Below, piece after piece: positions 1-64,000 of a DNA stretch of 64,000 nt. Position numbers and translations under genes: made by a program. Under the pieces are notes generated by a model that saw only the letters and a program-made list of their open reading frames with translations, did not search any database and was not told the origin of the DNA. Position 1 is the first letter of the stretch, and every line of letters begins with the position of its first letter. Origin of the DNA: Cellvibrio sp. KY-YJ-3 (lineage in GTDB: Bacteria; Pseudomonadota; Gammaproteobacteria; Pseudomonadales; Cellvibrionaceae); contig NZ_CP031727.1 of NCBI RefSeq assembly GCF_008806955.1, forward strand, positions 372,001 to 436,000. The letters are read 5' to 3'.

Positions 1-903
1 CACAATATTATTCGCACCGGCCATATTAATTTAAGCTACAGCCAAGTGTGGAGCGCGCTGCAATATGCCGACGAAGACCCGGATAACACCGCAAATGTAT
101 TGTTGTTATACAGCGGCCGCTCGGCGGATAAAAATGATCGCGATGGGCAACCTGGATTTGATAACGACTCCTGGAACCGCGAACATGTTTGGGCAAAATC
201 CTACGGCTTTCCTGATGACAATCAATTCGCCTATACCGATATTCATCACCTGCGCCCGGAAGATAAAACCGTTAACAGTTCACGCAGTAACAAAGCCTTT
301 GATAATGGTGGCACTGCGCAAGGTGAAGCACCCGATACCTTTACTGATGACGATTCATGGGAACCGCGTGATGCGGTAAAAGGCGATGTGGCGCGCATGA
401 TGTTTTATATGGATGTGCGTTATGAAGGCACCGATGGCAACACACCGGATTTGGTTTTAGTGGATAACACGGCCATGGCAAGCGGTGATGCCAATATCGG
501 TAAGTTGTGTACTTTGGTTGAGTGGAGTCAGCTGGACCCGGTCGATAATTTTGAAATGCGCCGCAACCATCGTATTCAGGAATGGCAAGGAAACCGCAAT
601 CCGTTTATTGATAATCCAAATTGGGTACTTAGTTTGTGGGGCGATTTCTGCGGCGTAACATCGTCTTCCAGCAGCAGTAGTACTACAAGCAATGAATCAA
701 GCAGCAGCATAAGCAGTGAAGCCAGTAGCGCCATATTATCAAGCAGCTCATCTACGGCCATAAGCAGTAGCGCAAGCAGCACTGTTATTTCCAGCAGCTC
801 AACCGCTTCTGCGTCAGCCACTAACAGCGGCTCGGGTAGCGGCTCATTAAACTGGTTAAGTTTATTGTTGCTATTAAGTCTAGTTAGATTGCGTAGACAA
901 TAA
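1..903 (+). CDS. Secreted endonuclease I family nuclease, 5' partial, with Ser-rich linker and GlyGly-CTERM-like tail
   Basis: The reading frame is open from the first base, so the true start and signal peptide lie upstream; about 300 residues are visible. The motif N-R-E-H-V-W (His at about visible residue 62), followed by the D-I-H-H-L and N-x-x-R-x-N blocks, is the His-Me endonuclease I (EndA/NucM/Dns) signature, so extracellular cleavage of DNA (possibly RNA) is expected. After the catalytic domain come about 60 residues dominated by Ser (rich in AGC/AGT codons), then a Gly-Ser stretch, a short hydrophobic helix (WLSLLLLLSL) and an Arg-rich end. That tail order matches GlyGly-CTERM sorting signals handled by rhombosortase, which would place the enzyme transiently in the inner membrane before release to the surface; this is inference. 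A terminator follows 50 bp downstream. Confidence 0.9.
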   Translation, partial: HNIIRTGHINLSYSQVWSALQYADEDPDNTANVLLLYSGRSADKNDRDGQPGFDNDSWNREHVWAKSYGFPDDNQFAYTDIHHLRPEDKTVNSSRSNKAFDNGGTAQGEAPDTFTDDDSWEPRDAVKGDVARMMFYMDVRYEGTDGNTPDLVLVDNTAMASGDANIGKLCTLVEWSQLDPVDNFEMRRNHRIQEWQGNRNPFIDNPNWVLSLWGDFCGVTSSSSSSSTTSNESSSSISSEASSAILSSSSSTAISSSASSTVISSSSTASASATNSGSGSGSLNWLSLLLLLSLVRLRRQ

Positions 904-951
904 GACCATACGCTTTGTTTTGAATTATAAAATCTATAAACATAAAAATAA

Positions 952-977
952 AAAACCAGCTTAATCGCTGGTTTTTT
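952..977. terminator. Rho-independent terminator between convergent genes
   Basis: An 8-bp perfect stem AAACCAGC / GCTGGTTT (953-960 and 967-974) with a 6-nt loop is flanked by A-rich sequence upstream and a T-run downstream, so it can work in both directions. It sits between the nuclease gene (+) and the small membrane protein gene (-). Confidence 0.85.
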
Positions 978-993
978 ATGACTTAACGAAAAA

Positions 994-1188
994 TCATTTT
1001 TCTCTGTTCCTAATTTCTATGGCAATACTAGCCAGCTGTTTTACGATTTCATTGTGGCTCTTTGCTATTTCCTGCTGCGACGCGGCAATACGTTTTATGG
1101 ATATAACCATAACAATGAATAAACAAATGACTAACACATAAATTGCGAACATTCCCAGCATCACTACTGGCCCTAATACAGAAAACAT
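994..1188 (-). CDS. Small single-span membrane protein of unknown function
   Basis: A protein of about 64 residues with one strongly hydrophobic segment in the first 30 residues (LGPVVMLGMFAIYVLVICLF), followed by a charged, heptad-like stretch (KRIAASQQEIAKSHNEIVK) that may be a short coiled coil on the cytoplasmic side. An ATG four codons upstream (1200) is possible, but the ATG at 1188 is preceded by AGGGA four bases away and is preferred. No family is recognised. It lies between two terminator or promoter spacers and is probably transcribed alone. It is likely real because of its RBS and its coherent membrane/helix pattern, but no function is proposed. Confidence 0.55.
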   Translation of the reverse strand: MFSVLGPVVMLGMFAIYVLVICLFIVMVISIKRIAASQQEIAKSHNEIVKQLASIAIEIRNREK

Positions 1189-1283
1189 ACTATCCCTCAT
1201 AACAAGTTGAAAAACATTCTCATTAAACGAGAAAACGCAGCAAAAATCAACTTGCGGATTAATCCGTTACGCACAATAAAAAT

Positions 1284-2216
1284 CTATAAATTTTTATCAA
1301 GCCAGTAAGTGGTTATTGAAAGTACAATTTCCGCCGTAGATTGATCTTCCGCCAAGCCATTCGCCGTAGCTGAACCTAAAATGTTAAACATATGATCTGC
1401 ACCTTTGATAAGGTGGAGTTCTGCATTGGTGGTACCGGCGTGGTTGATTATATTTATCGATGACTCGTAGGGAACCAAGGTATCCGCTGTACCGGCAATT
1501 GCGAGTAATTTTCCGTGATAATTTTTTAAGTCCTGCAAACTGCTATTGGCTTTAACTTCTTCAAACCACTGCAAACCAAAATTTAATGGCTCGGGGCGCC
1601 AAGGGAATTTTACGACTGCAAAACCATTGGCTTTTGCCTCTGCATAATAGTCGTCAAAAAAGGATTGGAAAACACCAGTGCCATTTCCACTAACACTGGA
1701 CCAGGCAACCAGCGATTTAATGCGAGCATCTTTTGTGGCAACGAGCTGTGCAATTAATCCGCCCTGACTAAATCCAATCAGGCCAATGCGCTGTGCATCT
1801 ATATCCTGCAGAGTAGTTAGATAATCCAGCGTGCTGGCAACATCGCGCTGGGCGCTGGTGAGATTATAAAAGCGATAATCCACCGGGCTATCGCCAGTAC
1901 CAGCAAAGTCGATACGCACGGAGGCGATACCGGCTTCGGCCAAATCAACAGCCAAACGTTGATACAATCCCCCCACTTCATTTTTCTGCGATGCAGTGCC
2001 ATGCAACATCACCACCACCGGAAATGGTTTGCCGGTTGCCTGAGTTGGCTTTACTAAAATGGCAGGAATTTTATAAGTACCATTATCGATAAATAATGGC
2101 TGCTCGACATAAACAGATCCAACGGGGGTTGCATGATTTGGCTTAACGACGCAACCAGTGATGGCGACAAAACAAAATACTACCGCTAAAAACCTAACGT
2201 ACTTTAAACGAATCAT
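1284..2216 (-). CDS. Lipoprotein alpha/beta hydrolase
   Basis: A 310-residue protein. The start at 2216 was chosen because it has a GGGTGA ribosome site and begins directly with a lipoprotein signal (MIRLKYVRFLAVVFCFVAITGC, lipobox I-T-G-C), whereas longer starts add a non-signal extension. The mature part is an alpha/beta hydrolase: the oxyanion-region HGTAS, the nucleophile elbow G-F-S-Q-G-G, an acid Asp in GTADTLVP and a His in GADHMF form a complete Ser-Asp-His set. The layout resembles dienelactone hydrolase / acyl-peptidase-like esterases. It is probably membrane anchored on the periplasmic side. The substrate cannot be told from sequence. It runs the same way as the purine operon next to it, but the gap and its own RBS do not prove co-transcription. 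Confidence 0.8.
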   Translation of the reverse strand: MIRLKYVRFLAVVFCFVAITGCVVKPNHATPVGSVYVEQPLFIDNGTYKIPAILVKPTQATGKPFPVVVMLHGTASQKNEVGGLYQRLAVDLAEAGIASVRIDFAGTGDSPVDYRFYNLTSAQRDVASTLDYLTTLQDIDAQRIGLIGFSQGGLIAQLVATKDARIKSLVAWSSVSGNGTGVFQSFFDDYYAEAKANGFAVVKFPWRPEPLNFGLQWFEEVKANSSLQDLKNYHGKLLAIAGTADTLVPYESSINIINHAGTTNAELHLIKGADHMFNILGSATANGLAEDQSTAEIVLSITTYWLDKNL

Positions 2217-2305
2217 TAGCTTCACCCGATTAATTATCGCCATTAAATGGCAACGCCATAAAAGTGCACACTTATACAATTAGAAAAATTTAAGAATTAC
2301 AATTT

Positions 2306-2608
2306 TCACCCTGTGTAATCCACACTGCCTTCCACAATAATCATATTGGCCGTTGCATTCGCCGTGCGCAGTGCATGGATGGGGGCATATTCCGCGCAAG
2401 TCGCCCAATGATTGGCAGTGGCGAGATCAGGAAATTCCATCACCACCAAACGTTTGGGTTGCCAGTTACCGCTAACGACCTCGGCGTTTGCGCCGCGCAC
2501 TAAATAGCGTCCGTTGCAGGCAAATACTGTGGGCGTAATTTTCGTGAGGTAATCTTTATAGTTTTCGGGGTTATGTACTTCAATATCGACAATCACATAA
2601 GCAGCCAT
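2306..2608 (-). CDS. DUF1330 family protein, last gene of the purine operon
   Basis: About 100 residues with the DUF1330 pattern: Y-V-I-V-D-I-E-V-H-N-P-E-x-Y near the start, a central G-R-Y-L-V-R-G and R-L-V-V-M-E-F-P, ending with a beta strand (ANMIIVEGS). The fold is expected to be a ferredoxin-like dimeric alpha/beta barrel; the biochemical role of the family is not established. The ATG at 2608 is chosen over 2626 because AGGA lies six bases before it. It begins about 20 bp after the puuD stop and on the same strand, so it is very probably the distal gene of the guanine/urate operon. That context suggests a helper role in urate or purine oxidation, which is inference. Confidence 0.85.
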   Translation of the reverse strand: MAAYVIVDIEVHNPENYKDYLTKITPTVFACNGRYLVRGANAEVVSGNWQPKRLVVMEFPDLATANHWATCAEYAPIHALRTANATANMIIVEGSVDYTG

Positions 2609-2629
2609 AATAATTCCTGCACTCATCCG

Positions 2630-3859
2630 CTATTGTTGCGCAAGCCAATCGATCAGGGTTTTACGTTCCAAATCAGTCATGTGATGAAAATTTCCCAGTG
2701 GCATATAGCCCGATGACAAAGCCGGTAATGCACGCACTTTTTGCGCAGCAAGGTGCACAGTGGAATCAATCACCAAACCAGCAGGTGCGGCATTAAAACC
2801 CGGTTGCGAGGGCACAGCCGCATGACAATTGGTGCAGTGCACGTGAATTAATTGGTTAATGCGCTCATCGGTACTGACGCTTTGTTCTGCTGAAGTAACA
2901 ATTGCCGCTTTTTCAGCTTGTTTAGCGGCAATACTCGCGGGCGATGTCACTGCCATTAGCACCGCAACCAATACCAGGCCGCTAAAACTGCTCAACAAAA
3001 TAAACGGCTTTACTACACCCAAATGTTTGAGATTAAAAAAGTGCCTGCCCCATGCCAAACATAAACCTATTGCAACCAATACCAGCCAGGAATAAACATG
3101 ACTGTACAAAAAAGAATAGTGATTGCTGAGCATGCAGAAAATAACCGGCAGGGTTAAATAATTATTGTGCGTTGAGCGTAACTTGGCGAAGGCCATAGCA
3201 CAGGTGTCCGGCGCTTCATTGTTGCTGACTGCCGCCACAAATTTACGCTGCGCAGGCATAATTCCCCAGAACACGTTGCCTGCCATCCAGGTGGCAATCA
3301 TTGCACCGACATGCAAATAGGCAGCGCGCGGTGAAAATAACAAGTGCGCCAAATAACTCGCCACACTAATCACCAACAACAATATTGCGGCAAATAATAA
3401 TCCGCGTTTTACCAGCGGTGTGCGCAACAATAATTCGTAGAGCGCTTGGCCACCGAGAATAAAACCGATGCTGGCAACGACCGCCCAACCTGGTGATTGA
3501 ATCAGGGTGTTGTACCCCACCAGATAAGTTTGTGCTTGCAGGTAATACATTAATATTAACAAGCCGGTGCCACTCAACCAGGTGCTGTAAGCTTCCCACT
3601 TAAACCAGTGCAACTTTTTGGGCATTTCTTGCGGGCGCAAATGGTATTTGGCCACTTCATAAATACCGCCGCCGTGAATTGCCCACAAATCACCTTTTAC
3701 GCCTTTATCCGCTTTCCATTGTGGCGGCTCACGTAAACTCAAATCCAACCAAATAAAATAAAATGATGCACCAATCCAGGCAATGGCCGCGACCACATGA
3801 AACCAGCGGAATGCCAGATTTAACCACTCCAATACCAGCGGGTTAATTAAATCGCCCAT
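2630..3859 (-). CDS. puuD: Urate hydroxylase PuuD, membrane-bound with C-terminal cytochrome c
   Basis: A 409-residue integral membrane protein of the PuuD type, which oxidises urate to 5-hydroxyisourate and passes electrons to a c-type haem rather than to oxygen. The N-terminal part contains several transmembrane helices and the family blocks AIAWIGASFYFIWLD and the G-G-G-I-Y-E-V stretch. The C-terminal domain has one haem motif C-T-N-C-H at residues 342-346 and a Met in GYMPLGN as likely distal ligand. The start has AAGGAG seven bases upstream. Its start codon overlaps the end of guaD by 13 bp, so translation is coupled. It replaces soluble uricase in this pathway: its product is used by UraH and UraD, encoded just upstream. 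Confidence 0.93.
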   Translation of the reverse strand: MGDLINPLVLEWLNLAFRWFHVVAAIAWIGASFYFIWLDLSLREPPQWKADKGVKGDLWAIHGGGIYEVAKYHLRPQEMPKKLHWFKWEAYSTWLSGTGLLILMYYLQAQTYLVGYNTLIQSPGWAVVASIGFILGGQALYELLLRTPLVKRGLLFAAILLLVISVASYLAHLLFSPRAAYLHVGAMIATWMAGNVFWGIMPAQRKFVAAVSNNEAPDTCAMAFAKLRSTHNNYLTLPVIFCMLSNHYSFLYSHVYSWLVLVAIGLCLAWGRHFFNLKHLGVVKPFILLSSFSGLVLVAVLMAVTSPASIAAKQAEKAAIVTSAEQSVSTDERINQLIHVHCTNCHAAVPSQPGFNAAPAGLVIDSTVHLAAQKVRALPALSSGYMPLGNFHHMTDLERKTLIDWLAQQ

Positions 3860-5256
3860 GACAATGCTCCTTCTGTAGCGGGTGCGCGGCTAAATACTTT
3901 TTTACCCATCACATAGGTGTGGGCGATATTGTGTTCATCACCCAAGGTCATTAATGCAAACAGTTTTTCTGCCAAACTTTTCACTGAATCCGGTGAATCG
4001 CTCTGCACCGATGATTGCCGCAATGCCTGTAACGGTGTTGCACCCAAATTAATCACCACAAAATCAGCTTCTTTGCCCGGCGCAAAATTGCCGAGGTAAT
4101 TATCCAATTGCAACGCACGTGCATTACCCAAGGTGGCCATATAAAACCCTTTTAACGGATGCAAATTTTGCCCTTGCAATTGCAGCACTTTGTAAGCTTC
4201 AGCAAGGGTACGCAATTGCGAAAAACTGGTGCCACCACCCACGTCGGTAGCAAGGCTCACGGGAACACCGGCGTTCTCCAACCGCGCCATATCCAACAAG
4301 CCACTACCCAAAAATAAATTTGAGGTCGGACAAAAAGCAATGCCCGAACCCGTTTGTGCCAAACGCTCAACCTCAAGATCACTCAAATGAATACCGTGGC
4401 CAAATACACTGCGTGGGCCGAGCAAACCAAATTGATCGTACACATCCAGATAATCGCGCGCTCTGGGGTAAAGTTCTTTTATCCACGCCATTTCCTGTAA
4501 ATTTTCAGAGAGATGGGTTTGCAAATACAAACCGGGATATTGCGCGTAAAGTTTTCCCGTCCCCGCCAATTGTTCCGGGGTACTGGTGGGTGCAAACCGC
4601 GGTGTGAGCGCATAGAGTTGCCGCCCCTGTTGGTGCCAACGTTCAATTAAGGCGCGACAATCCTGTTCACTGCTCGCCGGTGTATCAAGCAAATAATCCG
4701 GCGCATTGCGGTCCATCATTACCTTGCCGCTAATCATGCGCAGATTCATCTGCGCGGCGGCAGAAAAAAAAGCTTCAGTCGATTGCGCAAATACGGTGGT
4801 GTAAACCATGGCCGTAGTGGTGCCATTTTGGAGAAGAATTTTCAGAAATTCATGAGCAGCGAGCGCGGCAAACTCCGCATTAGCAAAACGCGCTTCAGAG
4901 GGAAAGGTATAGTTGTTTAGCCAATCCAGTAACTGTTCGCCATAGGAAGCAATCACGCTAGTTTGTGGGTAGTGAATATGGCTGTCGATAAAACCCGGCA
5001 TAATTAATTGATCGGGAAAATGTTGACACGACTGTAAATCAAATCCTGCCGCCGCCATGTGTTGTGCATCGCCCAAAGCCTTGACTCGCCCTTGTTCAAC
5101 AACCAACACCCCATCATCAAAATACTCAATACCGGCACCCGTGATGGGATCGGGTTGATCGGTGAAATGTAAAATTTTTGCGCGAAACGCCGCTGCCGCA
5201 TTATTCGCACCTATCGCATTCACCATACTTTCCATTCCTACCGCAACATCACTCAT
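3847..5256 (-). CDS. guaD: Guanine deaminase
   Basis: A 469-residue amidohydrolase that deaminates guanine to xanthine, the substrate of the xanthine dehydrogenase encoded upstream. The metal site is visible as D-S-H-I-H in PGFIDSHIHYPQ, then H in LQTHLSE, H in FGHGIHLS, and D in LATDVGGG; the PGFIDSHIH and FCPTSNLFLGSG blocks are typical of GuaD. The ATG at 5256 is preferred over 5274 because AAGG lies six bases before it. The family length (about 440-470) fits. The 3' end overlaps the puuD start. Cytoplasmic. Confidence 0.93.
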   Translation of the reverse strand: MSDVAVGMESMVNAIGANNAAAAFRAKILHFTDQPDPITGAGIEYFDDGVLVVEQGRVKALGDAQHMAAAGFDLQSCQHFPDQLIMPGFIDSHIHYPQTSVIASYGEQLLDWLNNYTFPSEARFANAEFAALAAHEFLKILLQNGTTTAMVYTTVFAQSTEAFFSAAAQMNLRMISGKVMMDRNAPDYLLDTPASSEQDCRALIERWHQQGRQLYALTPRFAPTSTPEQLAGTGKLYAQYPGLYLQTHLSENLQEMAWIKELYPRARDYLDVYDQFGLLGPRSVFGHGIHLSDLEVERLAQTGSGIAFCPTSNLFLGSGLLDMARLENAGVPVSLATDVGGGTSFSQLRTLAEAYKVLQLQGQNLHPLKGFYMATLGNARALQLDNYLGNFAPGKEADFVVINLGATPLQALRQSSVQSDSPDSVKSLAEKLFALMTLGDEHNIAHTYVMGKKVFSRAPATEGALSWAI

Positions 5257-5348
5257 AACCAGCCTTAACAACAAAATTAAAACAGAAAAATTAAAACTAT
5301 CTTTTTTTTAATAACCGCGAACACGCGGTATCCATAACAATCAAAAAC

Positions 5349-5687
5349 CTAGCTGCCGCGATAAGTGGAATAACCATAAGCGTTCAATAACAACGGCACG
5401 TGATAGTGCTCCTGCGGATTTACCACACGAAAAATAAGCTGGATTTCCGGATAAAAATTGCTCAGCGCTTGGCGTTCATACCAAGGCGCCACCGCAAAAT
5501 GCAGGAGATAATTACCCGCCTGAATTTCAAAAGTATTTTCCCACTGCATAATTCGGCCATCACCATCAGTAGTCGCACTGGCGATAGGTTCCTGGGTGTC
5601 CAGACGGTGCAGGGTTACACGTACACCCGCCGCAGGTTTGCCGCTATCCAAATTAAGAATGTGAGTTGTAATTGGTGCTTTTTGCAT
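5349..5687 (-). CDS. uraH: 5-hydroxyisourate hydrolase (transthyretin-like)
   Basis: 112 residues, the usual length of HIUase. It opens with the N-terminal motif I-T-T-H-I-L-N-L-D-S-G-x-P, has the central H-R-L-D block and ends in Y-S-T-Y-R-G-S, the C-terminal signature that separates HIUases from transthyretin. It hydrolyses 5-hydroxyisourate (the PuuD product) to OHCU. There is no signal peptide, so cytoplasmic. It sits between uraD and guaD in the same orientation, with gaps below 100 bp on both sides, consistent with one operon. Confidence 0.95.
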   Translation of the reverse strand: MQKAPITTHILNLDSGKPAAGVRVTLHRLDTQEPIASATTDGDGRIMQWENTFEIQAGNYLLHFAVAPWYERQALSNFYPEIQLIFRVVNPQEHYHVPLLLNAYGYSTYRGS

Positions 5688-5768
5688 AAAATATTTTCCG
5701 CAAACTATAAGATTCTTAAATCACAATTTTGTCATATCCCCATGCTCGCGAGAATGACGACTCCCTTT

Positions 5769-6275
5769 TTAACACTCATGATCTTCAATCAAATTCATTA
5801 ACCGAAGCGTGGTAATTTTCCCCTGCTCCAACGCACCATTAACCAGCTCCTGACTGCGCGAATTTCCGATGCGCACTTTTAAGAGCGCCAACATTTCTTC
5901 TGCGGATTTGCCACTGGCGCAGACAATAAAAATAAAACCATTTTGCTGTTCATATACCTGATTCAGTGCATAGAGCTCCTGAATAACTGCGTCACTCGCG
6001 GCCAACACTTGACCCTGCTCCTGGGTGGCGCGACCGGCATAACGGGAACGCAATAATTCGATGTCACCAATACGTGCATGGCCGGAAAAGGCTTCCAGCA
6101 TTTCGCTTTCGTTGGCGCGCGCCCAGACTTGCTGCGCGGCGATTAATAAATCCTCGCACTGCACAAAAGGGCGACGTGCCGATACTGCTTCTGCCCAATG
6201 CTGGCAATGACAGCAGCCGTACAGTGCACTTACCGCATCCACCGCAGGCAGATGATTAAATTCATCCAACTTCAT
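5769..6275 (-). CDS. uraD: OHCU decarboxylase
   Basis: 168 residues. 2-oxo-4-hydroxy-4-carboxy-5-ureidoimidazoline decarboxylase yields S-allantoin in the last step of urate breakdown. Visible family features are an N-terminal F-N-H-L-P segment, the catalytic-region F-S-G-H-A-R-I-G-D (His as general base; many relatives have PHxxxGD), and the helix F-I-F-I-V-C-A-S-G-K-S-A-E-E-M-L, the usual place of F-x-V-x-A-x-G-K-S. The start has GGGGGA upstream. It lies between xdhC and uraH with a 34-bp gap to xdhC. Confidence 0.93.
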   Translation of the reverse strand: MKLDEFNHLPAVDAVSALYGCCHCQHWAEAVSARRPFVQCEDLLIAAQQVWARANESEMLEAFSGHARIGDIELLRSRYAGRATQEQGQVLAASDAVIQELYALNQVYEQQNGFIFIVCASGKSAEEMLALLKVRIGNSRSQELVNGALEQGKITTLRLMNLIEDHEC

Positions 6276-6309
6276 GATTTATTCCCCCAGCAAACATTCA
6301 CCACCCCAA

Positions 6310-7170
6310 TTACTCGCATAAAATTGTCGTGGTTTTTTGTTGTTGCAGAATAGTTTTAATATCGCGCCAGGAACTGGAGATCCCCGTTTGCGGTGCAGCG
6401 GTCTGGTAATACAAACTTTGCAATTGCGCCGCAATGGATACCGCAACCTCCATTGGCAATTTACCTTTCACTTCCGGCAAGCCAATCGGGCTGTGAATTT
6501 TTTCTATGGCTGTATCCGCAAAACCGGAATCACTTAAACGTTTGCGAAAACGCAATGCTTTGGTTTGCGAACCAATCATTCCTGCATAGGCCCAACGCTG
6601 ATCAGATAACAGGGTTTTACACAGCGCAAAATCCAATGTGTGGTCGTGAGTAAAAATAATTGCCCAACAATTGTCGGGTAGGCACACAGCGGCCTCTGTG
6701 GGATCGGCATAAAATTCGTAACGGCAATTCGCGGGCAGCGGCGCTGCCATTAATTCCGGGCGATTATCAATCACCCGCACCTGACACGGCAGCCCGGCGA
6801 GAATAGTGACTAAGGATTGACATACATGGCCCGCACCAAACAGCGCGATTTGCCAGGCACAGGCCGCAAAACATTCCAACATCACCGTGACATTACCACC
6901 GCAACATTGCGCCGCCTCTGCCGCGAGTGGAATCGCTTTTAATACCTGGCAGTTTTTATTTTGCGCGAGCAATTCACGTGCTTGCTGCACCAGCAAAAAC
7001 TCCAGCTGACCACCACCAATGGTGTCGTAGGTGGCATCCGCCGCAATCACCATTTTGCTGCCGCCATCGCGCGGGGTTGAACCCTGGGTATTAATAATGG
7101 TGGCGATCACATAGGCGCTACCGCTTTGCTGGCAGTGTTGAATCGCGGCTGACCAATTAAGCAGTGCCAT
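6310..7170 (-). CDS. xdhC: Xanthine dehydrogenase accessory protein XdhC
   Basis: 286 residues with the XdhC/CoxI signature at the N-terminus (IINTQGSTPRDGGSKMV) and a C-terminal Rossmann domain (G-A-G-H-V-C-Q-S-L). XdhC binds molybdenum cofactor, helps its sulfuration and inserts it into XdhB. A pair of cysteines (QCCGGNV) sits where Moco-binding Cys is found in relatives. Its ATG overlaps the xdhB stop codon (TAATG), a clear sign of coupled translation. Confidence 0.93.
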   Translation of the reverse strand: MALLNWSAAIQHCQQSGSAYVIATIINTQGSTPRDGGSKMVIAADATYDTIGGGQLEFLLVQQARELLAQNKNCQVLKAIPLAAEAAQCCGGNVTVMLECFAACAWQIALFGAGHVCQSLVTILAGLPCQVRVIDNRPELMAAPLPANCRYEFYADPTEAAVCLPDNCWAIIFTHDHTLDFALCKTLLSDQRWAYAGMIGSQTKALRFRKRLSDSGFADTAIEKIHSPIGLPEVKGKLPMEVAVSIAAQLQSLYYQTAAPQTGISSSWRDIKTILQQQKTTTILCE

Positions 7171-9566
7171 TAGGCGTCTCCTGTATTCACTGAGGTCGCT
7201 TGTGCAACACCGGCTGCGCGCACTTTATTAAACGCCGCGCACTCTTGCAGCGCCCAATAAATTCGCTCGGGCGTTGCGGGTGTATCCAAGCGTGGGCTGA
7301 ATTGATAATCGGCTGTGCTGCTGCAAGCATCGCGCAGTGCCGCCCACACACAAATCGCCAGCATTAAGGGTGGCTCACCCACTGCCTTGGATAAGTGAAT
7401 AGTATTTTCCAGATTCGGCTCATCAAATAATTCCACGTTGAATTTTTCCGGCACATCAAACGCGGTAGGAATTTTGTAATTGGCAGGGCTATTGGATATA
7501 AGGCGGCCTTTTTCATCCCACAATAATTCTTCTGTGGTGAGCCAGCCCATGCCCTGAATAAATCCGCCTTCAATTTGGCCGATATCAATGGCCGGGTTGA
7601 GCGATTTACCCACATCGTGCAGCACATCAATTTGCTCAACTTTGTATTCGCCGGTTAAACAATCCAGCGTGACTTCTGCCACCGCCGCACCGTTGGAAAA
7701 ATACAAAAAGGGCTGGCCTTTGGCTTTGGCGCGGTCGTAATAAATTTTTGGGGTGCGGTAATGGCCGGTAGCCGAGAGAGCAACACGATTGAGATAAGCC
7801 AATTTAATAAATTCAGCAAAACTCATAGCCTGCTCACCCAGCACTACCTGGTCCTGCGCAAAACTAATTTGTGCTGCGTCCAACTGAAAATGCTCAACGG
7901 CGAAAGCAATTAAATCGGCTTTGATTTTGTCGCACGCATCTTTAGCGGCCATGCCATTTAAATCAGTGCCGGATGACGCGGCGGTAGGTGAAGTATTGGG
8001 CACCTTATCGGTACGGGTGGATGACACCATCACCCGCTGCACACTCACACCAAAAGCGCTGGCAACAACTTGTTGGATTTTGGTGTAAAGCCCCTGGCCC
8101 ATTTCCGTGCCGCCGTGATTAATCAACAAGCTGCCATCGGTATAAATTTGCAACAGCGCACCAGCTTGGTTGAGATGTTTAGCGGTAAATGAAATACCGA
8201 ATTTTACCGGCGTAAGCGCCAGCCCTTTTTTCAAGGTGCGATGGGTTTTATTGAATTCGGTGATAGCAACGCGGCGTGCGCGATAGCTTGAACTTTGCTC
8301 CAACCGTTCGATTAACGCTGGCAGCACATGCTGCTCAATTTTTTGCCCGTAGGGCGTTTCATCCGCACCGGGTTGGTAGAGATTGGTTTTACGAATATCG
8401 AGCGGGTCTTTACCCAAATAACGCGCAATATCTTCCACGATGGTTTCAATCGCCATCATACCTTTTGGGCCACCAAAACCGCGAAAGGCAGTATTGGAAA
8501 CCGTGTGGGTTTTGCAGCGCAAACCCAGAATGCGAGCGTTATTTAAAAAGTAGGCGTTGTCTGCATGGAACATGGCGCGGTCGACAATACCTTCCGATAA
8601 ATCGGCAGAAAAACCGCACTTACCGGCGAGCAACATATCCACGCCGAGCAATTTGCCTTCGCTATTAAAACCAACTCGCCAGCGATTTAAAAAATCGTGG
8701 CGTTTGCCGGTTTGTACCATGTCGTCGCGGCGCGGCATGCGGTAGCGCACCGGGCGACGGGTGCGCTGCGCAAATAAGGCGGCGATACACGCAAGCGGTG
8801 CCGCCTGACTTTCTTTACCACCAAAACCACCGCCCATGCGCCGCACTTCCGCCACCACTAAATGAAACGGAATAGCCAGGACTTCAGCGACTAATTTTTG
8901 CAATTCGGTGGGATGTTGCGATGAGCTGATCACATGAATGCCGCCATCTTCCGTTAGCCGCGCTTCACTGATTTGCCCTTCCAGATAAAAATGTTCCTGC
9001 CCGCGCACATAAATTTCACTGCTTAAGTGATGGGGCGCGGCGCTGATACTCGCATCGGGATCGCCGAGCAATAATTGATGTTGGGGCAATACAAAACTCT
9101 GTTCGGCGAGTGAATCCTCCACAGTTAATTGCGCAGGCAATTCGTCGTACTCGATCTTTGCCAACACTACCGCGCGTTGCGCTGCTTCAAAACTGGTGGC
9201 CGCCACTGCAAAAATGGGTTGGCCGATAAATTCAACCAGTTCGCCCGCCAGCAAGGGATCACCGGAATACACCGGCGCCACATCGATCTTGCCGGGAATA
9301 TCGCCTTGTACGATGACATCGAGTACACCGGGCGCATTTTTTACGGCGGTTAGATCCAGCGTGCGAATACGCGCATGGGGTTTAGTGGACTGACCGGTGG
9401 CGACAAATATGGTGCCGGGAAGTAGCGGCAAATCATCCACATACTCCGCTGCGCCGCGCACATGTTTGTGTGCCGATTCATGCGCGGTGGAGTGACCAAC
9501 ACCACCGTTGGATGCTGGCGCCACAATCGCCGGAGACAATTCAGAATTGGTGATTAATCTACGCAT
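7170..9566 (-). CDS. xdhB: Xanthine dehydrogenase molybdopterin-binding subunit
   Basis: A 798-residue large subunit. The start at 9566 is chosen because it begins at MRRLITNSELS and overlaps the xdhA stop by 8 bp; the longer frame would run back inside xdhA. Family blocks are clear: GAAEYVDD near the N-terminus, RMGGGFGGKE, AFRGFGGPKG, the substrate-proximal N-H-G-G-T-E-M-G-Q-G-L segment, and G-E-P-P-L-M-L-A containing the catalytic Glu. It oxidises hypoxanthine/xanthine to urate with XdhA carrying electrons to NAD. Cytoplasmic heterodimer. The downstream overlap with xdhC keeps the cofactor chaperone in step. Confidence 0.95.
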   Translation of the reverse strand: MRRLITNSELSPAIVAPASNGGVGHSTAHESAHKHVRGAAEYVDDLPLLPGTIFVATGQSTKPHARIRTLDLTAVKNAPGVLDVIVQGDIPGKIDVAPVYSGDPLLAGELVEFIGQPIFAVAATSFEAAQRAVVLAKIEYDELPAQLTVEDSLAEQSFVLPQHQLLLGDPDASISAAPHHLSSEIYVRGQEHFYLEGQISEARLTEDGGIHVISSSQHPTELQKLVAEVLAIPFHLVVAEVRRMGGGFGGKESQAAPLACIAALFAQRTRRPVRYRMPRRDDMVQTGKRHDFLNRWRVGFNSEGKLLGVDMLLAGKCGFSADLSEGIVDRAMFHADNAYFLNNARILGLRCKTHTVSNTAFRGFGGPKGMMAIETIVEDIARYLGKDPLDIRKTNLYQPGADETPYGQKIEQHVLPALIERLEQSSSYRARRVAITEFNKTHRTLKKGLALTPVKFGISFTAKHLNQAGALLQIYTDGSLLINHGGTEMGQGLYTKIQQVVASAFGVSVQRVMVSSTRTDKVPNTSPTAASSGTDLNGMAAKDACDKIKADLIAFAVEHFQLDAAQISFAQDQVVLGEQAMSFAEFIKLAYLNRVALSATGHYRTPKIYYDRAKAKGQPFLYFSNGAAVAEVTLDCLTGEYKVEQIDVLHDVGKSLNPAIDIGQIEGGFIQGMGWLTTEELLWDEKGRLISNSPANYKIPTAFDVPEKFNVELFDEPNLENTIHLSKAVGEPPLMLAICVWAALRDACSSTADYQFSPRLDTPATPERIYWALQECAAFNKVRAAGVAQATSVNTGDA

Positions 9567-11064
9567 GGGCAAACAACCTCGTTTCAATTTGATTGCCCGA
9601 GGCTTCTGCAGCAAATTCGTAACAGGATTTTTTAAGCAGGTTGCACGCCATGGCCATGCGGTACTCAGCGCTGGCACGCACATCACTCAGTGGTGAAAAT
9701 TCACTGCGCAATACATCGCAGGCTTGTTCGAGAATATTTTCATCAACCACACCATTAACATACCAATTGGTATTCGATAAAAATTGTTCGGTGGCACTGG
9801 CACGTTTTGGAATCGCCGCCATACCGCCAAAGGCAATGAAAAATTCGTTCGTTGTTTTTCCGCTCCAGCAAAATACACCCATCACGGCGGAGATATCGTC
9901 TTCATAACGCTTGCTGATTTTGAACAGCTTCAATGGTTTTGCTAAGTGCGCGCGGTTGATATAAATGCGCGCCAGGTATTCACCGGTCATCAAACTGGTT
10001 TTTTTGTAATCGCGATAAAATTGCGTCAGCTTTTCACGGCGTACTTCACCGCGCCCATTCACAATTTCCACTTCCGCATCCAGCGCCAATAAATACGGCG
10101 GGCTATCGGCGATGGGCGAGGCATTACAAATATTGCCACCCAAGGTGCCACGATTGCGAATTTGCCGCGAGCCCAAGCGCCCGAGCAACGCGACAAATTC
10201 CGGCGAGAGATCGCGCAGGGACTTTTCCATCTGGCTGTAACACACCGCCGCGCCGAGAATGACTTCGCGCTCATTGATCTCGATCTGCTGTAATGTCTCC
10301 ACCCGATTCAGATCAATCAGGTGCGCCAAGGATTTGTACTGCTGGGTAACCTCCAGCATTAAATCCGTACCACCGGCCACCAAACGCGCGTGGGGATAGG
10401 CGTGCAATAGTTGCTGCAACTCCACTTCGGTGTGCGGCTGCCAATAACTGCTGCCATCACCCTGTAATAGCGGCGCGGCAACAGGCGCCACCGACTCAGG
10501 ATTTTTGCCCGCTAAAGGTGCATTCGGCACCCACTCTTGCACAAAACTGGCCACTTGGGCAGGTTTTTTAAGGGCCACCATTCCCGCCGTGACAATGGGG
10601 CGATAACCGGTGCAGCGACACAGGTTTCCGGAGATAGCATCAATCACCGCCGCGCGCTGTACCGCATCCTCCGCCTGTGCCAAACGCTCGCCCTCATTGA
10701 GCTGCAAGTTGGCTAGCGACATCACAAAACCGGGGGTGCAAAAGCCGCACTGGGAGCCGTGGCATTCCACCATCGCGGCCTGTACCGGGTGCAGGGAATC
10801 CGCACTGGCGGCGAGTGCTTCCACCGTAAAAACATGGCAATCCTGCAGGCTGCCGAGCGGGCAAATACAGGCGTTCACCGTGCTGTAAGCCAGGCCCTGC
10901 GGGCTGGGGCGCCCAATGATCACCGTGCAGGCGCCGCAATCACCGGAGGCACAGCCCTCTTTGGTACCCATCAATTGTTGACCGCTGCGAAGGTAGCGCA
11001 GCAGCGTCATATCTGCTGCCGCATCCACACCTTCAACCGGTTTATTGTTCACCACCAACCGCAC
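9559..11064 (-). CDS. xdhA: Xanthine dehydrogenase FeS/FAD subunit (GTG start)
   Basis: A 501-residue small subunit. Residues 1-80 are a plant-type 2Fe-2S ferredoxin with C38, C43 and C46 (EGCASGDCGAC); a second 2Fe-2S domain carries CGFC and the C-R-C-T-G-Y-R-P-I motif; the rest is a FAD-binding domain with VAGGTDLM and G-x-L-G-G-N-I-C-N-A-S-P-I-A-D. Translation starts with GTG at 11064, supported by a near-perfect AGGAGG four to five bases before it. First gene of the purine operon, about 70 bp downstream of a predicted sigma-54 start site. Confidence 0.95.
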   Translation of the reverse strand: MRLVVNNKPVEGVDAAADMTLLRYLRSGQQLMGTKEGCASGDCGACTVIIGRPSPQGLAYSTVNACICPLGSLQDCHVFTVEALAASADSLHPVQAAMVECHGSQCGFCTPGFVMSLANLQLNEGERLAQAEDAVQRAAVIDAISGNLCRCTGYRPIVTAGMVALKKPAQVASFVQEWVPNAPLAGKNPESVAPVAAPLLQGDGSSYWQPHTEVELQQLLHAYPHARLVAGGTDLMLEVTQQYKSLAHLIDLNRVETLQQIEINEREVILGAAVCYSQMEKSLRDLSPEFVALLGRLGSRQIRNRGTLGGNICNASPIADSPPYLLALDAEVEIVNGRGEVRREKLTQFYRDYKKTSLMTGEYLARIYINRAHLAKPLKLFKISKRYEDDISAVMGVFCWSGKTTNEFFIAFGGMAAIPKRASATEQFLSNTNWYVNGVVDENILEQACDVLRSEFSPLSDVRASAEYRMAMACNLLKKSCYEFAAEASGNQIETRLFAHA

Positions 11065-11146
11065 AATACCTCCTCCACTTGCCTGCCTTGCACGGGTATT
11101 ACACCCTCGCTGGCACGGCTAAAAAAATCGAACCTGCCAAGGCCAA

Positions 11147-11162
11147 AGCAAAAGTCTGGCCA
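11147..11162 (-). promoter_or_regulatory. Candidate sigma-54 promoter for the xdhA operon
   Basis: On the minus strand the sequence reads TGGCCAGACTTTTGCT. It has the invariant GG-N10-GC spacing, and the TTGCT half is exact (consensus TGGCACG-N4-TTGCT, two mismatches). The predicted start site is about 72 bp before the xdhA GTG. A GTCTG/CAGAC inverted repeat (11154-11169) overlaps the -24 element. No clear NtrC enhancer site was found. Confidence 0.55.
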
Positions 11163-11213
11163 AACAGACAATTTTTCATAGGTTTTTTGCAAAGCGCGGT
11201 TTATGGCAGTGAA

Positions 11214-11229
11214 TGGCATGCAATTTGCT
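11214..11229 (+). promoter_or_regulatory. Candidate sigma-54 promoter for the purine ABC transporter operon
   Basis: TGGCATGCAATTTGCT matches the -24/-12 consensus TGGCACG-N4-TTGCT with one mismatch and exact GG-N10-GC spacing. The predicted start is near 11240, just upstream of the RutR-like palindrome and about 40 bp before the ATPase ATG. No convincing sigma-70 elements were seen on this strand in the spacer. Confidence 0.65.
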
Positions 11230-11246
11230 CAACCCGACTTATCTTT

Positions 11247-11262
11247 TTGTCCAGATAGTCAG
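11247..11262 (+). promoter_or_regulatory. RutR-box-like operator
   Basis: TTGTCCAGATAGTCAG matches 11 of 14 defined positions of the E. coli RutR site TTGACCA-NN-TGGTCAA. It lies between the predicted sigma-54 start site and the first gene of an operon that itself encodes a RutR-like regulator, so autoregulation by a purine/pyrimidine-related ligand is plausible. Inferred from similarity only. Confidence 0.45.
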
Positions 11263-11282
11263 GTTTATGAGCGAGTTGATTT

Positions 11283-12842
11283 ATGTCTGAAAAAAAGGCC
11301 ATGCGCCTTGAGCTATTAGCGCTCACCAAGGCTTACCCCGGCTGTATCGCTAACGACAGCGTGAGCCTGCAGGTTGAACCGGGCGAGATCCATGCGCTGC
11401 TCGGCGAAAACGGCGCCGGTAAAAGTACCTTGATGAAAATGATTTACGGCGTGGTGAAACCCGATGCCGGGCAAATGCTGTGGAACGATAAAGAAGTGAG
11501 CATTAGCGGCCCCGCCCATGCGCGCCAATTGGGGATGGGCATGGTGTTCCAGCACTTTTCCCTGTTTGAAACCCTGACCGTGACCGAAAATATCGCGCTC
11601 TATTTAACACCTGCCGAATACGGCAATTTGGAGCGATTGCGCGAACGCATTATCGCGGTGGGCGATGAATATGGCCTGGCGATAAATCCTGACCGCTTGG
11701 TGCACAGTTTGTCGGTGGGCGAACAACAGCGGGTGGAAATTATTCGCTGCCTGCTGCAGGACATCCAACTGCTAATTCTTGACGAACCCACCGCCGTACT
11801 CACGCCGCCAGAAGTGGCACAGCTGATTGCTGTGCTGAAAAAACTTGCGCGCAAAGGGTGCAGCATTTTGTTTATCTCGCACAAATTGCACGAAGTGAAT
11901 GCACTGTGCGACAAGGCCACCATTCTGCGCGGCGGCAAGGTCACCGGCACCTGTGTGCCGAGTGAAACAAGCCCCACCCAAATGGCGCGCCTGATGCTGG
12001 GCGATGAATTGGAATTGCAGGATTCCATGCCCGCCGGCAGCGCCGGTGAATGCCTGCTCGCGCTCGATAAGATTACGGTGAAACCGCGCGATGCATTTGC
12101 GATTCACCTGCAAGACATTCAACTGCAGTTACACGCGGGCGAAATTCTTGGCCTTGCCGGTGTGGCCGGTAACGGGCAAGACGAACTGGTGGATTTGATT
12201 AACGGCGAGCTGCGCAGCGATAGCGGCAGCCTGTTATTGGGCGGCAACGATATTGGCCAACTCGGCGTGCAACAGCGTCGTCGCCTGGGCATGGGTGTGG
12301 TGCCCGCCGACCGGATCGGGCGCGGTGCGCTGGGCAATATGAGCCTGACCGAAAATAATCTACTCACTGGCTACATCAACCAAAGCGGAAAATTCGGCTG
12401 GCTGAATTGGCCGCTACTTAAAAACCGCGCCACCGACATCATCGCCAAATACAAAGTCAAAGCGACCGGCGCCGATGCCAGCGCCAAAAGCCTCTCCGGC
12501 GGCAACCTGCAAAAATTTATTATCGGCCGTGAAATTCTGCAAAACCCGAAAGTGCTGGTGTGTTTTCACCCGACCTGGGGCGTGGATGTGGGCGCGGCGA
12601 ATTTGATTCATCAGGAGCTGATCAAGCTGCGCGATAAGGGCGCGGCGATTTTGGTGATCAGCGAAGATTTGGATGAATTGTATTTATTGGCCGATCGCCT
12701 CGGCGCCCTGTGCGGCGGGCGCCTGTCACCGTTGGCAGCTAAAGCGGAGGTGCCTCTGGGGCAACTCGGCCAGTGGATGACCGGCAACTTTGGCAGCCAC
12801 CTCGCTGACAACACAGCAGCGGAGGTTGCCCATGCGCATTGA
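11283..12842 (+). CDS. BMP-type ABC transporter, ATP-binding protein (two ABC domains)
   Basis: A 519-residue tandem ATPase of the RbsA/YufO type that powers nucleoside or nucleobase import. Domain 1 has Walker A GENGAGKST (residues 41-49), signature LSVGEQQRVE and Walker B ILDEPT. Domain 2 has a degenerate Walker A region (GVAGNGQDE), signature LSGGNLQK and a weakened Walker B (VCFHPTWGVD), the usual asymmetry of this family. The last 11 bp overlap the next gene. The genes that follow (two permeases, PnrA-like binding protein, 8-oxoguanine deaminase) and the divergent guanine/xanthine operon point to purine bases or nucleosides as substrate; this is inference. Confidence 0.9.
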   Translation: MSEKKAMRLELLALTKAYPGCIANDSVSLQVEPGEIHALLGENGAGKSTLMKMIYGVVKPDAGQMLWNDKEVSISGPAHARQLGMGMVFQHFSLFETLTVTENIALYLTPAEYGNLERLRERIIAVGDEYGLAINPDRLVHSLSVGEQQRVEIIRCLLQDIQLLILDEPTAVLTPPEVAQLIAVLKKLARKGCSILFISHKLHEVNALCDKATILRGGKVTGTCVPSETSPTQMARLMLGDELELQDSMPAGSAGECLLALDKITVKPRDAFAIHLQDIQLQLHAGEILGLAGVAGNGQDELVDLINGELRSDSGSLLLGGNDIGQLGVQQRRRLGMGVVPADRIGRGALGNMSLTENNLLTGYINQSGKFGWLNWPLLKNRATDIIAKYKVKATGADASAKSLSGGNLQKFIIGREILQNPKVLVCFHPTWGVDVGAANLIHQELIKLRDKGAAILVISEDLDELYLLADRLGALCGGRLSPLAAKAEVPLGQLGQWMTGNFGSHLADNTAAEVAHAH

Positions 12843-13911
12843 GAAACGCCTGCAAGACTCCCGCGCGATGATGTACCTGTCGCCCCTGCTCGCCCTGCTG
12901 CTCACGCTCGTCTCCGGTGCGCTGTTGTTTGCGCTGCTTGGGCGCCCGCCGCTGGGCAGCCTCTACACCTTTTTTATCGCCCCGATTAGCGATTTGTACG
13001 GCCTGTCGGAACTGGCCGTAAAAGTCACCCCGCTGTTGCTCTGTGCGATTGGGTTAACGCTCTGCTTCAAAGCCAAAATCTGGAATATCGGCGCCGAAGG
13101 CCAGTTTGTATTTGGCGCGCTGGTTGGCGGCGCAGTGACCTTGCAGTTGGCGGATAGCGAAGGCGTTTGGGTGCTGCCGGTGATTATCGCCAGCGGCGCC
13201 TTGGCGGGTTTGGTCTGGGCGGGCATTGCCGCGCTCTTGCTCACGCGCTTTAACGCCAACGAAATTCTCACCACCATCATGCTCAACTATATCGCCGTGA
13301 ACCTGCTGTTGTGGGGCGTGCACGGCCCGCTCAAAGACCCGGAAGGGCTCAACTTTCCCGAGTCCGCGCTCTTTGCCAGCCAGACCCTGTTGCCGGTGTT
13401 GTTTGAGGACTACCGCGTGAGCATCGCCATTTTTATCGCGCTGTTTATGTTGGTGGTGATTTGGGTGGTGCTCACCCGCACCCTGCTCGGCTTCCAATTG
13501 CGGGTGATGGGCGAGAACCACAACGCTGCACGCTTTGCCGGTTTTAACGGTAAAAAACTCATCTGGCTGCTGCTGTTATTCAGTGGCGCCATGGCCGGTA
13601 TTGCCGCCATTTCCGAAACCAACGGCCCGGTGGGGCAACTGATTCCCACCCTCTCGCTGGGCTACGGTTATGCCGCAATTATTGTGGTGTTTATGGGGCG
13701 CATGCACCCGCTCGGCATCCTGCTCGCCAGTTGTCTGTTAGGGCTTACTTACCTGGGAGGCGAGATGGCGCAAATCGATCAGGGTCTGCCCAAGTCCATC
13801 ACCGGATTATTCCAGGGCATGCTGCTGTTTTATTTGCTGGCCTGCGACCTGCTGATTAGCTATCGCCTGGTGCCCGGCAGCAACCCAACCATAAAAGAAC
13901 ACAAGGTATAA
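12832..13911 (+). CDS. BMP-type ABC transporter permease 1
   Basis: A 359-residue polytopic protein of the branched-chain/ribose permease family (YufP-like). The ATG at 12832 is chosen over an upstream in-frame start because of GGAGG seven bases before it; it overlaps the ATPase stop by 11 bp. About nine hydrophobic segments are visible, with the family blocks KIWNIGAEGQF and LTTIMLNYIAV, and the late segment GPVGQLIPTLSLGYG. It pairs with permease 2 to form the membrane channel. Confidence 0.9.
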   Translation: MRIEKRLQDSRAMMYLSPLLALLLTLVSGALLFALLGRPPLGSLYTFFIAPISDLYGLSELAVKVTPLLLCAIGLTLCFKAKIWNIGAEGQFVFGALVGGAVTLQLADSEGVWVLPVIIASGALAGLVWAGIAALLLTRFNANEILTTIMLNYIAVNLLLWGVHGPLKDPEGLNFPESALFASQTLLPVLFEDYRVSIAIFIALFMLVVIWVVLTRTLLGFQLRVMGENHNAARFAGFNGKKLIWLLLLFSGAMAGIAAISETNGPVGQLIPTLSLGYGYAAIIVVFMGRMHPLGILLASCLLGLTYLGGEMAQIDQGLPKSITGLFQGMLLFYLLACDLLISYRLVPGSNPTIKEHKV

Positions 13912-13928
13912 ACGAAGGGTATAGATGT

Positions 13929-14855
13929 ATGGATATCGGCATGTTTGAAAACATTCTCTTCGCCATGGTGCGCACCGGTACGCCGCTGCTGCTGGTGGCC
14001 TTGGGGGCGATGATGTCGGAGCGCGCCGGGGTATTAAACCTGGGGCAGGAAGGCATGATTCTGGTGGGCGCGGCCTGTGGGTTTATCGCCGCTTACGCCG
14101 GGAGCAGCCTCGGTTGGGGTGTGCTCGCGGCAGTCATTTCCGGGGTGGTAGTGTCGCTGTTGTTTGCATTTATCGCGCTCACGCTGATTTCCAACCAGGT
14201 CGCCACCGGCCTTGCGCTCACTATTTTTGGCACCGGCCTAAGTGCTTTTTTGGGCGCAGGTTATGTCGGTCAAACCATCACCGGGTTTAACACGGTGAAA
14301 ATTCCGCTGCTGGGCGATATCCCGCTGATCGGCAAAGCGCTGTTTGAGCAGGACTTATTGGTCTACCTCGCGTTTGCACTCTTTGCCGCCGTGTTTGTGG
14401 TGATGCGGTATACGCGGCTGGGCCTAATTATTCGCGCCGTGGGCGAAAATCCCGATGTCGCCCACGCACTGGGTTACAAAGTGATGCGCGTGCGCTACGG
14501 CGCGGTAATGTTTGGCGGCGCCATGGCCGGTTTGGCCGGTGCCTATTTGTCGCTCGCCTACACACCCATGTGGTCGGAAGGCATCGCCGCCGGGCGCGGT
14601 TGGATCGCCCTCGCGCTGGTGGTATTTGCCAGCTGGCGCACCGAGCGCATTTTGCTCGGCGCCTGGTTGTTTGGCTTCGCCAGTATTTTGCATTTGTTAT
14701 TGCAAGGTTATGGCTACGAAATATCGCCCAACCTGCTCGCCATGCTGCCCTATGTGGTCACCATTGTGGTGTTGGTACTCATGATGTATCGCCAACAAAA
14801 TCAGGGCTTATTTGCCCCGCGCTCACTCGGGCAGCCGTGGCATTCGCCGAAATAA
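13929..14855 (+). CDS. BMP-type ABC transporter permease 2
   Basis: A 308-residue polytopic protein (YufQ-like) with the characteristic ERAGVLNLGQEGMILVGA block and GENPDVAHALGYKV. It begins 17 bp after permease 1 behind a GAAGGG site. With the 12832-13911 product it would make the heterodimeric translocation pore in the inner membrane. Confidence 0.9.
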   Translation: MDIGMFENILFAMVRTGTPLLLVALGAMMSERAGVLNLGQEGMILVGAACGFIAAYAGSSLGWGVLAAVISGVVVSLLFAFIALTLISNQVATGLALTIFGTGLSAFLGAGYVGQTITGFNTVKIPLLGDIPLIGKALFEQDLLVYLAFALFAAVFVVMRYTRLGLIIRAVGENPDVAHALGYKVMRVRYGAVMFGGAMAGLAGAYLSLAYTPMWSEGIAAGRGWIALALVVFASWRTERILLGAWLFGFASILHLLLQGYGYEISPNLLAMLPYVVTIVVLVLMMYRQQNQGLFAPRSLGQPWHSPK

Positions 14856-14899
14856 ATTGTTTGTTAATGATGCTAAATCGCTAAAAAAGAGGAACCACC

Positions 14900-15985
14900 A
14901 TGACGCTGTTAACCCGCAAAAAATTTCTCCGTGTGCTGGGCGCCACGGCGGCACTGCTAACACTGAGCGCCAATGTATTTGCCGCGCCGCTGAAAGTCGG
15001 CTTTGTGTATGTAAGCCCGATTGGCGATGCCGGTTGGACTTATCAACACGACGAAGCGCGCAAAATTGTGCAGCAAGAATTTGGCGATAAAATCGAAACC
15101 ACTTTTGTCGAAAGTGTGGCCGAAGGTGCCGATGCCGAGCGCGTGATTCGCAACATGGCCTCACGCGGTTACGATTTAATTTTCACCACTTCCTTCGGTT
15201 ACATGAACCCCACCATCAAAGTGGGCAAGATGTTTCCCAAAGTAAAATTTGAACACGCCACCGGTTATAAAACCGCCGCCAACGTCGGCAATTATCAAGC
15301 GCGCGATTATGAAGGCCGCTTCCTCGCGGGCATGATTGCCGGTGCCATGAGCAAAAAAAATGTGATCGGTTATGTGGGCGCATTTCCCATTCCCGAGGTG
15401 ATTCGCGGCATCAACTCCTTTATGCTCGGCGCCCAGGTGATGAACCCGGACATCAAAATGAAAGTGGTGTGGGTCAATACCTGGCACGATCCAGCCAAAG
15501 AACGTGAAGCGGCGGAGAGTTTAATTTTGCAAGGCGCCGATGTAATCACCATGCACACCGATTCTGCGGCAACCATTCAAGCGGCAGAAGCGAAAGGCGT
15601 TTATTCGGTTGGCTTTAATTCCGATATGAGTGCCTACGGCCCCAAAACCCATTTGACCTCATCCACGCAACACTGGGAATCCATTTACCGCGCAAAAATC
15701 CAGGCGGTATTGGATGGCACCTGGAAGCCGGAAGCGATTTGGCACGGACTGCGTGAAGGTGTAGTAGCACTATCGCCCATGAACCCGGTAGTGCCAAAAG
15801 AGGTTGTGGAGAAAATGGAGGCGTATAAAATGGAAATTGTCGCGGGCAGCCGCGCTGTGTACCAAGGGCCTATTTACGATCAAGCCGGTGCATTAAAAGT
15901 TGCCGAGGGCAAAACCCTGAGCGATGAAGAATTGCACCAACAAAACTGGTACGTAAAAGGCATAGAGGGGAAAATTCCGCAATAA
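14900..15985 (+). CDS. BMP family substrate-binding protein (PnrA-like)
   Basis: 361 residues. An N-terminal signal (basic start, hydrophobic core LGATAALLTLSAN, cleavage after VFA) sends it to the periplasm. The mature part starts with PLKVGFVYVSPIGDAGWTYQHDEA, the classic Bmp/PnrA purine-nucleoside receptor block, and continues with DLIFTTSFGYM and a C-terminal ligand lobe. AGAGGA lies about seven bases before the ATG. It delivers ligand to the two permeases encoded just upstream. The family includes purine nucleoside receptors and, in some proteobacteria, binding proteins linked to nucleobase breakdown, so purine binding is likely. Confidence 0.9.
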   Translation: MTLLTRKKFLRVLGATAALLTLSANVFAAPLKVGFVYVSPIGDAGWTYQHDEARKIVQQEFGDKIETTFVESVAEGADAERVIRNMASRGYDLIFTTSFGYMNPTIKVGKMFPKVKFEHATGYKTAANVGNYQARDYEGRFLAGMIAGAMSKKNVIGYVGAFPIPEVIRGINSFMLGAQVMNPDIKMKVVWVNTWHDPAKEREAAESLILQGADVITMHTDSAATIQAAEAKGVYSVGFNSDMSAYGPKTHLTSSTQHWESIYRAKIQAVLDGTWKPEAIWHGLREGVVALSPMNPVVPKEVVEKMEAYKMEIVAGSRAVYQGPIYDQAGALKVAEGKTLSDEELHQQNWYVKGIEGKIPQ

Positions 15986-16060
15986 TTGCCTGGCGCGCGG
16001 CACGAATTTATGCGCTGCCAGCGCGCCACCAATAAAAACATCCAGCGAGAAACAATAACA

Positions 16061-16819
16061 ATGGCCATTAAGACCACCGCCGAAAAAAAACCTGTCGCCA
16101 CGACAAGCAGCAAACAAGGAACCGGAAAAACTATGGCAAGCAAACCAGCAGAAGCCCAGCCGGAGTTTAACCCCACTGAAACGCCCACCGGCAAATACAA
16201 ACCGGGCAAAATTCGCGACCGCAACCTGAGCAATATTATTAACGCCGCCGAAGAAGAATTTGTGCAAAACGGTTTTCGCGGCGCCAGCATTCAAAATATC
16301 GCCGACCGCGCGGGCATTCCCAAAGCCAACGTGCACTATTACTTCAAAAGTAAAACCAATTTGTATGTGGCGGTGCTGGATAACATTATTAATTTATGGA
16401 ACGACCTGCTCGGTGAAATCACCGTGGACGACGACCCCGCAGAAGTATTGGATCGTTTTATTCGCAAAAAGGTAGAGCTTTCCTACACCAACCCCCGCGC
16501 ATCAAAATTGTATGCGATGGAAATGATTCAGGGCGCACCGCATTTAAAAGGTTATATCCGCACCGAGATGCGTCAATTTGTCCGGCGCAAAGCGCAGATT
16601 ATCGAGCAGTGGATCGAGCAGGGCCGCATGGACAAAGTTGACCCCATGCATTTGATCTTTTTAATTTGGGCATCCACCCAACACTACGCGGATTTTGATG
16701 TGAAAATTCTCACCGTCATGAACCGCGCAGAATACGAACCGGACATGATTAAAGATATTTCGGATTTTTTAAGCCAAATGATTTTAAAAGGCTGCGGCCT
16801 GAAACCACCGGTTAAGTAA
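16061..16819 (+). CDS. RutR-like TetR family transcriptional regulator
   Basis: About 252 residues: a Lys/Thr-rich unstructured N-terminal extension, a TetR helix-turn-helix (NIINAAEEEFVQNGFRGASI...IPKANVHYYFKSKTNLY) and a YcdC/RutR-type ligand domain with the diagnostic block FLIWASTQHYADF, also found in E. coli RutR. RutR senses uracil/thymine and controls pyrimidine and purine use. The start is uncertain: the ATG at 16061 is used, with ATG 16133 and TTG 15986 as alternatives; none has a strong RBS. Gene position between the transporter and the 8-oxoguanine deaminase, plus a RutR-like box at 11247-11262, suggests it controls this island. Confidence 0.88.
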   Translation: MAIKTTAEKKPVATTSSKQGTGKTMASKPAEAQPEFNPTETPTGKYKPGKIRDRNLSNIINAAEEEFVQNGFRGASIQNIADRAGIPKANVHYYFKSKTNLYVAVLDNIINLWNDLLGEITVDDDPAEVLDRFIRKKVELSYTNPRASKLYAMEMIQGAPHLKGYIRTEMRQFVRRKAQIIEQWIEQGRMDKVDPMHLIFLIWASTQHYADFDVKILTVMNRAEYEPDMIKDISDFLSQMILKGCGLKPPVK

Positions 16820-16828
16820 TCAACAACC

Positions 16829-18208
16829 ATGACAATGATTTCATCAAACAGCAACACTCTTTGGCTTAAAAATCCACGCGCCTGCTGGACAGGCAATACA
16901 CAAGACGCCAGCAATGGCCTGGTGATTCAAGGCAATAATATTATCGAATTGGTCGCCGCCGGTGCTACACCGGCCAGCACCTACGATTACAGTTTTGATG
17001 CCTCCGACCATGTCATTCTGCCCGGCCTGATTAATTGCCATCACCATTTTTACCAAACGCTCACCCGCGCGCTGCCCAGTGCACTCAACAAAGAATTATT
17101 TCCCTGGCTACAAGCGCTCTACCCCGTGTGGGCGAATTTAAATGACGAAGCCATTTTTGCCTCCACGCAATTAGCGCTGAGTGAATTATTACTCTCCGGC
17201 TGTACCACCGCCGCGGACCACCATTACGTATTCAGCAGCATTATGCCGCACGCGATAGACGCACAAGTCGCCGCTGCCAAAACCATCGGTAATCGCGTTA
17301 CCTTAACGCGCGGCTCCATGAGCCTCGGCCAATCCAAAGGTGGATTACCACCGGATTCGGTAGTGGAAAGCGATGAAAAAATTCTGAGTGAAAGTGAACG
17401 TTTAATTCACAGCTATCACGACACCAGCGAAGATTCCTTTTGCCAAATCGCCCTCGCCCCCTGCTCACCGTTTTCCGTCACGCCAGATTTAATGCGCGCA
17501 ACCGCCGTGCTCGCACAACAAAAAAATGTGTTGCTGCACACGCACCTCGGTGAAACGGAAGATGAAAATAATTTCTGCCTGAAACAATTTGGTATGCGCC
17601 CGGTGGATTACCTGGATGATCTAGGTTGGTTAAATAACCGCGTCTGGCTCGCCCACGGCATTCATTTTAATGAAGAAGAAATTGCACGCTTGGGCCACGC
17701 CTGCGTCGGCGTCTGCCACTGCCCCAGCTCCAACATGCTACTCGCCTCCGGCATGTGCCACACCCGCGATTTACAACGCGCAGGCGCGCCCGTCGGTTTG
17801 GGTGTCGATGGCTCTGCATCCAACGACGGCTCCAATATGATTCAAGAAGTTCGCCAAGCCATGCTGCTACAAAAACTCCGCTACGGCTCCGCAAACTTCA
17901 CGCATATCGATGCACTAAAACTCGCAACCTCTGGCAGCGCCAAATTATTACACCGCCCCGAACTCGGCGAACTCGCCGTCGGCAAAAAGGCAGACCTCGC
18001 ATTGTTCAGCCTAAACGAACCCCGCTTCTCCGGCCACGGCGACCCACTCGCCGCATTAATTTTGTGCGGCGCCCACAAAGCGGATTTTGTAATGGTCGGC
18101 GGCGAGTGGAAAGTGAAGAATGGTGAAATGGTGGATATGGATATTAATGATGTGATGGCGAGGCATGGGATTGCGGCGAAGCGATTAAGAGAGATGGCTG
18201 CAAATTAA
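16829..18208 (+). CDS. 8-oxoguanine deaminase (amidohydrolase)
   Basis: A 459-residue amidohydrolase of the Pseudomonas 8-oxoguanine deaminase type, which turns 8-oxoguanine into uric acid. Seen in sequence: INCHHHFYQTLTRA (metal-binding His, with the third His typical of this subgroup), ADHHYVF, LLHTHLGET, the H in WLAHGIHF, the CHCPSSNMLLASG block and the metal Asp in LGVDGSASNDG. It begins 9 bp after the regulator gene, so same transcript. Its product urate is exactly the PuuD substrate made from the divergent operon, so oxidised guanine joins the pathway without xanthine dehydrogenase. Related 5-hydroxyadenosine or triazine deaminase activities are less likely. Confidence 0.85.
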   Translation: MTMISSNSNTLWLKNPRACWTGNTQDASNGLVIQGNNIIELVAAGATPASTYDYSFDASDHVILPGLINCHHHFYQTLTRALPSALNKELFPWLQALYPVWANLNDEAIFASTQLALSELLLSGCTTAADHHYVFSSIMPHAIDAQVAAAKTIGNRVTLTRGSMSLGQSKGGLPPDSVVESDEKILSESERLIHSYHDTSEDSFCQIALAPCSPFSVTPDLMRATAVLAQQKNVLLHTHLGETEDENNFCLKQFGMRPVDYLDDLGWLNNRVWLAHGIHFNEEEIARLGHACVGVCHCPSSNMLLASGMCHTRDLQRAGAPVGLGVDGSASNDGSNMIQEVRQAMLLQKLRYGSANFTHIDALKLATSGSAKLLHRPELGELAVGKKADLALFSLNEPRFSGHGDPLAALILCGAHKADFVMVGGEWKVKNGEMVDMDINDVMARHGIAAKRLREMAAN

Positions 18209-18252
18209 AATCCAGAGCGGTTTGCCAACATGCGTCTCGAATCTTAGTTAAT

Positions 18253-18549
18253 CTATACAACCTCCAACCTTAAAATCTCCTCCTTCAGCTCTTCAGGGAT
18301 GTTAACCCACGTTGTTTCTTTACAAACCTGAAGCTGATGCGATTGCTCTTTTACAACCGAAATTATTTGAGTGTACCAATGAAAATACGACCACTCTCTC
18401 GGCTTTGGAGAATAGAGGTATTTTTTCTCCGAACACCAACCAATTTCCATCGCCTCACGATAAATATACGGGAAAGCTGCAAATACAGGGATAACATAAA
18501 GCCTTCCCTCTTCGTCAATTCCAACTTCTACTATTTTGGTATGTATCAT
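18253..18549 (-). CDS. Hypothetical protein, 98 aa
   Basis: A soluble, aromatic-rich protein without recognised family. It has an N-terminal beta-like start (MIHTKIVEVGIDEEGRLYVIP) that looks like the opening strand pair of small immunity-type proteins, and an acidic C-terminal helix (PEELKEEILRLEVV). It follows a second small gene by 24 bp in the same direction. Both are more AT-rich than the purine genes beside them, which suggests later acquisition. An orphan immunity role is only a guess. Confidence 0.5.
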   Translation of the reverse strand: MIHTKIVEVGIDEEGRLYVIPVFAAFPYIYREAMEIGWCSEKKYLYSPKPREWSYFHWYTQIISVVKEQSHQLQVCKETTWVNIPEELKEEILRLEVV

Positions 18550-18573
18550 AATTTTGCGATTCTCAATCTGAAT

Positions 18574-18780
18574 CTATTTTTTATTAGGCGGAGCCCAATT
18601 AGGCCTTAACCCAAGCTCATACTCTTCGCGCACCTTTATAAGCGACTCTTCATCCCCCATATCTGCCTCGGCTTCACCAACACAACCCCAGCAATTACCG
18701 CCACAATCAACAGATAAAGGATCTTTAGGGTTGTTCAACTCCCGGCCACAAATTCTACAGCTTAATATTTTTAGTGCCAT
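18574..18780 (-). CDS. Hypothetical small Cys-rich (zinc-ribbon-like) protein, 68 aa
   Basis: 68 residues with two Cys pairs (C-R-I-C near residues 8-11 and C-W-G-C near residue 30) plus one further Cys, a spacing consistent with a small zinc ribbon. The rest is acidic. No family is recognised. It sits immediately upstream of the 98-aa gene and likely shares its transcript. Confidence 0.5.
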   Translation of the reverse strand: MALKILSCRICGRELNNPKDPLSVDCGGNCWGCVGEAEADMGDEESLIKVREEYELGLRPNWAPPNKK

Positions 18781-18984
18781 TAACGACTAATCCCAAAATT
18801 AACTTTATTGGAAGATTGATTAAAATAATATGCCGACCAATAAAATGTATATATGCGATCTGCAATAAGAACGCTAAAGCAATCGTAATTACTACATTCC
18901 AATTCGAACAATTACCAAAGATTACACCAAATCCATTATCGGTTGGGTTTACAATTGAATTAACTCACCACACAGGCCTCCCCC

Positions 18985-19635
18985 ATGACCACCACAAACA
19001 AACTCCGTATAGACATAGTGTCCGATGTTGTCTGCCCCTGGTGCATTATTGGCTACCGACAGTTGGAACGCGCCCTGACGGAAACTGGAACCGCGTATGA
19101 ACTTCACTGGCAGCCCTTTGAGCTGAATCCCGATATGCCTACAGAAGGACAAAATTTGCGTGAGCATTTGGCAGAGAAATATGGCTCGACCAAAGAGCAA
19201 TCGGACGCTAACCGAAAACATATAACGGCGGTAGGCGCCGAGTTGGGATTTGAGTTTTGTTTTACCGATGATATGCGCATGCACAATACGTTTAATGTGC
19301 ATCAGCTACTGCATTGGGCTGATCAACAAGGGCGCAAGCAGGATTTGAAACAAGCGCTTTTTGCAGCGCATTTTACCCATCGCCGAAATTTGTCGGACGA
19401 TGAAGTGCTGGCCGATATCGCCGCAGAAATTGGCTTGGCGCGAGGCGAAGCTTTGGCTGTATTGCACGATCAACGTTTTGCCAATGACGTGCGCGCTGCC
19501 GAAAAGTTTTGGATAGATGCAGGCATTCGCGGTGTACCGGCGATTGTGTTTAATCGCCGTCACTTGGTGACAGGGGCGCAAGGCACTGAGAATTACAAAC
19601 AGATTTTGCAGCAGCTTGCAGAGGAAGCTAATTAA
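18985..19635 (+). CDS. DsbA family oxidoreductase, FrnE type
   Basis: A 216-residue thioredoxin-fold protein. The active site C-P-W-C lies near residue 18 (VSDVVCPWCIIG) and the cis-Pro loop is G-V-P-A-I-V-F. This arrangement, without signal peptide, is typical of cytoplasmic FrnE-like dithiol oxidoreductases (DSBA/2-hydroxychromene-2-carboxylate isomerase superfamily), linked to oxidative stress. Length fits. No Shine-Dalgarno is visible before the ATG, although the start is fixed by the conserved N-terminal strand. Confidence 0.88.
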   Translation: MTTTNKLRIDIVSDVVCPWCIIGYRQLERALTETGTAYELHWQPFELNPDMPTEGQNLREHLAEKYGSTKEQSDANRKHITAVGAELGFEFCFTDDMRMHNTFNVHQLLHWADQQGRKQDLKQALFAAHFTHRRNLSDDEVLADIAAEIGLARGEALAVLHDQRFANDVRAAEKFWIDAGIRGVPAIVFNRRHLVTGAQGTENYKQILQQLAEEAN

Positions 19636-19648
19636 ACAGTGAGCGCAT

Positions 19649-19687
19649 TTGACCCAAGGGCATGATGCGCATACGATATGCGCATCA
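19649..19687 (+). promoter_or_regulatory. ccdAB promoter with perfect operator palindrome
   Basis: A sigma-70 promoter TTGACC (19649-19654) - 17 bp - TACGAT (19672-19677) is overlapped by a perfect 10-bp inverted repeat TGATGCGCAT / ATGCGCATCA (19663-19672 and 19678-19687, 5-bp spacer). The palindrome covers the -10 box and ends 16 bp before the ccdA ATG. This is the expected layout for CcdA-CcdB autorepression. Confidence 0.8.
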
Positions 19688-19703
19688 CGTGAAGGAGGCA
19701 GTT

Positions 19704-19949
19704 ATGCTTGCGCTATACGATCAAAACGCCCCAAAGAAACCCACAAACCTTAGTATAAACAGTGACTTACTTAAAAAAGCCAGGGATTTGGACATTAACC
19801 TTTCCGCTGCTTTAGAACAGGCACTGACAGACCAACTAAAGGCCAAGCAAGCGCAGCAATGGCTGGAACAGAATAAAACGGCTATTGCGGCCTACAACAA
19901 ATCTGTTGATGACAATGGCGTATTCAGCGATGGACTGCGGAGTTTTTGA
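19704..19949 (+). CDS. ccdA: CcdA-type antitoxin
   Basis: 81 residues. The ATG at 19704 is chosen over 19662 because GAAGGAGG lies six bases before it and the earlier ATG would fall inside the operator. The N-terminal part (KPTNLSINSDLLKKARDLDINLSAALEQAL) is the CcdA ribbon-helix-helix DNA-binding domain; the C-terminal part, WLEQNKTAIAAYNKSVDDNGVFSDGLRSF, is the toxin-binding tail with the family's final acidic/Phe pattern. It neutralises CcdB and represses the operon. Its stop overlaps the toxin ATG (TGATG). Confidence 0.93.
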   Translation: MLALYDQNAPKKPTNLSINSDLLKKARDLDINLSAALEQALTDQLKAKQAQQWLEQNKTAIAAYNKSVDDNGVFSDGLRSF

Positions 19950-20266
19950 TGGCGCAATTTACGGTTTACCAAAACAAAAATTCGCAGAGCAATAAAGTAT
20001 TTCCTCTGCTCCTGGATATTCAAACAAATCTGCTCGATTCGCTACAAACAACGGTGGTAGTGCCACTCAAAAAACTGGGAAGCAATAAAGATAAGGCGTT
20101 AACTCACTTAACGCCCACCATAAATATCGAAGGCATTGATTATTTAATACTGATACCTCAGCTAGCAGGTATTCAACGCAAAGAGCTAGGCAAAGCCATT
20201 GCCAATGTTGAGTACGCAAGAGCTGAAATACTCAATGCCTTGGATTTTCTGCTTACGGGCATTTAA
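19949..20266 (+). CDS. ccdB: CcdB-type gyrase toxin
   Basis: A 105-residue CcdB homologue starting at the ATG that overlaps the ccdA stop. It shows the family pattern QFTVYQNKN...FPLLLDIQTNLLDSLQTTVVVPL, P-T-I-N-I-E-G, and the C-terminal helix ending in D-F-L-L-T-G-I. In F-plasmid CcdB the last three residues W-G-I contact gyrase; here the Trp is Thr, as I recall for some chromosomal CcdB proteins. Target is expected to be the GyrA subunit. Intact length, so probably functional. Confidence 0.92.
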   Translation: MAQFTVYQNKNSQSNKVFPLLLDIQTNLLDSLQTTVVVPLKKLGSNKDKALTHLTPTINIEGIDYLILIPQLAGIQRKELGKAIANVEYARAEILNALDFLLTGI

Positions 20267-20280
20267 CAGAATCGTGCACA

Positions 20281-20326
20281 AATACTGCATTTATATTTCT
20301 GCAGTATTCGACATACCAATACTGCA
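20281..20326 (+). promoter_or_regulatory. Three copies of AATACTGCA in alternating orientation upstream of the globin gene
   Basis: AATACTGCA occurs at 20281-20289, its exact complement TGCAGTATT at 20300-20308, and AATACTGCA again at 20318-20326, with spacers of 10 and 9 bp. The last copy ends 39 bp before the globin ATG. This may be an operator for a dimeric regulator; the first pair may also form a weak hairpin after ccdB. Confidence 0.5.
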
Positions 20327-20365
20327 ACAATAATTACCTTTCTTGTAATCGTTATAGGCTTCCAA

Positions 20366-20785
20366 ATGTCCAACACTCCCCTCTACGGCTTTTCCGACAC
20401 CTCCTTCCAAGCCGCAGGTGGCATCGATGGCATCCGCCGACTGGTTGATGATTTTTATTTGGAAATGGATGCGCTGCCGGAAGCGGTGATTATCCGCAAG
20501 ATGCACAAAACCGATCTCACCGAGTCGCGCGATAAACTCACGTTATTTTTGTGCGGCTGGATGGGTGGGCCGGGGCTTTATCATGAAAAATACGGGAGTA
20601 TTAATATTCCCCGCGATCACGCCCACTTACCGATAGGTGAAGCGGAGCGCGATGCGTGGTTGTTATGTATGGAGCGCGCGATTGACAAGCAAAATTATTC
20701 ACCGGAATTTTCAACTTATCTCTTAGCTCAACTTAAAATTCCCGCTGAGCGGATTTTTGCGACGAGTAAAAAACCGGCAGTATAG
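20366..20785 (+). CDS. Group II truncated haemoglobin
   Basis: 139 residues. The 2-on-2 globin pattern of group II (trHbO/YjbI) is clear: GGIDGIRRLVDDFYLEM at the A/B helices, W-M-G-G-P-G-L-Y at the CD/E region, H-A-H-L-P-I with the proximal His, and G8 Trp in R-D-A-W-L-L-C-M. Such globins bind O2/NO/H2O2 and are linked to redox or nitrosative stress and O2 supply. Cytoplasmic, haem binding. Three iterated 9-mers lie just upstream. Confidence 0.92.
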   Translation: MSNTPLYGFSDTSFQAAGGIDGIRRLVDDFYLEMDALPEAVIIRKMHKTDLTESRDKLTLFLCGWMGGPGLYHEKYGSINIPRDHAHLPIGEAERDAWLLCMERAIDKQNYSPEFSTYLLAQLKIPAERIFATSKKPAV

Positions 20786-20809
20786 AAAAATATAGCTGCA
20801 ATCCCCGAT

Positions 20810-22438
20810 TTATTTTTCCCTCATTCTCTGCCTCACTTTATTCGAATGCAAAACAGCAGGAACAATCACTAATATCGCAATCATAGCTAAAATCCAAAGA
20901 TAACTTTGGCCCATGATGGTGAGGTTTACCATTTCACCGGCTTGGTCGTTATTGATATGTTTTGCAAAAGCAAATGGCCCAATGGCCGCTTCATTCGCAA
21001 TGGAAAAACCAATGCCGCTAAAAGCGCTGTTCCAGCCGAGAGCAGAAAAAGTAGCGTAGGCTTTATAGCCTATTGCTGAAGCGCCAAAGCCGATGACGCC
21101 AATGCCGATAGTGCCCAAGCCAAACAAACCTATGCCCACAGCGCCGACGCTGATCAAACCAACAGAAATAATGCCGACACTGACAGGTGCAATCGCAACG
21201 CCGCCCCAGGCAAACAACATTCCATAGGCGTAGTCGCCACCGGCAATCCAACCTACGACAGGTTTGTCGCCCTGCTCCGGCATACCAAAACGAAAATGCA
21301 GCAAAGGAATTCCCGCGAGACAAAAACGACTTTTGTATTCCCGTTGTTTTGCGCCGATTTGATCTGCCTCACCCTGAAATGCCTGCGGATTAAATAATCG
21401 CTCCTCGGCCCTGAGCTTGCGCATTCCGCGTAGCATACGAATCACCAAAATAATATGACCGAGCACCATGCCCAACACTACAAGTTGCGAAACGGCGGCG
21501 TAAATACCCGCGTTGCCAACATCATTTAATGCCATGTGCTTCAAGCCAAACATAGCCACTACATAAACAATAGTGATTGCAAAAAAAAGTACGGTGTAAA
21601 TGATCACGCTGTTGCGCTCGCGTTGTGTGCGTGACTGATCAAGACCTGCCCTTACACCGAAGAACGAACTGACAATACCCGAGAAAGCAGCCAATACCAC
21701 AATAACGCTCGCCCACTTGAACATTGAGCCGGTTTTCATCGCGCCCGCACTCAAGGCTGCGGCTTTTACCGGCGGGGAAATACCGCCGATAGCCGCCATT
21801 ACCGCTAGAGTAAACACCGCGCCCTGCGTACTTTTTGCGAGTGTATCCTCCACAAATATCACCATCGCTTTTTGCAGTAGCTTGCGCCCGCGCGACAAGC
21901 GTTGTTTCACTGTGTCTTCCGACAGATCTAACTGACTGGCGACATACTCCACCGAGCGATGTTCGCGGTAAAACAAAATCAAAGGTTCGCGATAAGTGTC
22001 GGGCATTTTTTCCAGTGCCTGCCAAAGCAATGCCTGCTCTTGCGCACTGATTGCTGCATCTTCAACTTTCACCTGCTGCGAATGCCCACTGGCATGCTCA
22101 TCTAACTCATCCAGTTCATCGGCGCCCTTCACCGGCTGCGTCGCCTCTTTGCGACGAAAGTGGCTCGCTTTAAACCGCAGAATCCCGCACAGCCACGACT
22201 TTAATTTTTCCGGGTCATTGAGGGTGTCGAGTTTTTTCCATGCTTCAATAAATGCTTCTTGTGCTATGTCCTCACTGTGTTTTAAGTCCCCAACAGATGA
22301 ATAAGCCAGGGAACACAACAGATTTTGGTAGCGCGCAACAATTTTACAAAAGGCATCGCGATCACCCCCTAATGAGGCCATCACCAAGGCGGCGTCGCTC
22401 GAATCAATGATGGGGTTTCGTTTTTTAAAAATACTCAT
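20810..22438 (-). CDS. ECF sigma factor fused to a polytopic C-terminal membrane domain
   Basis: 542 residues, nearly three times a normal ECF sigma. Residues about 15-95 are region 2 (ARYQNLLCSLAYSSVGDLKHSEDIAQEAFIEAWKK) and about 135-190 region 4 with a helix-turn-helix (SVEYVASQLDLSEDTVKQRLSRGRKLL). Transmembrane segments follow at roughly 245-265, 288-308 and 325-345, then a glycine-periodic stretch (about 395-465; repeats such as SVGIISVGLISVGAVGIG) and a final helix near 515-535. No separate anti-sigma gene is adjacent, so the C-terminal domain may hold the sigma part at the membrane and control it; this is inference. The gene is read convergently to the globin gene and divergently from the CIA30 gene. 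Confidence 0.85.
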   Translation of the reverse strand: MSIFKKRNPIIDSSDAALVMASLGGDRDAFCKIVARYQNLLCSLAYSSVGDLKHSEDIAQEAFIEAWKKLDTLNDPEKLKSWLCGILRFKASHFRRKEATQPVKGADELDELDEHASGHSQQVKVEDAAISAQEQALLWQALEKMPDTYREPLILFYREHRSVEYVASQLDLSEDTVKQRLSRGRKLLQKAMVIFVEDTLAKSTQGAVFTLAVMAAIGGISPPVKAAALSAGAMKTGSMFKWASVIVVLAAFSGIVSSFFGVRAGLDQSRTQRERNSVIIYTVLFFAITIVYVVAMFGLKHMALNDVGNAGIYAAVSQLVVLGMVLGHIILVIRMLRGMRKLRAEERLFNPQAFQGEADQIGAKQREYKSRFCLAGIPLLHFRFGMPEQGDKPVVGWIAGGDYAYGMLFAWGGVAIAPVSVGIISVGLISVGAVGIGLFGLGTIGIGVIGFGASAIGYKAYATFSALGWNSAFSGIGFSIANEAAIGPFAFAKHINNDQAGEMVNLTIMGQSYLWILAMIAILVIVPAVLHSNKVRQRMREK

Positions 22439-22464
22439 GGCTCACTATCTCTACTCTGGAACCA

Positions 22465-22557
22465 TTAAGTGCCCAGCTCCCCACTAAAGGTGACAAGGAT
22501 TTTTCAATTATTTATCAAAAAAAATCTGTCACCTTCTTTCTCTTATTAGGCACTTAA
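22465..22557. repeat. Symmetrical 93-bp dyad element (MITE/REP-like)
   Basis: Two inverted half-elements, 22465-22495 and 22527-22557. Each consists of TTAAGTGCC, 13 bp, then AAGGTGACA, and they are separated by 31 bp of A/T-rich sequence in which the inner stem continues imperfectly. All four 9-mers are exact complements across the dyad. It lies in the spacer between the sigma factor and CIA30 genes. It could be an orphan non-autonomous mobile element or a large RNA hairpin. Confidence 0.65.
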
Positions 22558-22635
22558 GTGTTGTGACGATCAGCAATCGCCACAGATTTTTTATCGGCAT
22601 ATTGAATATCCCCAATTACCTATGGAATACCCTTT

Positions 22636-23217
22636 ATGAAACATCTTTTTAGTAGACATCTTAGCTTAGTGGCAATACTCACTTTTTCTAGCGCCAGCTT
22701 TGGCGGGGGTTTGAGCCCGTTAATCGACGACTTTAGCGATGCAACCAATAACAACCTGGGCATTCCACGCCAATTCCTAAACGATACCCTTGCAGGAGGA
22801 AGTACGACAACCGCACAGGAAGTTGTGCAGGGCATTATCACCGCCAAGGGTGAAATTATCCCGCCACGCGGCCAACCGGGCTGGGCAAGCATGGTATTGC
22901 CTCTTGATTCGCAAAGCCTGCCTAAGGATGCAAGCGCATTCGAAGGCGTGCGCCTGCTGATAAAAATCAACAGCGGTAGTATGTCAATTTCAGCCAATAG
23001 CACCGAGATCACCAATTTTGACTACCACGCCGCGCCCATCGCCTTATCGGCAGATGGCAAATTCCACGAGATAAAAATTCCCTTCGCCGCCATGAAACGC
23101 GCCTGGTCTGAACAGACTCCGCTCAACACCAAAACCATCAACAGCCTGAGTATCGTCGCCTTTGGTTTGCAAAAGAGTGCATTCGATTTCGCCGTGGACG
23201 AAGTGAGTTTCTATTAA
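22636..23217 (+). CDS. Secreted CIA30 domain protein
   Basis: 193 residues: an N-terminal signal peptide (HLSLVAILTFSSASFG) and a CIA30 / galactose-binding-like beta-sandwich domain (LIDDFSD...N-N-L-G-I-P...D-D... V-R-L-L-I-K-I-N; later F-A-V-D-E-V-S-F-Y). In mitochondria CIA30 helps complex I assembly, but bacterial members are diverse and an exported copy is more likely a binding module. No Shine-Dalgarno is obvious. Function unknown. Confidence 0.75.
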   Translation: MKHLFSRHLSLVAILTFSSASFGGGLSPLIDDFSDATNNNLGIPRQFLNDTLAGGSTTTAQEVVQGIITAKGEIIPPRGQPGWASMVLPLDSQSLPKDASAFEGVRLLIKINSGSMSISANSTEITNFDYHAAPIALSADGKFHEIKIPFAAMKRAWSEQTPLNTKTINSLSIVAFGLQKSAFDFAVDEVSFY

Positions 23218-23231
23218 TCAAAAAAGCAGAA

Positions 23232-23255
23232 ACCCGGCAAATAGTATTGCCGGGT
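23232..23255 (+). terminator. Hairpin after the CIA30 gene
   Basis: A perfect 9-bp stem ACCCGGCAA / TTGCCGGGT with a 6-nt loop, 14 bp after the stop codon. No T-run follows, so it may slow or stabilise the transcript end rather than terminate intrinsically. Confidence 0.45.
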
Positions 23256-23315
23256 AATAACAGCGCAATAGTCGATGCACCTGTAATTCTTTATCCAATC
23301 CACTGAAACAACACT

Positions 23316-24512
23316 ATGAATATCTCATCACAACATAATGGGCGACTCGACTATTTAGATGCAGCCCGAGCCTTCGCGCTACTGCTGGGAATTATTTTTC
23401 ACGCCAGCATATCCTTCATGCCGATTTTTATTGGCTGGGCGGTGATGGACATATCAACGAGCTCCATAGTGTCGACATTTATGATGGTTAGTCACTCCTT
23501 CCGACTGGAATTATTTTTTCTGCTTGCTGGATTTTTCAGTCATATGACATTTCATCGCGACGGTGTAGCCAGTTTTTTGCAGTCGCGCTTGGTGCGCATT
23601 GCGATCCCATTTGTAATTGGCTGGTTTTTATTGCGCCCGCTGTTGGTTTCCGGCTGGATTATGGGCGCGGAAAGTATGCGCGGTAAAGTGAATATTTTAA
23701 ATGCATTGAGGGCCGGTTTCGCCACACTGGGCGACTTGCCAAAAGATCTGTTGGTCGGTACGCACCTTTGGTTTTTGTATTACCTGTTATTGATCAGCCT
23801 GAGCATCGTATTAATGCATTCTATTTTTCACATGCACAAATCGACAGAACAAAAAATAGTTCAATTCGCTGAAAACACTATGCATTGGTTGTGTAGCTCG
23901 CGCCTTGCTATTTTTGCGGTTGCCATTCCCACTGCAGCTTGCCTGTGGTTTATGAACCACTGGGGCATGGATACACCCGACAAGTCACTGGTGCCACACA
24001 TTCCTGTAACGATCATCTACAGCGGATTTTTTATTTTCGGTTGGCTGCTGCAACGCCAAACAAATTTGCTGGAAAATTTTACTCGCTTAAGCTGGGGTAA
24101 GTTCGCGCTCTGCTTACTCGCGATAGTTGCCGCTAACCTGCTCGCCCGTTTTGAAATAAAATTCGCACACCCGCATTATCAACTGATTAAAACTGGTTTT
24201 GTATTCAGCTATGCCATTATGATGTGGTCGCTTGTCTCGCTCACTATCGGACTCTTTAAGCACTTTCTTAATCGCCCGAGCAAAACTGTCCGCTATCTGG
24301 CCGACTCATCCTATTGGCTTTATCTTATTCATTTACCCATCGTCATTTGGTTGCAAATCGCCTTTGCCGAATTACCACTGCACTGGTCGATAAAGTTAGT
24401 CGCCATTTGCGCAATTACTATTGCATTATCCTTAGTGCTCTACGATGTATTGGTGCGATCAACCGTTATTGGAATGGTGTTGAATGGAAAGCGTAAGCCG
24501 CGAGTTAGGTGA
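23316..24512 (+). CDS. Acyltransferase 3 family membrane protein (OpgC-like)
   Basis: A 398-residue protein with about ten transmembrane helices. The opening R-L-D-Y-L-D-A-A-R-A-F-A-L-L-L-G-I-I-F-H, with the family Arg and His, and S-F-R-L-E-L-F-F-L-L-A-G-F-F resemble OpgC/MdoC, which succinylates osmoregulated periplasmic glucans. Members of this family O-acylate envelope or extracellular polysaccharides. No opgGH genes lie nearby, so the acceptor sugar is unknown. A terminator follows. Confidence 0.82.
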   Translation: MNISSQHNGRLDYLDAARAFALLLGIIFHASISFMPIFIGWAVMDISTSSIVSTFMMVSHSFRLELFFLLAGFFSHMTFHRDGVASFLQSRLVRIAIPFVIGWFLLRPLLVSGWIMGAESMRGKVNILNALRAGFATLGDLPKDLLVGTHLWFLYYLLLISLSIVLMHSIFHMHKSTEQKIVQFAENTMHWLCSSRLAIFAVAIPTAACLWFMNHWGMDTPDKSLVPHIPVTIIYSGFFIFGWLLQRQTNLLENFTRLSWGKFALCLLAIVAANLLARFEIKFAHPHYQLIKTGFVFSYAIMMWSLVSLTIGLFKHFLNRPSKTVRYLADSSYWLYLIHLPIVIWLQIAFAELPLHWSIKLVAICAITIALSLVLYDVLVRSTVIGMVLNGKRKPRVR

Positions 24513-24536
24513 TGGTAATGGCTTACCTATTACAGA

Positions 24537-24575
24537 AAAAGAGAATTGAAGCCAAGCTCCAGTTCTCTTTTTTTT
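24537..24575. terminator. Rho-independent terminator between convergent genes
   Basis: Stem AAAAGAGAATTG / CAGTTCTCTTTT (12 bp with one G-T pair) with an 11-nt loop and a T-run on the plus strand; A-rich on the other side, so probably bidirectional for the acyltransferase and the hydrolase genes. Confidence 0.8.
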
Positions 24576-24590
24576 GCAATCTGGCGAACA

Positions 24591-25523
24591 TTACTTCTGC
24601 TGTAAAAAATTCAACAAATCCTGATTCAAGCGATCTTTGTGTGTATCCGCCAAACCGTGTGGTGCGCCGGGGTATACCAACAATTTTGCACCTTTAATCA
24701 AGGCCGCAGATGCTTTACCAGAGGTTTCAATCGGTACGATTTGATCGTCGTCGCCGTGGATTACTAACGTTGGTACATCAAATTTAGCCAAGTCACCTCT
24801 AAAATCAGTCGCTGAAAATGCCGCGATTGAATCGTAGGTATTTTTTGCACCGGCCAGCATGCCTTGTCTCCAGAAAGATTGGATTGCACCTGCTGATGGT
24901 TTTGCGCCGGGGCGGTTGTAACCAAAGAAAGGGCCGGAGGCGATATCCAAATATAATTGTGAGCGATTTTCGTTGGAGGCTTTGCGTAAGCCATCAAAAA
25001 CTGAAATCGGTAATCCGTTCGGATTGCTTTCGGTCTTCAACATAATGGGCGGTACGGCACTGACCAGCACAGCTTTTTTAACTTGTTTGGTGCCGTGGCG
25101 GCCGATATAACGAGCCACTTCACCACCGCCGGTTGAGAAGCCGACCAGCGTGACATCATCAACATTGAGCGCGCTAATTACATCGGCTAAATCATCAGCG
25201 TAATGATCCATGTCGTTACCATCCCATGGTTGGCTGGAGCGGCCATGGCCACGGCGGTCATGCGCAACTACGCGATAACCTTTTTCTGCCAGAAATTGCA
25301 TTTGCGATTCCCAGCTGTCGGAACTCAGCGGCCAGCCGTGGCTGAACATCACCACTTGGCCATTTTTGGGACCCCAATCTTTGTAATAAATTTGTACGCC
25401 GTCTTGGGTGGTCACTGTGCTGGCAGTGTGAGAAATTTTTTCGGCGGCCTGTGCTTGCAGCGTTACAAAAGATGTTGCGGTGGTAATTACAAAGGCGCTG
25501 AGTATGTGCATAAATTTTTTCAT
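24591..25523 (-). CDS. Exported alpha/beta hydrolase, non-haem chloroperoxidase type
   Basis: 310 residues with a signal peptide ([16 protein letters not shown], cleavage before AEK). The mature enzyme matches cofactor-free haloperoxidases/esterases: F-S-H-G-W-P-L oxyanion block, R-R-G-H-G-R-S, nucleophile G-F-S-T-G-G-G, acid Asp in HGDDDQIVP and His in [10 protein letters not shown]. Relatives in the cytoplasm perform perhydrolysis or ester hydrolysis; the export signal is a notable variation. It lies next to ohr in the same orientation, which fits a peroxide or organic-acid stress theme. Confidence 0.88.
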
Positions 25524-25581
25524 GACTAATCTCCAAATTAATTAAAAAGTTTCAAGGTTCAATAAGAAAGTGTGAATGAAT

Positions 25582-26013
25582 TTAGTTTTCAATAACCACT
25601 AACTCGACATCGATATTGCCGCGTGTTGCATTCGAGTAAGGGCAAACCTGATGCGCTTTTTCAACCAGCTCTTGCGCTTGCGCCAATGGCAAACCGGGCA
25701 GAGAGATTTCTAATTTCACGCGCAGTGCAAAACCGGTTGGGATGGGGCCGATGCCTACTTCTGCTGCTATTTGTGCGCTGGCTGGTATTTGTACCCGCGC
25801 TTGGCCTGCAACAAATTTGAGTGCACCTAAAAAGCAGGCTGAGTAACCGGCTGCGAACAATTGCTCGGGGTTGGTACCTGAACCGCCGGCACCGCCGAGC
25901 GCTTTGGGTGTGGAAAGTTGTACTGACAAAGCGCCGTCATTGGACTCTGAACGGCCTTCGCGGCCACCGGTTGAAACTACGTTTGCGGTATAGAGAATTT
26001 GTGAAGGTTTCAT
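25582..26013 (-). CDS. ohr: Organic hydroperoxide resistance protein (Ohr)
   Basis: 143 residues from the ATG at 26013; the longer frame adds a Gln-rich tail-like extension with no homology. The two redox Cys of Ohr are present at C60 (AAGYSACFLGAL) and C124 (HQVCPYSNATRGN). Ohr reduces organic hydroperoxides with lipoyl-dependent thiols in the cytoplasm. In many bacteria it is controlled by OhrR; here no MarR gene is adjacent, but an AraC-type regulator is read divergently. Confidence 0.95.
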   Translation of the reverse strand: MKPSQILYTANVVSTGGREGRSESNDGALSVQLSTPKALGGAGGSGTNPEQLFAAGYSACFLGALKFVAGQARVQIPASAQIAAEVGIGPIPTGFALRVKLEISLPGLPLAQAQELVEKAHQVCPYSNATRGNIDVELVVIEN

Positions 26014-26101
26014 AATCTGCATTCCTGTTTGGATATTGGTTGAGGTTTGTTGGTTGAGGTTTGTTTGTTGCTGTTGACGAGGAGCATTGTGCTGGATATA
26101 T

Positions 26102-26149
26102 AAATACGAACTGATACAATTAGTATTCAATATTTAACGAATCGTATTT
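26102..26149. promoter_or_regulatory. Inverted repeats in the ohr / araC spacer
   Basis: AAATACGA (26102-26109) and its complement TCGTATTT (26142-26149) flank further ATAC/GTAT half-sites (GATAC at 26113, GTATT at 26123). This dyad ends two bases before the AraC-type gene and could be its operator, controlling both directions. Confidence 0.4.
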
Positions 26150-26151
26150 TT

Positions 26152-26988
26152 ATGGTTGATCGCCTGGCAGCACTTCTGGGGCACTTTTCGATAAGCGCCC
26201 AAACCTTCCAAACCGGCCCGCTATGCGGCATTAACACGCTGGACGGCAGCAAACCCTATGGGCAGCTGCATCTATTGAGGCGAGGAAAAGCAGAGGTGTG
26301 GCATGGGCATACCAAAGCCCATGAGCTTGAGGAGCCGAGCCTGCTGTTTTATCCGCGCCCGACACCCCACAGTTTTGTGACCGACCGCGAACATGGCGCT
26401 GACTTTGTGTGTGCGCATATTTTGTTTGAAGGCGGCTCGGCCAACCCGCTGCTGAATGCCCTCCCGGATTGCCTGTGCATGCCGCTCACCCAACTGCCGG
26501 ACAGCGTCGCGCTACTCTCACTCCTGTTTGCAGAAGCCGAGGCCAACAACTGCGGGCGCCAGACCGTGCTCGACCGTTTGTTCGAGGTGATATTGATTCA
26601 GTTGTTGCGCGGGCTGATGGAAAGCGACAGCCCACAACTGGGATTATTAGCGGGCCTCGCCCACACACAATTGCGCCGCGCGATAGTGGCGATGCATGAA
26701 AAACCGGAAGAGGATTGGTCGGTCGAACGGCTAGCGAAAATCGCGGGCATGTCGCGCAGTGTTTTTTCCAATCAATTCCGCGATGCCGTAGGCGATACAC
26801 CCGCGAATTATTTACAGCGGTGGCGTATTGGTCTGGTGCAGAAATGGCTGAAGAACGGCCAGCCGTTGCGATTAATCGCAGAAGAAGCTGGCTACGGCAG
26901 CGAAGCCGCACTATCGCGCGCATTTAAATCGCAATGCGGACTTTCGCCGATGCAGTGGTTGAAGGAAAGTCAGGCTGCAAAACATTAA
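26152..26988 (+). CDS. AraC family regulator with cupin sensor domain
   Basis: 278 residues. The N-terminal half is an AraC-binding cupin (cupin_6 type: GPLCGINTLDGSKPYGQLHLLRRGKAEV... FYPRPTPHSF); the C-terminal half has two helix-turn-helix motifs (WSVERLAKIAGMSRSVFSNQFRDAVGDTPANYLQRWRI and LIAEEAGYGSEAALSRAFKSQCGLSPMQW). It is transcribed away from ohr and the chloroperoxidase-like gene, which it probably activates in response to an electrophile or peroxide; target and ligand are inferred from position. Confidence 0.9.
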   Translation: MVDRLAALLGHFSISAQTFQTGPLCGINTLDGSKPYGQLHLLRRGKAEVWHGHTKAHELEEPSLLFYPRPTPHSFVTDREHGADFVCAHILFEGGSANPLLNALPDCLCMPLTQLPDSVALLSLLFAEAEANNCGRQTVLDRLFEVILIQLLRGLMESDSPQLGLLAGLAHTQLRRAIVAMHEKPEEDWSVERLAKIAGMSRSVFSNQFRDAVGDTPANYLQRWRIGLVQKWLKNGQPLRLIAEEAGYGSEAALSRAFKSQCGLSPMQWLKESQAAKH

Positions 26989-27016
26989 TCCCGCCATCGG
27001 TTTTCAGCGGGATTAA
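26985..27016. terminator. Hairpin between convergent araC-type and GST genes
   Basis: A perfect 10-bp stem TTAATCCCGC / GCGGGATTAA with a 12-nt loop, overlapping the AraC-type stop codon. There is only a weak T-tract, so termination strength is uncertain. Confidence 0.55.
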
Positions 27017-27147
27017 CTTATGCGAAATACTCACGCTATTGATTGATTAAATTCTGAATTTCCGTTGGGTGGATTTTTTGCGACTGGTAAAACACTGATT
27101 GTGGAAAAGAAACAGATACGCACTCAAAAACTTCCACTTTCTTGGAG

Positions 27148-27798
27148 TTAATCCATTTGATCTGCATAAATCCCCAAATCAGTTCCCTCACGCTCACACA
27201 CTGACTTAACCACATCACGCTTTGCGAGCTTACGTAAATACGCTCCCAGATTTTTAAACGCTAATGGTGGCTGTGCAAAACCGCTAGCCCAGTGCGACAA
27301 CATAAATAAAAAGTAGTCGCACACACTAATACTCTCGCCCACCAAAAAATCCTTACCTTCCAACGCCTTGTCAATCAACGAAAACATTTCCGTCACGCGC
27401 AACTCTTGTGCCTGAACGATTTCTTTAGTGTTTTCTCCCGCAGTGTGTTTCTGCGGGTAAAAATACAACATCAGCTCGGGCTGAATGGTGGAATTCAAAT
27501 AAAATAACCATTGATAAAATGTTGCGCGCAACGGGCTCGCTGCGCTGGGAATCAAGCCGGACTCGGGATGCTTATCGCAAAGGTATAAACAAATAGCGGC
27601 GCTTTCAAAAATAACCAGATCCTTATCTACCAAGGTAGGAATACGACCAGTAGAATTTAACGCGAGATATTCATGTGACTTTTGCTGATTGGATTTTCTG
27701 TCCACCAATATCAACTCAAACTCAACACCCATTTCAGTCAATACCAAATGTGGCGCCCAACTTGCGTTTCTCGGGTAGTAAAATAATTTATACACCAT
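27148..27798 (-). CDS. Glutathione S-transferase family protein
   Basis: 216 residues: an N-terminal thioredoxin-like domain (KLFYYPRNASWAPHLVLTEMGVEFEL, cis-Pro in GRIPTL, glutathione-binding E-S in IFESAAICLYL) and a C-terminal helical domain (ISVCDYFLFMLSHW). The serine in N-A-S at residue 12 could be the catalytic residue. It conjugates or reduces electrophiles with glutathione in the cytoplasm. Follows the beta-lactamase gene on the same strand by about 40 bp and may share its transcript. Confidence 0.9.
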   Translation of the reverse strand: MVYKLFYYPRNASWAPHLVLTEMGVEFELILVDRKSNQQKSHEYLALNSTGRIPTLVDKDLVIFESAAICLYLCDKHPESGLIPSAASPLRATFYQWLFYLNSTIQPELMLYFYPQKHTAGENTKEIVQAQELRVTEMFSLIDKALEGKDFLVGESISVCDYFLFMLSHWASGFAQPPLAFKNLGAYLRKLAKRDVVKSVCEREGTDLGIYADQMD

Positions 27799-27835
27799 TC
27801 ACTCCGTTTGTGTGATTTGGAATACAGCAATCATT

Positions 27836-28690
27836 TTATTTAACCCACAACCCCAAATCCCCCAATAACTGCAGCGACAAGGCTTTTCGGTAATCTTTCA
27901 GCGCGGTGAAATTTTCCGCTGCCATATACAGCGCAAATGCCGCAACGGGTTTGCCGCCATCATCTTTGACATAACCCACATACCAACCTTCGAACGCGCC
28001 ATCAAAATTATTCGGGTCGACTGGGCCAGCTCCGGTTTTGGCGTAGAGTGAGAAAGTATTTTTGGTTTCCTGCAAGGCGATGGATTCAAACGCGGCAAGG
28101 TTTCTGGCGCTTACACCGCAGCCATCCTTGAGCAAGCAGGCGATAAAGTCGACTTGTTCTTGTGGAGAAATTGTTAATTCATTGTCGAGCCAAAATTCAT
28201 TACTGCCCGGCGTAAACACTTGGTCGCCATACTGAAAACGGGCAAGCCATTTTTTATAGTCGGCGGGTTTAATACGGGGCACTAATGCTTTGTAGTACCA
28301 CACCGCTGAATGTTTAAAGGCCGATGCCAATGTGTGCGATTGCTTCCAGGTTTCTGGCCAAAAATCTTTAGCGGGATATTTTTTCTGATCCCACTCAAAC
28401 CGTTCATCGACCGATTTCACCGCGCCGGTTTCCAGCGCAATTAAACTGTGCGGAATTTTAAACGTGGAATAAGGCCCGTGGCGTTCAGTCAAACCCGTTT
28501 TATTGATATAGCGACATTCGTTGCTGCGGTAATCCAATACCAAAAAAGTTACTTGTCGGGTGCCAATGTCCGCGATGTAGGGATCGGTATTGATGGGTTT
28601 GGTGGTGTTACAGACCTCGGCAACACTGATCAAAGGTGTTAACAGCAGTAAGGCAAATACACTTTTTATTTTCACTGATGATTTCTCCAT
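27836..28690 (-). CDS. Class D (OXA-type) beta-lactamase
   Basis: 284 residues with signal peptide (VFALLLLTPLISVAEV). All class D motifs are visible: S75-T-F-K78 (nucleophile and carbamylated Lys), S128-A-V130, Y154-G-D156 in place of the usual Y-G-N, W167 next to it (the Trp that protects the carbamate) and K218-T-G220, with the G-W-x-V-G motif further on. A periplasmic serine hydrolase of penicillins is expected; spectrum cannot be told. No insertion sequence, integron site or regulator gene flanks it, so it looks like a resident chromosomal enzyme. Confidence 0.92.
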   Translation of the reverse strand: MEKSSVKIKSVFALLLLTPLISVAEVCNTTKPINTDPYIADIGTRQVTFLVLDYRSNECRYINKTGLTERHGPYSTFKIPHSLIALETGAVKSVDERFEWDQKKYPAKDFWPETWKQSHTLASAFKHSAVWYYKALVPRIKPADYKKWLARFQYGDQVFTPGSNEFWLDNELTISPQEQVDFIACLLKDGCGVSARNLAAFESIALQETKNTFSLYAKTGAGPVDPNNFDGAFEGWYVGYVKDDGGKPVAAFALYMAAENFTALKDYRKALSLQLLGDLGLWVK

Positions 28691-29114
28691 CGCTAATTTT
28701 TTAATCCAGAAAAAATTTATAACTCCACGCTGCTTACAGCGCGAGCGCTAACCTTAGGGGCAAAAAATCAATCACTGTTGATTGATTACTCACGCGCCCG
28801 AAAAAATACCAAGTAGATCACCCTGCGCCCGGCATTTCATCTGATTTTGACAATTGTTCTCGCTATTCCGTCCAAAATCACTTGTATACAGGTTTGTTCG
28901 ATCCCTAGTATGCCAAGCGGCAACGCATTCAAATATAAAAATAATTTTATGCAAGATAAAAAGAGACTGATGCATTCAACCCTCTACATCCGCTCGATGA
29001 ATGGCAATAAGCAGTAGAAACGGTCAATTACCTTCCCGGCGCTAACCGAACAAAACCCGGTTGGCGGCGCCATCACTGTTGTAACCAATATTCATCTGCA
29101 TGGAGGAATTTCTT
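28691..29114. other. 424-bp divergent spacer
   Basis: It separates the beta-lactamase (-) from the CBM2 metallopeptidase-like gene (+). Apart from the palindrome at 28766-28787 and a GGAGG ribosome site at 29102, nothing recognisable was found. Short frames here have no coding character. Confidence 0.5.
28766..28787. promoter_or_regulatory. Perfect 22-bp palindromic site upstream of the beta-lactamase gene
   Basis: AATCAATCA and TGATTGATT (28766-28774, 28779-28787) are exact complements with a 4-bp spacer. Read on the minus strand a T6 tract follows, so it could be an operator or a small leader terminator about 75 bp before the beta-lactamase start. Confidence 0.45.
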
Positions 29115-31607
29115 ATGCGTCATCACAAAGCAAAGAGCCATCGCCTGATGGCTGTGCTCGGGTTGGGGTTAATGACCGCAACCTGGAGCACGGCAGCATC
29201 GGCGGGTTGTAGCTACACCGTCACGAATGCCTGGGGCAGCGGTTTTACCGCAACTATCCGCGTCACTAACGATAGCGCGGCGGCGATTAACGGCTGGCAA
29301 GTCAATTGGGCCTACAGTAACAACACAGTCACTAATGCCTGGAACGCGCAGCTCAGCAGCGCAGGCAGCCGCAATTACACCGCAACCAATGTCGGCTGGA
29401 ACGGCAGCTTGCAACCCAGTCAGTCGGCCGAGTTTGGCCTTCAAGGTGTCACCAATGGCGGCGCGCTTGAAACACCGCCAATCTCCGGCGCTATTTGTGG
29501 CGCGGCGGCAACCTCCAGCTCCAGCATCGTCTCCAGCATAGCCGCGAGTGCGACCAGCTCATCATCGGCGTCCGTTACCAACAGCGCCAATATCGCCGGA
29601 TTGGCGACGGCAACTACGTCTTATGTATCGCCTTGGGAAACCTTGCGCGCGGTAAACGATAACAGTAACCCCGCCAACTCGAATGACAAATCTGCCGGTG
29701 CTTATGGCAATTGGAATAATCCCAATTCTATTCAATGGGTGCAGTACGATTGGCCACAAAACTACACCCTAAGTTCAACGCAAGTTTATTGGTTTGATGA
29801 CAACGGCGGGGTGTTAACACCCACACGCGCTTATCTCGAATATTGGAATGGCAGCGCCTGGGTTAACGCGGGCAATCTGCCGCTGGCTAAAAATGCGTTT
29901 AATACCTTGGCGTTGAACGGTGTTGTCACTAATCGCGTGCGTGTGTCTATGCTCCATAGCACCCAATCCACCGGCATATTGGAGTGGCGTGTTGCAGGTA
30001 CAGCCGCCGGTGCGATTACCTCATCAGTGGCCTCATCCAGCAGCAGTCTGGTGCGCAGCTCCAGTTCATTGGCAGTCAGCTCAATACCGCGCAGCAGCTC
30101 AAGTTCGGTAGTGAGCAGCGTGGCGAGTTCATCGGTGCGCAGCAGCACACCCGCCTCAAGTAGCAGTTCCGCTGCCAGCAGCAGCGCGCCGAGTGTGGCG
30201 CAGTGCAGCGCTTACGACTGGCCGAAATACGAGCCGGATTTAAATTACGATTTCCGCACCGACTTTGGCCAAGTGGATACCAGCAACTTCAAGGTCTATA
30301 ACGGCTGCCCCGCCAACACTATCGCCGGGGTAAAAACCAAAGGGCGTTTTGCGTTTATTTGGGGGCACAACCGCAATCCATCGATTACCGATGCGGATAT
30401 TGATCGCGTGCTCACCAACCTGAATGAAGATGCCGACTACATCCACAATGTGATGGGTTGGCCGGTGGATAAACTGCAGCAAGAAGGCTACTTCAGCAAT
30501 ATCTACCTCTATGGTTCAGGCCTGTGTACCGACAGCGCAGCCAACACCGAGCGCGGTGGCTGGCAGAGCGGCATCAACGGTTATCCGATGGTGTTGTTGT
30601 CCTACTATCCCGTGGTGACCCCGAGCGAGCGCGGCGGCATTACCCACGAATTTATCCACACCATTATGGCGACCCGCGGCAACAAGGCAGCCTGGTTTAA
30701 CGAGGGCGGCAATACCTGGCTGCAGATGAATCTGGAAGCGTCGCGCACCGGCACTTACGGTGTGGGCTTTTTGGATGCGACATCATTCCTCGCGCCGCAC
30801 ATGCCCATCGAAAACTACAGTGGCTGGTTGCAAGACGGCACTTTTGGTGGCCCGAATGCAGAGGGTGTAGATCGCCGTGTGAATGGCCAACAAATTTCCA
30901 CCTGGCGCGAATACCTGGGCGGCAACCAATATAACGCCGCCTTCCCGCACTTCCTCGGTGTGCATGTCTCCAAAGGCGCCAATGCGTGGATTTGGGCCAA
31001 AGGGCCGCACAACCATATTCTGCGTTCACTCTCTGCCGGTGTGGGCGAGGAGCAAGTGCAGCGCATGATTATGGAATTCCGCGCGCGTCAGGCGATGGTG
31101 GATTTCGGCCCTTGGTCTAATGCGTTCAAGGTGCCGATCAATAACAATTGGGGCAGAACAATTAACGCCGAACCGGTCGCCGGTGGCATTCTGCAAGACC
31201 CGGGCCCGCATCGGTTGACATTCTACTCAGCCACCACCCAGGAAGGCACCACCCTGGTTCCAAGCACCACGACCTTGCCCGGCTGGTCGGGTGCCAACCA
31301 GATTCCACTCAGAGTGACCGGCAATAAAGTGCGCGTAAACTTCCAACCCATCGGTCAGAATATGCGTGTGCAATTGGCCTATCGCGCGGCAGACGGCAGT
31401 GCGGTTTATAGCAAACCGGTCACCAGCGGCGAAGCTTGTTTGGATCTCACCAAAGCGCCGAAAAATGGCGTAGTGGTAGCGGTGGTAAGTAATGTGGATC
31501 ACTTGTACAACGGTGAAGAAACCCGCACGCGGAAACACGATTACCGTTTGCAATTATTGGAAGGCGTGACTGGCACAGCGCCGCTGTACGACAAGCATTA
31601 TCAATAA
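29115..31607 (+). CDS. Secreted modular protein: CBM2, galactose-binding-like domain, HExxH metallopeptidase-like domain
   Basis: 830 residues. The ATG at 29115 follows GGAGG by eight bases and starts a signal peptide ending at A-S-A-G. Residues about 32-130 are a family 2 cellulose-binding module with Cys at both ends and surface Trp. After a short Ser stretch, about 160-295 form an F5/8-type, galactose-binding-like domain (SNDKSAGAYGNW, QWVQYDW, VYWFDD). A second Ser linker (about 303-362) leads to the C-terminal domain with H-E-F-I-H at 511-515 and W-F-N-E-G-G at about 527-532, the gluzincin zinc site layout. The protein should bind plant cell wall and cleave peptide bonds, perhaps in wall glycoproteins; the activity is inferred. 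A strong terminator follows. Confidence 0.82.
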   Translation: MRHHKAKSHRLMAVLGLGLMTATWSTAASAGCSYTVTNAWGSGFTATIRVTNDSAAAINGWQVNWAYSNNTVTNAWNAQLSSAGSRNYTATNVGWNGSLQPSQSAEFGLQGVTNGGALETPPISGAICGAAATSSSSIVSSIAASATSSSSASVTNSANIAGLATATTSYVSPWETLRAVNDNSNPANSNDKSAGAYGNWNNPNSIQWVQYDWPQNYTLSSTQVYWFDDNGGVLTPTRAYLEYWNGSAWVNAGNLPLAKNAFNTLALNGVVTNRVRVSMLHSTQSTGILEWRVAGTAAGAITSSVASSSSSLVRSSSSLAVSSIPRSSSSSVVSSVASSSVRSSTPASSSSSAASSSAPSVAQCSAYDWPKYEPDLNYDFRTDFGQVDTSNFKVYNGCPANTIAGVKTKGRFAFIWGHNRNPSITDADIDRVLTNLNEDADYIHNVMGWPVDKLQQEGYFSNIYLYGSGLCTDSAANTERGGWQSGINGYPMVLLSYYPVVTPSERGGITHEFIHTIMATRGNKAAWFNEGGNTWLQMNLEASRTGTYGVGFLDATSFLAPHMPIENYSGWLQDGTFGGPNAEGVDRRVNGQQISTWREYLGGNQYNAAFPHFLGVHVSKGANAWIWAKGPHNHILRSLSAGVGEEQVQRMIMEFRARQAMVDFGPWSNAFKVPINNNWGRTINAEPVAGGILQDPGPHRLTFYSATTQEGTTLVPSTTTLPGWSGANQIPLRVTGNKVRVNFQPIGQNMRVQLAYRAADGSAVYSKPVTSGEACLDLTKAPKNGVVVAVVSNVDHLYNGEETRTRKHDYRLQLLEGVTGTAPLYDKHYQ

Positions 31608-31636
31608 ATAATGGCTCAATATTTATTGGGTTGATA

Positions 31637-31672
31637 AAAAACGGCGCAAGTGAAAGCTTGCGCCGTTTTTTT
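31637..31672. terminator. Strong rho-independent terminator
   Basis: A 13-bp perfect stem AAAACGGCGCAAG / CTTGCGCCGTTTT with a 6-nt loop and T-run. It also has an A-run on the other side, so it can serve both the modular protein gene and the convergent esterase gene. Confidence 0.93.
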
Positions 31673-31711
31673 ATAGTGACAGTCATAACAACACAGGGAA
31701 AAACAGAAGCT

Positions 31712-32776
31712 TTATTTATTTTTACTCGTGGCGATAAAAAAATCCCACATTACATCATTGGCTGAAATCACCTTTGATGGTGGCTCACTGCCACGGGGTT
31801 TTGTGCCACCCGGCCAGGAGTGCCCGCCAGTGTCGGTCACACACAACTGCACCGCTACACTCGCCTGGCATTGCGAATACTGCTCGCAATAGGCTCCCGG
31901 CTTTTTTAATACCGACTGCGGTGTTGTATTACAGCGATTGAGGTTGACCCATTTGGCGATAGTATCCGGCACCGAGACAAAATCAGTCACTTTGGATTCA
32001 TCGCGGAATTTTTTCCCGGCGCCGCCAGTAAACAATACTCGGTCATCGTTTTTAGCATGAATGTGCAACACAGAAACCGGCTTGGATGGCTGGCAATTAA
32101 GCGTGCCATCGGTTCCGGCCACTGCCGCAATAGCCGCGAAGGTATCAGACATTTCGCACGCCAAGCGATAGGACATCATGCCGCCGTTTGACATCCCGGT
32201 TGCAAAAATCATCTGACGATTGATATTCAGCTCACGCGTTACACTGCCAATTATTTTTTTCACAAACCCGACATCACCGATATTTTTATCGCGCGCATCG
32301 GCACAGCAGCTGCCTGCATTCCAGGTTGCAAATTTACCGGATTTAAATTTGCTGTAACCATTCGGGAATACCACCACAAACCCTTCGGCTTCCGCTTTTG
32401 AAATCAAGCCGTAATATTCATCCTTGGCCATGTAATCCATATCGCCGCCACCACCATGAAACGCTAACAATAGTGGCGCGGCGGCTGATGTTTGATAGGT
32501 TCGGGGAACATAAATGCGATACGTGCGCGTGAGGCCATCGTGTTTGAGTGAACGCACATAATCACCCGGCGCATGGATTTTTGCCGCTGCAGATGCATCT
32601 GTATCCTGTCGCGCCTCGCGCCGCTCAGCCACCCGCTGTTTGATACGTTCACGCAACGTCGTATCGGCATTTTCACTCTGTGCAATAGCTAACGGCGGTA
32701 ATAACAAACAAAAAACCGCACAGAGTGCGGCAATGCAGGGAGATATGGAATTTTTCAAGGCTGATAAAGTATTCAT
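31712..32776 (-). CDS. Secreted feruloyl esterase / PHB depolymerase-like enzyme
   Basis: About 354 residues from the ATG at 32776 (upstream ATGs at 32788 and 32818 are possible). A signal peptide (AALCAVFCLLLPPLAIAQ) is followed by a charged Arg/Glu helix and an esterase domain of the LpqC/PHB depolymerase family: L-A-F-H-G-G-G-G oxyanion block, W-N-A-G-S-C-C, nucleophile G-M-S-N-G-G, and catalytic His in G-G-H-S-W-P-G. Relatives release ferulate or acetate from hemicellulose (CE1) or cut short PHB oligomers. In a cell-wall degrader the first is more likely. Cys pairs suggest disulfides in the exported enzyme. Confidence 0.85.
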   Translation of the reverse strand: MNTLSALKNSISPCIAALCAVFCLLLPPLAIAQSENADTTLRERIKQRVAERREARQDTDASAAAKIHAPGDYVRSLKHDGLTRTYRIYVPRTYQTSAAAPLLLAFHGGGGDMDYMAKDEYYGLISKAEAEGFVVVFPNGYSKFKSGKFATWNAGSCCADARDKNIGDVGFVKKIIGSVTRELNINRQMIFATGMSNGGMMSYRLACEMSDTFAAIAAVAGTDGTLNCQPSKPVSVLHIHAKNDDRVLFTGGAGKKFRDESKVTDFVSVPDTIAKWVNLNRCNTTPQSVLKKPGAYCEQYSQCQASVAVQLCVTDTGGHSWPGGTKPRGSEPPSKVISANDVMWDFFIATSKNK

Positions 32777-32867
32777 AAGACACACCATGGATGATCTTGA
32801 AAAGATACTTTTAACCAAAACAAGATTAACTGAAACTGACTAGACTACTCATTCTTTGTATAAGCTG

Positions 32868-33305
32868 CTAAACGCTTTGGTGTTTACCACCCAAACTGGC
32901 CGCAATAAAAACACAGAGAAAAACCACAATAAAATGCGGTGCAAACCAAATGAAGTTGGTAGCAGAAAGATTTTCCAACGTAGAAAGTGAAAACAGAAAA
33001 ACATGCGAGAGGATTAGGTCAGCCACAACAAATCCAATCGCCACGTACAGCCATTTTAAAGATGTGATTCTTAACAGCAGATAGGCAGCAATAGCCGACA
33101 GGATTCCAATCCCAAGCAATTGAACTACGAGCAATTCCCAAAAAAAGAGCACCGGGAAATTCGCTGAGTTTTCTTTTGCCCAATCGGCAATTGAACCCGG
33201 CAGCACAATTGCTGCTGTATGACCGAGAATAAAGTAAGCCGCAACATAAAAAACAATCGCGCCCAACACGGCGCCAGCGAAAATGCTTTTAACTTTTGCG
33301 TTCAT
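32868..33305 (-). CDS. Hypothetical membrane protein, four predicted spans
   Basis: 145 residues from the ATG at 33305 (GGAGG five bases before). Four hydrophobic segments: FAGAVLGAIVFYVAAYFILG, FFWELLVVQLLGIGILSAIAAYLL, WLYVAIGFVVADLILSHVFLF and FIVVFLCVFIAASL. No family is recognised. Together with the 99-aa gene 25 bp upstream it forms a small two-gene unit of membrane proteins. Confidence 0.7.
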   Translation of the reverse strand: MNAKVKSIFAGAVLGAIVFYVAAYFILGHTAAIVLPGSIADWAKENSANFPVLFFWELLVVQLLGIGILSAIAAYLLLRITSLKWLYVAIGFVVADLILSHVFLFSLSTLENLSATNFIWFAPHFIVVFLCVFIAASLGGKHQSV

Positions 33306-33329
33306 GAAGACCTCCATTTCGTTTACGGT

Positions 33330-33629
33330 TTAAACCGTTGGTTTTCCATCTTTGATTTCGTTTAAACGTTTGATAAGTTCCGGATCTTTGTTTATTAGCC
33401 CATCAATAATTTCACTGCATTTATGAAGCTGAGTATCACCCAGATAATTACTGAGACTAACAAAACAAAAAATAATCCCCAGCGCAAGTGAATATACAGC
33501 ATTGAGTTCGGGCATAAATTGAAAATACGAATTGCAGAGTGCAGTTATTGCAACTACAGCATAGACATATACGTTTATTTTTAGGCTTCTTTTAAGCGAA
33601 GCCACAAACTTAAGCTCTTTATTCGTCAC
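33330..33629 (-). CDS. Hypothetical small membrane protein (GTG start)
   Basis: 99 residues; GTG at 33629 with AGGAGG six bases upstream. Two hydrophobic spans (VYVYAVVAITALCNSYFQF; AVYSLALGIIFCFVSLSNYL) and a charged C-terminal helix (DGLINKDPELIKRLNEIKDG). No family recognised. Confidence 0.65.
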   Translation of the reverse strand: MTNKELKFVASLKRSLKINVYVYAVVAITALCNSYFQFMPELNAVYSLALGIIFCFVSLSNYLGDTQLHKCSEIIDGLINKDPELIKRLNEIKDGKPTV

Positions 33630-33722
33630 AAAAACCTCCTGTATTTTTAGCCGCTATTGTGTGTGTGGGGGGGGCAATATAGCGGCTGACTAAACCACCC
33701 CACCACAATTTCCAGCACCGAA

Positions 33723-34001
33723 TTACTCCGTCTTCGCCGGTGGCACATAGCCTTCAGCTTCATCCACTTTATCGCCAGACAAAAACTTTTCCATTTGTTC
33801 GGTTAAATATACTTTGGTGCCCATGTCCATTACGTTTAGCCGTTTTTCGTTGATGAGCAAGGTTTGGTGGGCCATCCATTCTTGCCAGGCTTGTTTGGAA
33901 ATGTTGTTAAACAAATCCATGCCTTTGGCACCGGGGTAAGGGGGCATGTCCAGACCTTCCATTTCAGTTTTGTATTTGCGGCAAAAAACCATTCTGGCCA
34001 T
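33723..34001 (-). CDS. yggX: Fe(2+)-trafficking / oxidative damage protection protein YggX
   Basis: 92 residues, the usual size. Opening [10 protein letters not shown] with the conserved Cys7, then [12 protein letters not shown] and [20 protein letters not shown] are diagnostic. YggX helps protect Fe-S clusters and cycle iron. The ATG at 34001 is chosen; it starts 8 bp after the mutY stop. The mutY-yggX pair fits because MutY holds a 4Fe-4S cluster. Confidence 0.96.
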
Positions 34002-34009
34002 AAACTTTC

Positions 34010-35116
34010 TCACTTTACTTTTTTAGCGATTGATGTGCGTTTGGTTGCACTTGGTGGGGCGCTGTGGCGCGGATCAAGCCGGGCGATTTTTTCCAGCAGT
34101 TTTTTAACCGGCGCAGCCAAACCCAGCGCACTGGGTTGATGGGGATTGTACCAGTGTGTGGTGGCTTCCCCGATAGCACGCGGCGCTTTGCCAAGCTGGA
34201 TTAATACCGGTGTGATATCCAGATGGTAATGGCTAAAGGTGTGGCGATAGCTATTCCACGCTTCAAACTCGATCACTGTGCCGTAATGGTCCTCTGCAAA
34301 TGTTTGCGCATCAGCATCAATCGCCAATTCGGGAAAACTCCACAGACCACCCCAAATTCCCTGCGCGGGACGTTGTTGCAGTAATAAATCGCCTGCCGGA
34401 TTACGCAGCATTAATAATTGCACGGATTTTTCCGGCAGTGCTTTTTTCGGTTTCTTGCCGGGGTAGTCCTGCGGGTTGCCTTGCGCGTAGGCGATACAAC
34501 CTTCGCGCAAGGGGCACTGTTCGCACTTAGGTTTGCTGCGCGTGCAGACGGTGGCACCCATGTCCATCATCGCCTGGGTGTAGTGATTGGCGCGTTTTTT
34601 GGGCGTGTAGGTTTCGGCGATTTCCCACAGTTGGCTCACCACATCGCTCTGCCCCGGCCAACCTTCCACCGCGTGATAACGCGCGAGTACACGTTTGACG
34701 TTGCCATCCAGAATCGCGGCGCGCTGTTGAAACGCGATGCTGGTAATCGCACCGGCAGTAGAGCGACCGATGCCGGGTAATTCGGCCAATGCTTCCACGG
34801 TCGCGGGAAACTCACCGCCGTATTGATTCACCACCTGCTGCGCACATTTATGCAAATTGCGCGCGCGGGCGTAGTAACCCAAACCCGTCCATAAATGCAG
34901 CACTTCATCAATCGGCGCAGCGGCGAGGGATTCCACCCTGGGGAAGCGCGCAATAAAGCGTTCAAAATAAGGGATCACGGTAGTGACCTGGGTTTGCTGC
35001 AACATAATTTCTGACAGCCACACGCGATAGGCGCTGATGTCTTGTTGCCAGGGCAAATGTTTGCGCCCGTATTGATCAAACCATTTAAGAACACGGCGGG
35101 AAAAATCTTGGCTCAT
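34010..35116 (-). CDS. mutY: A/G-specific adenine glycosylase MutY
   Basis: 368 residues from the ATG at 35116 (M-S-Q-D-F, aligning with known MutY starts; upstream ATGs at 35134 and 35152 are possible and none has a clear RBS). Helix-hairpin-helix [11 protein letters not shown], catalytic Glu in [10 protein letters not shown], Asp in ILDGNVKR, the 4Fe-4S set C-x6-C-x2-C-x5-C ([17 protein letters not shown]), and a C-terminal NUDIX-like 8-oxoG recognition domain. Removes adenine opposite 8-oxoguanine. Downstream of asmA as in Pseudomonas. Confidence 0.95.
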
Positions 35117-35275
35117 GGATAATTCAGCGGTCATAGAAACGGGAAGGGACATGTATGTAACAACTCTGGCGAGGCTGCGCAGAGTGCAACCAATTGCTGA
35201 TAAGAGTTGTGAGTTTACCACCGCCCCCGTGAGGGCGCGCGGTGGTGTGTTTGTTACCGGTAGTAATCTATTATT

Positions 35276-37384
35276 TTACTCAACAACAGGTTCAGTCGCG
35301 GCGGACGATGCTGCTGCCGAAGCGGGTGTTTTAAACAATTTATTCTGCAGTTTATTAATCAGCTCCTGCTTTTTGTCCTCCACTTGTTGCTTCACTTCCT
35401 GTTTTTTCTCTTCCACTTTTTGTTCAGCCGCTTCGATTTTAGCGCCGTGTTTTTCACGCAGTTTGTACTCGGCAAAATCTTTGGTTAAATCGCCCAGTGC
35501 ATTCTTGTCAAAACCACAATCTTTCACCGGATCAATCGCACCAAAGGAACCTTTGCAGCGCAGTAGCGAGAGGCCGCGATCGACCCAATAATTAGTGGTG
35601 CCCAGACTACAACCTTTGAGTTGCGCCGCTTCACTGGCGGAGGCGATTTTAATCGGCAATTTAAATTCGTATTTGTCGTTCGCCAGATTAATTTTACCGG
35701 TACTGGCCAGCAGCAACTGCGACACACCGGCGTTGAAACTGTTGAGACTAATCACCTGATCGCGCCAAACGATATTGCCATCCAGCTGACGCATTTCGGT
35801 AAAGGCGTCCCAGGTCACTTGCTCCTGATTTTGCGTAACCAGATTCACCAATTTGCAAAATTGCTCTTCAATATTGAGCGGCGCTAAACGCACCTGCGCG
35901 CCGGAAAAGTTAGCGGTGCTGTTCATGGAGGTCATTAACTGATTCACCGTGGCGCCTTGCGCCGTACCTTGGGTATTGGCCTGAATCGCGCCGGAGAGCG
36001 CCATTTTTTCATCCATCTGCAAATCTTTTAACAGTGGCGCCAATTCAAAACCCTGCACCGCGCCATCAAAATTGAGTGCGGCTTTATCGCTGCGGGCGTC
36101 GGTTTTGCTGGTGAATTTCACATCACCGCTGTAAGCCTTGGCGGTGAGGTTTTGATTGACCACGCCATTTTTAGCATTCACCGTGAGCAGAATATTTTCC
36201 AGCGCCATTTGTTTGATAATCATGCGCTGCAAGGCAAACTTTGCATTCAGATTTAACCCGCGAATCGCCTCCAGTGGTAAGGGGGTATCTTCCTGCGCGG
36301 CGGTGGATTCTGTTGCTTCCACCTCACTGGGCGGCGGCAAATAATCATCGACATTAATGCTGTCGCCTTTGAGATCCACCTTAAGCGCGGTGTTAGCCAG
36401 ATCGGTAATCGCCAAGGCACCCTCAAACCGGGTTTTATCCAACTGCATCACCAGATTCGTTAATTGCAGCTGCTGGTCATTGCCATCAATCGCCGCCGAG
36501 AGGCTGAATTGTTTCAAGGCATCGCTATTGGCGGTTTCCAATTCGGTGCCGAGCGCGGCGAGCAGCCCGCGCAAATTGGTTTCCTTCACGCTGAGCTGGC
36601 CTTTGTATGCGGGTTTGTTTTGCACATCACTCAGCGCCATTTGATAGCCAAGCACCAGCGGCGCGGCCTTGCCCACCCCCAACTGCAATTCGCCGTCGCT
36701 CAGGGTGATGTCGCTCAGCTGGGCATCCACGCTCAGGTTATTGTTGAGTGCGATATCCAGCAACAAGGGCGCAGCACCGTCTTGCGCCATTTCTACGCTC
36801 AGCGCGAGGGTCAGCGGAAAAGGCTCGGCGCGGGTATTCACGTCACTCAGGTGCAAATTAATCGCGCGCAGTGCCAGTTTCTGGCCGCTTTGGGCATCAC
36901 TGTAGTTCACTTGTGAATTGGTGAGGCTGATGTCCTGGATATCCAGGGTTAAATCAGCTGGGGAGTCGGTAGTTGTTTCGGCGGCGGGTTTGGCATCGCT
37001 TTTGGTTAAGGCCTCCCAATTGCCTGTGCCCGCTTTATCCACCGCGAGATTAATACGCGCGCCATCGACCAACAGGTGATCGACCTGAAAATCCCCCGAG
37101 AACAAAGGCATTAACTTCAGCAGCAAGCTGGCGCGGGTTAATTCTGCCAGCGGTTGTTCCGGCGTTGCTAGCGCGGCCACACTGAGGTCATTAATTTCTA
37201 CCCCGATGCTTGGCCAGAGGTTCCAGCCCAAATCACCTTTGATGGACAGGGCAATGCCCTGCTCCTTGGCAGCATTTTCGATGTGCGGTTTAAAACGATT
37301 GACGTCCACCAGCAGGACGAGCGCGAGCACAGCAATCACCGGAATGGCGATAAGAGCGAGCAGTATTTTTCCCAAAGTCTTCAT
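35276..37384 (-). CDS. AsmA family protein
   Basis: 702 residues: an N-terminal transmembrane anchor (ILLALIAIPVIAVLALVLLV) followed by D-V-N-R-F-K-P-H-I and the AsmA domain (GDLGWNLWPSIGVEINDLSV), a long beta-rich periplasmic region, and a Lys/Glu-rich coiled coil near the C-terminus (EEKKQEVKQQVEDKKQEL). AsmA-like proteins act in envelope lipid transport and outer membrane assembly. The gene is the first of asmA-mutY-yggX, with a gap of about 160 bp to mutY. Confidence 0.92.
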   Translation of the reverse strand: MKTLGKILLALIAIPVIAVLALVLLVDVNRFKPHIENAAKEQGIALSIKGDLGWNLWPSIGVEINDLSVAALATPEQPLAELTRASLLLKLMPLFSGDFQVDHLLVDGARINLAVDKAGTGNWEALTKSDAKPAAETTTDSPADLTLDIQDISLTNSQVNYSDAQSGQKLALRAINLHLSDVNTRAEPFPLTLALSVEMAQDGAAPLLLDIALNNNLSVDAQLSDITLSDGELQLGVGKAAPLVLGYQMALSDVQNKPAYKGQLSVKETNLRGLLAALGTELETANSDALKQFSLSAAIDGNDQQLQLTNLVMQLDKTRFEGALAITDLANTALKVDLKGDSINVDDYLPPPSEVEATESTAAQEDTPLPLEAIRGLNLNAKFALQRMIIKQMALENILLTVNAKNGVVNQNLTAKAYSGDVKFTSKTDARSDKAALNFDGAVQGFELAPLLKDLQMDEKMALSGAIQANTQGTAQGATVNQLMTSMNSTANFSGAQVRLAPLNIEEQFCKLVNLVTQNQEQVTWDAFTEMRQLDGNIVWRDQVISLNSFNAGVSQLLLASTGKINLANDKYEFKLPIKIASASEAAQLKGCSLGTTNYWVDRGLSLLRCKGSFGAIDPVKDCGFDKNALGDLTKDFAEYKLREKHGAKIEAAEQKVEEKKQEVKQQVEDKKQELINKLQNKLFKTPASAAASSAATEPVVE

Positions 37385-37455
37385 AGGGACTCCTTGTTAG
37401 TAAGCGAAAAAACGTGGTTATCAATAACCAAAAGCTTGTGCGGTAAGCAGAGGGT

Positions 37456-38247
37456 TCAAGAGGGATCAACCAACTGCAGACCGCTGATATCGGGGTTAAG
37501 CGGTTTCACCTGGGGTTTGAGCTGGCCCAGATCGCTGCCAGCGGGCGCCAAGCCAAAATCGACCGGGCCGACCGCTACCGGTACCACCAGTGGGCGCTCA
37601 TCCTCGCGCAGTAAATCGGCGCCGGCTTCAGCAATATCCCAGTCTTCCAGTTCGATCTCCACCAGTGGCAGGGGCAGATGATCTTCATCACTCAGGGTAG
37701 CGCCCGCCTCGGCCACCACCAGATCCGGCACCGCCACAGTGGCCACTGGTGTGGGTGCGACCTCCGAAGCATCCAATAAGTTTCCACTTTGGGCGCGCAG
37801 GCTCAGGCCAGAGAGATCCACCGCCACCGGTGCGGCCGCTGCAGGGCGCTGGTTGGCGGGCAGTAAATCCGCGCCCGCCGGTGCAATCGACCACACTGGC
37901 GCTATTGGCGTAACGGGGGTAATCGCTGCCGTCGCAGCGGGGTGATTGACGGGTGCTGGCGCCACCGGGCGGACAGGTGCTGGTTTGGGCGCCGCCGCCG
38001 TAGCCGGGCTGCTATCGCTGGGGCAGATTTCCACCTGCGCGCCCGCCTTGAGCAATACCTCGCGATACTTGTGGGCAGTCGCTTCATCCAGCTTGCGTTT
38101 GAGTGGAACGGGGCGGCCGGTAAACAGTGCATCCACCTTGGCGGCATCCACTTTAAATAGCTGCTGCAGCTTGAGTTTGACCTCCGTTAATTGGTGACCA
38201 AACACAATATCGCCGCGAAAAATAATGTCGAATTCAGAAGTGCTCAT
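37456..38247 (-). CDS. Hypothetical protein with four degenerate Ala/Gly-Ala-Asp repeats
   Basis: 263 residues from the ATG at 38247; the longer frame has no RBS and an unrelated N-terminus. Residues 1-75 are a compact domain (FDIIFRGDIVFGHQLTEVKLKLQQLF...VDALFTGRPVPLKRKL...YREVLLKAGAQVEI) that looks like a conserved signalling or ATP-cone-like module. A Pro/Ala linker follows. Then come four repeats built on A-x-A-G-A-D-L-L plus D/E-x-x-P (APAGADLLPANQRP, AEAGATLSDEDHLP, AEAGADLLREDERP, APAGSDLGQLKPQ). No enzyme motif is seen and function is unknown. Confidence 0.75.
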   Translation of the reverse strand: MSTSEFDIIFRGDIVFGHQLTEVKLKLQQLFKVDAAKVDALFTGRPVPLKRKLDEATAHKYREVLLKAGAQVEICPSDSSPATAAAPKPAPVRPVAPAPVNHPAATAAITPVTPIAPVWSIAPAGADLLPANQRPAAAAPVAVDLSGLSLRAQSGNLLDASEVAPTPVATVAVPDLVVAEAGATLSDEDHLPLPLVEIELEDWDIAEAGADLLREDERPLVVPVAVGPVDFGLAPAGSDLGQLKPQVKPLNPDISGLQLVDPS

Positions 38248-38459
38248 CGCAATAGGACTCGCTAGAAGAGTGGCAGATGCAAGGATAATAGCACTCCTGC
38301 CTTTGGCTGCGGGCGCGGTGGGAGCACCAAGCCGCCGGTGTGATAACAAGCGCGATAACCAGTGCACAGAATGTAACCAATCAGTCTTAGGGACAACTGG
38401 CACAAGGCAAGAAGCGGAACCATACTCTATACCTGACCCACTCAGGGAGTAATAACGCC

Positions 38460-38729
38460 ATGCTGCCTTTCATCGATAAAAAACTGCAGGATAATCGCTT
38501 CACCGGCGATCAACTCATCAGCCCGCACGGCAACGCGCGCATTAAGGTAGAGCAGGATATCGCCTTCCTCACTGATCGCATTACTGCGATGAAAAGTCAG
38601 GCGCGCCCTAATCCCATGTTGATTGAGCACTATCAATCCATGCTCAAAAGCCGCGAATCCGTGCTCAAGTGGTTAATGGACGGCTGCGATGACGAAACCT
38701 CCAGCCTGCCCGGCCAGCGCAGCGCCTGA
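38460..38729 (+). CDS. Hypothetical protein, 89 aa
   Basis: A soluble helical protein (FLTDRITAMKSQARPNPMLIEHYQSMLKSRESVLKWLMDG). Likely coding from its amino acid use and its neat fit between two opposite genes. No family recognised. Confidence 0.65.
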   Translation: MLPFIDKKLQDNRFTGDQLISPHGNARIKVEQDIAFLTDRITAMKSQARPNPMLIEHYQSMLKSRESVLKWLMDGCDDETSSLPGQRSA

Positions 38730-38732
38730 CCA

Positions 38733-39557
38733 TCAAGTGGCTGACGGATCATCACTCAAGTGATGATCCATATCCAACGCGGGTGCCTCGCCCTTGGGGC
38801 GCCCGATAGGTTTGGCTGGCACACCGGCAACGGTGGTATGCGGTGCAACTGCATCCAACACCACACTGCCCGCCCCGATTTTTGCCCCCTCGCCAATTTC
38901 AATATTGCCCAGAATTTTTGCCCCGACACCAATCAATACCCCGCGCCGGATTTTAGGGTGGCGATCCGTTTTCACACAGCCGCTGCCACCGAGGGTGACG
39001 CTGTGCAGCATGGAGACATCGTCCTCAATTACCGTGGTCTCACCAATCACCACACCCGTCGCATGGTCAACCATAATACCCTGACCAATTTGTGCGCCGG
39101 GGTGGATATCCACATCAAAGGCTTCTGAAATTTGATTCTGGAAATACAGCGCCAACGCCGTGCGCCCCTGCTGCCACAGCCAATGGGCAATGCGCCAGGA
39201 TTGCAGCGCGTGATAGCCCTTAAAAAATAAAAACGGCATGGAAAATTTATTGCACGCTGGATCGCGCTCGCGGTGCGCGCGAATATCAGCGCGCATCGCC
39301 CGCTCAATGTTTGCGTCGGCATTCATCGCCTCGGCAAATACATCACGCAGCATCATCGCCGGCAGCGCCTGACTGTCCAATTTATTGGCGAGATGAAAAC
39401 TGATCGCCGCCGCAAACGAGGCGTGATTTAAAATCGTGGCGTGATAAAAACTCGCCAGCACCGGCTCATCTTTACTCGCTTGTTTGGCCTCGGTGTGAAT
39501 TTCCTGCCACACGTCCAGGTCGGGCGGAAATATCGCCCCCGCAGATTGCATAACCAT
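38733..39557 (-). CDS. cysE: Serine O-acetyltransferase
   Basis: 274 residues. N-terminal helical SATase domain (WQEIHTEAKQASKDEPVLASFYHATILNH) and C-terminal left-handed beta-helix with hexapeptide repeats: A-F-D-V-D-I-H-P-G-A-Q-I-G-Q-G-I-M-V-D-H (catalytic Asp and His), GGSG, PKIRRGVLIGVGAKILG. It makes O-acetylserine for cysteine synthesis. AGGG lies seven bases before the ATG, which sits 2 bp after the HAD gene stop, so the two are coupled. Confidence 0.95.
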   Translation of the reverse strand: MVMQSAGAIFPPDLDVWQEIHTEAKQASKDEPVLASFYHATILNHASFAAAISFHLANKLDSQALPAMMLRDVFAEAMNADANIERAMRADIRAHRERDPACNKFSMPFLFFKGYHALQSWRIAHWLWQQGRTALALYFQNQISEAFDVDIHPGAQIGQGIMVDHATGVVIGETTVIEDDVSMLHSVTLGGSGCVKTDRHPKIRRGVLIGVGAKILGNIEIGEGAKIGAGSVVLDAVAPHTTVAGVPAKPIGRPKGEAPALDMDHHLSDDPSAT

Positions 39558-39559
39558 GC

Positions 39560-40264
39560 TTAACCCTGTTGCAAAATTAACGGAATTAATTCATCCATCG
39601 AAAAAAATACGGTCGCACCCAACGCGCGCATTTCATTTACCAAACAATTGTCGCTGCCATCGTGATTGGGCGGGCAATAACCTAAGGGGCGCATGCCCGC
39701 TGCCACCGCCGCTTGAATGCCGGTGAGTGAATCTTCCACCACAATTGCCTCAGTTGCAGGAACACCCAGGGTTTTGGCGGCGTGCAAAAATAAATCCGGC
39801 GCGGGCTTGCCGCGGGTAACATCTTCAAAACTGAAAACACGCCCTTGCACATAGGGCATGATGCCGGTTTTGTTGAGCGTCATGCGCATTTTTTCATGTT
39901 TGCCGTTGGAGGCCACACAAAAGGGAATCTTGTGATCGCGCAGATAATCCAACACCGTCATCACGCCGGTTACCGGTTCCAGTTGCTGCTCACACACCAC
40001 CAGGGTTTGCAGTTGCACCTGCCGCCAAAATTGCGCGCCGCGTTCAGCTTTTTCGCTCTCGGCCAATTGCTGCCAATCGGAAGCCGATGACAACTCATCG
40101 GTAATCATGCGAATACAATCCGCCACCGATTTGCCGCGATAGGTTTCCAAAATATAATCCAGGCTGCGTTCAACACCCACCGCCTTTAAACAATCCACCG
40201 ACACCTGTGCCGAGATAATTTCGCTGTCCACCAACACGCCATCACAATCAAAAATAACCAGCAT
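39560..40264 (-). CDS. HAD superfamily phosphatase (subfamily IA)
   Basis: 234 residues with D-C-D-G-V-L-V-D-S-E (nucleophile Asp and acid Asp), C-V-A-S-N-G-K (motif II), R-G-K-P-A-P-D-L-F (motif III Lys) and V-V-E-D-S-L-T-G-I (motif IV). Cap domain helical as in beta-phosphoglucomutase / GPH phosphatases. Substrate is probably a small sugar phosphate or similar; not determinable. Confidence 0.9.
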   Translation of the reverse strand: MLVIFDCDGVLVDSEIISAQVSVDCLKAVGVERSLDYILETYRGKSVADCIRMITDELSSASDWQQLAESEKAERGAQFWRQVQLQTLVVCEQQLEPVTGVMTVLDYLRDHKIPFCVASNGKHEKMRMTLNKTGIMPYVQGRVFSFEDVTRGKPAPDLFLHAAKTLGVPATEAIVVEDSLTGIQAAVAAGMRPLGYCPPNHDGSDNCLVNEMRALGATVFFSMDELIPLILQQG

Positions 40265-40303
40265 GAGTACCTCGTAAATGCCGTCAACAACAATAAAAAA
40301 ACA

Positions 40304-40321
40304 AAAACAAAAACAAAAATG
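40304..40321. repeat. Short CAAAAA microsatellite
   Basis: Three perfect CAAAAA units in the 78-bp leader of the HAD gene (T-rich on its coding strand). Could vary in length; no further meaning proposed. Confidence 0.5.
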
Positions 40322-40342
40322 AGAAAAAATAAACGATAAAAA

Positions 40343-41755
40343 TCAGCTAGCTCGCAACGCGGGATAGGGAGTTTTTAGCAGCAACCATAAACCCGCGATT
40401 AAAAACACCAACAGCGCCGACATGCCGATACGCGCCGAATCAGCGTAGAGCGTTAAGCTCGCCACCGCCATGGGGGCTAAAAATGCCGTCGCGCGGCCCG
40501 ATAATGCATAAAGCCCAAAATAGCGACCGGCTTCATCGGCGTTAACACTGCGCGCCAGATACGCGCGCGATGACGCTTGCACTGGCCCAAAGGCGATGCC
40601 AATTAATAACCCAAAACCGATATACACTTTTTCTGCCGCGGTCGCGAATAATCCGCCGCTATCTGCGGTGGATAATGACACCCAGCCAAACAGCGAATAA
40701 CCCGGCCCAGTGGAGACTATGCCAAAGGTAGCCACAATCAACAGCAGCAAACTCATCAGCACGACGGTTTTGGAACCTAACTGTGCATCCAACCGGCCAG
40801 CATAAGCACAGCCGCCAATCGCCACGACTAATAACAAAATGCCGTAGATACCCATCTCAATGGTTTGCCAACCAAACATGCTCGCTGCAAAAGTACCTCC
40901 CAATGCCAGTAAGCCATTCACGCCGTCTTGATACACCATGCGTGCGAGTAAAAAGCGCAGCAGGGATTTACGCTGCATCGCTTCCGCCAAGGTGGATTTT
41001 AATTCGCGCAGCGTGCCGCTAATTGCGCGCAACAATGAAACGCCGCCATGGGAATCGGGGGTAAATAAAAACATCGGCACAATAAAAATTAAATACCAGA
41101 GCGCGGCATAGGGGCCGGTGATGCGCGCATCTTCACCTTGAGTCGCATCCAGGCCAAACAGGGGCTTAATGCCCAACAAGGTTTTGCCCGTTTCAGGGCT
41201 GCCAGCCAACAGCAGCAACACACTGAACAGCACCACCAAACCGCCGAGATAACCGAGCCCCCAAGCGAGATTAGAAACGCGGCCAATATCCTGCGCGGGA
41301 ATCAGGCGCGGCATCATGGAATCGTTAAACAAAATCGAAAATTCAGCGGCGACCATTGCACAAATCACACACAACATAGGCAACCATAACGCGGAGCCGG
41401 GCGCCGCAAACCAGAGTAGCAGTAGCGCGGTAATTTTGATCAGCGCAAAAAAAGCGATCCAACGTTTGCGCGCGCCGGTGGCATCCGCGACGGCGCCTAA
41501 TATCGGCGCTAAGAGCGCAATAATCACCCCGGCGATAGTCACGGTATAGCCCCAAGCCGCCTGCCCTTGCACTGCATCTTCAGCCAAGCGCGAGACAAAA
41601 TAAGGCCCGAAAATAAAGGTAATCACCACCGTAAAAAATGGTTGCGCGGCCCAATCAAATAACATCCAGGAGCGAATAGCCAATTTGGATGCCGGTGGCT
41701 GATGTTGCACTGGCGAATTATTTGCACGTGGCGAGGCGATAGAAGAATCAGTCAC
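40343..41755 (-). CDS. UMF1 / Atg22-like MFS transporter
   Basis: A 470-residue protein with about 12 transmembrane helices. F-D-W-A-A-Q-P-F at the first helix, GPYFVSRLAEDA and G-A-V-A-D-A-T-G-A-R-K-R-W are hallmarks of the UMF1 group (Atg22-like). Such proteins may export amino acids or small metabolites. Starts 35 bp after the VanY gene, in the same direction. Confidence 0.85.
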   Translation of the reverse strand: MTDSSIASPRANNSPVQHQPPASKLAIRSWMLFDWAAQPFFTVVITFIFGPYFVSRLAEDAVQGQAAWGYTVTIAGVIIALLAPILGAVADATGARKRWIAFFALIKITALLLLWFAAPGSALWLPMLCVICAMVAAEFSILFNDSMMPRLIPAQDIGRVSNLAWGLGYLGGLVVLFSVLLLLAGSPETGKTLLGIKPLFGLDATQGEDARITGPYAALWYLIFIVPMFLFTPDSHGGVSLLRAISGTLRELKSTLAEAMQRKSLLRFLLARMVYQDGVNGLLALGGTFAASMFGWQTIEMGIYGILLLVVAIGGCAYAGRLDAQLGSKTVVLMSLLLLIVATFGIVSTGPGYSLFGWVSLSTADSGGLFATAAEKVYIGFGLLIGIAFGPVQASSRAYLARSVNADEAGRYFGLYALSGRATAFLAPMAVASLTLYADSARIGMSALLVFLIAGLWLLLKTPYPALRAS

Positions 41756-41790
41756 ACTGCAATCCTGTCATGTGGTTGGTGGCTTTTGAT

Positions 41791-42477
41791 TTAAGGTTTA
41801 CTGATACAAATAAAACGCTGATAAATTTCACTTAGGTTTTCCAGTACGGTATTTTTTAATTGCAACTCCGTCACTTCCAATTGCTCACGCAACAAGCTTT
41901 CGGAATATTCCCGGGCAAATTGATTGGCCAGTGGTGCATAACTTAGATGCCAGGGCTCGGGGGCTATGCCGCCGCAATCCTGCGCGTAAGGGCGAAAAAA
42001 ATCACCGGTAGAAGTACACAACTCCTCGCTCAACCAGCAATGAAATTTTGCAAAAGGGCCATCACCTTCCGTCTCTGCCACCGTGAGCTGCAATTGATAA
42101 TCAGGCGCAATGCGCGATGCATCATACACATCAATATCGGTGCCCCAGTGATGACGCGACGCGCCGGGCAATGCCGACCAGCGCAGAATCGCCAGGACAA
42201 TATCCCGCTCGCTCATGAGGCTTAAATCCAGCGGTGCTCCGGCGCTATCCAGCACCGGGCGCAACCCCAATGCCTTGTTATTCCAGATCATCCGCTGGCG
42301 CTCAAAACTGCGATAACTGCTGGCAATTCGCAAATCAAAACCGGCGGCTGCCGCACGTGTTTGCAAACCTAGCAACGGGGTTTCCAACGCGCGATGCACA
42401 CGGCATTGCAGCGCAGGTAATTCAATTAACTCGCGCTCATCCAGCCCGAGTAATAATTGTTTCATCCAATTGTGCAT
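41791..42477 (-). CDS. D-alanyl-D-alanine carboxypeptidase, VanY/M15B family
   Basis: 228 residues. Zinc-site motifs S-R-H-H-W-G-T-D-I-D and E-P-W-H-L-S-Y and the S-S-Y-R-S-F-E-R-Q block are those of M15 peptidases that trim D-Ala from peptidoglycan stems or free peptides. No clear signal peptide is visible (MHNWMKQLLLGLDE), which is unusual and suggests export by another route or a cytoplasmic recycling role. Confidence 0.88.
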   Translation of the reverse strand: MHNWMKQLLLGLDERELIELPALQCRVHRALETPLLGLQTRAAAAGFDLRIASSYRSFERQRMIWNNKALGLRPVLDSAGAPLDLSLMSERDIVLAILRWSALPGASRHHWGTDIDVYDASRIAPDYQLQLTVAETEGDGPFAKFHCWLSEELCTSTGDFFRPYAQDCGGIAPEPWHLSYAPLANQFAREYSESLLREQLEVTELQLKNTVLENLSEIYQRFICISKP

Positions 42478-42602
42478 AGCTATTAATTATCCAAATTTTT
42501 CCACGCTCATGATCACCGACACTAAGCGCGGTAGCGCACAAACTTCGCGCTGGCACTCAATATTGCGTAGCTAATTTTTTGACCGAAGCCCCATAAAAAG
42601 AA

Positions 42603-42630
42603 TTGCACCACTAAATCAAGCCTGTAAGAT
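42603..42630 (+). promoter_or_regulatory. Sigma-70 promoter for the TfoX-C gene
   Basis: TTGCAC (42603-42608), 16-bp spacer, TAAGAT (42625-42630), about 65 bp before the ATG at 42696. Confidence 0.5.
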
Positions 42631-42695
42631 AAGGCCCGCAGTAAACGGAAAATTTGAACACAACATCCGACAACAATAATGGAGAGTCGCACTGT

Positions 42696-42983
42696 ATGAC
42701 AGCCTGTCAAAGTGAGTTATTACAGTTAAAGAATCTGGGCGTAGCATCGGTCAATATCCTCCGCGCAATAGGGATTAATACCCACGCGGATCTCAAGCGT
42801 CTGGGGGCAGTAGAAACTTATCGCCGCATTCGCGCCCGCAATATTAATGTATCCAAAGTCATGCTCTACGCCCTTGAGGGTGCACTGATGGATATTCACT
42901 GGAACGACATTCCCCCTGACCTTAAAGCCCGCTTGGTGCAAGAAGCCGAACAACCCGACGAGCTAACTCACGCCACCGCATAA
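42696..42983 (+). CDS. TfoX/Sxy C-terminal domain protein
   Basis: 95 residues that make up only the TfoX C-terminal domain: LKNLGVASVNILRAIGINTHADLKRLGAVETYRRIR ... MLYALEGALMDIHWNDIP. This helix-hairpin-helix-like module is fused to an N-terminal domain in full Sxy competence regulators; the stand-alone form is common in proteobacteria and its role is not settled. Start at ATG 42696 with GGAG 11 bases upstream; a TTG at 42654 is possible. A terminator follows directly. Confidence 0.9.
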   Translation: MTACQSELLQLKNLGVASVNILRAIGINTHADLKRLGAVETYRRIRARNINVSKVMLYALEGALMDIHWNDIPPDLKARLVQEAEQPDELTHATA

Positions 42984-42986
42984 ATA

Positions 42987-43016
42987 AAAACCACATCTGT
43001 GCGCAGATGTGGTTTT
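42987..43016 (+). terminator. Rho-independent terminator
   Basis: A 13-bp perfect stem AAAACCACATCTG / CAGATGTGGTTTT with a TGCG tetraloop, right after the TfoX-C stop codon. Confidence 0.92.
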
Positions 43017-43090
43017 ACACGCAGTTTTTTCTCCGTCACAGGCTACACTAAAACTTTGCCTAATTTAGTGTTTTTGTCGCCGGGGATTCT

Positions 43091-43885
43091 ATGTACCTTT
43101 CAACCAAACAATCCGAATTAATGTCCGAGCTGGCCGCCAAACTGGGTGCGCTGACTGAACTCATCTGCATACCAGTAACACCGGCTGAGGAGCCTTTTCG
43201 GGTCGCCGCGAGCGATGACATTTTTGCCGATATCGCCCCCACCCGCCTGTTGCGCCTCATGGAAGGTCAGGTCGATTATTACCTGCAGGGCAAGCTGGTC
43301 ATGCATTTTGAGGCGGGCGACCTGCTCGGATTACCGCGCTCACTGAACTTGCCGCAAGGCCAATTCAGCTGCAGCAGTCCGGTGGAACTAGTGGCCTACG
43401 AACGCGACGCGCTGGTCGAGCAGGCCAACAGCGACCTGAAATACCAGCGCAATTGGACTTACTTTTTGGTCTGCTCCATCAGCTACTTTGAGCAGGCACT
43501 CACCCAGGAACTACGCGGTGAATTCCAACCTGCCGCTGGTTTTTTACACTTCCGCAGCGGTGAAACCATTATCCAGCAAGGCGATACCGCAGATCAGGTA
43601 TATACCCTGCTGGAGGGTTCCGCCAAGGCGGTATGCGATGGTGTCACTGTGGGGCAGATCCACCCGAACGAAATTTTTGGCGCCCTCGCCGTATTCACTC
43701 GCCAACCACGGATGGCTTCGGTGGTGGCGACCAGTGATTGCACTGTACTGGCGGTACGCAAAGAGGAGTTTATCGCCTTGATTGAGCATCAACCCCAGAT
43801 TTGCCTGGGGCTTATCGAGGAAATGGCCGCCAAAATTAACCAGCTAAATAGCCAGTTGCTGCAACTCAAAAGCCCGGAACTTTAA
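43091..43885 (+). CDS. Cyclic-nucleotide-binding domain protein without DNA-binding domain
   Basis: 264 residues. The C-terminal half is a clear CRP-like cNMP domain (GETIIQQGDTADQVYTLLEGSAKAV...IHPNEIFGALAVFTRQPRMASVVATSDCTVLAV). The N-terminal half (LLRLMEGQVDYYLQGKLVMHFEAGDLLGLPRSL) looks like a second, worn cNMP-like beta roll. No helix-turn-helix follows, so the protein is a sensor or adaptor rather than a transcription factor. Ligand unknown; the usual phosphate-binding R is present (PRMASV). Confidence 0.82.
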   Translation: MYLSTKQSELMSELAAKLGALTELICIPVTPAEEPFRVAASDDIFADIAPTRLLRLMEGQVDYYLQGKLVMHFEAGDLLGLPRSLNLPQGQFSCSSPVELVAYERDALVEQANSDLKYQRNWTYFLVCSISYFEQALTQELRGEFQPAAGFLHFRSGETIIQQGDTADQVYTLLEGSAKAVCDGVTVGQIHPNEIFGALAVFTRQPRMASVVATSDCTVLAVRKEEFIALIEHQPQICLGLIEEMAAKINQLNSQLLQLKSPEL

Positions 43886-43924
43886 AACACAACCTCACAA
43901 ACAAGAATTATTCTCAAAAAAGAC

Positions 43925-43957
43925 TTGACCGAATAAATGAGAACGATTATCGTTAAT
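43925..43957 (+). promoter_or_regulatory. Promoter overlapped by a Fur box
   Basis: TTGACC (43925-43930), 17-bp spacer, TATCGT (43948-43953). The 19 bp at 43939-43957 match 13 of 19 positions of the Fur consensus, around a perfect AACGAT-T-ATCGTT palindrome. A second, weaker AGAAT-T-ATTCT palindrome lies at 43904-43914. Iron repression of the downstream transcript is predicted. Confidence 0.6.
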
Positions 43958-43958
43958 T

Positions 43959-44126
43959 CGTTGCTGCGGATTTCTCCCCACAGCAGCTGAGCGGAATTGA
44001 TGATCGCCCTGCAAGTCGATTGTTAAAACGGCTCACCCCTTGGGACTTTCTCTGCGAGCATTTCTGCACAAGTCTCTTGGCTAACACGGTTGCTTGGGCC
44101 GCCCCTGTGGCGGCCATTTTTCTTTT
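43959..44126 (+). ncRNA. Candidate Fur-repressed small RNA (RyhB/PrrF-like by layout)
   Basis: From the predicted start near 43959 to the terminator at 44097-44126 there is a segment of about 168 nt with no open frame with a ribosome site on the plus strand. Promoter, Fur box and intrinsic terminator are in the order seen for PrrF/RyhB iron-sparing sRNAs. No sequence homology to these is claimed; the similarity is in layout. A leader of htpX is the alternative, but the strong terminator 118 bp before htpX argues against it. Confidence 0.5.
44097..44126 (+). terminator. Strong rho-independent terminator of the candidate sRNA
   Basis: A 7-bp GC stem GGCCGCC / GGCGGCC with loop CCTGT, followed by ATTTTTCTTTT. 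No annotated gene ends just before it on the plus strand (the cNMP gene ends about 210 bp upstream). Confidence 0.85.
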
Positions 44127-44243
44127 GCCGTGATTTTTTGCGATTCTTAACCTGCCGCGATTGAAATAATCCCTCCCTGCACACATATACTCCCCCGACG
44201 CTGCGTATAAACCAGCGCATCAACTTCTATGGGAGATCCTATC

Positions 44244-45119
44244 GTGTTACGTATTGGCTTGTTTCTGTTAACGAACATCGCGGTTCTGGTTGTTGCCGGC
44301 ATTGTGCTCAGCCTTTTGGGTGTAGGCAGCTATCGCACAGCAGGTGGACTGGATTTGCAGAACCTGCTGGTATTCTGTGCGGTCTTTGGTTTTGTCGGCT
44401 CCTTTATCTCGCTGTTCATTTCCAAGTGGATGGCAAAAAAGACCATGGGCGTGCAATTGATTGACCAACCCCGCAATGCCGATGAGCAATGGCTGGTTGA
44501 TACCGTGGTAGAGCTGTCGCAAAAAGCGGGCATTAAAACCCCGGAAATCGGTGTATTCCCCGCACAGGAATCCAATGCCTTTGCCACCGGTTGGAACCGC
44601 AACGCGGCACTGGTGGCGGTGAGCCTTGGCCTGCTGCAACGCTTTGAGCGCGACGAAGTGAAAGCGGTGTTAGCGCACGAAATCGGTCACGTTGCCAATG
44701 GCGATATGATTACTCTCAGCCTAATCCAGGGTGTGGTGAACACCTTTGTGATGTTCTTTGCGCGCATCATTGGCGACTTTGTCGACCGTGTATTGCTCAA
44801 GAATGAAAGCGGCCGTGGCTTTGGTTTTATGATCGCCACCTTTGTCGCTGAAATCGTACTGGGTGTTTTAGCCTCGATGATTGTGGCGGCCTTCTCCCGC
44901 TACCGTGAATTCCGTGCCGACCACGCCGGTGCTACCTTAGCGGATCGCGGTGCCATGATTCGCGCCTTACAACGCTTGCAAGCTGAAAGCGGCGCCGGTG
45001 CAGAAAGCCAAATGCCAAGCAGCATGCGCGCCTTTGGTATCAGCGGTGGTATGCGCAGCCTATTTGCCAGCCACCCACCGCTGGAAGCGCGTATCCAAGC
45101 CCTGCGCGACGCCGCCTAA
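44244..45119 (+). CDS. htpX: Membrane zinc metalloprotease HtpX (GTG start)
   Basis: 291 residues from GTG 44244, preceded by GGGAG; the ATG at 44229 lacks an RBS and adds residues not seen in the family. Two N-terminal membrane spans, zinc motif H-E-I-G-H at about 145-149, two more hydrophobic segments, and a third ligand Glu in [12 protein letters not shown]. HtpX degrades damaged inner-membrane proteins together with FtsH. A DegP-like protease gene follows by 16 bp, a membrane quality-control pair. Confidence 0.95.
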
Positions 45120-45135
45120 GTACGAGGATCGCCGC

Positions 45136-46179
45136 ATGACACTCTGGCGCTGGCTGCTTGTTACCTTAATGAGTGGCGCCAGCGCCTTGAGCGCTGTCGC
45201 CAATGCTTTTTCCACCGATGATGAGCGCAATAGCATGGAGGTGTTTGACGCCGCTCGCCCGAGCGTCGTTTTTGTCACCAATCAACAGCTGGCGCGCAAC
45301 CCCTACTCGTTTGATCTCGTCACGGTGCCACGCGGTTCCGGCACCGGTTTTGTGTGGGATGAACGCGGTTACATAGTCACCAACTACCACGTGGTAGAGG
45401 GCGCCCGTCAAATCACCATCACCCTGCAAGATCAATCCAACTGGCCCGCCGAAGTGGTGGGTTTAGCACCGGAGCGGGATTTAGCCGTACTGCGGATTAA
45501 AGCGCCCGCCGACCAATTAACCGCTTTGCCACTGGGTGACTCAGCCGACCTGCGTGTTGGCCGCAAGGTGTTAGCCATTGGCAACCCTTTTGGGTTGGAT
45601 GCCACCCTGACAACGGGTGTGGTAAGCGCCTTGGGGCGTGAAATTGAATCGCCCAACCAACGCAAAATTACCAATGTGATCCAGACAGACGCCGCCATCA
45701 ACCCCGGCAACTCGGGCGGGCCGCTACTCAACTCCGAGGGCAAGCTGATTGGTGTGAATACCATGATCTATAGCCCCAGCGGTGCGAGCGCTGGCATCGG
45801 CTTTGCGATTCCAGTGAATACCGTAAAAGAAGTGGTGCCGGAGCTGATTAAACATGGCCGCATCGTGCGCCCCGTATTGGGCGTAGCGGTGGCACCCGAT
45901 CACTGGGCGCAACAAATTGGTATTCAGGGCGTGCCCATTTTACGGGTAGAACCCAACTCCGCCGCCGCGCAAGCCGGTCTGCAAGGCGCCAAACGCAATA
46001 GTTGGGGGCAAATCAGTTTGGGCGATGTGATTGTGGCGATTGAGGACTATCCGGTCACCAACGACGATCAACTACTCAGCGCTCTGGAGCATTACAAACC
46101 CGGTGATAAGGTTAATGTCAGTGTGGTACGCGATGGCAAACTACTCACCCGCAAATTGCGCCTGACTAGCCCTGACTAG
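45136..46179 (+). CDS. DegP/HtrA-like S1C serine protease with one PDZ domain
   Basis: 347 residues from the ATG at 45136 (AGGA upstream). Signal peptide (LLVTLMSGASALSAVANA), trypsin-like domain with triad H85 (NYHVVEG), D115 (RDLAVLR) and S193 (GNSGGPL), one PDZ domain from about residue 245 (PVLGVAVAPDHWAQQIG...). A single PDZ makes it closer to DegS-type or short HtrA. Periplasmic, cleaving misfolded proteins. Immediately downstream of htpX. Confidence 0.92.
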   Translation: MTLWRWLLVTLMSGASALSAVANAFSTDDERNSMEVFDAARPSVVFVTNQQLARNPYSFDLVTVPRGSGTGFVWDERGYIVTNYHVVEGARQITITLQDQSNWPAEVVGLAPERDLAVLRIKAPADQLTALPLGDSADLRVGRKVLAIGNPFGLDATLTTGVVSALGREIESPNQRKITNVIQTDAAINPGNSGGPLLNSEGKLIGVNTMIYSPSGASAGIGFAIPVNTVKEVVPELIKHGRIVRPVLGVAVAPDHWAQQIGIQGVPILRVEPNSAAAQAGLQGAKRNSWGQISLGDVIVAIEDYPVTNDDQLLSALEHYKPGDKVNVSVVRDGKLLTRKLRLTSPD

Positions 46180-46200
46180 CACCAACCTGAGTTGATATCT

Positions 46201-46530
46201 GTGACTGCATTGATCCCCCTGTGCACGCTTGACGAAATACCCGAGGGCAGTAGCAGAGGGTTTGTACAGGGCGATCTCAAACTGCTGGTGGTCAAGCAGC
46301 AGGACAAGATAGTTGTCTTTCGCAATGCCTGCCCCCATTTGGGTATACCGCTGGAATGGGTAGAACACCAGTTTCTGGATAGCAGCGGCACCATGATCCA
46401 ATGCGCCAACCACGGCGCACTGTTTGTGATCGACTCAGGTAAATGTGTGGCTGGGCCCTGCGCTGGCCGCAAGCTTGAGGCGATTCCTTTTCGCATCGAC
46501 GACAACCAGCTGTCGATTATTCGCTCGTAA
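46201..46530 (+). CDS. Rieske 2Fe-2S domain protein
   Basis: 109 residues (GTG 46201; a TTG three codons earlier is possible). Rieske ligands C-P-H-L-G-I and C-A-N-H-G-A are present with a spacer of normal length. Stand-alone Rieske ferredoxins donate electrons to oxygenases or act in other redox chains; no oxygenase is adjacent. It starts 21 bp after the protease gene. Confidence 0.88.
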   Translation: MTALIPLCTLDEIPEGSSRGFVQGDLKLLVVKQQDKIVVFRNACPHLGIPLEWVEHQFLDSSGTMIQCANHGALFVIDSGKCVAGPCAGRKLEAIPFRIDDNQLSIIRS

Positions 46531-46626
46531 ATTTGGGTAAACCCCATCGTGTTAATGCAGTGCAACAGCTAAAGTGATAGCCAATTTGTAATACAATATT
46601 AATTATCTTTTACCGGATTATATGCC

Positions 46627-47781
46627 ATGCAAAATTTTACTTTTTCCAACCCCACCAAAATTGTTTTTGGTGAAGGCCAAATCAAAGAAATTGCCAACCT
46701 GATTCCCGCCAATGCCCGCATTCTGGTGACCTATGGCGGCGGCTCCATCAAAAAGAACGGTGTTTATGATCAAGTTGTTAAAGCACTGGAAGGCAAAACC
46801 TGGTTTGAGTTCAGTGGTATCGAACCCAACCCACATTATGAAACCCTGATGCAAGCGGTTGAACTGGTCAAAAAAGAGCAGATCGATTTCCTCTTGCCCG
46901 TTGGTGGTGGCAGCGTGATCGACGGCACCAAACTGATTGCAGCGGCGGTGAATTTTGACGGTGAACCCTGGGATATTCTGGCAAAACATGCGCCGTTTAA
47001 TAGCGCCCTGCCTATTGGCTGCATCTTGACACTGCCTGCAACTGGTACCGAAAGCAATGGCAATTCGGTGATCACCAAAGCAGCCACCCACGAGAAACTG
47101 GCGTTCGGCAGCCCGCTGGTGTATCCACAATTTGCGATTCTCGACCCCACCACCACTTACAGCCTGCCACCGCGCCAGATTGCCAACGGTGCAGTGGATG
47201 CCTTTGTGCACATTATGGAGCAGTACCTGACTTACCCGGTAGACGCCAAGGTGCAAGATCGTTTTGCTGAAGGCCTATTGATGACCTTGATCGAAGAAGG
47301 TCCGCGCTCGCTGAAAGAGCCAACCAACTACGCCGTGCGCGCCAATGTAATGTGGGCGGCGACTATGGCGCTCAACGGTTTGATCGGTGTGGGTGTACCG
47401 CAAGACTGGGCGACCCATATGATCGGGCACGAACTGACGGCGATGCATGGCTTGGATCACGCCCAAACCCTGGCGGTTGTTTTACCGGCAGTGATGCAAC
47501 ATCAGCGCGCGAAAAAACACGCCAAGCTGGTGCAATATGGTCGCCGCGTATGGAATCTGAATCACAGCGATGAAGAGGCTTTGATCGATGCCGCCATCGC
47601 CGCCACTCGCGGTTTCTTTGAGCAGATGGGCACCCCTACCACCTTGAGTGGTTACGGTGTCGGCCGCGACTCCATCCCCAAGTTGGTCGATATGCTGGTC
47701 AAACACGAGCTGCTGGCACTGGGTGAGCACGGCGCCATCACCCCGGAAGCCTCCCGTGAAATTCTGGAGCTGGCGGCTTAA
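46627..47781 (+). CDS. yqhD: NADPH-dependent aldehyde reductase YqhD (iron/zinc alcohol dehydrogenase)
   Basis: 384 residues of the group III metal-dependent alcohol dehydrogenase family: FGEGQIKEI, GGGSVIDGTKL, L-P-A-T-G-T-E-S-N-G-N-S-V-I, and the metal ligands D in GAVDAFVHIMEQY and His in MIGHELTAMHGLDHAQTLA. YqhD reduces short-chain and lipid-derived aldehydes such as methylglyoxal and acrolein with NADPH. An AT-rich leader with TTGTA-A-TACAA (46586-46596) precedes it. Confidence 0.93.
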   Translation: MQNFTFSNPTKIVFGEGQIKEIANLIPANARILVTYGGGSIKKNGVYDQVVKALEGKTWFEFSGIEPNPHYETLMQAVELVKKEQIDFLLPVGGGSVIDGTKLIAAAVNFDGEPWDILAKHAPFNSALPIGCILTLPATGTESNGNSVITKAATHEKLAFGSPLVYPQFAILDPTTTYSLPPRQIANGAVDAFVHIMEQYLTYPVDAKVQDRFAEGLLMTLIEEGPRSLKEPTNYAVRANVMWAATMALNGLIGVGVPQDWATHMIGHELTAMHGLDHAQTLAVVLPAVMQHQRAKKHAKLVQYGRRVWNLNHSDEEALIDAAIAATRGFFEQMGTPTTLSGYGVGRDSIPKLVDMLVKHELLALGEHGAITPEASREILELAA

Positions 47782-47814
47782 TCGCCGCGCCCTATAACCC
47801 ATAACCCATAAAAC

Positions 47815-47851
47815 AAAGCCCCCGCCAGTTGTGCTGACGGGGGCTTTTTTT
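47815..47851 (+). terminator. Rho-independent terminator after yqhD
   Basis: Stem AAAGCCCCCGCCAG / CTGACGGGGGCTTT (one mismatch) with a TTGTG loop and a run of seven T. It may also serve the convergent chemoreceptor gene. Confidence 0.9.
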
Positions 47852-47875
47852 ATGCTGCCGAATCGACACCATCGC

Positions 47876-49423
47876 TTAGTGAAATTTGGTCAAGGCTTGT
47901 TGCAGCTCCGCAAATGCACTTTGTAAATGCGCAATCATGTGGCGATTCTGCGCCACAATGCGCGCCGTTTCCTCACTCAAACTATCCAATTGTCCGGTTT
48001 GCTGGGTAATGGACTCGGAAGCCTGGGTCTGCTCTTCAGTGGCGGCCGCGATTTGTTGGCTAATTTTATTGATCTCGGTAACTGCTTTGGCAATACGGCC
48101 AAAGATCTGCTCTACCGCCTCGGAACTGGTGACATTCGCCAGTACGCGCTGTCGACTTTCACTCATCGCCTGCACCGATGCGCTTGAGCCTGACACCAAA
48201 CGACTGACGATCTGTTTGATATTTTCGGTGGAGACCTGGGTGCGTCGCGCCAAGGTGCGCACTTCATCCGCAACTACGGCAAAACCACGGCCCTGCTCTC
48301 CGGCACGAGCCGCCTCAATCGCCGCGTTGAGCGCCAGCAAATTGGTTTGTTCAGCTATGCCCTGTATTTCTGTCAGGGTAGACGTAATGGCAGCACAATC
48401 ACTCGCCAAGGTATCGATAGAGTGGGCGGTATCCCCCAAAATACGCGACAACTCGGCAATCCCCTCGCGCGCGACCTTCACTGCCACTTGCCCCTCGCGC
48501 TGGGCATGAACCGTCTCCTCGGTGAGCACGGCCGCGCGCTGGATCTGCGCGGCAACCTCCACAAACGATTGATGCATATTGTCCATAGCATGGCGAATGA
48601 CTTGCGCGCCACGGCGCGATTGCCCCGCCATATTTACCAGCTCACCGGCATTGGCAGCGAGCACACTCAGGTTTTTATCCGCCTCATCCTGTGCGGACAA
48701 GGCAGAACGAACCGCTTGGGCAATAGACTCCAGCAGCCAATTTAATCGATCCAAAATAGCATTGTTGCGCGCGCGGGAGCGAACCCCCAGATCGATACGG
48801 CTATCATCAACCACCATCGTTTCGGTGACCTCAACCAACTCGTGAGCCACTATTAACAAGCGACTGGCAAGCCGCACCAGAACCACCAGCACCGCGGTTT
48901 CAATCACCACATAAAAGGCGTGCATGGCCACTATCGACCAGGAGTGCATATGATCAGGGAAAAGATAAATCGGGACTCCCGCCTCTTGCAGCAGGTGAAT
49001 AACCACATGCAACACCGCAGCGGCGACAGCAGCCCAGATTAAGGGGCGCCAATCAAGGTAGGTAAAAAGTGCAGCCAGAAATACAAAATAACCAAAATGC
49101 GCCTCAATCATGCCCTTGAGTTGATGCACATGAAGCGAAACAAACAACATATAAACAATGGCAATGACTGCGGGAGTGATCTGTGGATGATTCACCAGTT
49201 TGATGGCAAACCAGTTAATGCCCATAAACAAACCACCGACAACCAACGCCAGCATCCAGGTGCCATGTACCGCGGCATAGAGCAGCGACATAAGCCACGC
49301 CAGCCCCGTTACCCAAAGCATGATGTTATCGATGTGATGACGATAGTTAATCACAAAATCAACCAGACTACTGGTTCGGGAAGAGGATGGATAAGCAGAA
49401 CGAGAGGGGTATGAGGTTTTCAC
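47876..49423 (-). CDS. Methyl-accepting chemotaxis protein with six-span N-terminus
   Basis: 515 residues. The first about 190 residues hold around six transmembrane helices and no periplasmic sensor loop of size, so signals are probably sensed within the membrane. The cytoplasmic part has the signalling tip [22 protein letters not shown] and Q-I-A-A-A-T-E-E-Q methylation helices. Ligand unknown. It lies alone between yqhD and hldE. Confidence 0.92.
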
Positions 49424-49531
49424 AGGAACACCTTGTTGTCGGATAAGACACTATACGAAGTCTAGTCAATATCTGATGACAAGGCGGCACCAAAAATGTG
49501 CAGCCATAGCGGTTATAGCTGCACTGTGAGA

Positions 49532-50956
49532 TTACTGATGCAGAATTTTATTCACAATCGAGGTAGTCGAGCAGTTTTCGACAAAACCCAGCACCCGTAC
49601 CTCGCCGCCGTAAGCTTTGACCAGCGGTGCGCCAACTACCTGATCGGCGCGGTAATCGCCGCCTTTGACCAATACTTCAGGTTTGACGCGGCGCAATAAA
49701 CGTTCGGGGGTATCCTCCTCAAAAGGCACCACCCAATCGACAGCTTCCAGACCTGCCAGCACCGCCATGCGGCGATCAAGCGGGTTGATGGGGCGACCTG
49801 CACCTTTGAGTTTACGGATGGAAGCATCGGAATTCACCGCCACAATCAGGCGATCTCCCTGCTTGCGCGCCTCCTCCAGGTAGCCGACATGGCCGGCGTG
49901 GATAATATCGAAACAGCCGTTGGTGAATACAATGCGCTCGCCAGCGGCGCGGGCATCTTCTATCGCCAACAGCAGCTGCTCTTCGCTTACCACCCCCCTT
50001 TGCGCACCCTGATCCGCAATAATGGCGCGACGCAACTCCGGGCCACTCACAATAGCCGTACCCAATTTGCCCACCACTATACCGGCGGCAATATTCGCCA
50101 GCGCCGTTGCCTCAGGCAGGCGCTGCCCGGATGCAATAGCAGCGGCCAGTGTCGCGATAACGGTATCGCCCGCGCCGGTTACATCAAATACTTCGCGGCC
50201 GCGCGCTGGTAAATGCAGCTCCGCTTGGCCGGGGCGCAACAGGCTGAGACCATGTTCGCCGCGAGTAACCAGCAAGGCCTGCAAGCCAAGGCCAGCCATG
50301 AGGGTTTCGCCGCGGGCGACGATCTCCTCCTCACTCGCACACTCGCCCACAATCGTTTCAAATTCGACAAAATTGGGAGTGATAACGTCAGCGCCCTGAT
50401 AGCGGTTGAAATCATCACCTTTAGGGTCGACCAGAACCGGAATACCCGCCTTGTGCGCGAGGGCGATCAGCGAACTGCAGTCCTGCAAACTGCCTTTGGC
50501 ATAATCGGAGAGCACCAGCACGTCGACATCAGAAATCAAACGCTCAACTTTGGCGACAAAATCGCAACTGTCTTCAGGGCCGTATTTGTCCTCAAAATCC
50601 ATGCGCAACAGCTGTTGGTGATGGCTGATAACACGCAATTTGGTTACTGTGGGTTTGGTGGCAGAGATTTGAAAATCAGCCTGCACCTTGGCCGCCGCGA
50701 GGCTGCGCTGCAGAATCTCGCCCGCTTCGTCATTGCCAATCACTCCCACCAATGACACTTGGCACCCCAGGGCACTCATATTCAATGCCACGTTGGCGGC
50801 GCCACCGGGGCGATCTTCGGTTTGATTGACATTCACGACGGGGACTGGCGCCTCCGGCGAAATGCGAGTACTCATGCCATGCCAATAGCGATCCAGCATC
50901 ACATCGCCCACCACCAATACACGCGCATTTTCAAAATGGGGCATCGTTATATGCAT
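49532..50956 (-). CDS. hldE: Bifunctional heptose-7-P kinase / heptose-1-P adenylyltransferase
   Basis: 474 residues from the ATG at 50956 (AGGA seven bases before; aligns with E. coli HldE). N-terminal ribokinase-type domain: V-V-G-D-V-M-L-D-R-Y, R-I-S-P-E-A-P-V-P-V-V, PGGAANVA, D-V-T-G-A-G-D-T. C-terminal cytidylyltransferase-type domain: N-G-C-F-D-I-I-H-A-G-H. Makes ADP-heptose for the LPS core used by WaaF encoded nearby. Confidence 0.96.
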   Translation of the reverse strand: MHITMPHFENARVLVVGDVMLDRYWHGMSTRISPEAPVPVVNVNQTEDRPGGAANVALNMSALGCQVSLVGVIGNDEAGEILQRSLAAAKVQADFQISATKPTVTKLRVISHHQQLLRMDFEDKYGPEDSCDFVAKVERLISDVDVLVLSDYAKGSLQDCSSLIALAHKAGIPVLVDPKGDDFNRYQGADVITPNFVEFETIVGECASEEEIVARGETLMAGLGLQALLVTRGEHGLSLLRPGQAELHLPARGREVFDVTGAGDTVIATLAAAIASGQRLPEATALANIAAGIVVGKLGTAIVSGPELRRAIIADQGAQRGVVSEEQLLLAIEDARAAGERIVFTNGCFDIIHAGHVGYLEEARKQGDRLIVAVNSDASIRKLKGAGRPINPLDRRMAVLAGLEAVDWVVPFEEDTPERLLRRVKPEVLVKGGDYRADQVVGAPLVKAYGGEVRVLGFVENCSTTSIVNKILHQ

Positions 50957-51056
50957 AGTCATTCCTGCAGAGGTAAGTTCCATTAAAAAACCCATTCCTG
51001 TCATTCACATTAATTTCACACTGATCGCCAGTATCAATCTGTACCGGCGCTAACCA

Positions 51057-52826
51057 CTAAGCCGACTCATCCTGGTCATTAAATTCTTTGGCATGCAGCC
51101 GCGCATAATGCCCACCAAGCGCAATCAGCTCTGCGTGGGTGCCCTGCTCCATAATTTCGCCCTGCTCCATCACAATAATGCGATCGGCGTTTTCAATCGT
51201 CGACAGGCGATGAGCAATCACAAAGGTGGTGCGCCCTTTCATCACACGCTCCAGCGCCGCCTGGATATAGTGCTCGGATTCATTGTCGAGTGCGGAGGTG
51301 GCCTCGTCCAAAATCAGGATAGGTGCATCTTTTAACAGCGCACGGGCAATCGCTAACCGCTGGCGCTGGCCGCCAGACAAGCGCGCGCCGGATTCACCAA
51401 TCATGGTCTCAAACCCCTCGGGCAGCTTATCGATAAATTCCGTCGCATAGGCGGCGTCAGCCGCGGCCCGAATAGCTTCAGGACTGCGTGTTTGCAAACT
51501 GCCGTAGGCGATGTTCCCGGCAACCGTATCGTTAAACAAGGTCACATTCTGATTCACCAACGCGATATGGCTGCGTAAATTCGCGAGGCGGTAATCGCGC
51601 ACCGAAACACCGTCAATCAGTACATCGCCCTCAGTAGTATCGTGAAAGCGATTCAGCAAACTCACCAGTGTGGATTTGCCGCTGCCCGACCTACCGACTA
51701 AAGCAATTACCTCGCCAGCGCGCACCGACAAATTCACATTGCGCAGTGCAGGCCGCTGCTGATTTGCATAACTAAAACCAAGCCCCTTGAAGCTGACCTC
51801 CCCCTTAACCCGCGCCACTTCATAGGTGCCGGTGTCTTTTTCTGTGGGTGTATCGAGCAAGGTAAAGACGCTATCCGCTGCCGCCACGCCCTTGAGAATC
51901 ATTGGTGCCACTTCACCTAATTGGCGGATCGGCGTGACAATCAACCCTACAGCAGTGATGTAGCCGATAAAGGCAGCGGTGCTATCCATTTGCATAAAAC
52001 TCAACGCGGCATAAATCAACAAACTCATGGATACTGCAATCAACAAATGCATCACCGGTGCATTGGCCGCACTGGTCACCACAATTTTCATATTCTGCGC
52101 ATAGTTCTTTTTGCTCGCCTGCATAAAGCGATCCTGCTCATAGGTCTCACCGCCAAAGGTGCGCATCACCTGATAGCCATTAATCATCTCGCTCGATACC
52201 TGGGTGATATCCCCCACCGAATCCTGCACTTTACTACTCAGGCGACGCAAACGTCTGGCCACTTTAGTCACCAGTAGCCCCATGATTGGCGCTACAGATA
52301 AAAACAGCAGCGTCAACTTCCAATCCAGATAGAACAACCAGCCCAACAAGCCAATGACCGTTGCGCCTTCGCGAATACCTTTTTTTAGTGCATCGGTAGC
52401 GGCTACCGTCACACCATTAATGTTGTAGGTAATCAGGGAGATCATATGACCACTGGGGCGCTCATCAAACGCACTCACCGGCAACTGGGTCATGTGGTTG
52501 AACACCTGCACGCGCAAGTCATTAACCACATTAAAGGCCACCTTCGCCATAAAATAACCGCCGATAAACATGCCCAAACCACGCATAAGGGTCGCCCCCA
52601 CAATAAGCAGTGGCACCAACCAACGCGCCGCTGGATCGGCAGATTCAATCGCCACCACCAGCTGCTCCATTACATGGGAGTACATCACGTTTGCGGCGGC
52701 GTAAATGATATAGCCCACTACACTGACACCGAACCAGAGCAAATAAGGTTTAAGGTAGCGCAGCAGGCGCTGGTAGATACGCCAGGAAGAAGCTTCCGAC
52801 GCGGTGACTCGATTGGTGGACATCAT
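51057..52826 (-). CDS. msbA: Lipid A flippase MsbA
   Basis: A 589-residue half transporter: six membrane helices and an ATPase domain with Walker A GRSGSGKST, signature LSGGQRQRLAIARA and Walker B ILILDEATSALD. It moves core-lipid A across the inner membrane. ATG 52826 (AGGA six bases upstream) overlaps the waaL stop by 4 bp (ATGA). Confidence 0.95.
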   Translation of the reverse strand: MMSTNRVTASEASSWRIYQRLLRYLKPYLLWFGVSVVGYIIYAAANVMYSHVMEQLVVAIESADPAARWLVPLLIVGATLMRGLGMFIGGYFMAKVAFNVVNDLRVQVFNHMTQLPVSAFDERPSGHMISLITYNINGVTVAATDALKKGIREGATVIGLLGWLFYLDWKLTLLFLSVAPIMGLLVTKVARRLRRLSSKVQDSVGDITQVSSEMINGYQVMRTFGGETYEQDRFMQASKKNYAQNMKIVVTSAANAPVMHLLIAVSMSLLIYAALSFMQMDSTAAFIGYITAVGLIVTPIRQLGEVAPMILKGVAAADSVFTLLDTPTEKDTGTYEVARVKGEVSFKGLGFSYANQQRPALRNVNLSVRAGEVIALVGRSGSGKSTLVSLLNRFHDTTEGDVLIDGVSVRDYRLANLRSHIALVNQNVTLFNDTVAGNIAYGSLQTRSPEAIRAAADAAYATEFIDKLPEGFETMIGESGARLSGGQRQRLAIARALLKDAPILILDEATSALDNESEHYIQAALERVMKGRTTFVIAHRLSTIENADRIIVMEQGEIMEQGTHAELIALGGHYARLHAKEFNDQDESA

Positions 52827-54037
52827 GAATTATCCTGCTCCCCTGCCGCCGACTGGGCCGCAAAAAGGTTGTTGCGCTGTGCGCTGATCAATGCACCAAG
52901 AAGACCGGCTGGCAACCAGATACAAAACCATTTCGGGTCAATCTGCCAGAAAAAACCACGTGAATCGACCATTGAATAGATGCAGCCAAAAATGAACCAC
53001 AGCACCAGCGGGTAAAACTCACGACACCCGAGAGCGTGGCGTAAGAGATAGCCAACATAAACCACACTCAATACCAAGCCCACGACCCCGGTTCGATAAA
53101 ACATATCAAGCCATGCATTGTGTGCGTGGTTATAGACAGCGCCGTCGCTCAGCACAATGCGCCCTTCTTTTTCCAACCCGAGACCCCAGATAGCGTGCTC
53201 CTGCACACCGCGCGCAAACACCTCGGCCCAAATCACATCACGCAGACTGATACCACGAGCAAGCAGTAATTCTTGCACCTGATCGCGCATCACATACACC
53301 ACTGCAGCCAATACCAACAGGACTGCAAAATGCAGCAGCCACTTGCGACTACTACGGCAGTAGAGCATGGCCGCAACAGGCATCAACACCACCAAGCCGA
53401 CAAACGCAGCGCGGCTCTGGGACGCCAATACAGAAATTACCAAAAGTGCGATGCAACACAGATAATAAACACTCTGTTTCAGCGTTGTTGCACGCAACCA
53501 TTCGATATAAGCCAGCAGTGTAAGCACACCGTAAACTGAACCTATATGGTTGGGGTTACGCGTAACACTCCAGCCCTCCAGTCGCTCAACCAAAGGATTT
53601 ACCGAGTAAAAAACGACAAGGTTAATGACCGACATTACAGCCCCTACCAGCAATAGGGTTTTTATAATTGTTGCGACGTCAATCAATCCGCGCTGTGCCA
53701 TCCAGCCCAAACCACAGAGCCAGGTCGCCAGTATAAAAAACTGCAATATAAAAAAGCCGGGGTCGGCGTGCGGTGCCCAAAAAGCCGTAATTGCTGAATA
53801 ACCCGCGAACACTACACCTAACAAGGTGAAGCCTCCGCCGTATTGCGCCAGCGAGGGTTTGCGCCAAGGCAATAAACACAACAGCGGGATAAACAGGCCA
53901 AGCGCATAAACAGCTTCCAACCCATCGCGCGACGGTGCCCAGAGAAAGGCGCTAATAAATACGAGTAAGCCAACCGCCACCCAAGCCGCTATCTTTTGCT
54001 CCCGATATTGTCCATTTTTAAAAAATTCCAACGACAT
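52823..54037 (-). CDS. waaL: O-antigen ligase family protein (WaaL-like)
   Basis: 404 residues from ATG 54037, preceded by AAGGTG; the longer frame runs into the previous gene. About ten to twelve membrane helices with a large periplasmic loop bearing the Wzy_C pattern (R-N-P-N-H-I-G; S-Q-S-R-A-A-F; NHAHNAWLDMFYRTG). Ligates O-polysaccharide from undecaprenol to core-lipid A, or is a polymerase of the same fold. Position between core genes and msbA supports the ligase call. Confidence 0.85.
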   Translation of the reverse strand: MSLEFFKNGQYREQKIAAWVAVGLLVFISAFLWAPSRDGLEAVYALGLFIPLLCLLPWRKPSLAQYGGGFTLLGVVFAGYSAITAFWAPHADPGFFILQFFILATWLCGLGWMAQRGLIDVATIIKTLLLVGAVMSVINLVVFYSVNPLVERLEGWSVTRNPNHIGSVYGVLTLLAYIEWLRATTLKQSVYYLCCIALLVISVLASQSRAAFVGLVVLMPVAAMLYCRSSRKWLLHFAVLLVLAAVVYVMRDQVQELLLARGISLRDVIWAEVFARGVQEHAIWGLGLEKEGRIVLSDGAVYNHAHNAWLDMFYRTGVVGLVLSVVYVGYLLRHALGCREFYPLVLWFIFGCIYSMVDSRGFFWQIDPKWFCIWLPAGLLGALISAQRNNLFAAQSAAGEQDNS

Positions 54038-54066
54038 CCAAACACCTTGTCTCAACAAATACTGTA

Positions 54067-56031
54067 TCAATGCGACGCTGGCGCATGACCAAAGTCGCGC
54101 CAATAAATTTTTAACGCGCGCTGTTGAACCTGTTTCAGCAATGACGCGTTGTTTTCCAGAATATCGCGCAGCGGGCAATCAAAGTAGATTTTCAAAAACC
54201 GCAAGCTGTCGCGACGATTAAAACCGAGGTTTAAGCTGGAGTAATAAAGCGCCGCCAAGTCTTTAATTTGCCAACGCCGCGGCACTTGCACTCGACACTG
54301 GGCGCGATGCAAATCAATCAGATAAATCTCTGGATTATTACCTGCAACCAATGACTCAGGTTTGAGCATAAAGTGGCATAGATACAAATCGCGATGGTTT
54401 ATACCCGCCTCATGCAGCGCACGCACCATCAGCGCAAGCTGCTTGAGGATAAGCAGCCGAGGCTTAATCGCCACTGAATTTTGCTCAAAGTAGTGATCCA
54501 GCTGAACAACATCAGCCAGCTCGCGCGTAACAATAAACGATTGCTGGCGCGCCGGATTTTTACCGCGCACCCCATAGGCAAGCGGAATCAAGCTGGGAAT
54601 ATTCAAGGCGCGCAATTTGTTGAGCGCTTTCCATTCATTTGTCGCACCCAACACCGGCAGGCGCAACTGCAGCAAATTTTTGAAAATTTCCCGCCAACCC
54701 ACACCGCGATGCCATTTGCGGTAGTAGCCGCGCCCGTTGATTTCAAAGCGCAGGGTTTGACGATCTTTCATCTCGCGTGCGATTTTTCCCTGCATATTTT
54801 CCATCAGGGTAAATACATCCTGACCTGTCCATTCATCGCTCAACTCGTCGCGCACAATTACAGTCCGGTCTGTAAGCGTTTGCCCTGGAGTAAAAACGGG
54901 AGCGTAATTTTTTTTCCTACTGGCGATTTTTTCCAGTGCCACAACGGCAACTTCAGGGCGGGAGAAGACATCGCTTGTCCGTGCAAATAATTCTCCACGC
55001 TCACGCCATACACCTGCGTCAACCGCGAGCATTGCGGCGACCAATTCAGCAATCGCTGTAGGCGATGCCTTTGCCGGAATCAACTCGCCCATTTGCTGTT
55101 CAACAACATAGTGCGCATAGCCGCAGTGAGCGGAGGCCACTACCGGAACGCCACAGAGCATTGCCTCCAAAATCACATTGCCAGCAAGTTCTTTGCGCGC
55201 GGGGTGCAACAGCAAATCCGCCGCATGCAACAAATCGCCCACGGGGCTGCGCGGCCCAAGAAAAAATACGCTTGAATCAACGCCTGCTTGCATCGCTTGC
55301 TGGCGATAAGTGTAGGGATCGTCCTTGCCCACAATTACCAAGGCGATTTTATCGGCCATGATTTTGGTTAATTCTGCAAACGCGTTAATACTGATATCCA
55401 CGCCTTTGGTTTTATAACCTGAACCCAAACACACAATAATTTTAGTGTCGGGCGTTACACCCAATTCATGACACAGCGTATTACGCGCTGCACGCGGGTT
55501 GCTACACGTCAGATGCCTGGCGGAGATTCCTGGCGGCAGCGCATAAAAACGTTCGGGCTGGGTAGCGTAATAACGCGCAAATAATATTTGTTCACTGGCA
55601 ACTAATGAAAGAATTTGCGTTGTACTTGCTTCCGAAAATACGGCGCGCTCGTAGGCAAGATATAACCGCGAGCGCGGTGCCAGTCGATACACCCAATTGC
55701 GCTCACTGTAAGCTTTGTGCGCAAAGCAGCTGTCACCAGCAAAATACACATCCAGCCCCGGCATTTTATTAAAGCCAACCAACAAATCAAATTGATCGCG
55801 CTGGAATTGCTGTTGAAAAGCGGTAACAAAATTTTTCACGCCGGCAATATTAAAAAAACCTGCATTTTTAATCTCGATAATATCGATACCGGAAATTTTC
55901 TCACCTTGCCAGTCACCACAAAAAATACTGACCTGATGACCTTTTGTTTGTGCCGCTTGGGCAATAGCCAACATATCCCGCTGCAACCCACCAAAGGGGA
56001 AATAGCGAAAAATCACCAAGGCTAGCTTCAT
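54067..56031 (-). CDS. waaG-waaP: Fused LPS core glycosyltransferase (WaaG) and core kinase (WaaP)
   Basis: 654 residues from ATG 56031. Residues about 1-370 are a GT4 glycosyltransferase (LALVIFRYFPFGGLQRDM; H-P-A-R-K-E-L-A-G-N-V-I-L-E-A with the E-x7-E pair), matching WaaG, which adds glucose/GalN to heptose. Residues about 380-654 are a WaaP-type kinase (GRGYYRKWHRGVGW; INHRDLYLCHF catalytic loop; IYLIDLHRAQ metal-binding Asp), which phosphorylates HepI. They are one unbroken frame joined by a short linker, whereas Pseudomonas has two genes. Cytoplasmic face of the inner membrane. Confidence 0.92.
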   Translation of the reverse strand: MKLALVIFRYFPFGGLQRDMLAIAQAAQTKGHQVSIFCGDWQGEKISGIDIIEIKNAGFFNIAGVKNFVTAFQQQFQRDQFDLLVGFNKMPGLDVYFAGDSCFAHKAYSERNWVYRLAPRSRLYLAYERAVFSEASTTQILSLVASEQILFARYYATQPERFYALPPGISARHLTCSNPRAARNTLCHELGVTPDTKIIVCLGSGYKTKGVDISINAFAELTKIMADKIALVIVGKDDPYTYRQQAMQAGVDSSVFFLGPRSPVGDLLHAADLLLHPARKELAGNVILEAMLCGVPVVASAHCGYAHYVVEQQMGELIPAKASPTAIAELVAAMLAVDAGVWRERGELFARTSDVFSRPEVAVVALEKIASRKKNYAPVFTPGQTLTDRTVIVRDELSDEWTGQDVFTLMENMQGKIAREMKDRQTLRFEINGRGYYRKWHRGVGWREIFKNLLQLRLPVLGATNEWKALNKLRALNIPSLIPLAYGVRGKNPARQQSFIVTRELADVVQLDHYFEQNSVAIKPRLLILKQLALMVRALHEAGINHRDLYLCHFMLKPESLVAGNNPEIYLIDLHRAQCRVQVPRRWQIKDLAALYYSSLNLGFNRRDSLRFLKIYFDCPLRDILENNASLLKQVQQRALKIYWRDFGHAPASH

Positions 56032-56044
56032 TAATAAATTCCGT

Positions 56045-57193
56045 TTAGCGACTGATATGAATTGGCTTGGCAAGCAAGTTATTGAGTGCCTCCAACACTT
56101 GCTGCGGCATTAACTCGCGCAAACATTTGTGATGCACTTTAGGACACTCACGCTCAAAACAAGGTGCGCACTCAATTTTGTTGCTGATAATACTTACGCT
56201 ATTGGAGAGTGGCGGTGTGTGCTCAGGTGAGGTAGAGCCATAGATCACCGCCAACGGTTTTTGCAGCGCTGCAGCGATATGCATCAAACCCGAATCATTA
56301 CTGAGCACTGCATCAGCGCAGGCCATTAATTCGATCGCCTCACCCAGCGACGTGTTGCCCGCCAGGTTATAACAATGCTGCCGCTCTTCATCCAACAGCA
56401 AATTACGAATTGCATCAGTCACTAGATTATCTTTAGCCGACCCCATTAACCACACCTGCCATCCCGCACGAATTTTTTCATCGGCGATTTCAGCAAAATA
56501 ATGCTCAGGCCAACGCTTGGCAGGGCCGTACTCGGCACCGGGGCAGAGTATCAACAGTGGACGGTTCAGCTGCAATGCAAACTTTGTTAATAATTGTGGT
56601 TGATGTGATTGATTAACATGCAATTCGGGAAAAGGAAATTCTTGTAGCGGAGCTGCATTTTTTGGCAGCGCCAATGCTGCGTAGCGCTGCACCATTAATG
56701 GATAGCGTTTTTTGTCCAACACGCGCACATCATTTAATAATCCGTAACGCAATTCACCGCGCCAGCCGGTACGCACTGGGATATTGGCAAAGAAAGGAAT
56801 AAAGGCAGATTTAAATGAGTTGGGCAACACGATGGCCTGTTCGTAACCTTCGCCAGTAAGTGACTTGCCCAATGCGCGCCGGTCACCCAAACCAAAAGTT
56901 CCGTGACCGAGCGGCATATCAATCACCTTGTAAACTTCCGGCATACACGCCAACAACTGACGCGTCCAACCTGAGGCAAGCACATCAATGCGCACTTGCG
57001 GATTGCGCAGCTTGAGCAATTTAAACAGGGTTTGCGCCATCATCATATCGCCGATCCACGCAGGGCCAATCACCAAAATTTTTTGGATTTTTTTCAGCTC
57101 GGCAGGAAATTCCATTTCATTCATAAACGACGATTCAACAATTAACGAGGGTTCAGTCATAAGTGACGATTCAATTGACGAGAGTTCAGTCAT
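56045..57193 (-). CDS. waaF: ADP-heptose:LPS heptosyltransferase II
   Basis: A 382-residue GT9 enzyme: KILVIGPAWIGDMMMAQTLFK, L-C-P-G-A-E-Y-G-P-A-K-R-W-P, N-D-S-G-L-M-H-I-A-A-A, and Y-G-S-T-S-P-E-H-T-P-P. Adds the second heptose to the LPS inner core. The usual N-terminus corresponds to residue about 37; the extra residues are coded by an imperfect tandem repeat. Starts at 57193, 57160, 57124 or 57115 are all possible and none has a clear RBS. The stop lies 13 bp before the next gene's start. Confidence 0.92.
   Translation of the reverse strand: MTELSSIESSLMTEPSLIVESSFMNEMEFPAELKKIQKILVIGPAWIGDMMMAQTLFKLLKLRNPQVRIDVLASGWTRQLLACMPEVYKVIDMPLGHGTFGLGDRRALGKSLTGEGYEQAIVLPNSFKSAFIPFFANIPVRTGWRGELRYGLLNDVRVLDKKRYPLMVQRYAALALPKNAAPLQEFPFPELHVNQSHQPQLLTKFALQLNRPLLILCPGAEYGPAKRWPEHYFAEIADEKIRAGWQVWLMGSAKDNLVTDAIRNLLLDEERQHCYNLAGNTSLGEAIELMACADAVLSNDSGLMHIAAALQKPLAVIYGSTSPEHTPPLSNSVSIISNKIECAPCFERECPKVHHKCLRELMPQQVLEALNNLLAKPIHISR
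57125..57193 (-). repeat. Imperfect tandem repeat at the 5' end of waaF
   Basis: Two in-frame copies (33 and 36 bp) that code for M-T-E-L-S-S-I-E-S-S-L and M-T-E-P-S-L-I-V-E-S-S-F, each with its own ATG. Confidence 0.7.
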
Positions 57194-57257
57194 TACACAT
57201 TGAACACTAACGGAAGATGCTTTAACGCAGGACTATTAACACACAACACCAAAACGA

Positions 57258-57281
57258 TAACGGAGCCGTTCGGCTCCGTTA
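57258..57281 (-). terminator. Terminator hairpin after ilvE
   Basis: A perfect 10-bp stem TAACGGAGCC / GGCTCCGTTA with a 4-nt loop, 8 bp after the ilvE stop, followed on the minus strand by a short T-rich tail. Confidence 0.7.
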
Positions 57282-57289
57282 GAGTGGCG

Positions 57290-58219
57290 CTATTTTGCAA
57301 CCGGTGCCAACCAGTTGGTGTGCGCGGGCAATTCGCCCCGCACGGATTTGAAATACAAATCCTGTAACCGGGTAGTAACTGGACCACGGCGACCTTCGCC
57401 GATGATACGACCATCCAATTCACGGATTGGCAATACTTCTGCGGCTGTTCCAGTGAAAAATGCTTCGTCAGCGACATATACTTCATCGCGTGTGATGCGT
57501 TTTTCTTTGATGGTGTAACCGCAATCTGCCGCCAGATGGAAAATCGTGTTGCGGGTGATGCCATCGAGACAAGAAGTCAGTTCCGGTGTGTAGATAATGC
57601 CATCGCGCACCAAAAAGAAATTCTCGCCGCTACCTTCTGCCACGTAACCTTCAGCATCAAGCAACAGCGCTTCTTCACAACCACTGTCTAATGCTTCTTG
57701 CAGTGCTAACAGCGAGTTGATGTAATGGCCGTTGGCTTTCGCTTTACACATGGAAATATTCACGTGATGGCGAGTGTAGCTTGAGGTGCGGATACGGATA
57801 CCTTGATCGCGCGCTTCCGGTGACATATACGAAGGCCAGTGCCAGGCAGCAACCATGATATGCACTTTCAAATTGTCGGCGCGCAGGCCCATGCCTTCGG
57901 AACCGTAAAACGCCATAGGGCGCAAGTAAGCTTCAGCCAAACCATTTTCACGCACCACCATTTTGTGCGCTTCATTCACCACGTCTTTAGTGAAGGGCAT
58001 TTTCATGCGCATGATGTGCGCCGAGCGGAACAGACGATCGGTGTGTTCTTGCAGACGGAAAATACTGGTGCCCAGGGTTGAGCTGTTGTAAGCGCGCACG
58101 CCTTCAAACACGCCCATACCGTAATGCAGTGTGTGGGTTAACACGTGAACCTTGGCGTCGCGCCAGGGAATGAGTTCACCATCAAGCCATATAACGCCGT
58201 CGCGATCGGCAAAAGACAT
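57290..58219 (-). CDS. ilvE: Branched-chain amino acid aminotransferase
   Basis: 309 residues, fold-type IV PLP enzyme. Features: W-L-D-G-E-L-I-P-W, GMGVFEGVRAY, C-K-A-K-A-N-G-H-Y (the Schiff-base Lys region), E-G-S-G-E-N-F-F, and FFTGTAAEV. Transaminates Val, Leu and Ile. Between glnE and waaF as in Pseudomonas. Confidence 0.96.
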   Translation of the reverse strand: MSFADRDGVIWLDGELIPWRDAKVHVLTHTLHYGMGVFEGVRAYNSSTLGTSIFRLQEHTDRLFRSAHIMRMKMPFTKDVVNEAHKMVVRENGLAEAYLRPMAFYGSEGMGLRADNLKVHIMVAAWHWPSYMSPEARDQGIRIRTSSYTRHHVNISMCKAKANGHYINSLLALQEALDSGCEEALLLDAEGYVAEGSGENFFLVRDGIIYTPELTSCLDGITRNTIFHLAADCGYTIKEKRITRDEVYVADEAFFTGTAAEVLPIRELDGRIIGEGRRGPVTTRLQDLYFKSVRGELPAHTNWLAPVAK

Positions 58220-58306
58220 AGCAACTCCAATAATTCTGTATGTATGTTTGAGGGATTGTTAGGCGCGGCCACAGCCGCGCAGCACTCAATGTTCGGGGCG
58301 ATAAAA

Positions 58307-61291
58307 TCAGTTGTGATCGATTAGCTGCTGCCACAAAGCGGTGACTTGCGCGCGTTCGGTCAGGAAGTGATTGTCGCCTTCTAATACCGCCTCCTGACGC
58401 TGTAGCGCGAGGCGGTGCCCGGTGGATCGGTATGCTTTGTAAGCCGCGATCAGGTGGGCCACGGATTGGGCATCGAGTAAACCTGCCTCTTCCAGTGATC
58501 CGAGTATGCGAATGTTGTCCGTGTACCGGATGATCCCGGGCGCTTTAGATGCCCAAGCCAAGGCCGCGTATTGAACCATAAATTCAATATCCACGATACC
58601 TCCCGCATCCTGTTTCAAATTAAATAAAACCGGCGTTTTAGCGGCATTTACTGCACTATTTTTGGCTTTGGGCTCAGAGCTTAACTGCTCGCGCATCTTG
58701 CGGCGCATGTCGCTTACATCAGCGCGCAATTTATCCAGATCCCGCTCGCGCGTGAGGATGCGCTGCCGCACCTGCTCGAACTCCTCACCGAGGGCTGCAC
58801 TACCGGCGACTACCCGTGCGCGCACCAGGGCCTGATGCTCCCAGGTCCATGCTTCATTGGCCTGATATTTCTCAAACGCCGCGAGTGACGACACCAGCAG
58901 CCCCGAGTTACCGGACGGCCGCAAGCGCATATCCACTTCGTAGAGTTTGCCCGAGGGCGTGTAGGTATTCAGCACATGGATGATGCGCTGGCCGAGGCGG
59001 GTGTAAAAGGTAATATTATCGATGGAGCGCTCGCCGTCGGTGCTGAGATTGGCATCGGCATTGTGGATAAACACCAGATCCAGATCCGACCCGTGCCCCA
59101 GCTCAATCCCGCCCAACTTGCCATAGCCGACGATCACGAAATCCGGCGCGGTATCAACCGAACCGTCCGCACGACACGGGCGACCATGGCGCTCGACCAT
59201 ATGCTCCCACCCCAAATTCAGCACATGCTCCAGCACTACCTCGGCGATCCAGGTCAGATAGTCGCTCACCTTCATCAGCGGTAATGCACCGGTCACCTCG
59301 CTCGCCGATACCCGCAGCGCATGGGCCGAGCGGAAATAGCGCAGCGCTTCCATGTGCCCTTCAAGATCATCCCAATTCAACCGCAATACATCACGGCGCA
59401 ATTCATCGCGCAGCAACTCTTTATCGGGCGGCGCATACAAACTTTCCGGGGTGAGCAATTCGTCGAGCAGCGCGGGATATTGCGCAAGCTGGTCAGCGAT
59501 CCAAGGGCTCGCCGAACAGAGCGTAATCAGTTGCTGAATAGCGGTGGGATTTTCCACCAGCAATACCAAATAAGCACTGCGACGCGCAATCGCTTCAATC
59601 AGCGGGATTACTCGCGCAAAAACCTCGGCAATCGTCAGCGGCAGCTTACCGCGCTGCGCCTCCTGCAACAGCATCAGCAGTAAACGCGGGATAAATGCAT
59701 CCAGACGTGTGCGCCCACTCGCTTGCATCGATAACACAGTGCGGCTCTCGCGCAGATCGGCAAGGTTTTTAATTAACGCGGCGGCCCCCTCAATATCCTG
59801 CGCTTCCAGTGCGTGAATGGCATCCTCGCCCTGCAAACTGCCCTCCCACAAACCCAACCAAAAACTTACCGCTTTTTGATCAACAGAAACCTCTTCATCC
59901 GGTGCGGCAATTACTGCTTTAAATTCGGCGTTAACGCAGTGGCGATAGCGACTGAGTGTTTCAAAAAAACTGTCCCAATTTTCAAAACCCATCACCCAGG
60001 CCAAACGCAATTGTCCGATGGGATCAACCGGCAGCGATTGGGTTTGTTTATCCTGATAACCTTGAATCGCATGCTCGGTATTGCGCAGAAAAATATAGGC
60101 TTCAAGCAATGCCGAACCCGCGCCTGGCGGCAAATAATTTTCCTGTTCCAAAAATGGCAGCAGCACCGGCACTTTGCGTTTGCGCAAACGCGCATCGCGT
60201 CCGCCGCGAATTAATTGAAAAACCTGCACCACAAATTCCACTTCGCGGATGCCTCCCTCGCCCAATTTCACATCGAGATTCATGCCTTTGCGCTGCACTT
60301 GCCGCGCAATTAATCCTTTCATTTCACGCAGGGATTCAATCGCACTGAAATCGATATATTGGCGATAGGTAAACGGCTGCAACATTTTACCCAGCAATTT
60401 GCGCGCAGCAATTTGTCCTTCGCCGCCAGCCATCGCTACGGTGCGCGCCTTGATCATCGCGTAGCGCTCCCACTCGCGCCCTTGGGTCTGGTAGTAATCT
60501 TCCATACCCACAAAGCTCATTGCCAAAGCACCGCTCTGGCCGTGCGGGCGCAAACGCATATCCACGCGGAAAACAAAACCATCGGCAGTCACCGTATCCA
60601 AACTTTTAATCAGCTTTTGTCCAAGCTTGATAAAAAATTCCTGATTGCTAATCGCACGGCTGGCGTGATTGGTTTCACCACTTTCGGGATAGGTGAAAAT
60701 CAGGTCGATATCCGAGGAGACATTCAATTCCCCCGCACCCAATTTTCCCATCCCCAACACCATAAACGGCTGCGCCAAACCCGACTCCCGCCCAATCGGT
60801 GTACCGTACATTTTTTCAAGAGCGCGATAGTGAAACTCTGCCGCGAGCAAAATGGATTTATCCGCAAAGCGCGACAACTCTGCCGTCACCTCGCGCATAT
60901 CCGCTACACGATTCAGGTCGCGCCAGATAATCCGGATCATCGCCATCTGCCGTTGTTGCCGCAGACATTTATCCAACTCCGCATCGGTATTGCACGCATT
61001 AATTGCGGCAGCAAACGCCTCCAGATACGCATCCGTCTGCGCCTCAAACAGCACACCGGATTGCACCAGTTCAATTAAATACTGCGGCCGCTGCGCCGAT
61101 GTTTTGGCAATAAACTCACTCGCGACAAACGCGCGCGTCAACTGGCGAAAAAACTCGTCAGCGGTAACGGATGGCGGCAGCAAATCGCGCGGATGCGGAA
61201 GGTTCTGATTCTGAAGGGCAGCTTCAAATTGATCCCAATAGCGCTGGGCAGGAGCATGTAATTCGGCGGGAATTGCGGAAAAATTCAACAT
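58307..61291 (-). CDS. glnE: Glutamine synthetase adenylyltransferase / deadenylylase
   Basis: About 994 residues from ATG 61291 (a GTG at 61327 is possible). Two nucleotidyltransferase domains are visible, each with a G/S-S-D-x-D-L motif: S-S-D-I-D-L-I-F (deadenylylase half) and H-G-S-D-L-D-L-V-F (adenylylase half), each followed by its helical domain (EGGIREVEFVVQ; GGIVDIEFMVQY). Controls glutamine synthetase by covalent AMP in response to PII. Relevant to the nitrogen theme of the purine island. Confidence 0.96.
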   Translation of the reverse strand: MLNFSAIPAELHAPAQRYWDQFEAALQNQNLPHPRDLLPPSVTADEFFRQLTRAFVASEFIAKTSAQRPQYLIELVQSGVLFEAQTDAYLEAFAAAINACNTDAELDKCLRQQRQMAMIRIIWRDLNRVADMREVTAELSRFADKSILLAAEFHYRALEKMYGTPIGRESGLAQPFMVLGMGKLGAGELNVSSDIDLIFTYPESGETNHASRAISNQEFFIKLGQKLIKSLDTVTADGFVFRVDMRLRPHGQSGALAMSFVGMEDYYQTQGREWERYAMIKARTVAMAGGEGQIAARKLLGKMLQPFTYRQYIDFSAIESLREMKGLIARQVQRKGMNLDVKLGEGGIREVEFVVQVFQLIRGGRDARLRKRKVPVLLPFLEQENYLPPGAGSALLEAYIFLRNTEHAIQGYQDKQTQSLPVDPIGQLRLAWVMGFENWDSFFETLSRYRHCVNAEFKAVIAAPDEEVSVDQKAVSFWLGLWEGSLQGEDAIHALEAQDIEGAAALIKNLADLRESRTVLSMQASGRTRLDAFIPRLLLMLLQEAQRGKLPLTIAEVFARVIPLIEAIARRSAYLVLLVENPTAIQQLITLCSASPWIADQLAQYPALLDELLTPESLYAPPDKELLRDELRRDVLRLNWDDLEGHMEALRYFRSAHALRVSASEVTGALPLMKVSDYLTWIAEVVLEHVLNLGWEHMVERHGRPCRADGSVDTAPDFVIVGYGKLGGIELGHGSDLDLVFIHNADANLSTDGERSIDNITFYTRLGQRIIHVLNTYTPSGKLYEVDMRLRPSGNSGLLVSSLAAFEKYQANEAWTWEHQALVRARVVAGSAALGEEFEQVRQRILTRERDLDKLRADVSDMRRKMREQLSSEPKAKNSAVNAAKTPVLFNLKQDAGGIVDIEFMVQYAALAWASKAPGIIRYTDNIRILGSLEEAGLLDAQSVAHLIAAYKAYRSTGHRLALQRQEAVLEGDNHFLTERAQVTALWQQLIDHN

Positions 61292-61606
61292 AAACGCAGG
61301 ACTCTTAACGCGGTTATTAGGGGGCACGATTATTGGCCAGACGGGGGAATACTAGCAGTTTATAGCACGGGGATTTCACTATATCCGTATCCGCTCAAGG
61401 AACAATCAGCCAGCGAAAACAAGGCAATAGTGAGCCCTAGTTGATTCCCTATTTGTGTGCCATTGAGTACAAGCTTCACAGTCAAAATGCCAGCCAGATC
61501 TCACCACAAAAACCCGTTTGGAATCATTAAGCTCTGGTTAAGACAAATAAAGCGTAGACTGCGCCATCGCCCCTGATTAGAGGGCATCACTGCAGGAGAT
61601 TACCAA
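61292..61606. other. 315-bp divergent spacer
   Basis: Between glnE (-) and the glycine-zipper gene (+). Apart from the AGGAG ribosome site at its right end, I see no convincing promoter, repeat or RNA feature. Confidence 0.5.
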
Positions 61607-62143
61607 ATGAACAAATCGATGATTATCGGAACACTGTTAGGCGTGGGTGTGGCTACCACAGGTGGGGCTATCGCCAGCTACCAATTTTTAAAAGAGCCTT
61701 CATACGCTGAAGTACTCAGCTCAGTCCCAGTCACCAAAACCACCAAAATTCCACGCGAAGAATGCTATGACGAAACCGTCGTTCATCAAAAACCCGTAAA
61801 GGACACCAACCGTATTGCCGGTAAAGTAATAGGGGCGGTAGTGGGCGGTGCCCTGGGTAATCAGGTGGGAGGTGGTAACGGCAAAAAAGTGGCGACTGTG
61901 GCCGGTGCGGTAGCCGGTGGTTACGCCGGTGATAAAGTGCAGGCCAATATGCAGCAAAAAGACACCTACACCACCGTGGAAAAACGCTGCAAGACTGTCT
62001 ACGATAGCCGTGAAGATGTGATCGGCTACGACGTTGCCTACCGTTTGAAAGACAAGGAATCTTCCCTGCGTTTGGACTATGACCCAGGTTCGCGTATCCC
62101 GGTAGAAAATGGCCAGTTAGTATTGAATCAAACAGATCGCTAG
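61607..62143 (+). CDS. Glycine zipper 2TM domain protein (17-kDa surface antigen type)
   Basis: 178 residues. The N-terminus is hydrophobic and looks like an uncleaved or signal anchor (MIIGTLLGVGVATTGGAIASY). The core G-K-V-I-G-A-V-V-G-G-A-L-G-N-Q-V-G-G-G with T-V-A-G-A-V-A-G-G-Y-A-G is the glycine-zipper 2TM domain. A C-terminal domain (VEKRCKTVYDSREDVIGYDVAYRL) follows. Envelope protein; AGGAG eight bases before the ATG. Confidence 0.88.
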   Translation: MNKSMIIGTLLGVGVATTGGAIASYQFLKEPSYAEVLSSVPVTKTTKIPREECYDETVVHQKPVKDTNRIAGKVIGAVVGGALGNQVGGGNGKKVATVAGAVAGGYAGDKVQANMQQKDTYTTVEKRCKTVYDSREDVIGYDVAYRLKDKESSLRLDYDPGSRIPVENGQLVLNQTDR

Positions 62144-62413
62144 GTATTTTTTGCACAGGGATGTGCAGCCAAATCACGCTATAAACCTCGCTCTTCTTCG
62201 TTGCCCACCCCCTCACCCGCCTTCATAACCAAACACGCACTGATTGATCACAATCAGCCCAGATTAATCCGTAAAGTTATAAGCACCTAACTAATGATTA
62301 TTAGCCGCCTCCGCCATGGGCTGTTAGCCTGCGCGCCCTGTTTATTTTTAAACACCCTCAATTTCTGACACCTTTAACCGGATACCGGGTGTAGCCGGCG
62401 CACGTGGAGTGGT

Positions 62414-63196
62414 ATGGATTTTCATTTTGGCTATGTTATCGCCGGTTTGGTGGTGGGATTTATTGTAGGCATGACCGGTGTTGGCGGCGGCTCGCTGATG
62501 ACGCCGATTCTGCTCTATTTCGGCGTTAGCCCCGCCAATGCAGTGGGCACCGATTTACTTTACGCCGCCATCACCAAAGCGGGCGGTATTCATGTCCACC
62601 ACAAGAAAAAAAATATCGACTGGAAGATTACCGGCGAGCTGGCACTGGGCAGCCTGCCTGCAGCAGCACTGACCCTCTGGCTACTGCATTATTTACACAC
62701 CGATACCGACACCCTCAACAGCATTATTCGCACCACCCTTGGCTACGCGTTGATCCTCACCGCCATCGCTATTTTGTTTAAACGCCGAATCTTTGATTAC
62801 AGCCGTAAAAATGACGCCTGGATTACCCGCATGAGCCGCCGCGAACAGATGATTGCGACGGTGCTTACCGGCATGGTGCTGGGCGCGGTAGTGACCATCA
62901 CCTCTATCGGTGCAGGTGCACTGGGCACAGTAGCTTTATTTATGCTCTACCCACTGCTACCCACCGTGCGTTTGGTGGGAACTGAAATCGCCCACGCCGT
63001 GCCACTGACGCTGGTAGCGGGCATGGGGCATGCCGGTTTAGGCAATGTGGATTGGGGATTATTGGCAAACCTGTTGATTGGTTCGCTACCCGGTATTTAC
63101 CTGGGCAGCCACTTGGCACACCGCGTGGCCGACCATTATTTACGCCCGGCGCTGGCGATTATGCTGGTGTTTGTAGGGATCAAATTGTTGTTCTGA
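62414..63196 (+). CDS. TSUP (TauE/SafE) family anion exporter
   Basis: 260 residues, about eight hydrophobic helices in two repeats, each with the TSUP hallmark G-M-T-G-V-G-G-G-S-L-M-T-P-I-L and S-I-G-A-G-A-L-G-T-V-A-L-F. Family members export sulfite, sulfoacetate or similar anions. No sulfur genes are next to it. Confidence 0.9.
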   Translation: MDFHFGYVIAGLVVGFIVGMTGVGGGSLMTPILLYFGVSPANAVGTDLLYAAITKAGGIHVHHKKKNIDWKITGELALGSLPAAALTLWLLHYLHTDTDTLNSIIRTTLGYALILTAIAILFKRRIFDYSRKNDAWITRMSRREQMIATVLTGMVLGAVVTITSIGAGALGTVALFMLYPLLPTVRLVGTEIAHAVPLTLVAGMGHAGLGNVDWGLLANLLIGSLPGIYLGSHLAHRVADHYLRPALAIMLVFVGIKLLF

Positions 63197-63222
63197 TAGC
63201 CGTAAACCTTGCAGCTAACCAA

Positions 63223-63254
63223 AAAAAATGGCGACTCACGGGTCGCCATTTTTT
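63223..63254. terminator. Bidirectional rho-independent terminator
   Basis: A 13-bp perfect stem AAAAAATGGCGAC / GTCGCCATTTTTT with a 6-nt loop between the convergent TSUP and GspE/PilB-type genes. Confidence 0.93.
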
Positions 63255-63272
63255 ATTGGGCATATTCACCAC

Positions 63273-64000
63273 CTAACCCGCCTTCTCCGGTGGCGGTGCT
63301 ACTCGCAATACCTCTTCCATCGTCGTGAGTCCCGCCGCGACTTTTTGAGCGCCCGACAACCGCAAGGTGCGCATGCCCTCCTTCATCGCCAATTTGCGCA
63401 GCTCCTGCAGGTTGCAGTCGCTGGTAACTTTTTCCTTGAGCGATTCAGACAACATCAGAATTTCGTACAGGCCTTGTCGCCCCAAATAACCGGTATTGCG
63501 ACATTCGAGGCAACCCACCGGGCGATAGACTTTGGCCGGCACATTCACTTTCCAGGGCGCAACCAATTCCTGCCAATCCGATGCGCTGATACTGCCCTCC
63601 TCTTTGCAATGTGGGCAGAGCGTGCGCACCAAGCGCTGTGCCATCACACCCAGTAAGGTCGCGTTGATCAAATAAGAGGGAATGCCCAAATCCAGTAATC
63701 GGGCAACGGTCGAGGGGGCATCGTTGGTGTGCACGGTCGATAGCACCAAGTGGCCGGTAAGCGCGGCTTGCACTGCCATTTGGGCGGTTTCCAGGTCGCG
63801 AATCTCACCCACCATGATAATGTCCGGGTCTTGCCGCATCAGGCTGCGGATACCGGCGGCAAAGTCCAGCCCGATTTTGTGGTGCACTTGCGTCTGGTTA
63901 AAACGCTCCTCCACCATTTCAATAGGGTCTTCAATAGTGCTGACATTCACCTCATCGGTGGCAACTTGTCGCAGCGATGAATAAAGGGTGGTGGTTTTAC
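63273..64000 (-). CDS. GspE/PilB-type secretion or pilus ATPase, 5' partial
   Basis: The frame continues to the right edge (about 242 C-terminal residues are visible). At the edge the Walker A remnant [10 protein letters not shown] is followed by IEDPIE (Asp box), [14 protein letters not shown] (Walker B), a His box ([14 protein letters not shown]) and the zinc tetracysteine pair C-P-H-C...C-L-E-C. It ends with [10 protein letters not shown]. It powers type II secretion or type IV/MSHA pilus assembly; the missing N-terminal domain would decide. Confidence 0.92.

Follow-up and report, generated by a model that had tools for sequence, protein, structure and literature searches.

The interval between a cNMP-binding-domain gene and htpX in this Cellvibrio genome (4.49 Mb) raises the question of whether it encodes a small RNA of its own and, if it does, whether that RNA shares ancestry with the PrrF RNAs of Pseudomonas or only their layout. 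The initial annotation of the window (the whole stretch of 64,000 nucleotides that was analyzed) had proposed a Fur-regulated small RNA arranged like RyhB and PrrF. Conservation, synteny and covariation give good support to this proposal, read as a free-standing small-RNA gene; its transcription, its response to iron and the binding of Fur are predictions. We consider positions 43959–44126 to be a diverged PrrF-type iron-sparing RNA, orthologous to Pseudomonas prrF, with a probability of roughly 0.87.

Promoter, terminator and neighboring genes

The genes around the RNA are all on the plus strand, in the order TfoX_C, cNMP, RNA, htpX. The outermost conserved neighbor is a TfoX_C-domain gene (42654–42983; PF04994, E = 7e-27), and the gene immediately 5' of the RNA has a cNMP-binding domain (43091–43885; PF00027, E = 2e-22). 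The predicted RNA, of about 165 nt, occupies 43959–44126 on the evidence of Rfam, body-only models and conservation, with its 5' end placed from the −10 element. Its 3' neighbor, htpX (44229–45119; PF01435, E = 6e-35), lies outside the RNA unit. No plus-strand ORF of at least 40 aa is found in the interval that runs from the stop codon of the cNMP gene (43885) to the listed start of htpX (44229). Scanning the window with Rfam at its own cut-offs gave no match, and a tRNA search of the window found none.

The promoter (43925–43953, plus strand) consists of a −35 element, TTGACC, at 43925–43930 and a −10 element, TATCGT, at 43948–43953, separated by a 17-nt spacer. It matches at 9 of 12 positions and is conserved in the alignment; taken alone, it is at the level of chance (1 found versus a mean of 0.9 in shuffles). 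Overlapping Fur-box-like sites span 43933–43957 at a conserved position and were scored against a 19-mer that we take to be the Fur consensus. The site at 43933–43951 matches 13/19, and the second site at 43939–43957 is better at 14/19, the sole site of at least 14/19 among 63,982 window positions, 13 of which score 13/19. It is this conserved site, the best in the window, that would place a Fur box over the promoter. The palindrome AACGATTATCGTT, with its perfect core, is at 43942–43954, and a second palindrome, AAGAATTATTCTC, lies upstream at 43903–43915; the latter matches the Fur 19-mer at 11/19, has similar counterparts in relatives and is possibly a second Fur site. At the other end, an intrinsic terminator (44097–44126, plus strand) comprises a stem of seven G-C pairs at 44097–44115 and a T-tract, ATTTTTCTTTT, at 44116–44126, with two overlapping sites found versus a mean of 1.2 in shuffles. 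The 168-nt fold has z = −2.34 (5 of 200 shuffles fold at least as well). The initial annotation had listed the promoter pair with its spacing, the 13/19 Fur box, both palindromes, the GC stem with its T-tract and the lack of an intervening plus-strand ORF, and each was recovered. A further Fur-like match is located at window positions 1208–1227 (13/19, or 11/14 in the 7-1-7 form).

Conservation, structure and loss of the RNA

Conservation and covariance analysis of 43959–44126, suggested earlier as a check, bore out the proposal of an RNA gene. In one alignment, 14 further genomes (13 from the genus and 1 from another genus of the family) preserve the whole array, promoter through terminator, and it is because of this conservation that we regard the gene as real, composition by itself being insufficient. 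DNA similarity to the RNA locus was detected in 16 of 57 relatives, 15 of these being among the 21 genomes of the genus, its own included. The 15 aligned sequences hardly differ in CCTGCAAG, the core or the terminator. The fold comprises a 5' hairpin, SL1 (43960–43987), in which 43960–43966 pairs with 43981–43987, a second hairpin, SL2 (43997–44026), with the loop CCCUGCAAGU at 44007–44016, and the terminator. Bases are paired in 91.8% of alignment cells for SL1 (two pairs changed on both sides), 96.7% for SL2 (4 of 6 pairs) and 99.0% for the terminator (two pairs), giving 95.9% for the three together, with 8 of 20 pairs changed on both sides. Covariation is above that of all 500 shuffles by four of five measures, the fifth, which counts further pair types, being reached by 65 of the 500, and every slid version of the structure scores lower; the structure scored was drawn from one aligned sequence. 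RNAalifold, unaided, recovers parts of the SL1, SL2 and terminator helices. The core of the window RNA is predicted to be mostly paired.

These substitutions bear on whether the region instead encodes a small protein, on one strand or the other, for which a 77-codon minus-strand ORF (43953–44186) could be cited. Over the aligned region the longest stop-free stretches measure 24–55 codons on the minus strand and 39–55 on the plus strand, the RNAs vary from 149 to 180 nt by differences that are not multiples of three, and the changes follow base pairing. The small protein was rejected, and we give it hardly any weight.

Two models, R1 (Cellvibrio) and R2 (Pseudomonas-type), were restricted to the RNA body to exclude matches carried by the promoter. 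R1 was positive in 36 of 144 genomes of the family and in 15 of 21 in the genus. The six genus genomes that had no R1 match were also negative at their cNMP loci with filters off. Five of these six RNA-less loci have htpX directly after cNMP, preceded by a similar promoter-like motif; the sixth (G020) ends before htpX. Because htpX directly follows cNMP in the five readable RNA-less genomes, the RNA is considered a separate unit. The corresponding motif in the window, GATTGAAATAATCC...CACATATA (TTGAAA...CACATATA; 44159–44189, plus strand), is probably a separate promoter for htpX and, at a guess, perhaps one of the heat-shock type. The position of the RNA, shortly 5' of htpX and in the same orientation, would also fit a leader, attenuator or promoter region belonging to that gene, but this reading has a very low probability and was rejected in view of the RNA's own terminator and of the RNA-less htpX loci with their promoter-like motif. 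In addition, relatives in the order adjoin other genes; among the 30 order-wide PrrF loci L018–L047, htpX was seen at a single one, L042, which belongs to Cellvibrio's family. One of the 15 R1-positive genomes, G011 (L015), has a remnant between cNMP and htpX, in which the Fur box and core are gone and what is left is the terminator end plus a changed version of the upstream palindrome.

Relationship to PrrF

The Rfam PrrF model (RF00444) aligns end to end with 43925–44124 at 27.2 bits (E = 0.016), the best hit when 43800–44350 was searched with weak matches shown. Because this score is below the curated cut-off of 90 bits, the RNA is filed as a PrrF-type homolog and not as a member of RF00444. 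The PrrF model detected 15 of 20 related loci at E ≤ 1, with scores of 29–63 bits, and the sole hit other than PrrF at the 20 loci was to one IRES model. Across the order, 58 of 293 genomes had a PrrF match at E ≤ 0.1. Twelve were above the cut-off, all in one family that is taken as Pseudomonadaceae; 0 of 14 control genomes had a match, and in the stricter order-wide search the window's own genome had none.

The body-only models match in both directions. Of the 12 PrrF loci above the cut-off, R1 finds 8 (E ≤ 0.12) and misses 4; a spurious R1 match on the opposite strand of the window has E = 0.26. R2 finds 24 of 30 RNA-carrying loci at the right place and on the right strand, misses 6 and has no match (0/7) among the loci that lack an intact RNA; two off-place matches have E = 0.74 and 3.8. 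R2 E values form a gradient, from 3e-10 to 6e-9 in L074–L077 through 7e-6 to 0.014 in L062–L069 and 0.002–0.056 in L070–L073, to 0.003–0.25 at the 8 of 14 loci matched within the genus. In the window, R2 scores 14.7 bits (E = 0.001 for a 2.6-kb search), with a runner-up at 0.23. These matches show that the PrrF-type homology of the RNA body is independent of the promoter. The core, GGCUAACACGGUUG at 44079–44092 (plus strand), is complementary to the sodB and acnB starts and in the alignment is the same as that of PrrF minus one U; the U of GGCUAAUCACGGUU is missing in the window and in most members of the genus, and the core is complete in the other genera read. At this position U is absent in most Cellvibrio (GGCUAA-CACGG), C is found in G012 and G016, and U in the remaining genera read.

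Gene order provides a further connection. A relative of the cNMP gene (31–36% identity) is directly upstream on the same strand at 18 of the 30 loci L018–L047, including 8 of the 12 above the cut-off, and TfoX_C is present at 13 of the 18. The other four above-cut-off loci (L018–L021) lack cNMP, and each of their genomes has another above-cut-off match elsewhere. PA4704, we presume, encodes the cAMP-binding protein CbpA. The tag of P. aeruginosa prrF1 is PA4704.1 (PMC5358918, PMC5870498), and the order TfoX_C, cNMP, RNA is shared with this type of prrF locus. The window RNA thus has in common with PrrF1 and PrrF2 of Pseudomonas a Fur-box promoter, the core GGCUAA(U)CACGGUU, a terminator and upstream cNMP and TfoX_C genes, but differs in scoring far below the cut-off, in having one U fewer in the core, in the added SL2 and in the downstream htpX. 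P. aeruginosa has two copies in tandem, whereas a single match was found in the window's genome (G000); a single PrrF match is also listed for several above-cut-off genomes, and a tandem pair is not a defining trait. Tandem PrrF matches in two other families of the order, five in L038 (G290 C3:1547549-1548839) and three in L045 (G136 C8:352239-352926), represent repeated expansion of the RNA gene.

A Fur-controlled RNA that evolved independently and resembles PrrF in layout only, as RyhB does, would account for the score far under the Rfam cut-off and for the 5' two thirds of the window RNA, which differ from Pseudomonas PrrF. It would not be expected to show the two-way body-only matches, the bridging genera, the shared core and upstream genes or the continuous alignment through the intermediates L074–L077 and L062–L069. 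We rejected independent origin as improbable on the basis of body-only homology and synteny. The statement in the initial annotation that no sequence homology to PrrF was seen is contradicted by the end-to-end Rfam alignment, the reciprocal matches and the prrF-like gene order. By way of synteny and bridging sequences, the window RNA extends PrrF-type RNAs past the genomes that pass the Rfam cut-off, and the regulator seems older and more changeable than the database entry shows. RyhB of enterobacteria, a Fur-repressed RNA that lowers iron-using proteins, works alike, as described in part of PMC2851614, but the Rfam RyhB model has no match to the window RNA (E ≤ 5, 551 bases searched). Two further RNAs, ArrF (Azotobacter vinelandii) and NrrF (Neisseria meningitidis), are described as iron-repressed homologs of PrrF (PMC2851614). 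A literature search, with most subscription journals outside its reach, found no title on PrrF in Cellvibrio; a 2026 paper concerns complementarity between PrrF and brnD across Pseudomonas species (PMC13104616, in part).

Complementarity to the sodB, acnB and sdhC leaders

In the proposed mechanism, Fe-Fur would cover the −10 element and repress the RNA when iron is plentiful. In iron-starved cells, transcription would produce an RNA of about 165 nt and stop at its own terminator. Its core, CACGGUU(G), probably with Hfq, would pair over the sodB ribosome-binding region and the GUG start of acnB, and the SL2 loop would pair with the sdhCDAB mRNA at its predicted 5' end, the outcome being less of the iron-containing enzymes. 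We infer transcription, control by Fur, use of Hfq and target repression from the DNA sequence. The hfq gene was found in the window genome, and pairing of PrrF2 with antR is described as Hfq-assisted (PMC5501646, in part). Known PrrF targets include sdhCDAB and acnB (PMC2851614, in part) and sodB (PMC13104616, in part); complementary sites in all three are present in the window genome too. The targets sodB, sdh and acn were taken from the list in the initial annotation, which had suggested a search of their leaders, before their sequences were viewed, and the search found complementary sites of 8 nt (sodB), 7 nt (acnB) and 14 nt (sdhC). The background consisted of 349 leaders, with approximate starts from a simple script based on ORFs and ribosome sites. 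Because duplex energies of the whole RNA failed to separate targets from background (178/349 leaders were as low as sdhC and 334/349 as low as sodB), contiguous complementarity was used. When any part of the whole RNA was allowed, 77/349 leaders had a complement of 8 nt.

The sodB sequence CAACCGUG, at −24 to −17 over the ribosome-binding region, is complementary to CACGGUUG in 11 of the 12 RNA-bearing genus genomes with a readable leader, G012 being without it; AAUUAGGAG comes next in 7 of these 11 genomes, and variants of it in the other 4. Using the 14-nt core and leaders from −30 to +10, 1/349 background leaders had a complement as long or longer, and with a looser setting (the 26-nt stretch around the core, leaders from −110 to +30) 10/349 equaled the sodB match. 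Among RNA-less genomes, (A)ACCGUG is kept in 2 of 5 read and absent in 3. Outside the RNA, CAACCGTG-N0-4-TTAG occurs at four places, of which the sodB leader alone precedes a gene start, the others being inside frames. Four sodB leaders (G002, G011, G016 and G020) were left out as a fragment, a misread start or another SOD type. For acnB, AACC-GUG, 7 nt that include the start codon, is present in all 12 RNA-bearing genus genomes read, and 2/349 background leaders have a core complement at least as long. The RNA-less genus genomes have ACT- or ATT-GUG (5/5 read), with G-U pairs still possible, and the remnant-bearing G011 keeps AACC; G006 (not read) and G010 and G002 (no match) were left out. 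Across the order, the acnB start context varies in both groups and is no marker of the presence of PrrF.

In the sdhC leader, GCGCGACUUGCAGGGCG comes after a TATAAT, some 100 nt ahead of the GUG start codon, and the 5' end of the mRNA is predicted to lie within a few bases of GCGCGACUUGCAGG. The SL2 stretch 44005–44018 is a perfect 14-nt complement of this predicted end. No background leader reaches 14 nt (0/349; maximum 12 for the whole RNA and 10 for the SL2 stretch) and neither do shuffled RNAs against sdhC (0/3000; maximum 13). In all 20 genomes computed with this loop type, the element is the longest perfect complement of the whole leader, at 14 nt in 10, 11 nt in 7 from another genus, 11 in G018, 9 in G016 and 8 in G012; in G123 the match is 8 nt, with an additional base on both sides. 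G011 and G020 (no match) were left out, and G010, whose start was missed in the 20-genome count, has the same element, seen separately. When the RNA lacks the loop, the longest sdhC match in G352–G354 is CAACCGUGA, 9 nt formed by the core and the start codon, and in G033 and G398–G400 it is 7–9 nt at the start or at −35. The start-codon match in the window genome is unremarkable (141/349 leaders in the wide setting and 10/349 with the 14-nt core and −30 to +10).

Whether SL2 pairs with sdhC at all is evenly balanced. A PrrF-type RNA whose SL2 does not bind sdhC, the complementarity being of other origin and sdhC being regulated through its start codon or not at all, is about as probable as one in which it does. 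Such a reading would fit the distribution of the element: of the 21 genus genomes, 18 have the 13-mer CGCGACTTGCAGG beside sdhC, including four that are RNA-less, and the element is also present in genera with a loopless RNA. The element must therefore have a different origin or go further back in time. Part of the element is also predicted to be paired, and swapped pairs are sometimes equal to or better than the native ones, co-change being favored for G000, G018 and G123 but not for G012, G023 and G341. Against it stand the 14-nt length that leaders and shuffles do not attain, the loop as the longest complement throughout the 20 genomes and the extra base on both sides in G123. A fuller scenario, to which we give slightly less than even odds, is that in Cellvibrio and near relatives the PrrF RNA gained a second antisense device, a covarying hairpin with a near-invariant loop that binds the extreme 5' end of sdhCDAB by up to 14 bp and has partly co-changed with it, and that in another genus of the family it is instead the ancestral core that pairs, with the start codon of sdhC. 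In that case a single RNA would have retained its target but moved to a different site on it from one genus to the next, providing a natural series for the rewiring of small RNA targets. The diverged homologs, natural losses and lineage-specific hairpin together form a test set, in harmless saprophytes, for the evolution of sdhC, sodB and acnB pairing. The second copy of the 13-mer in the window genome is inside a coding frame. In sdhC leaders such as that of L113, GCGCGACTTGCAGG comes right after TATAAT, about 100 nt before GTG, and its conservation extends to genomes that lack the RNA or the loop.
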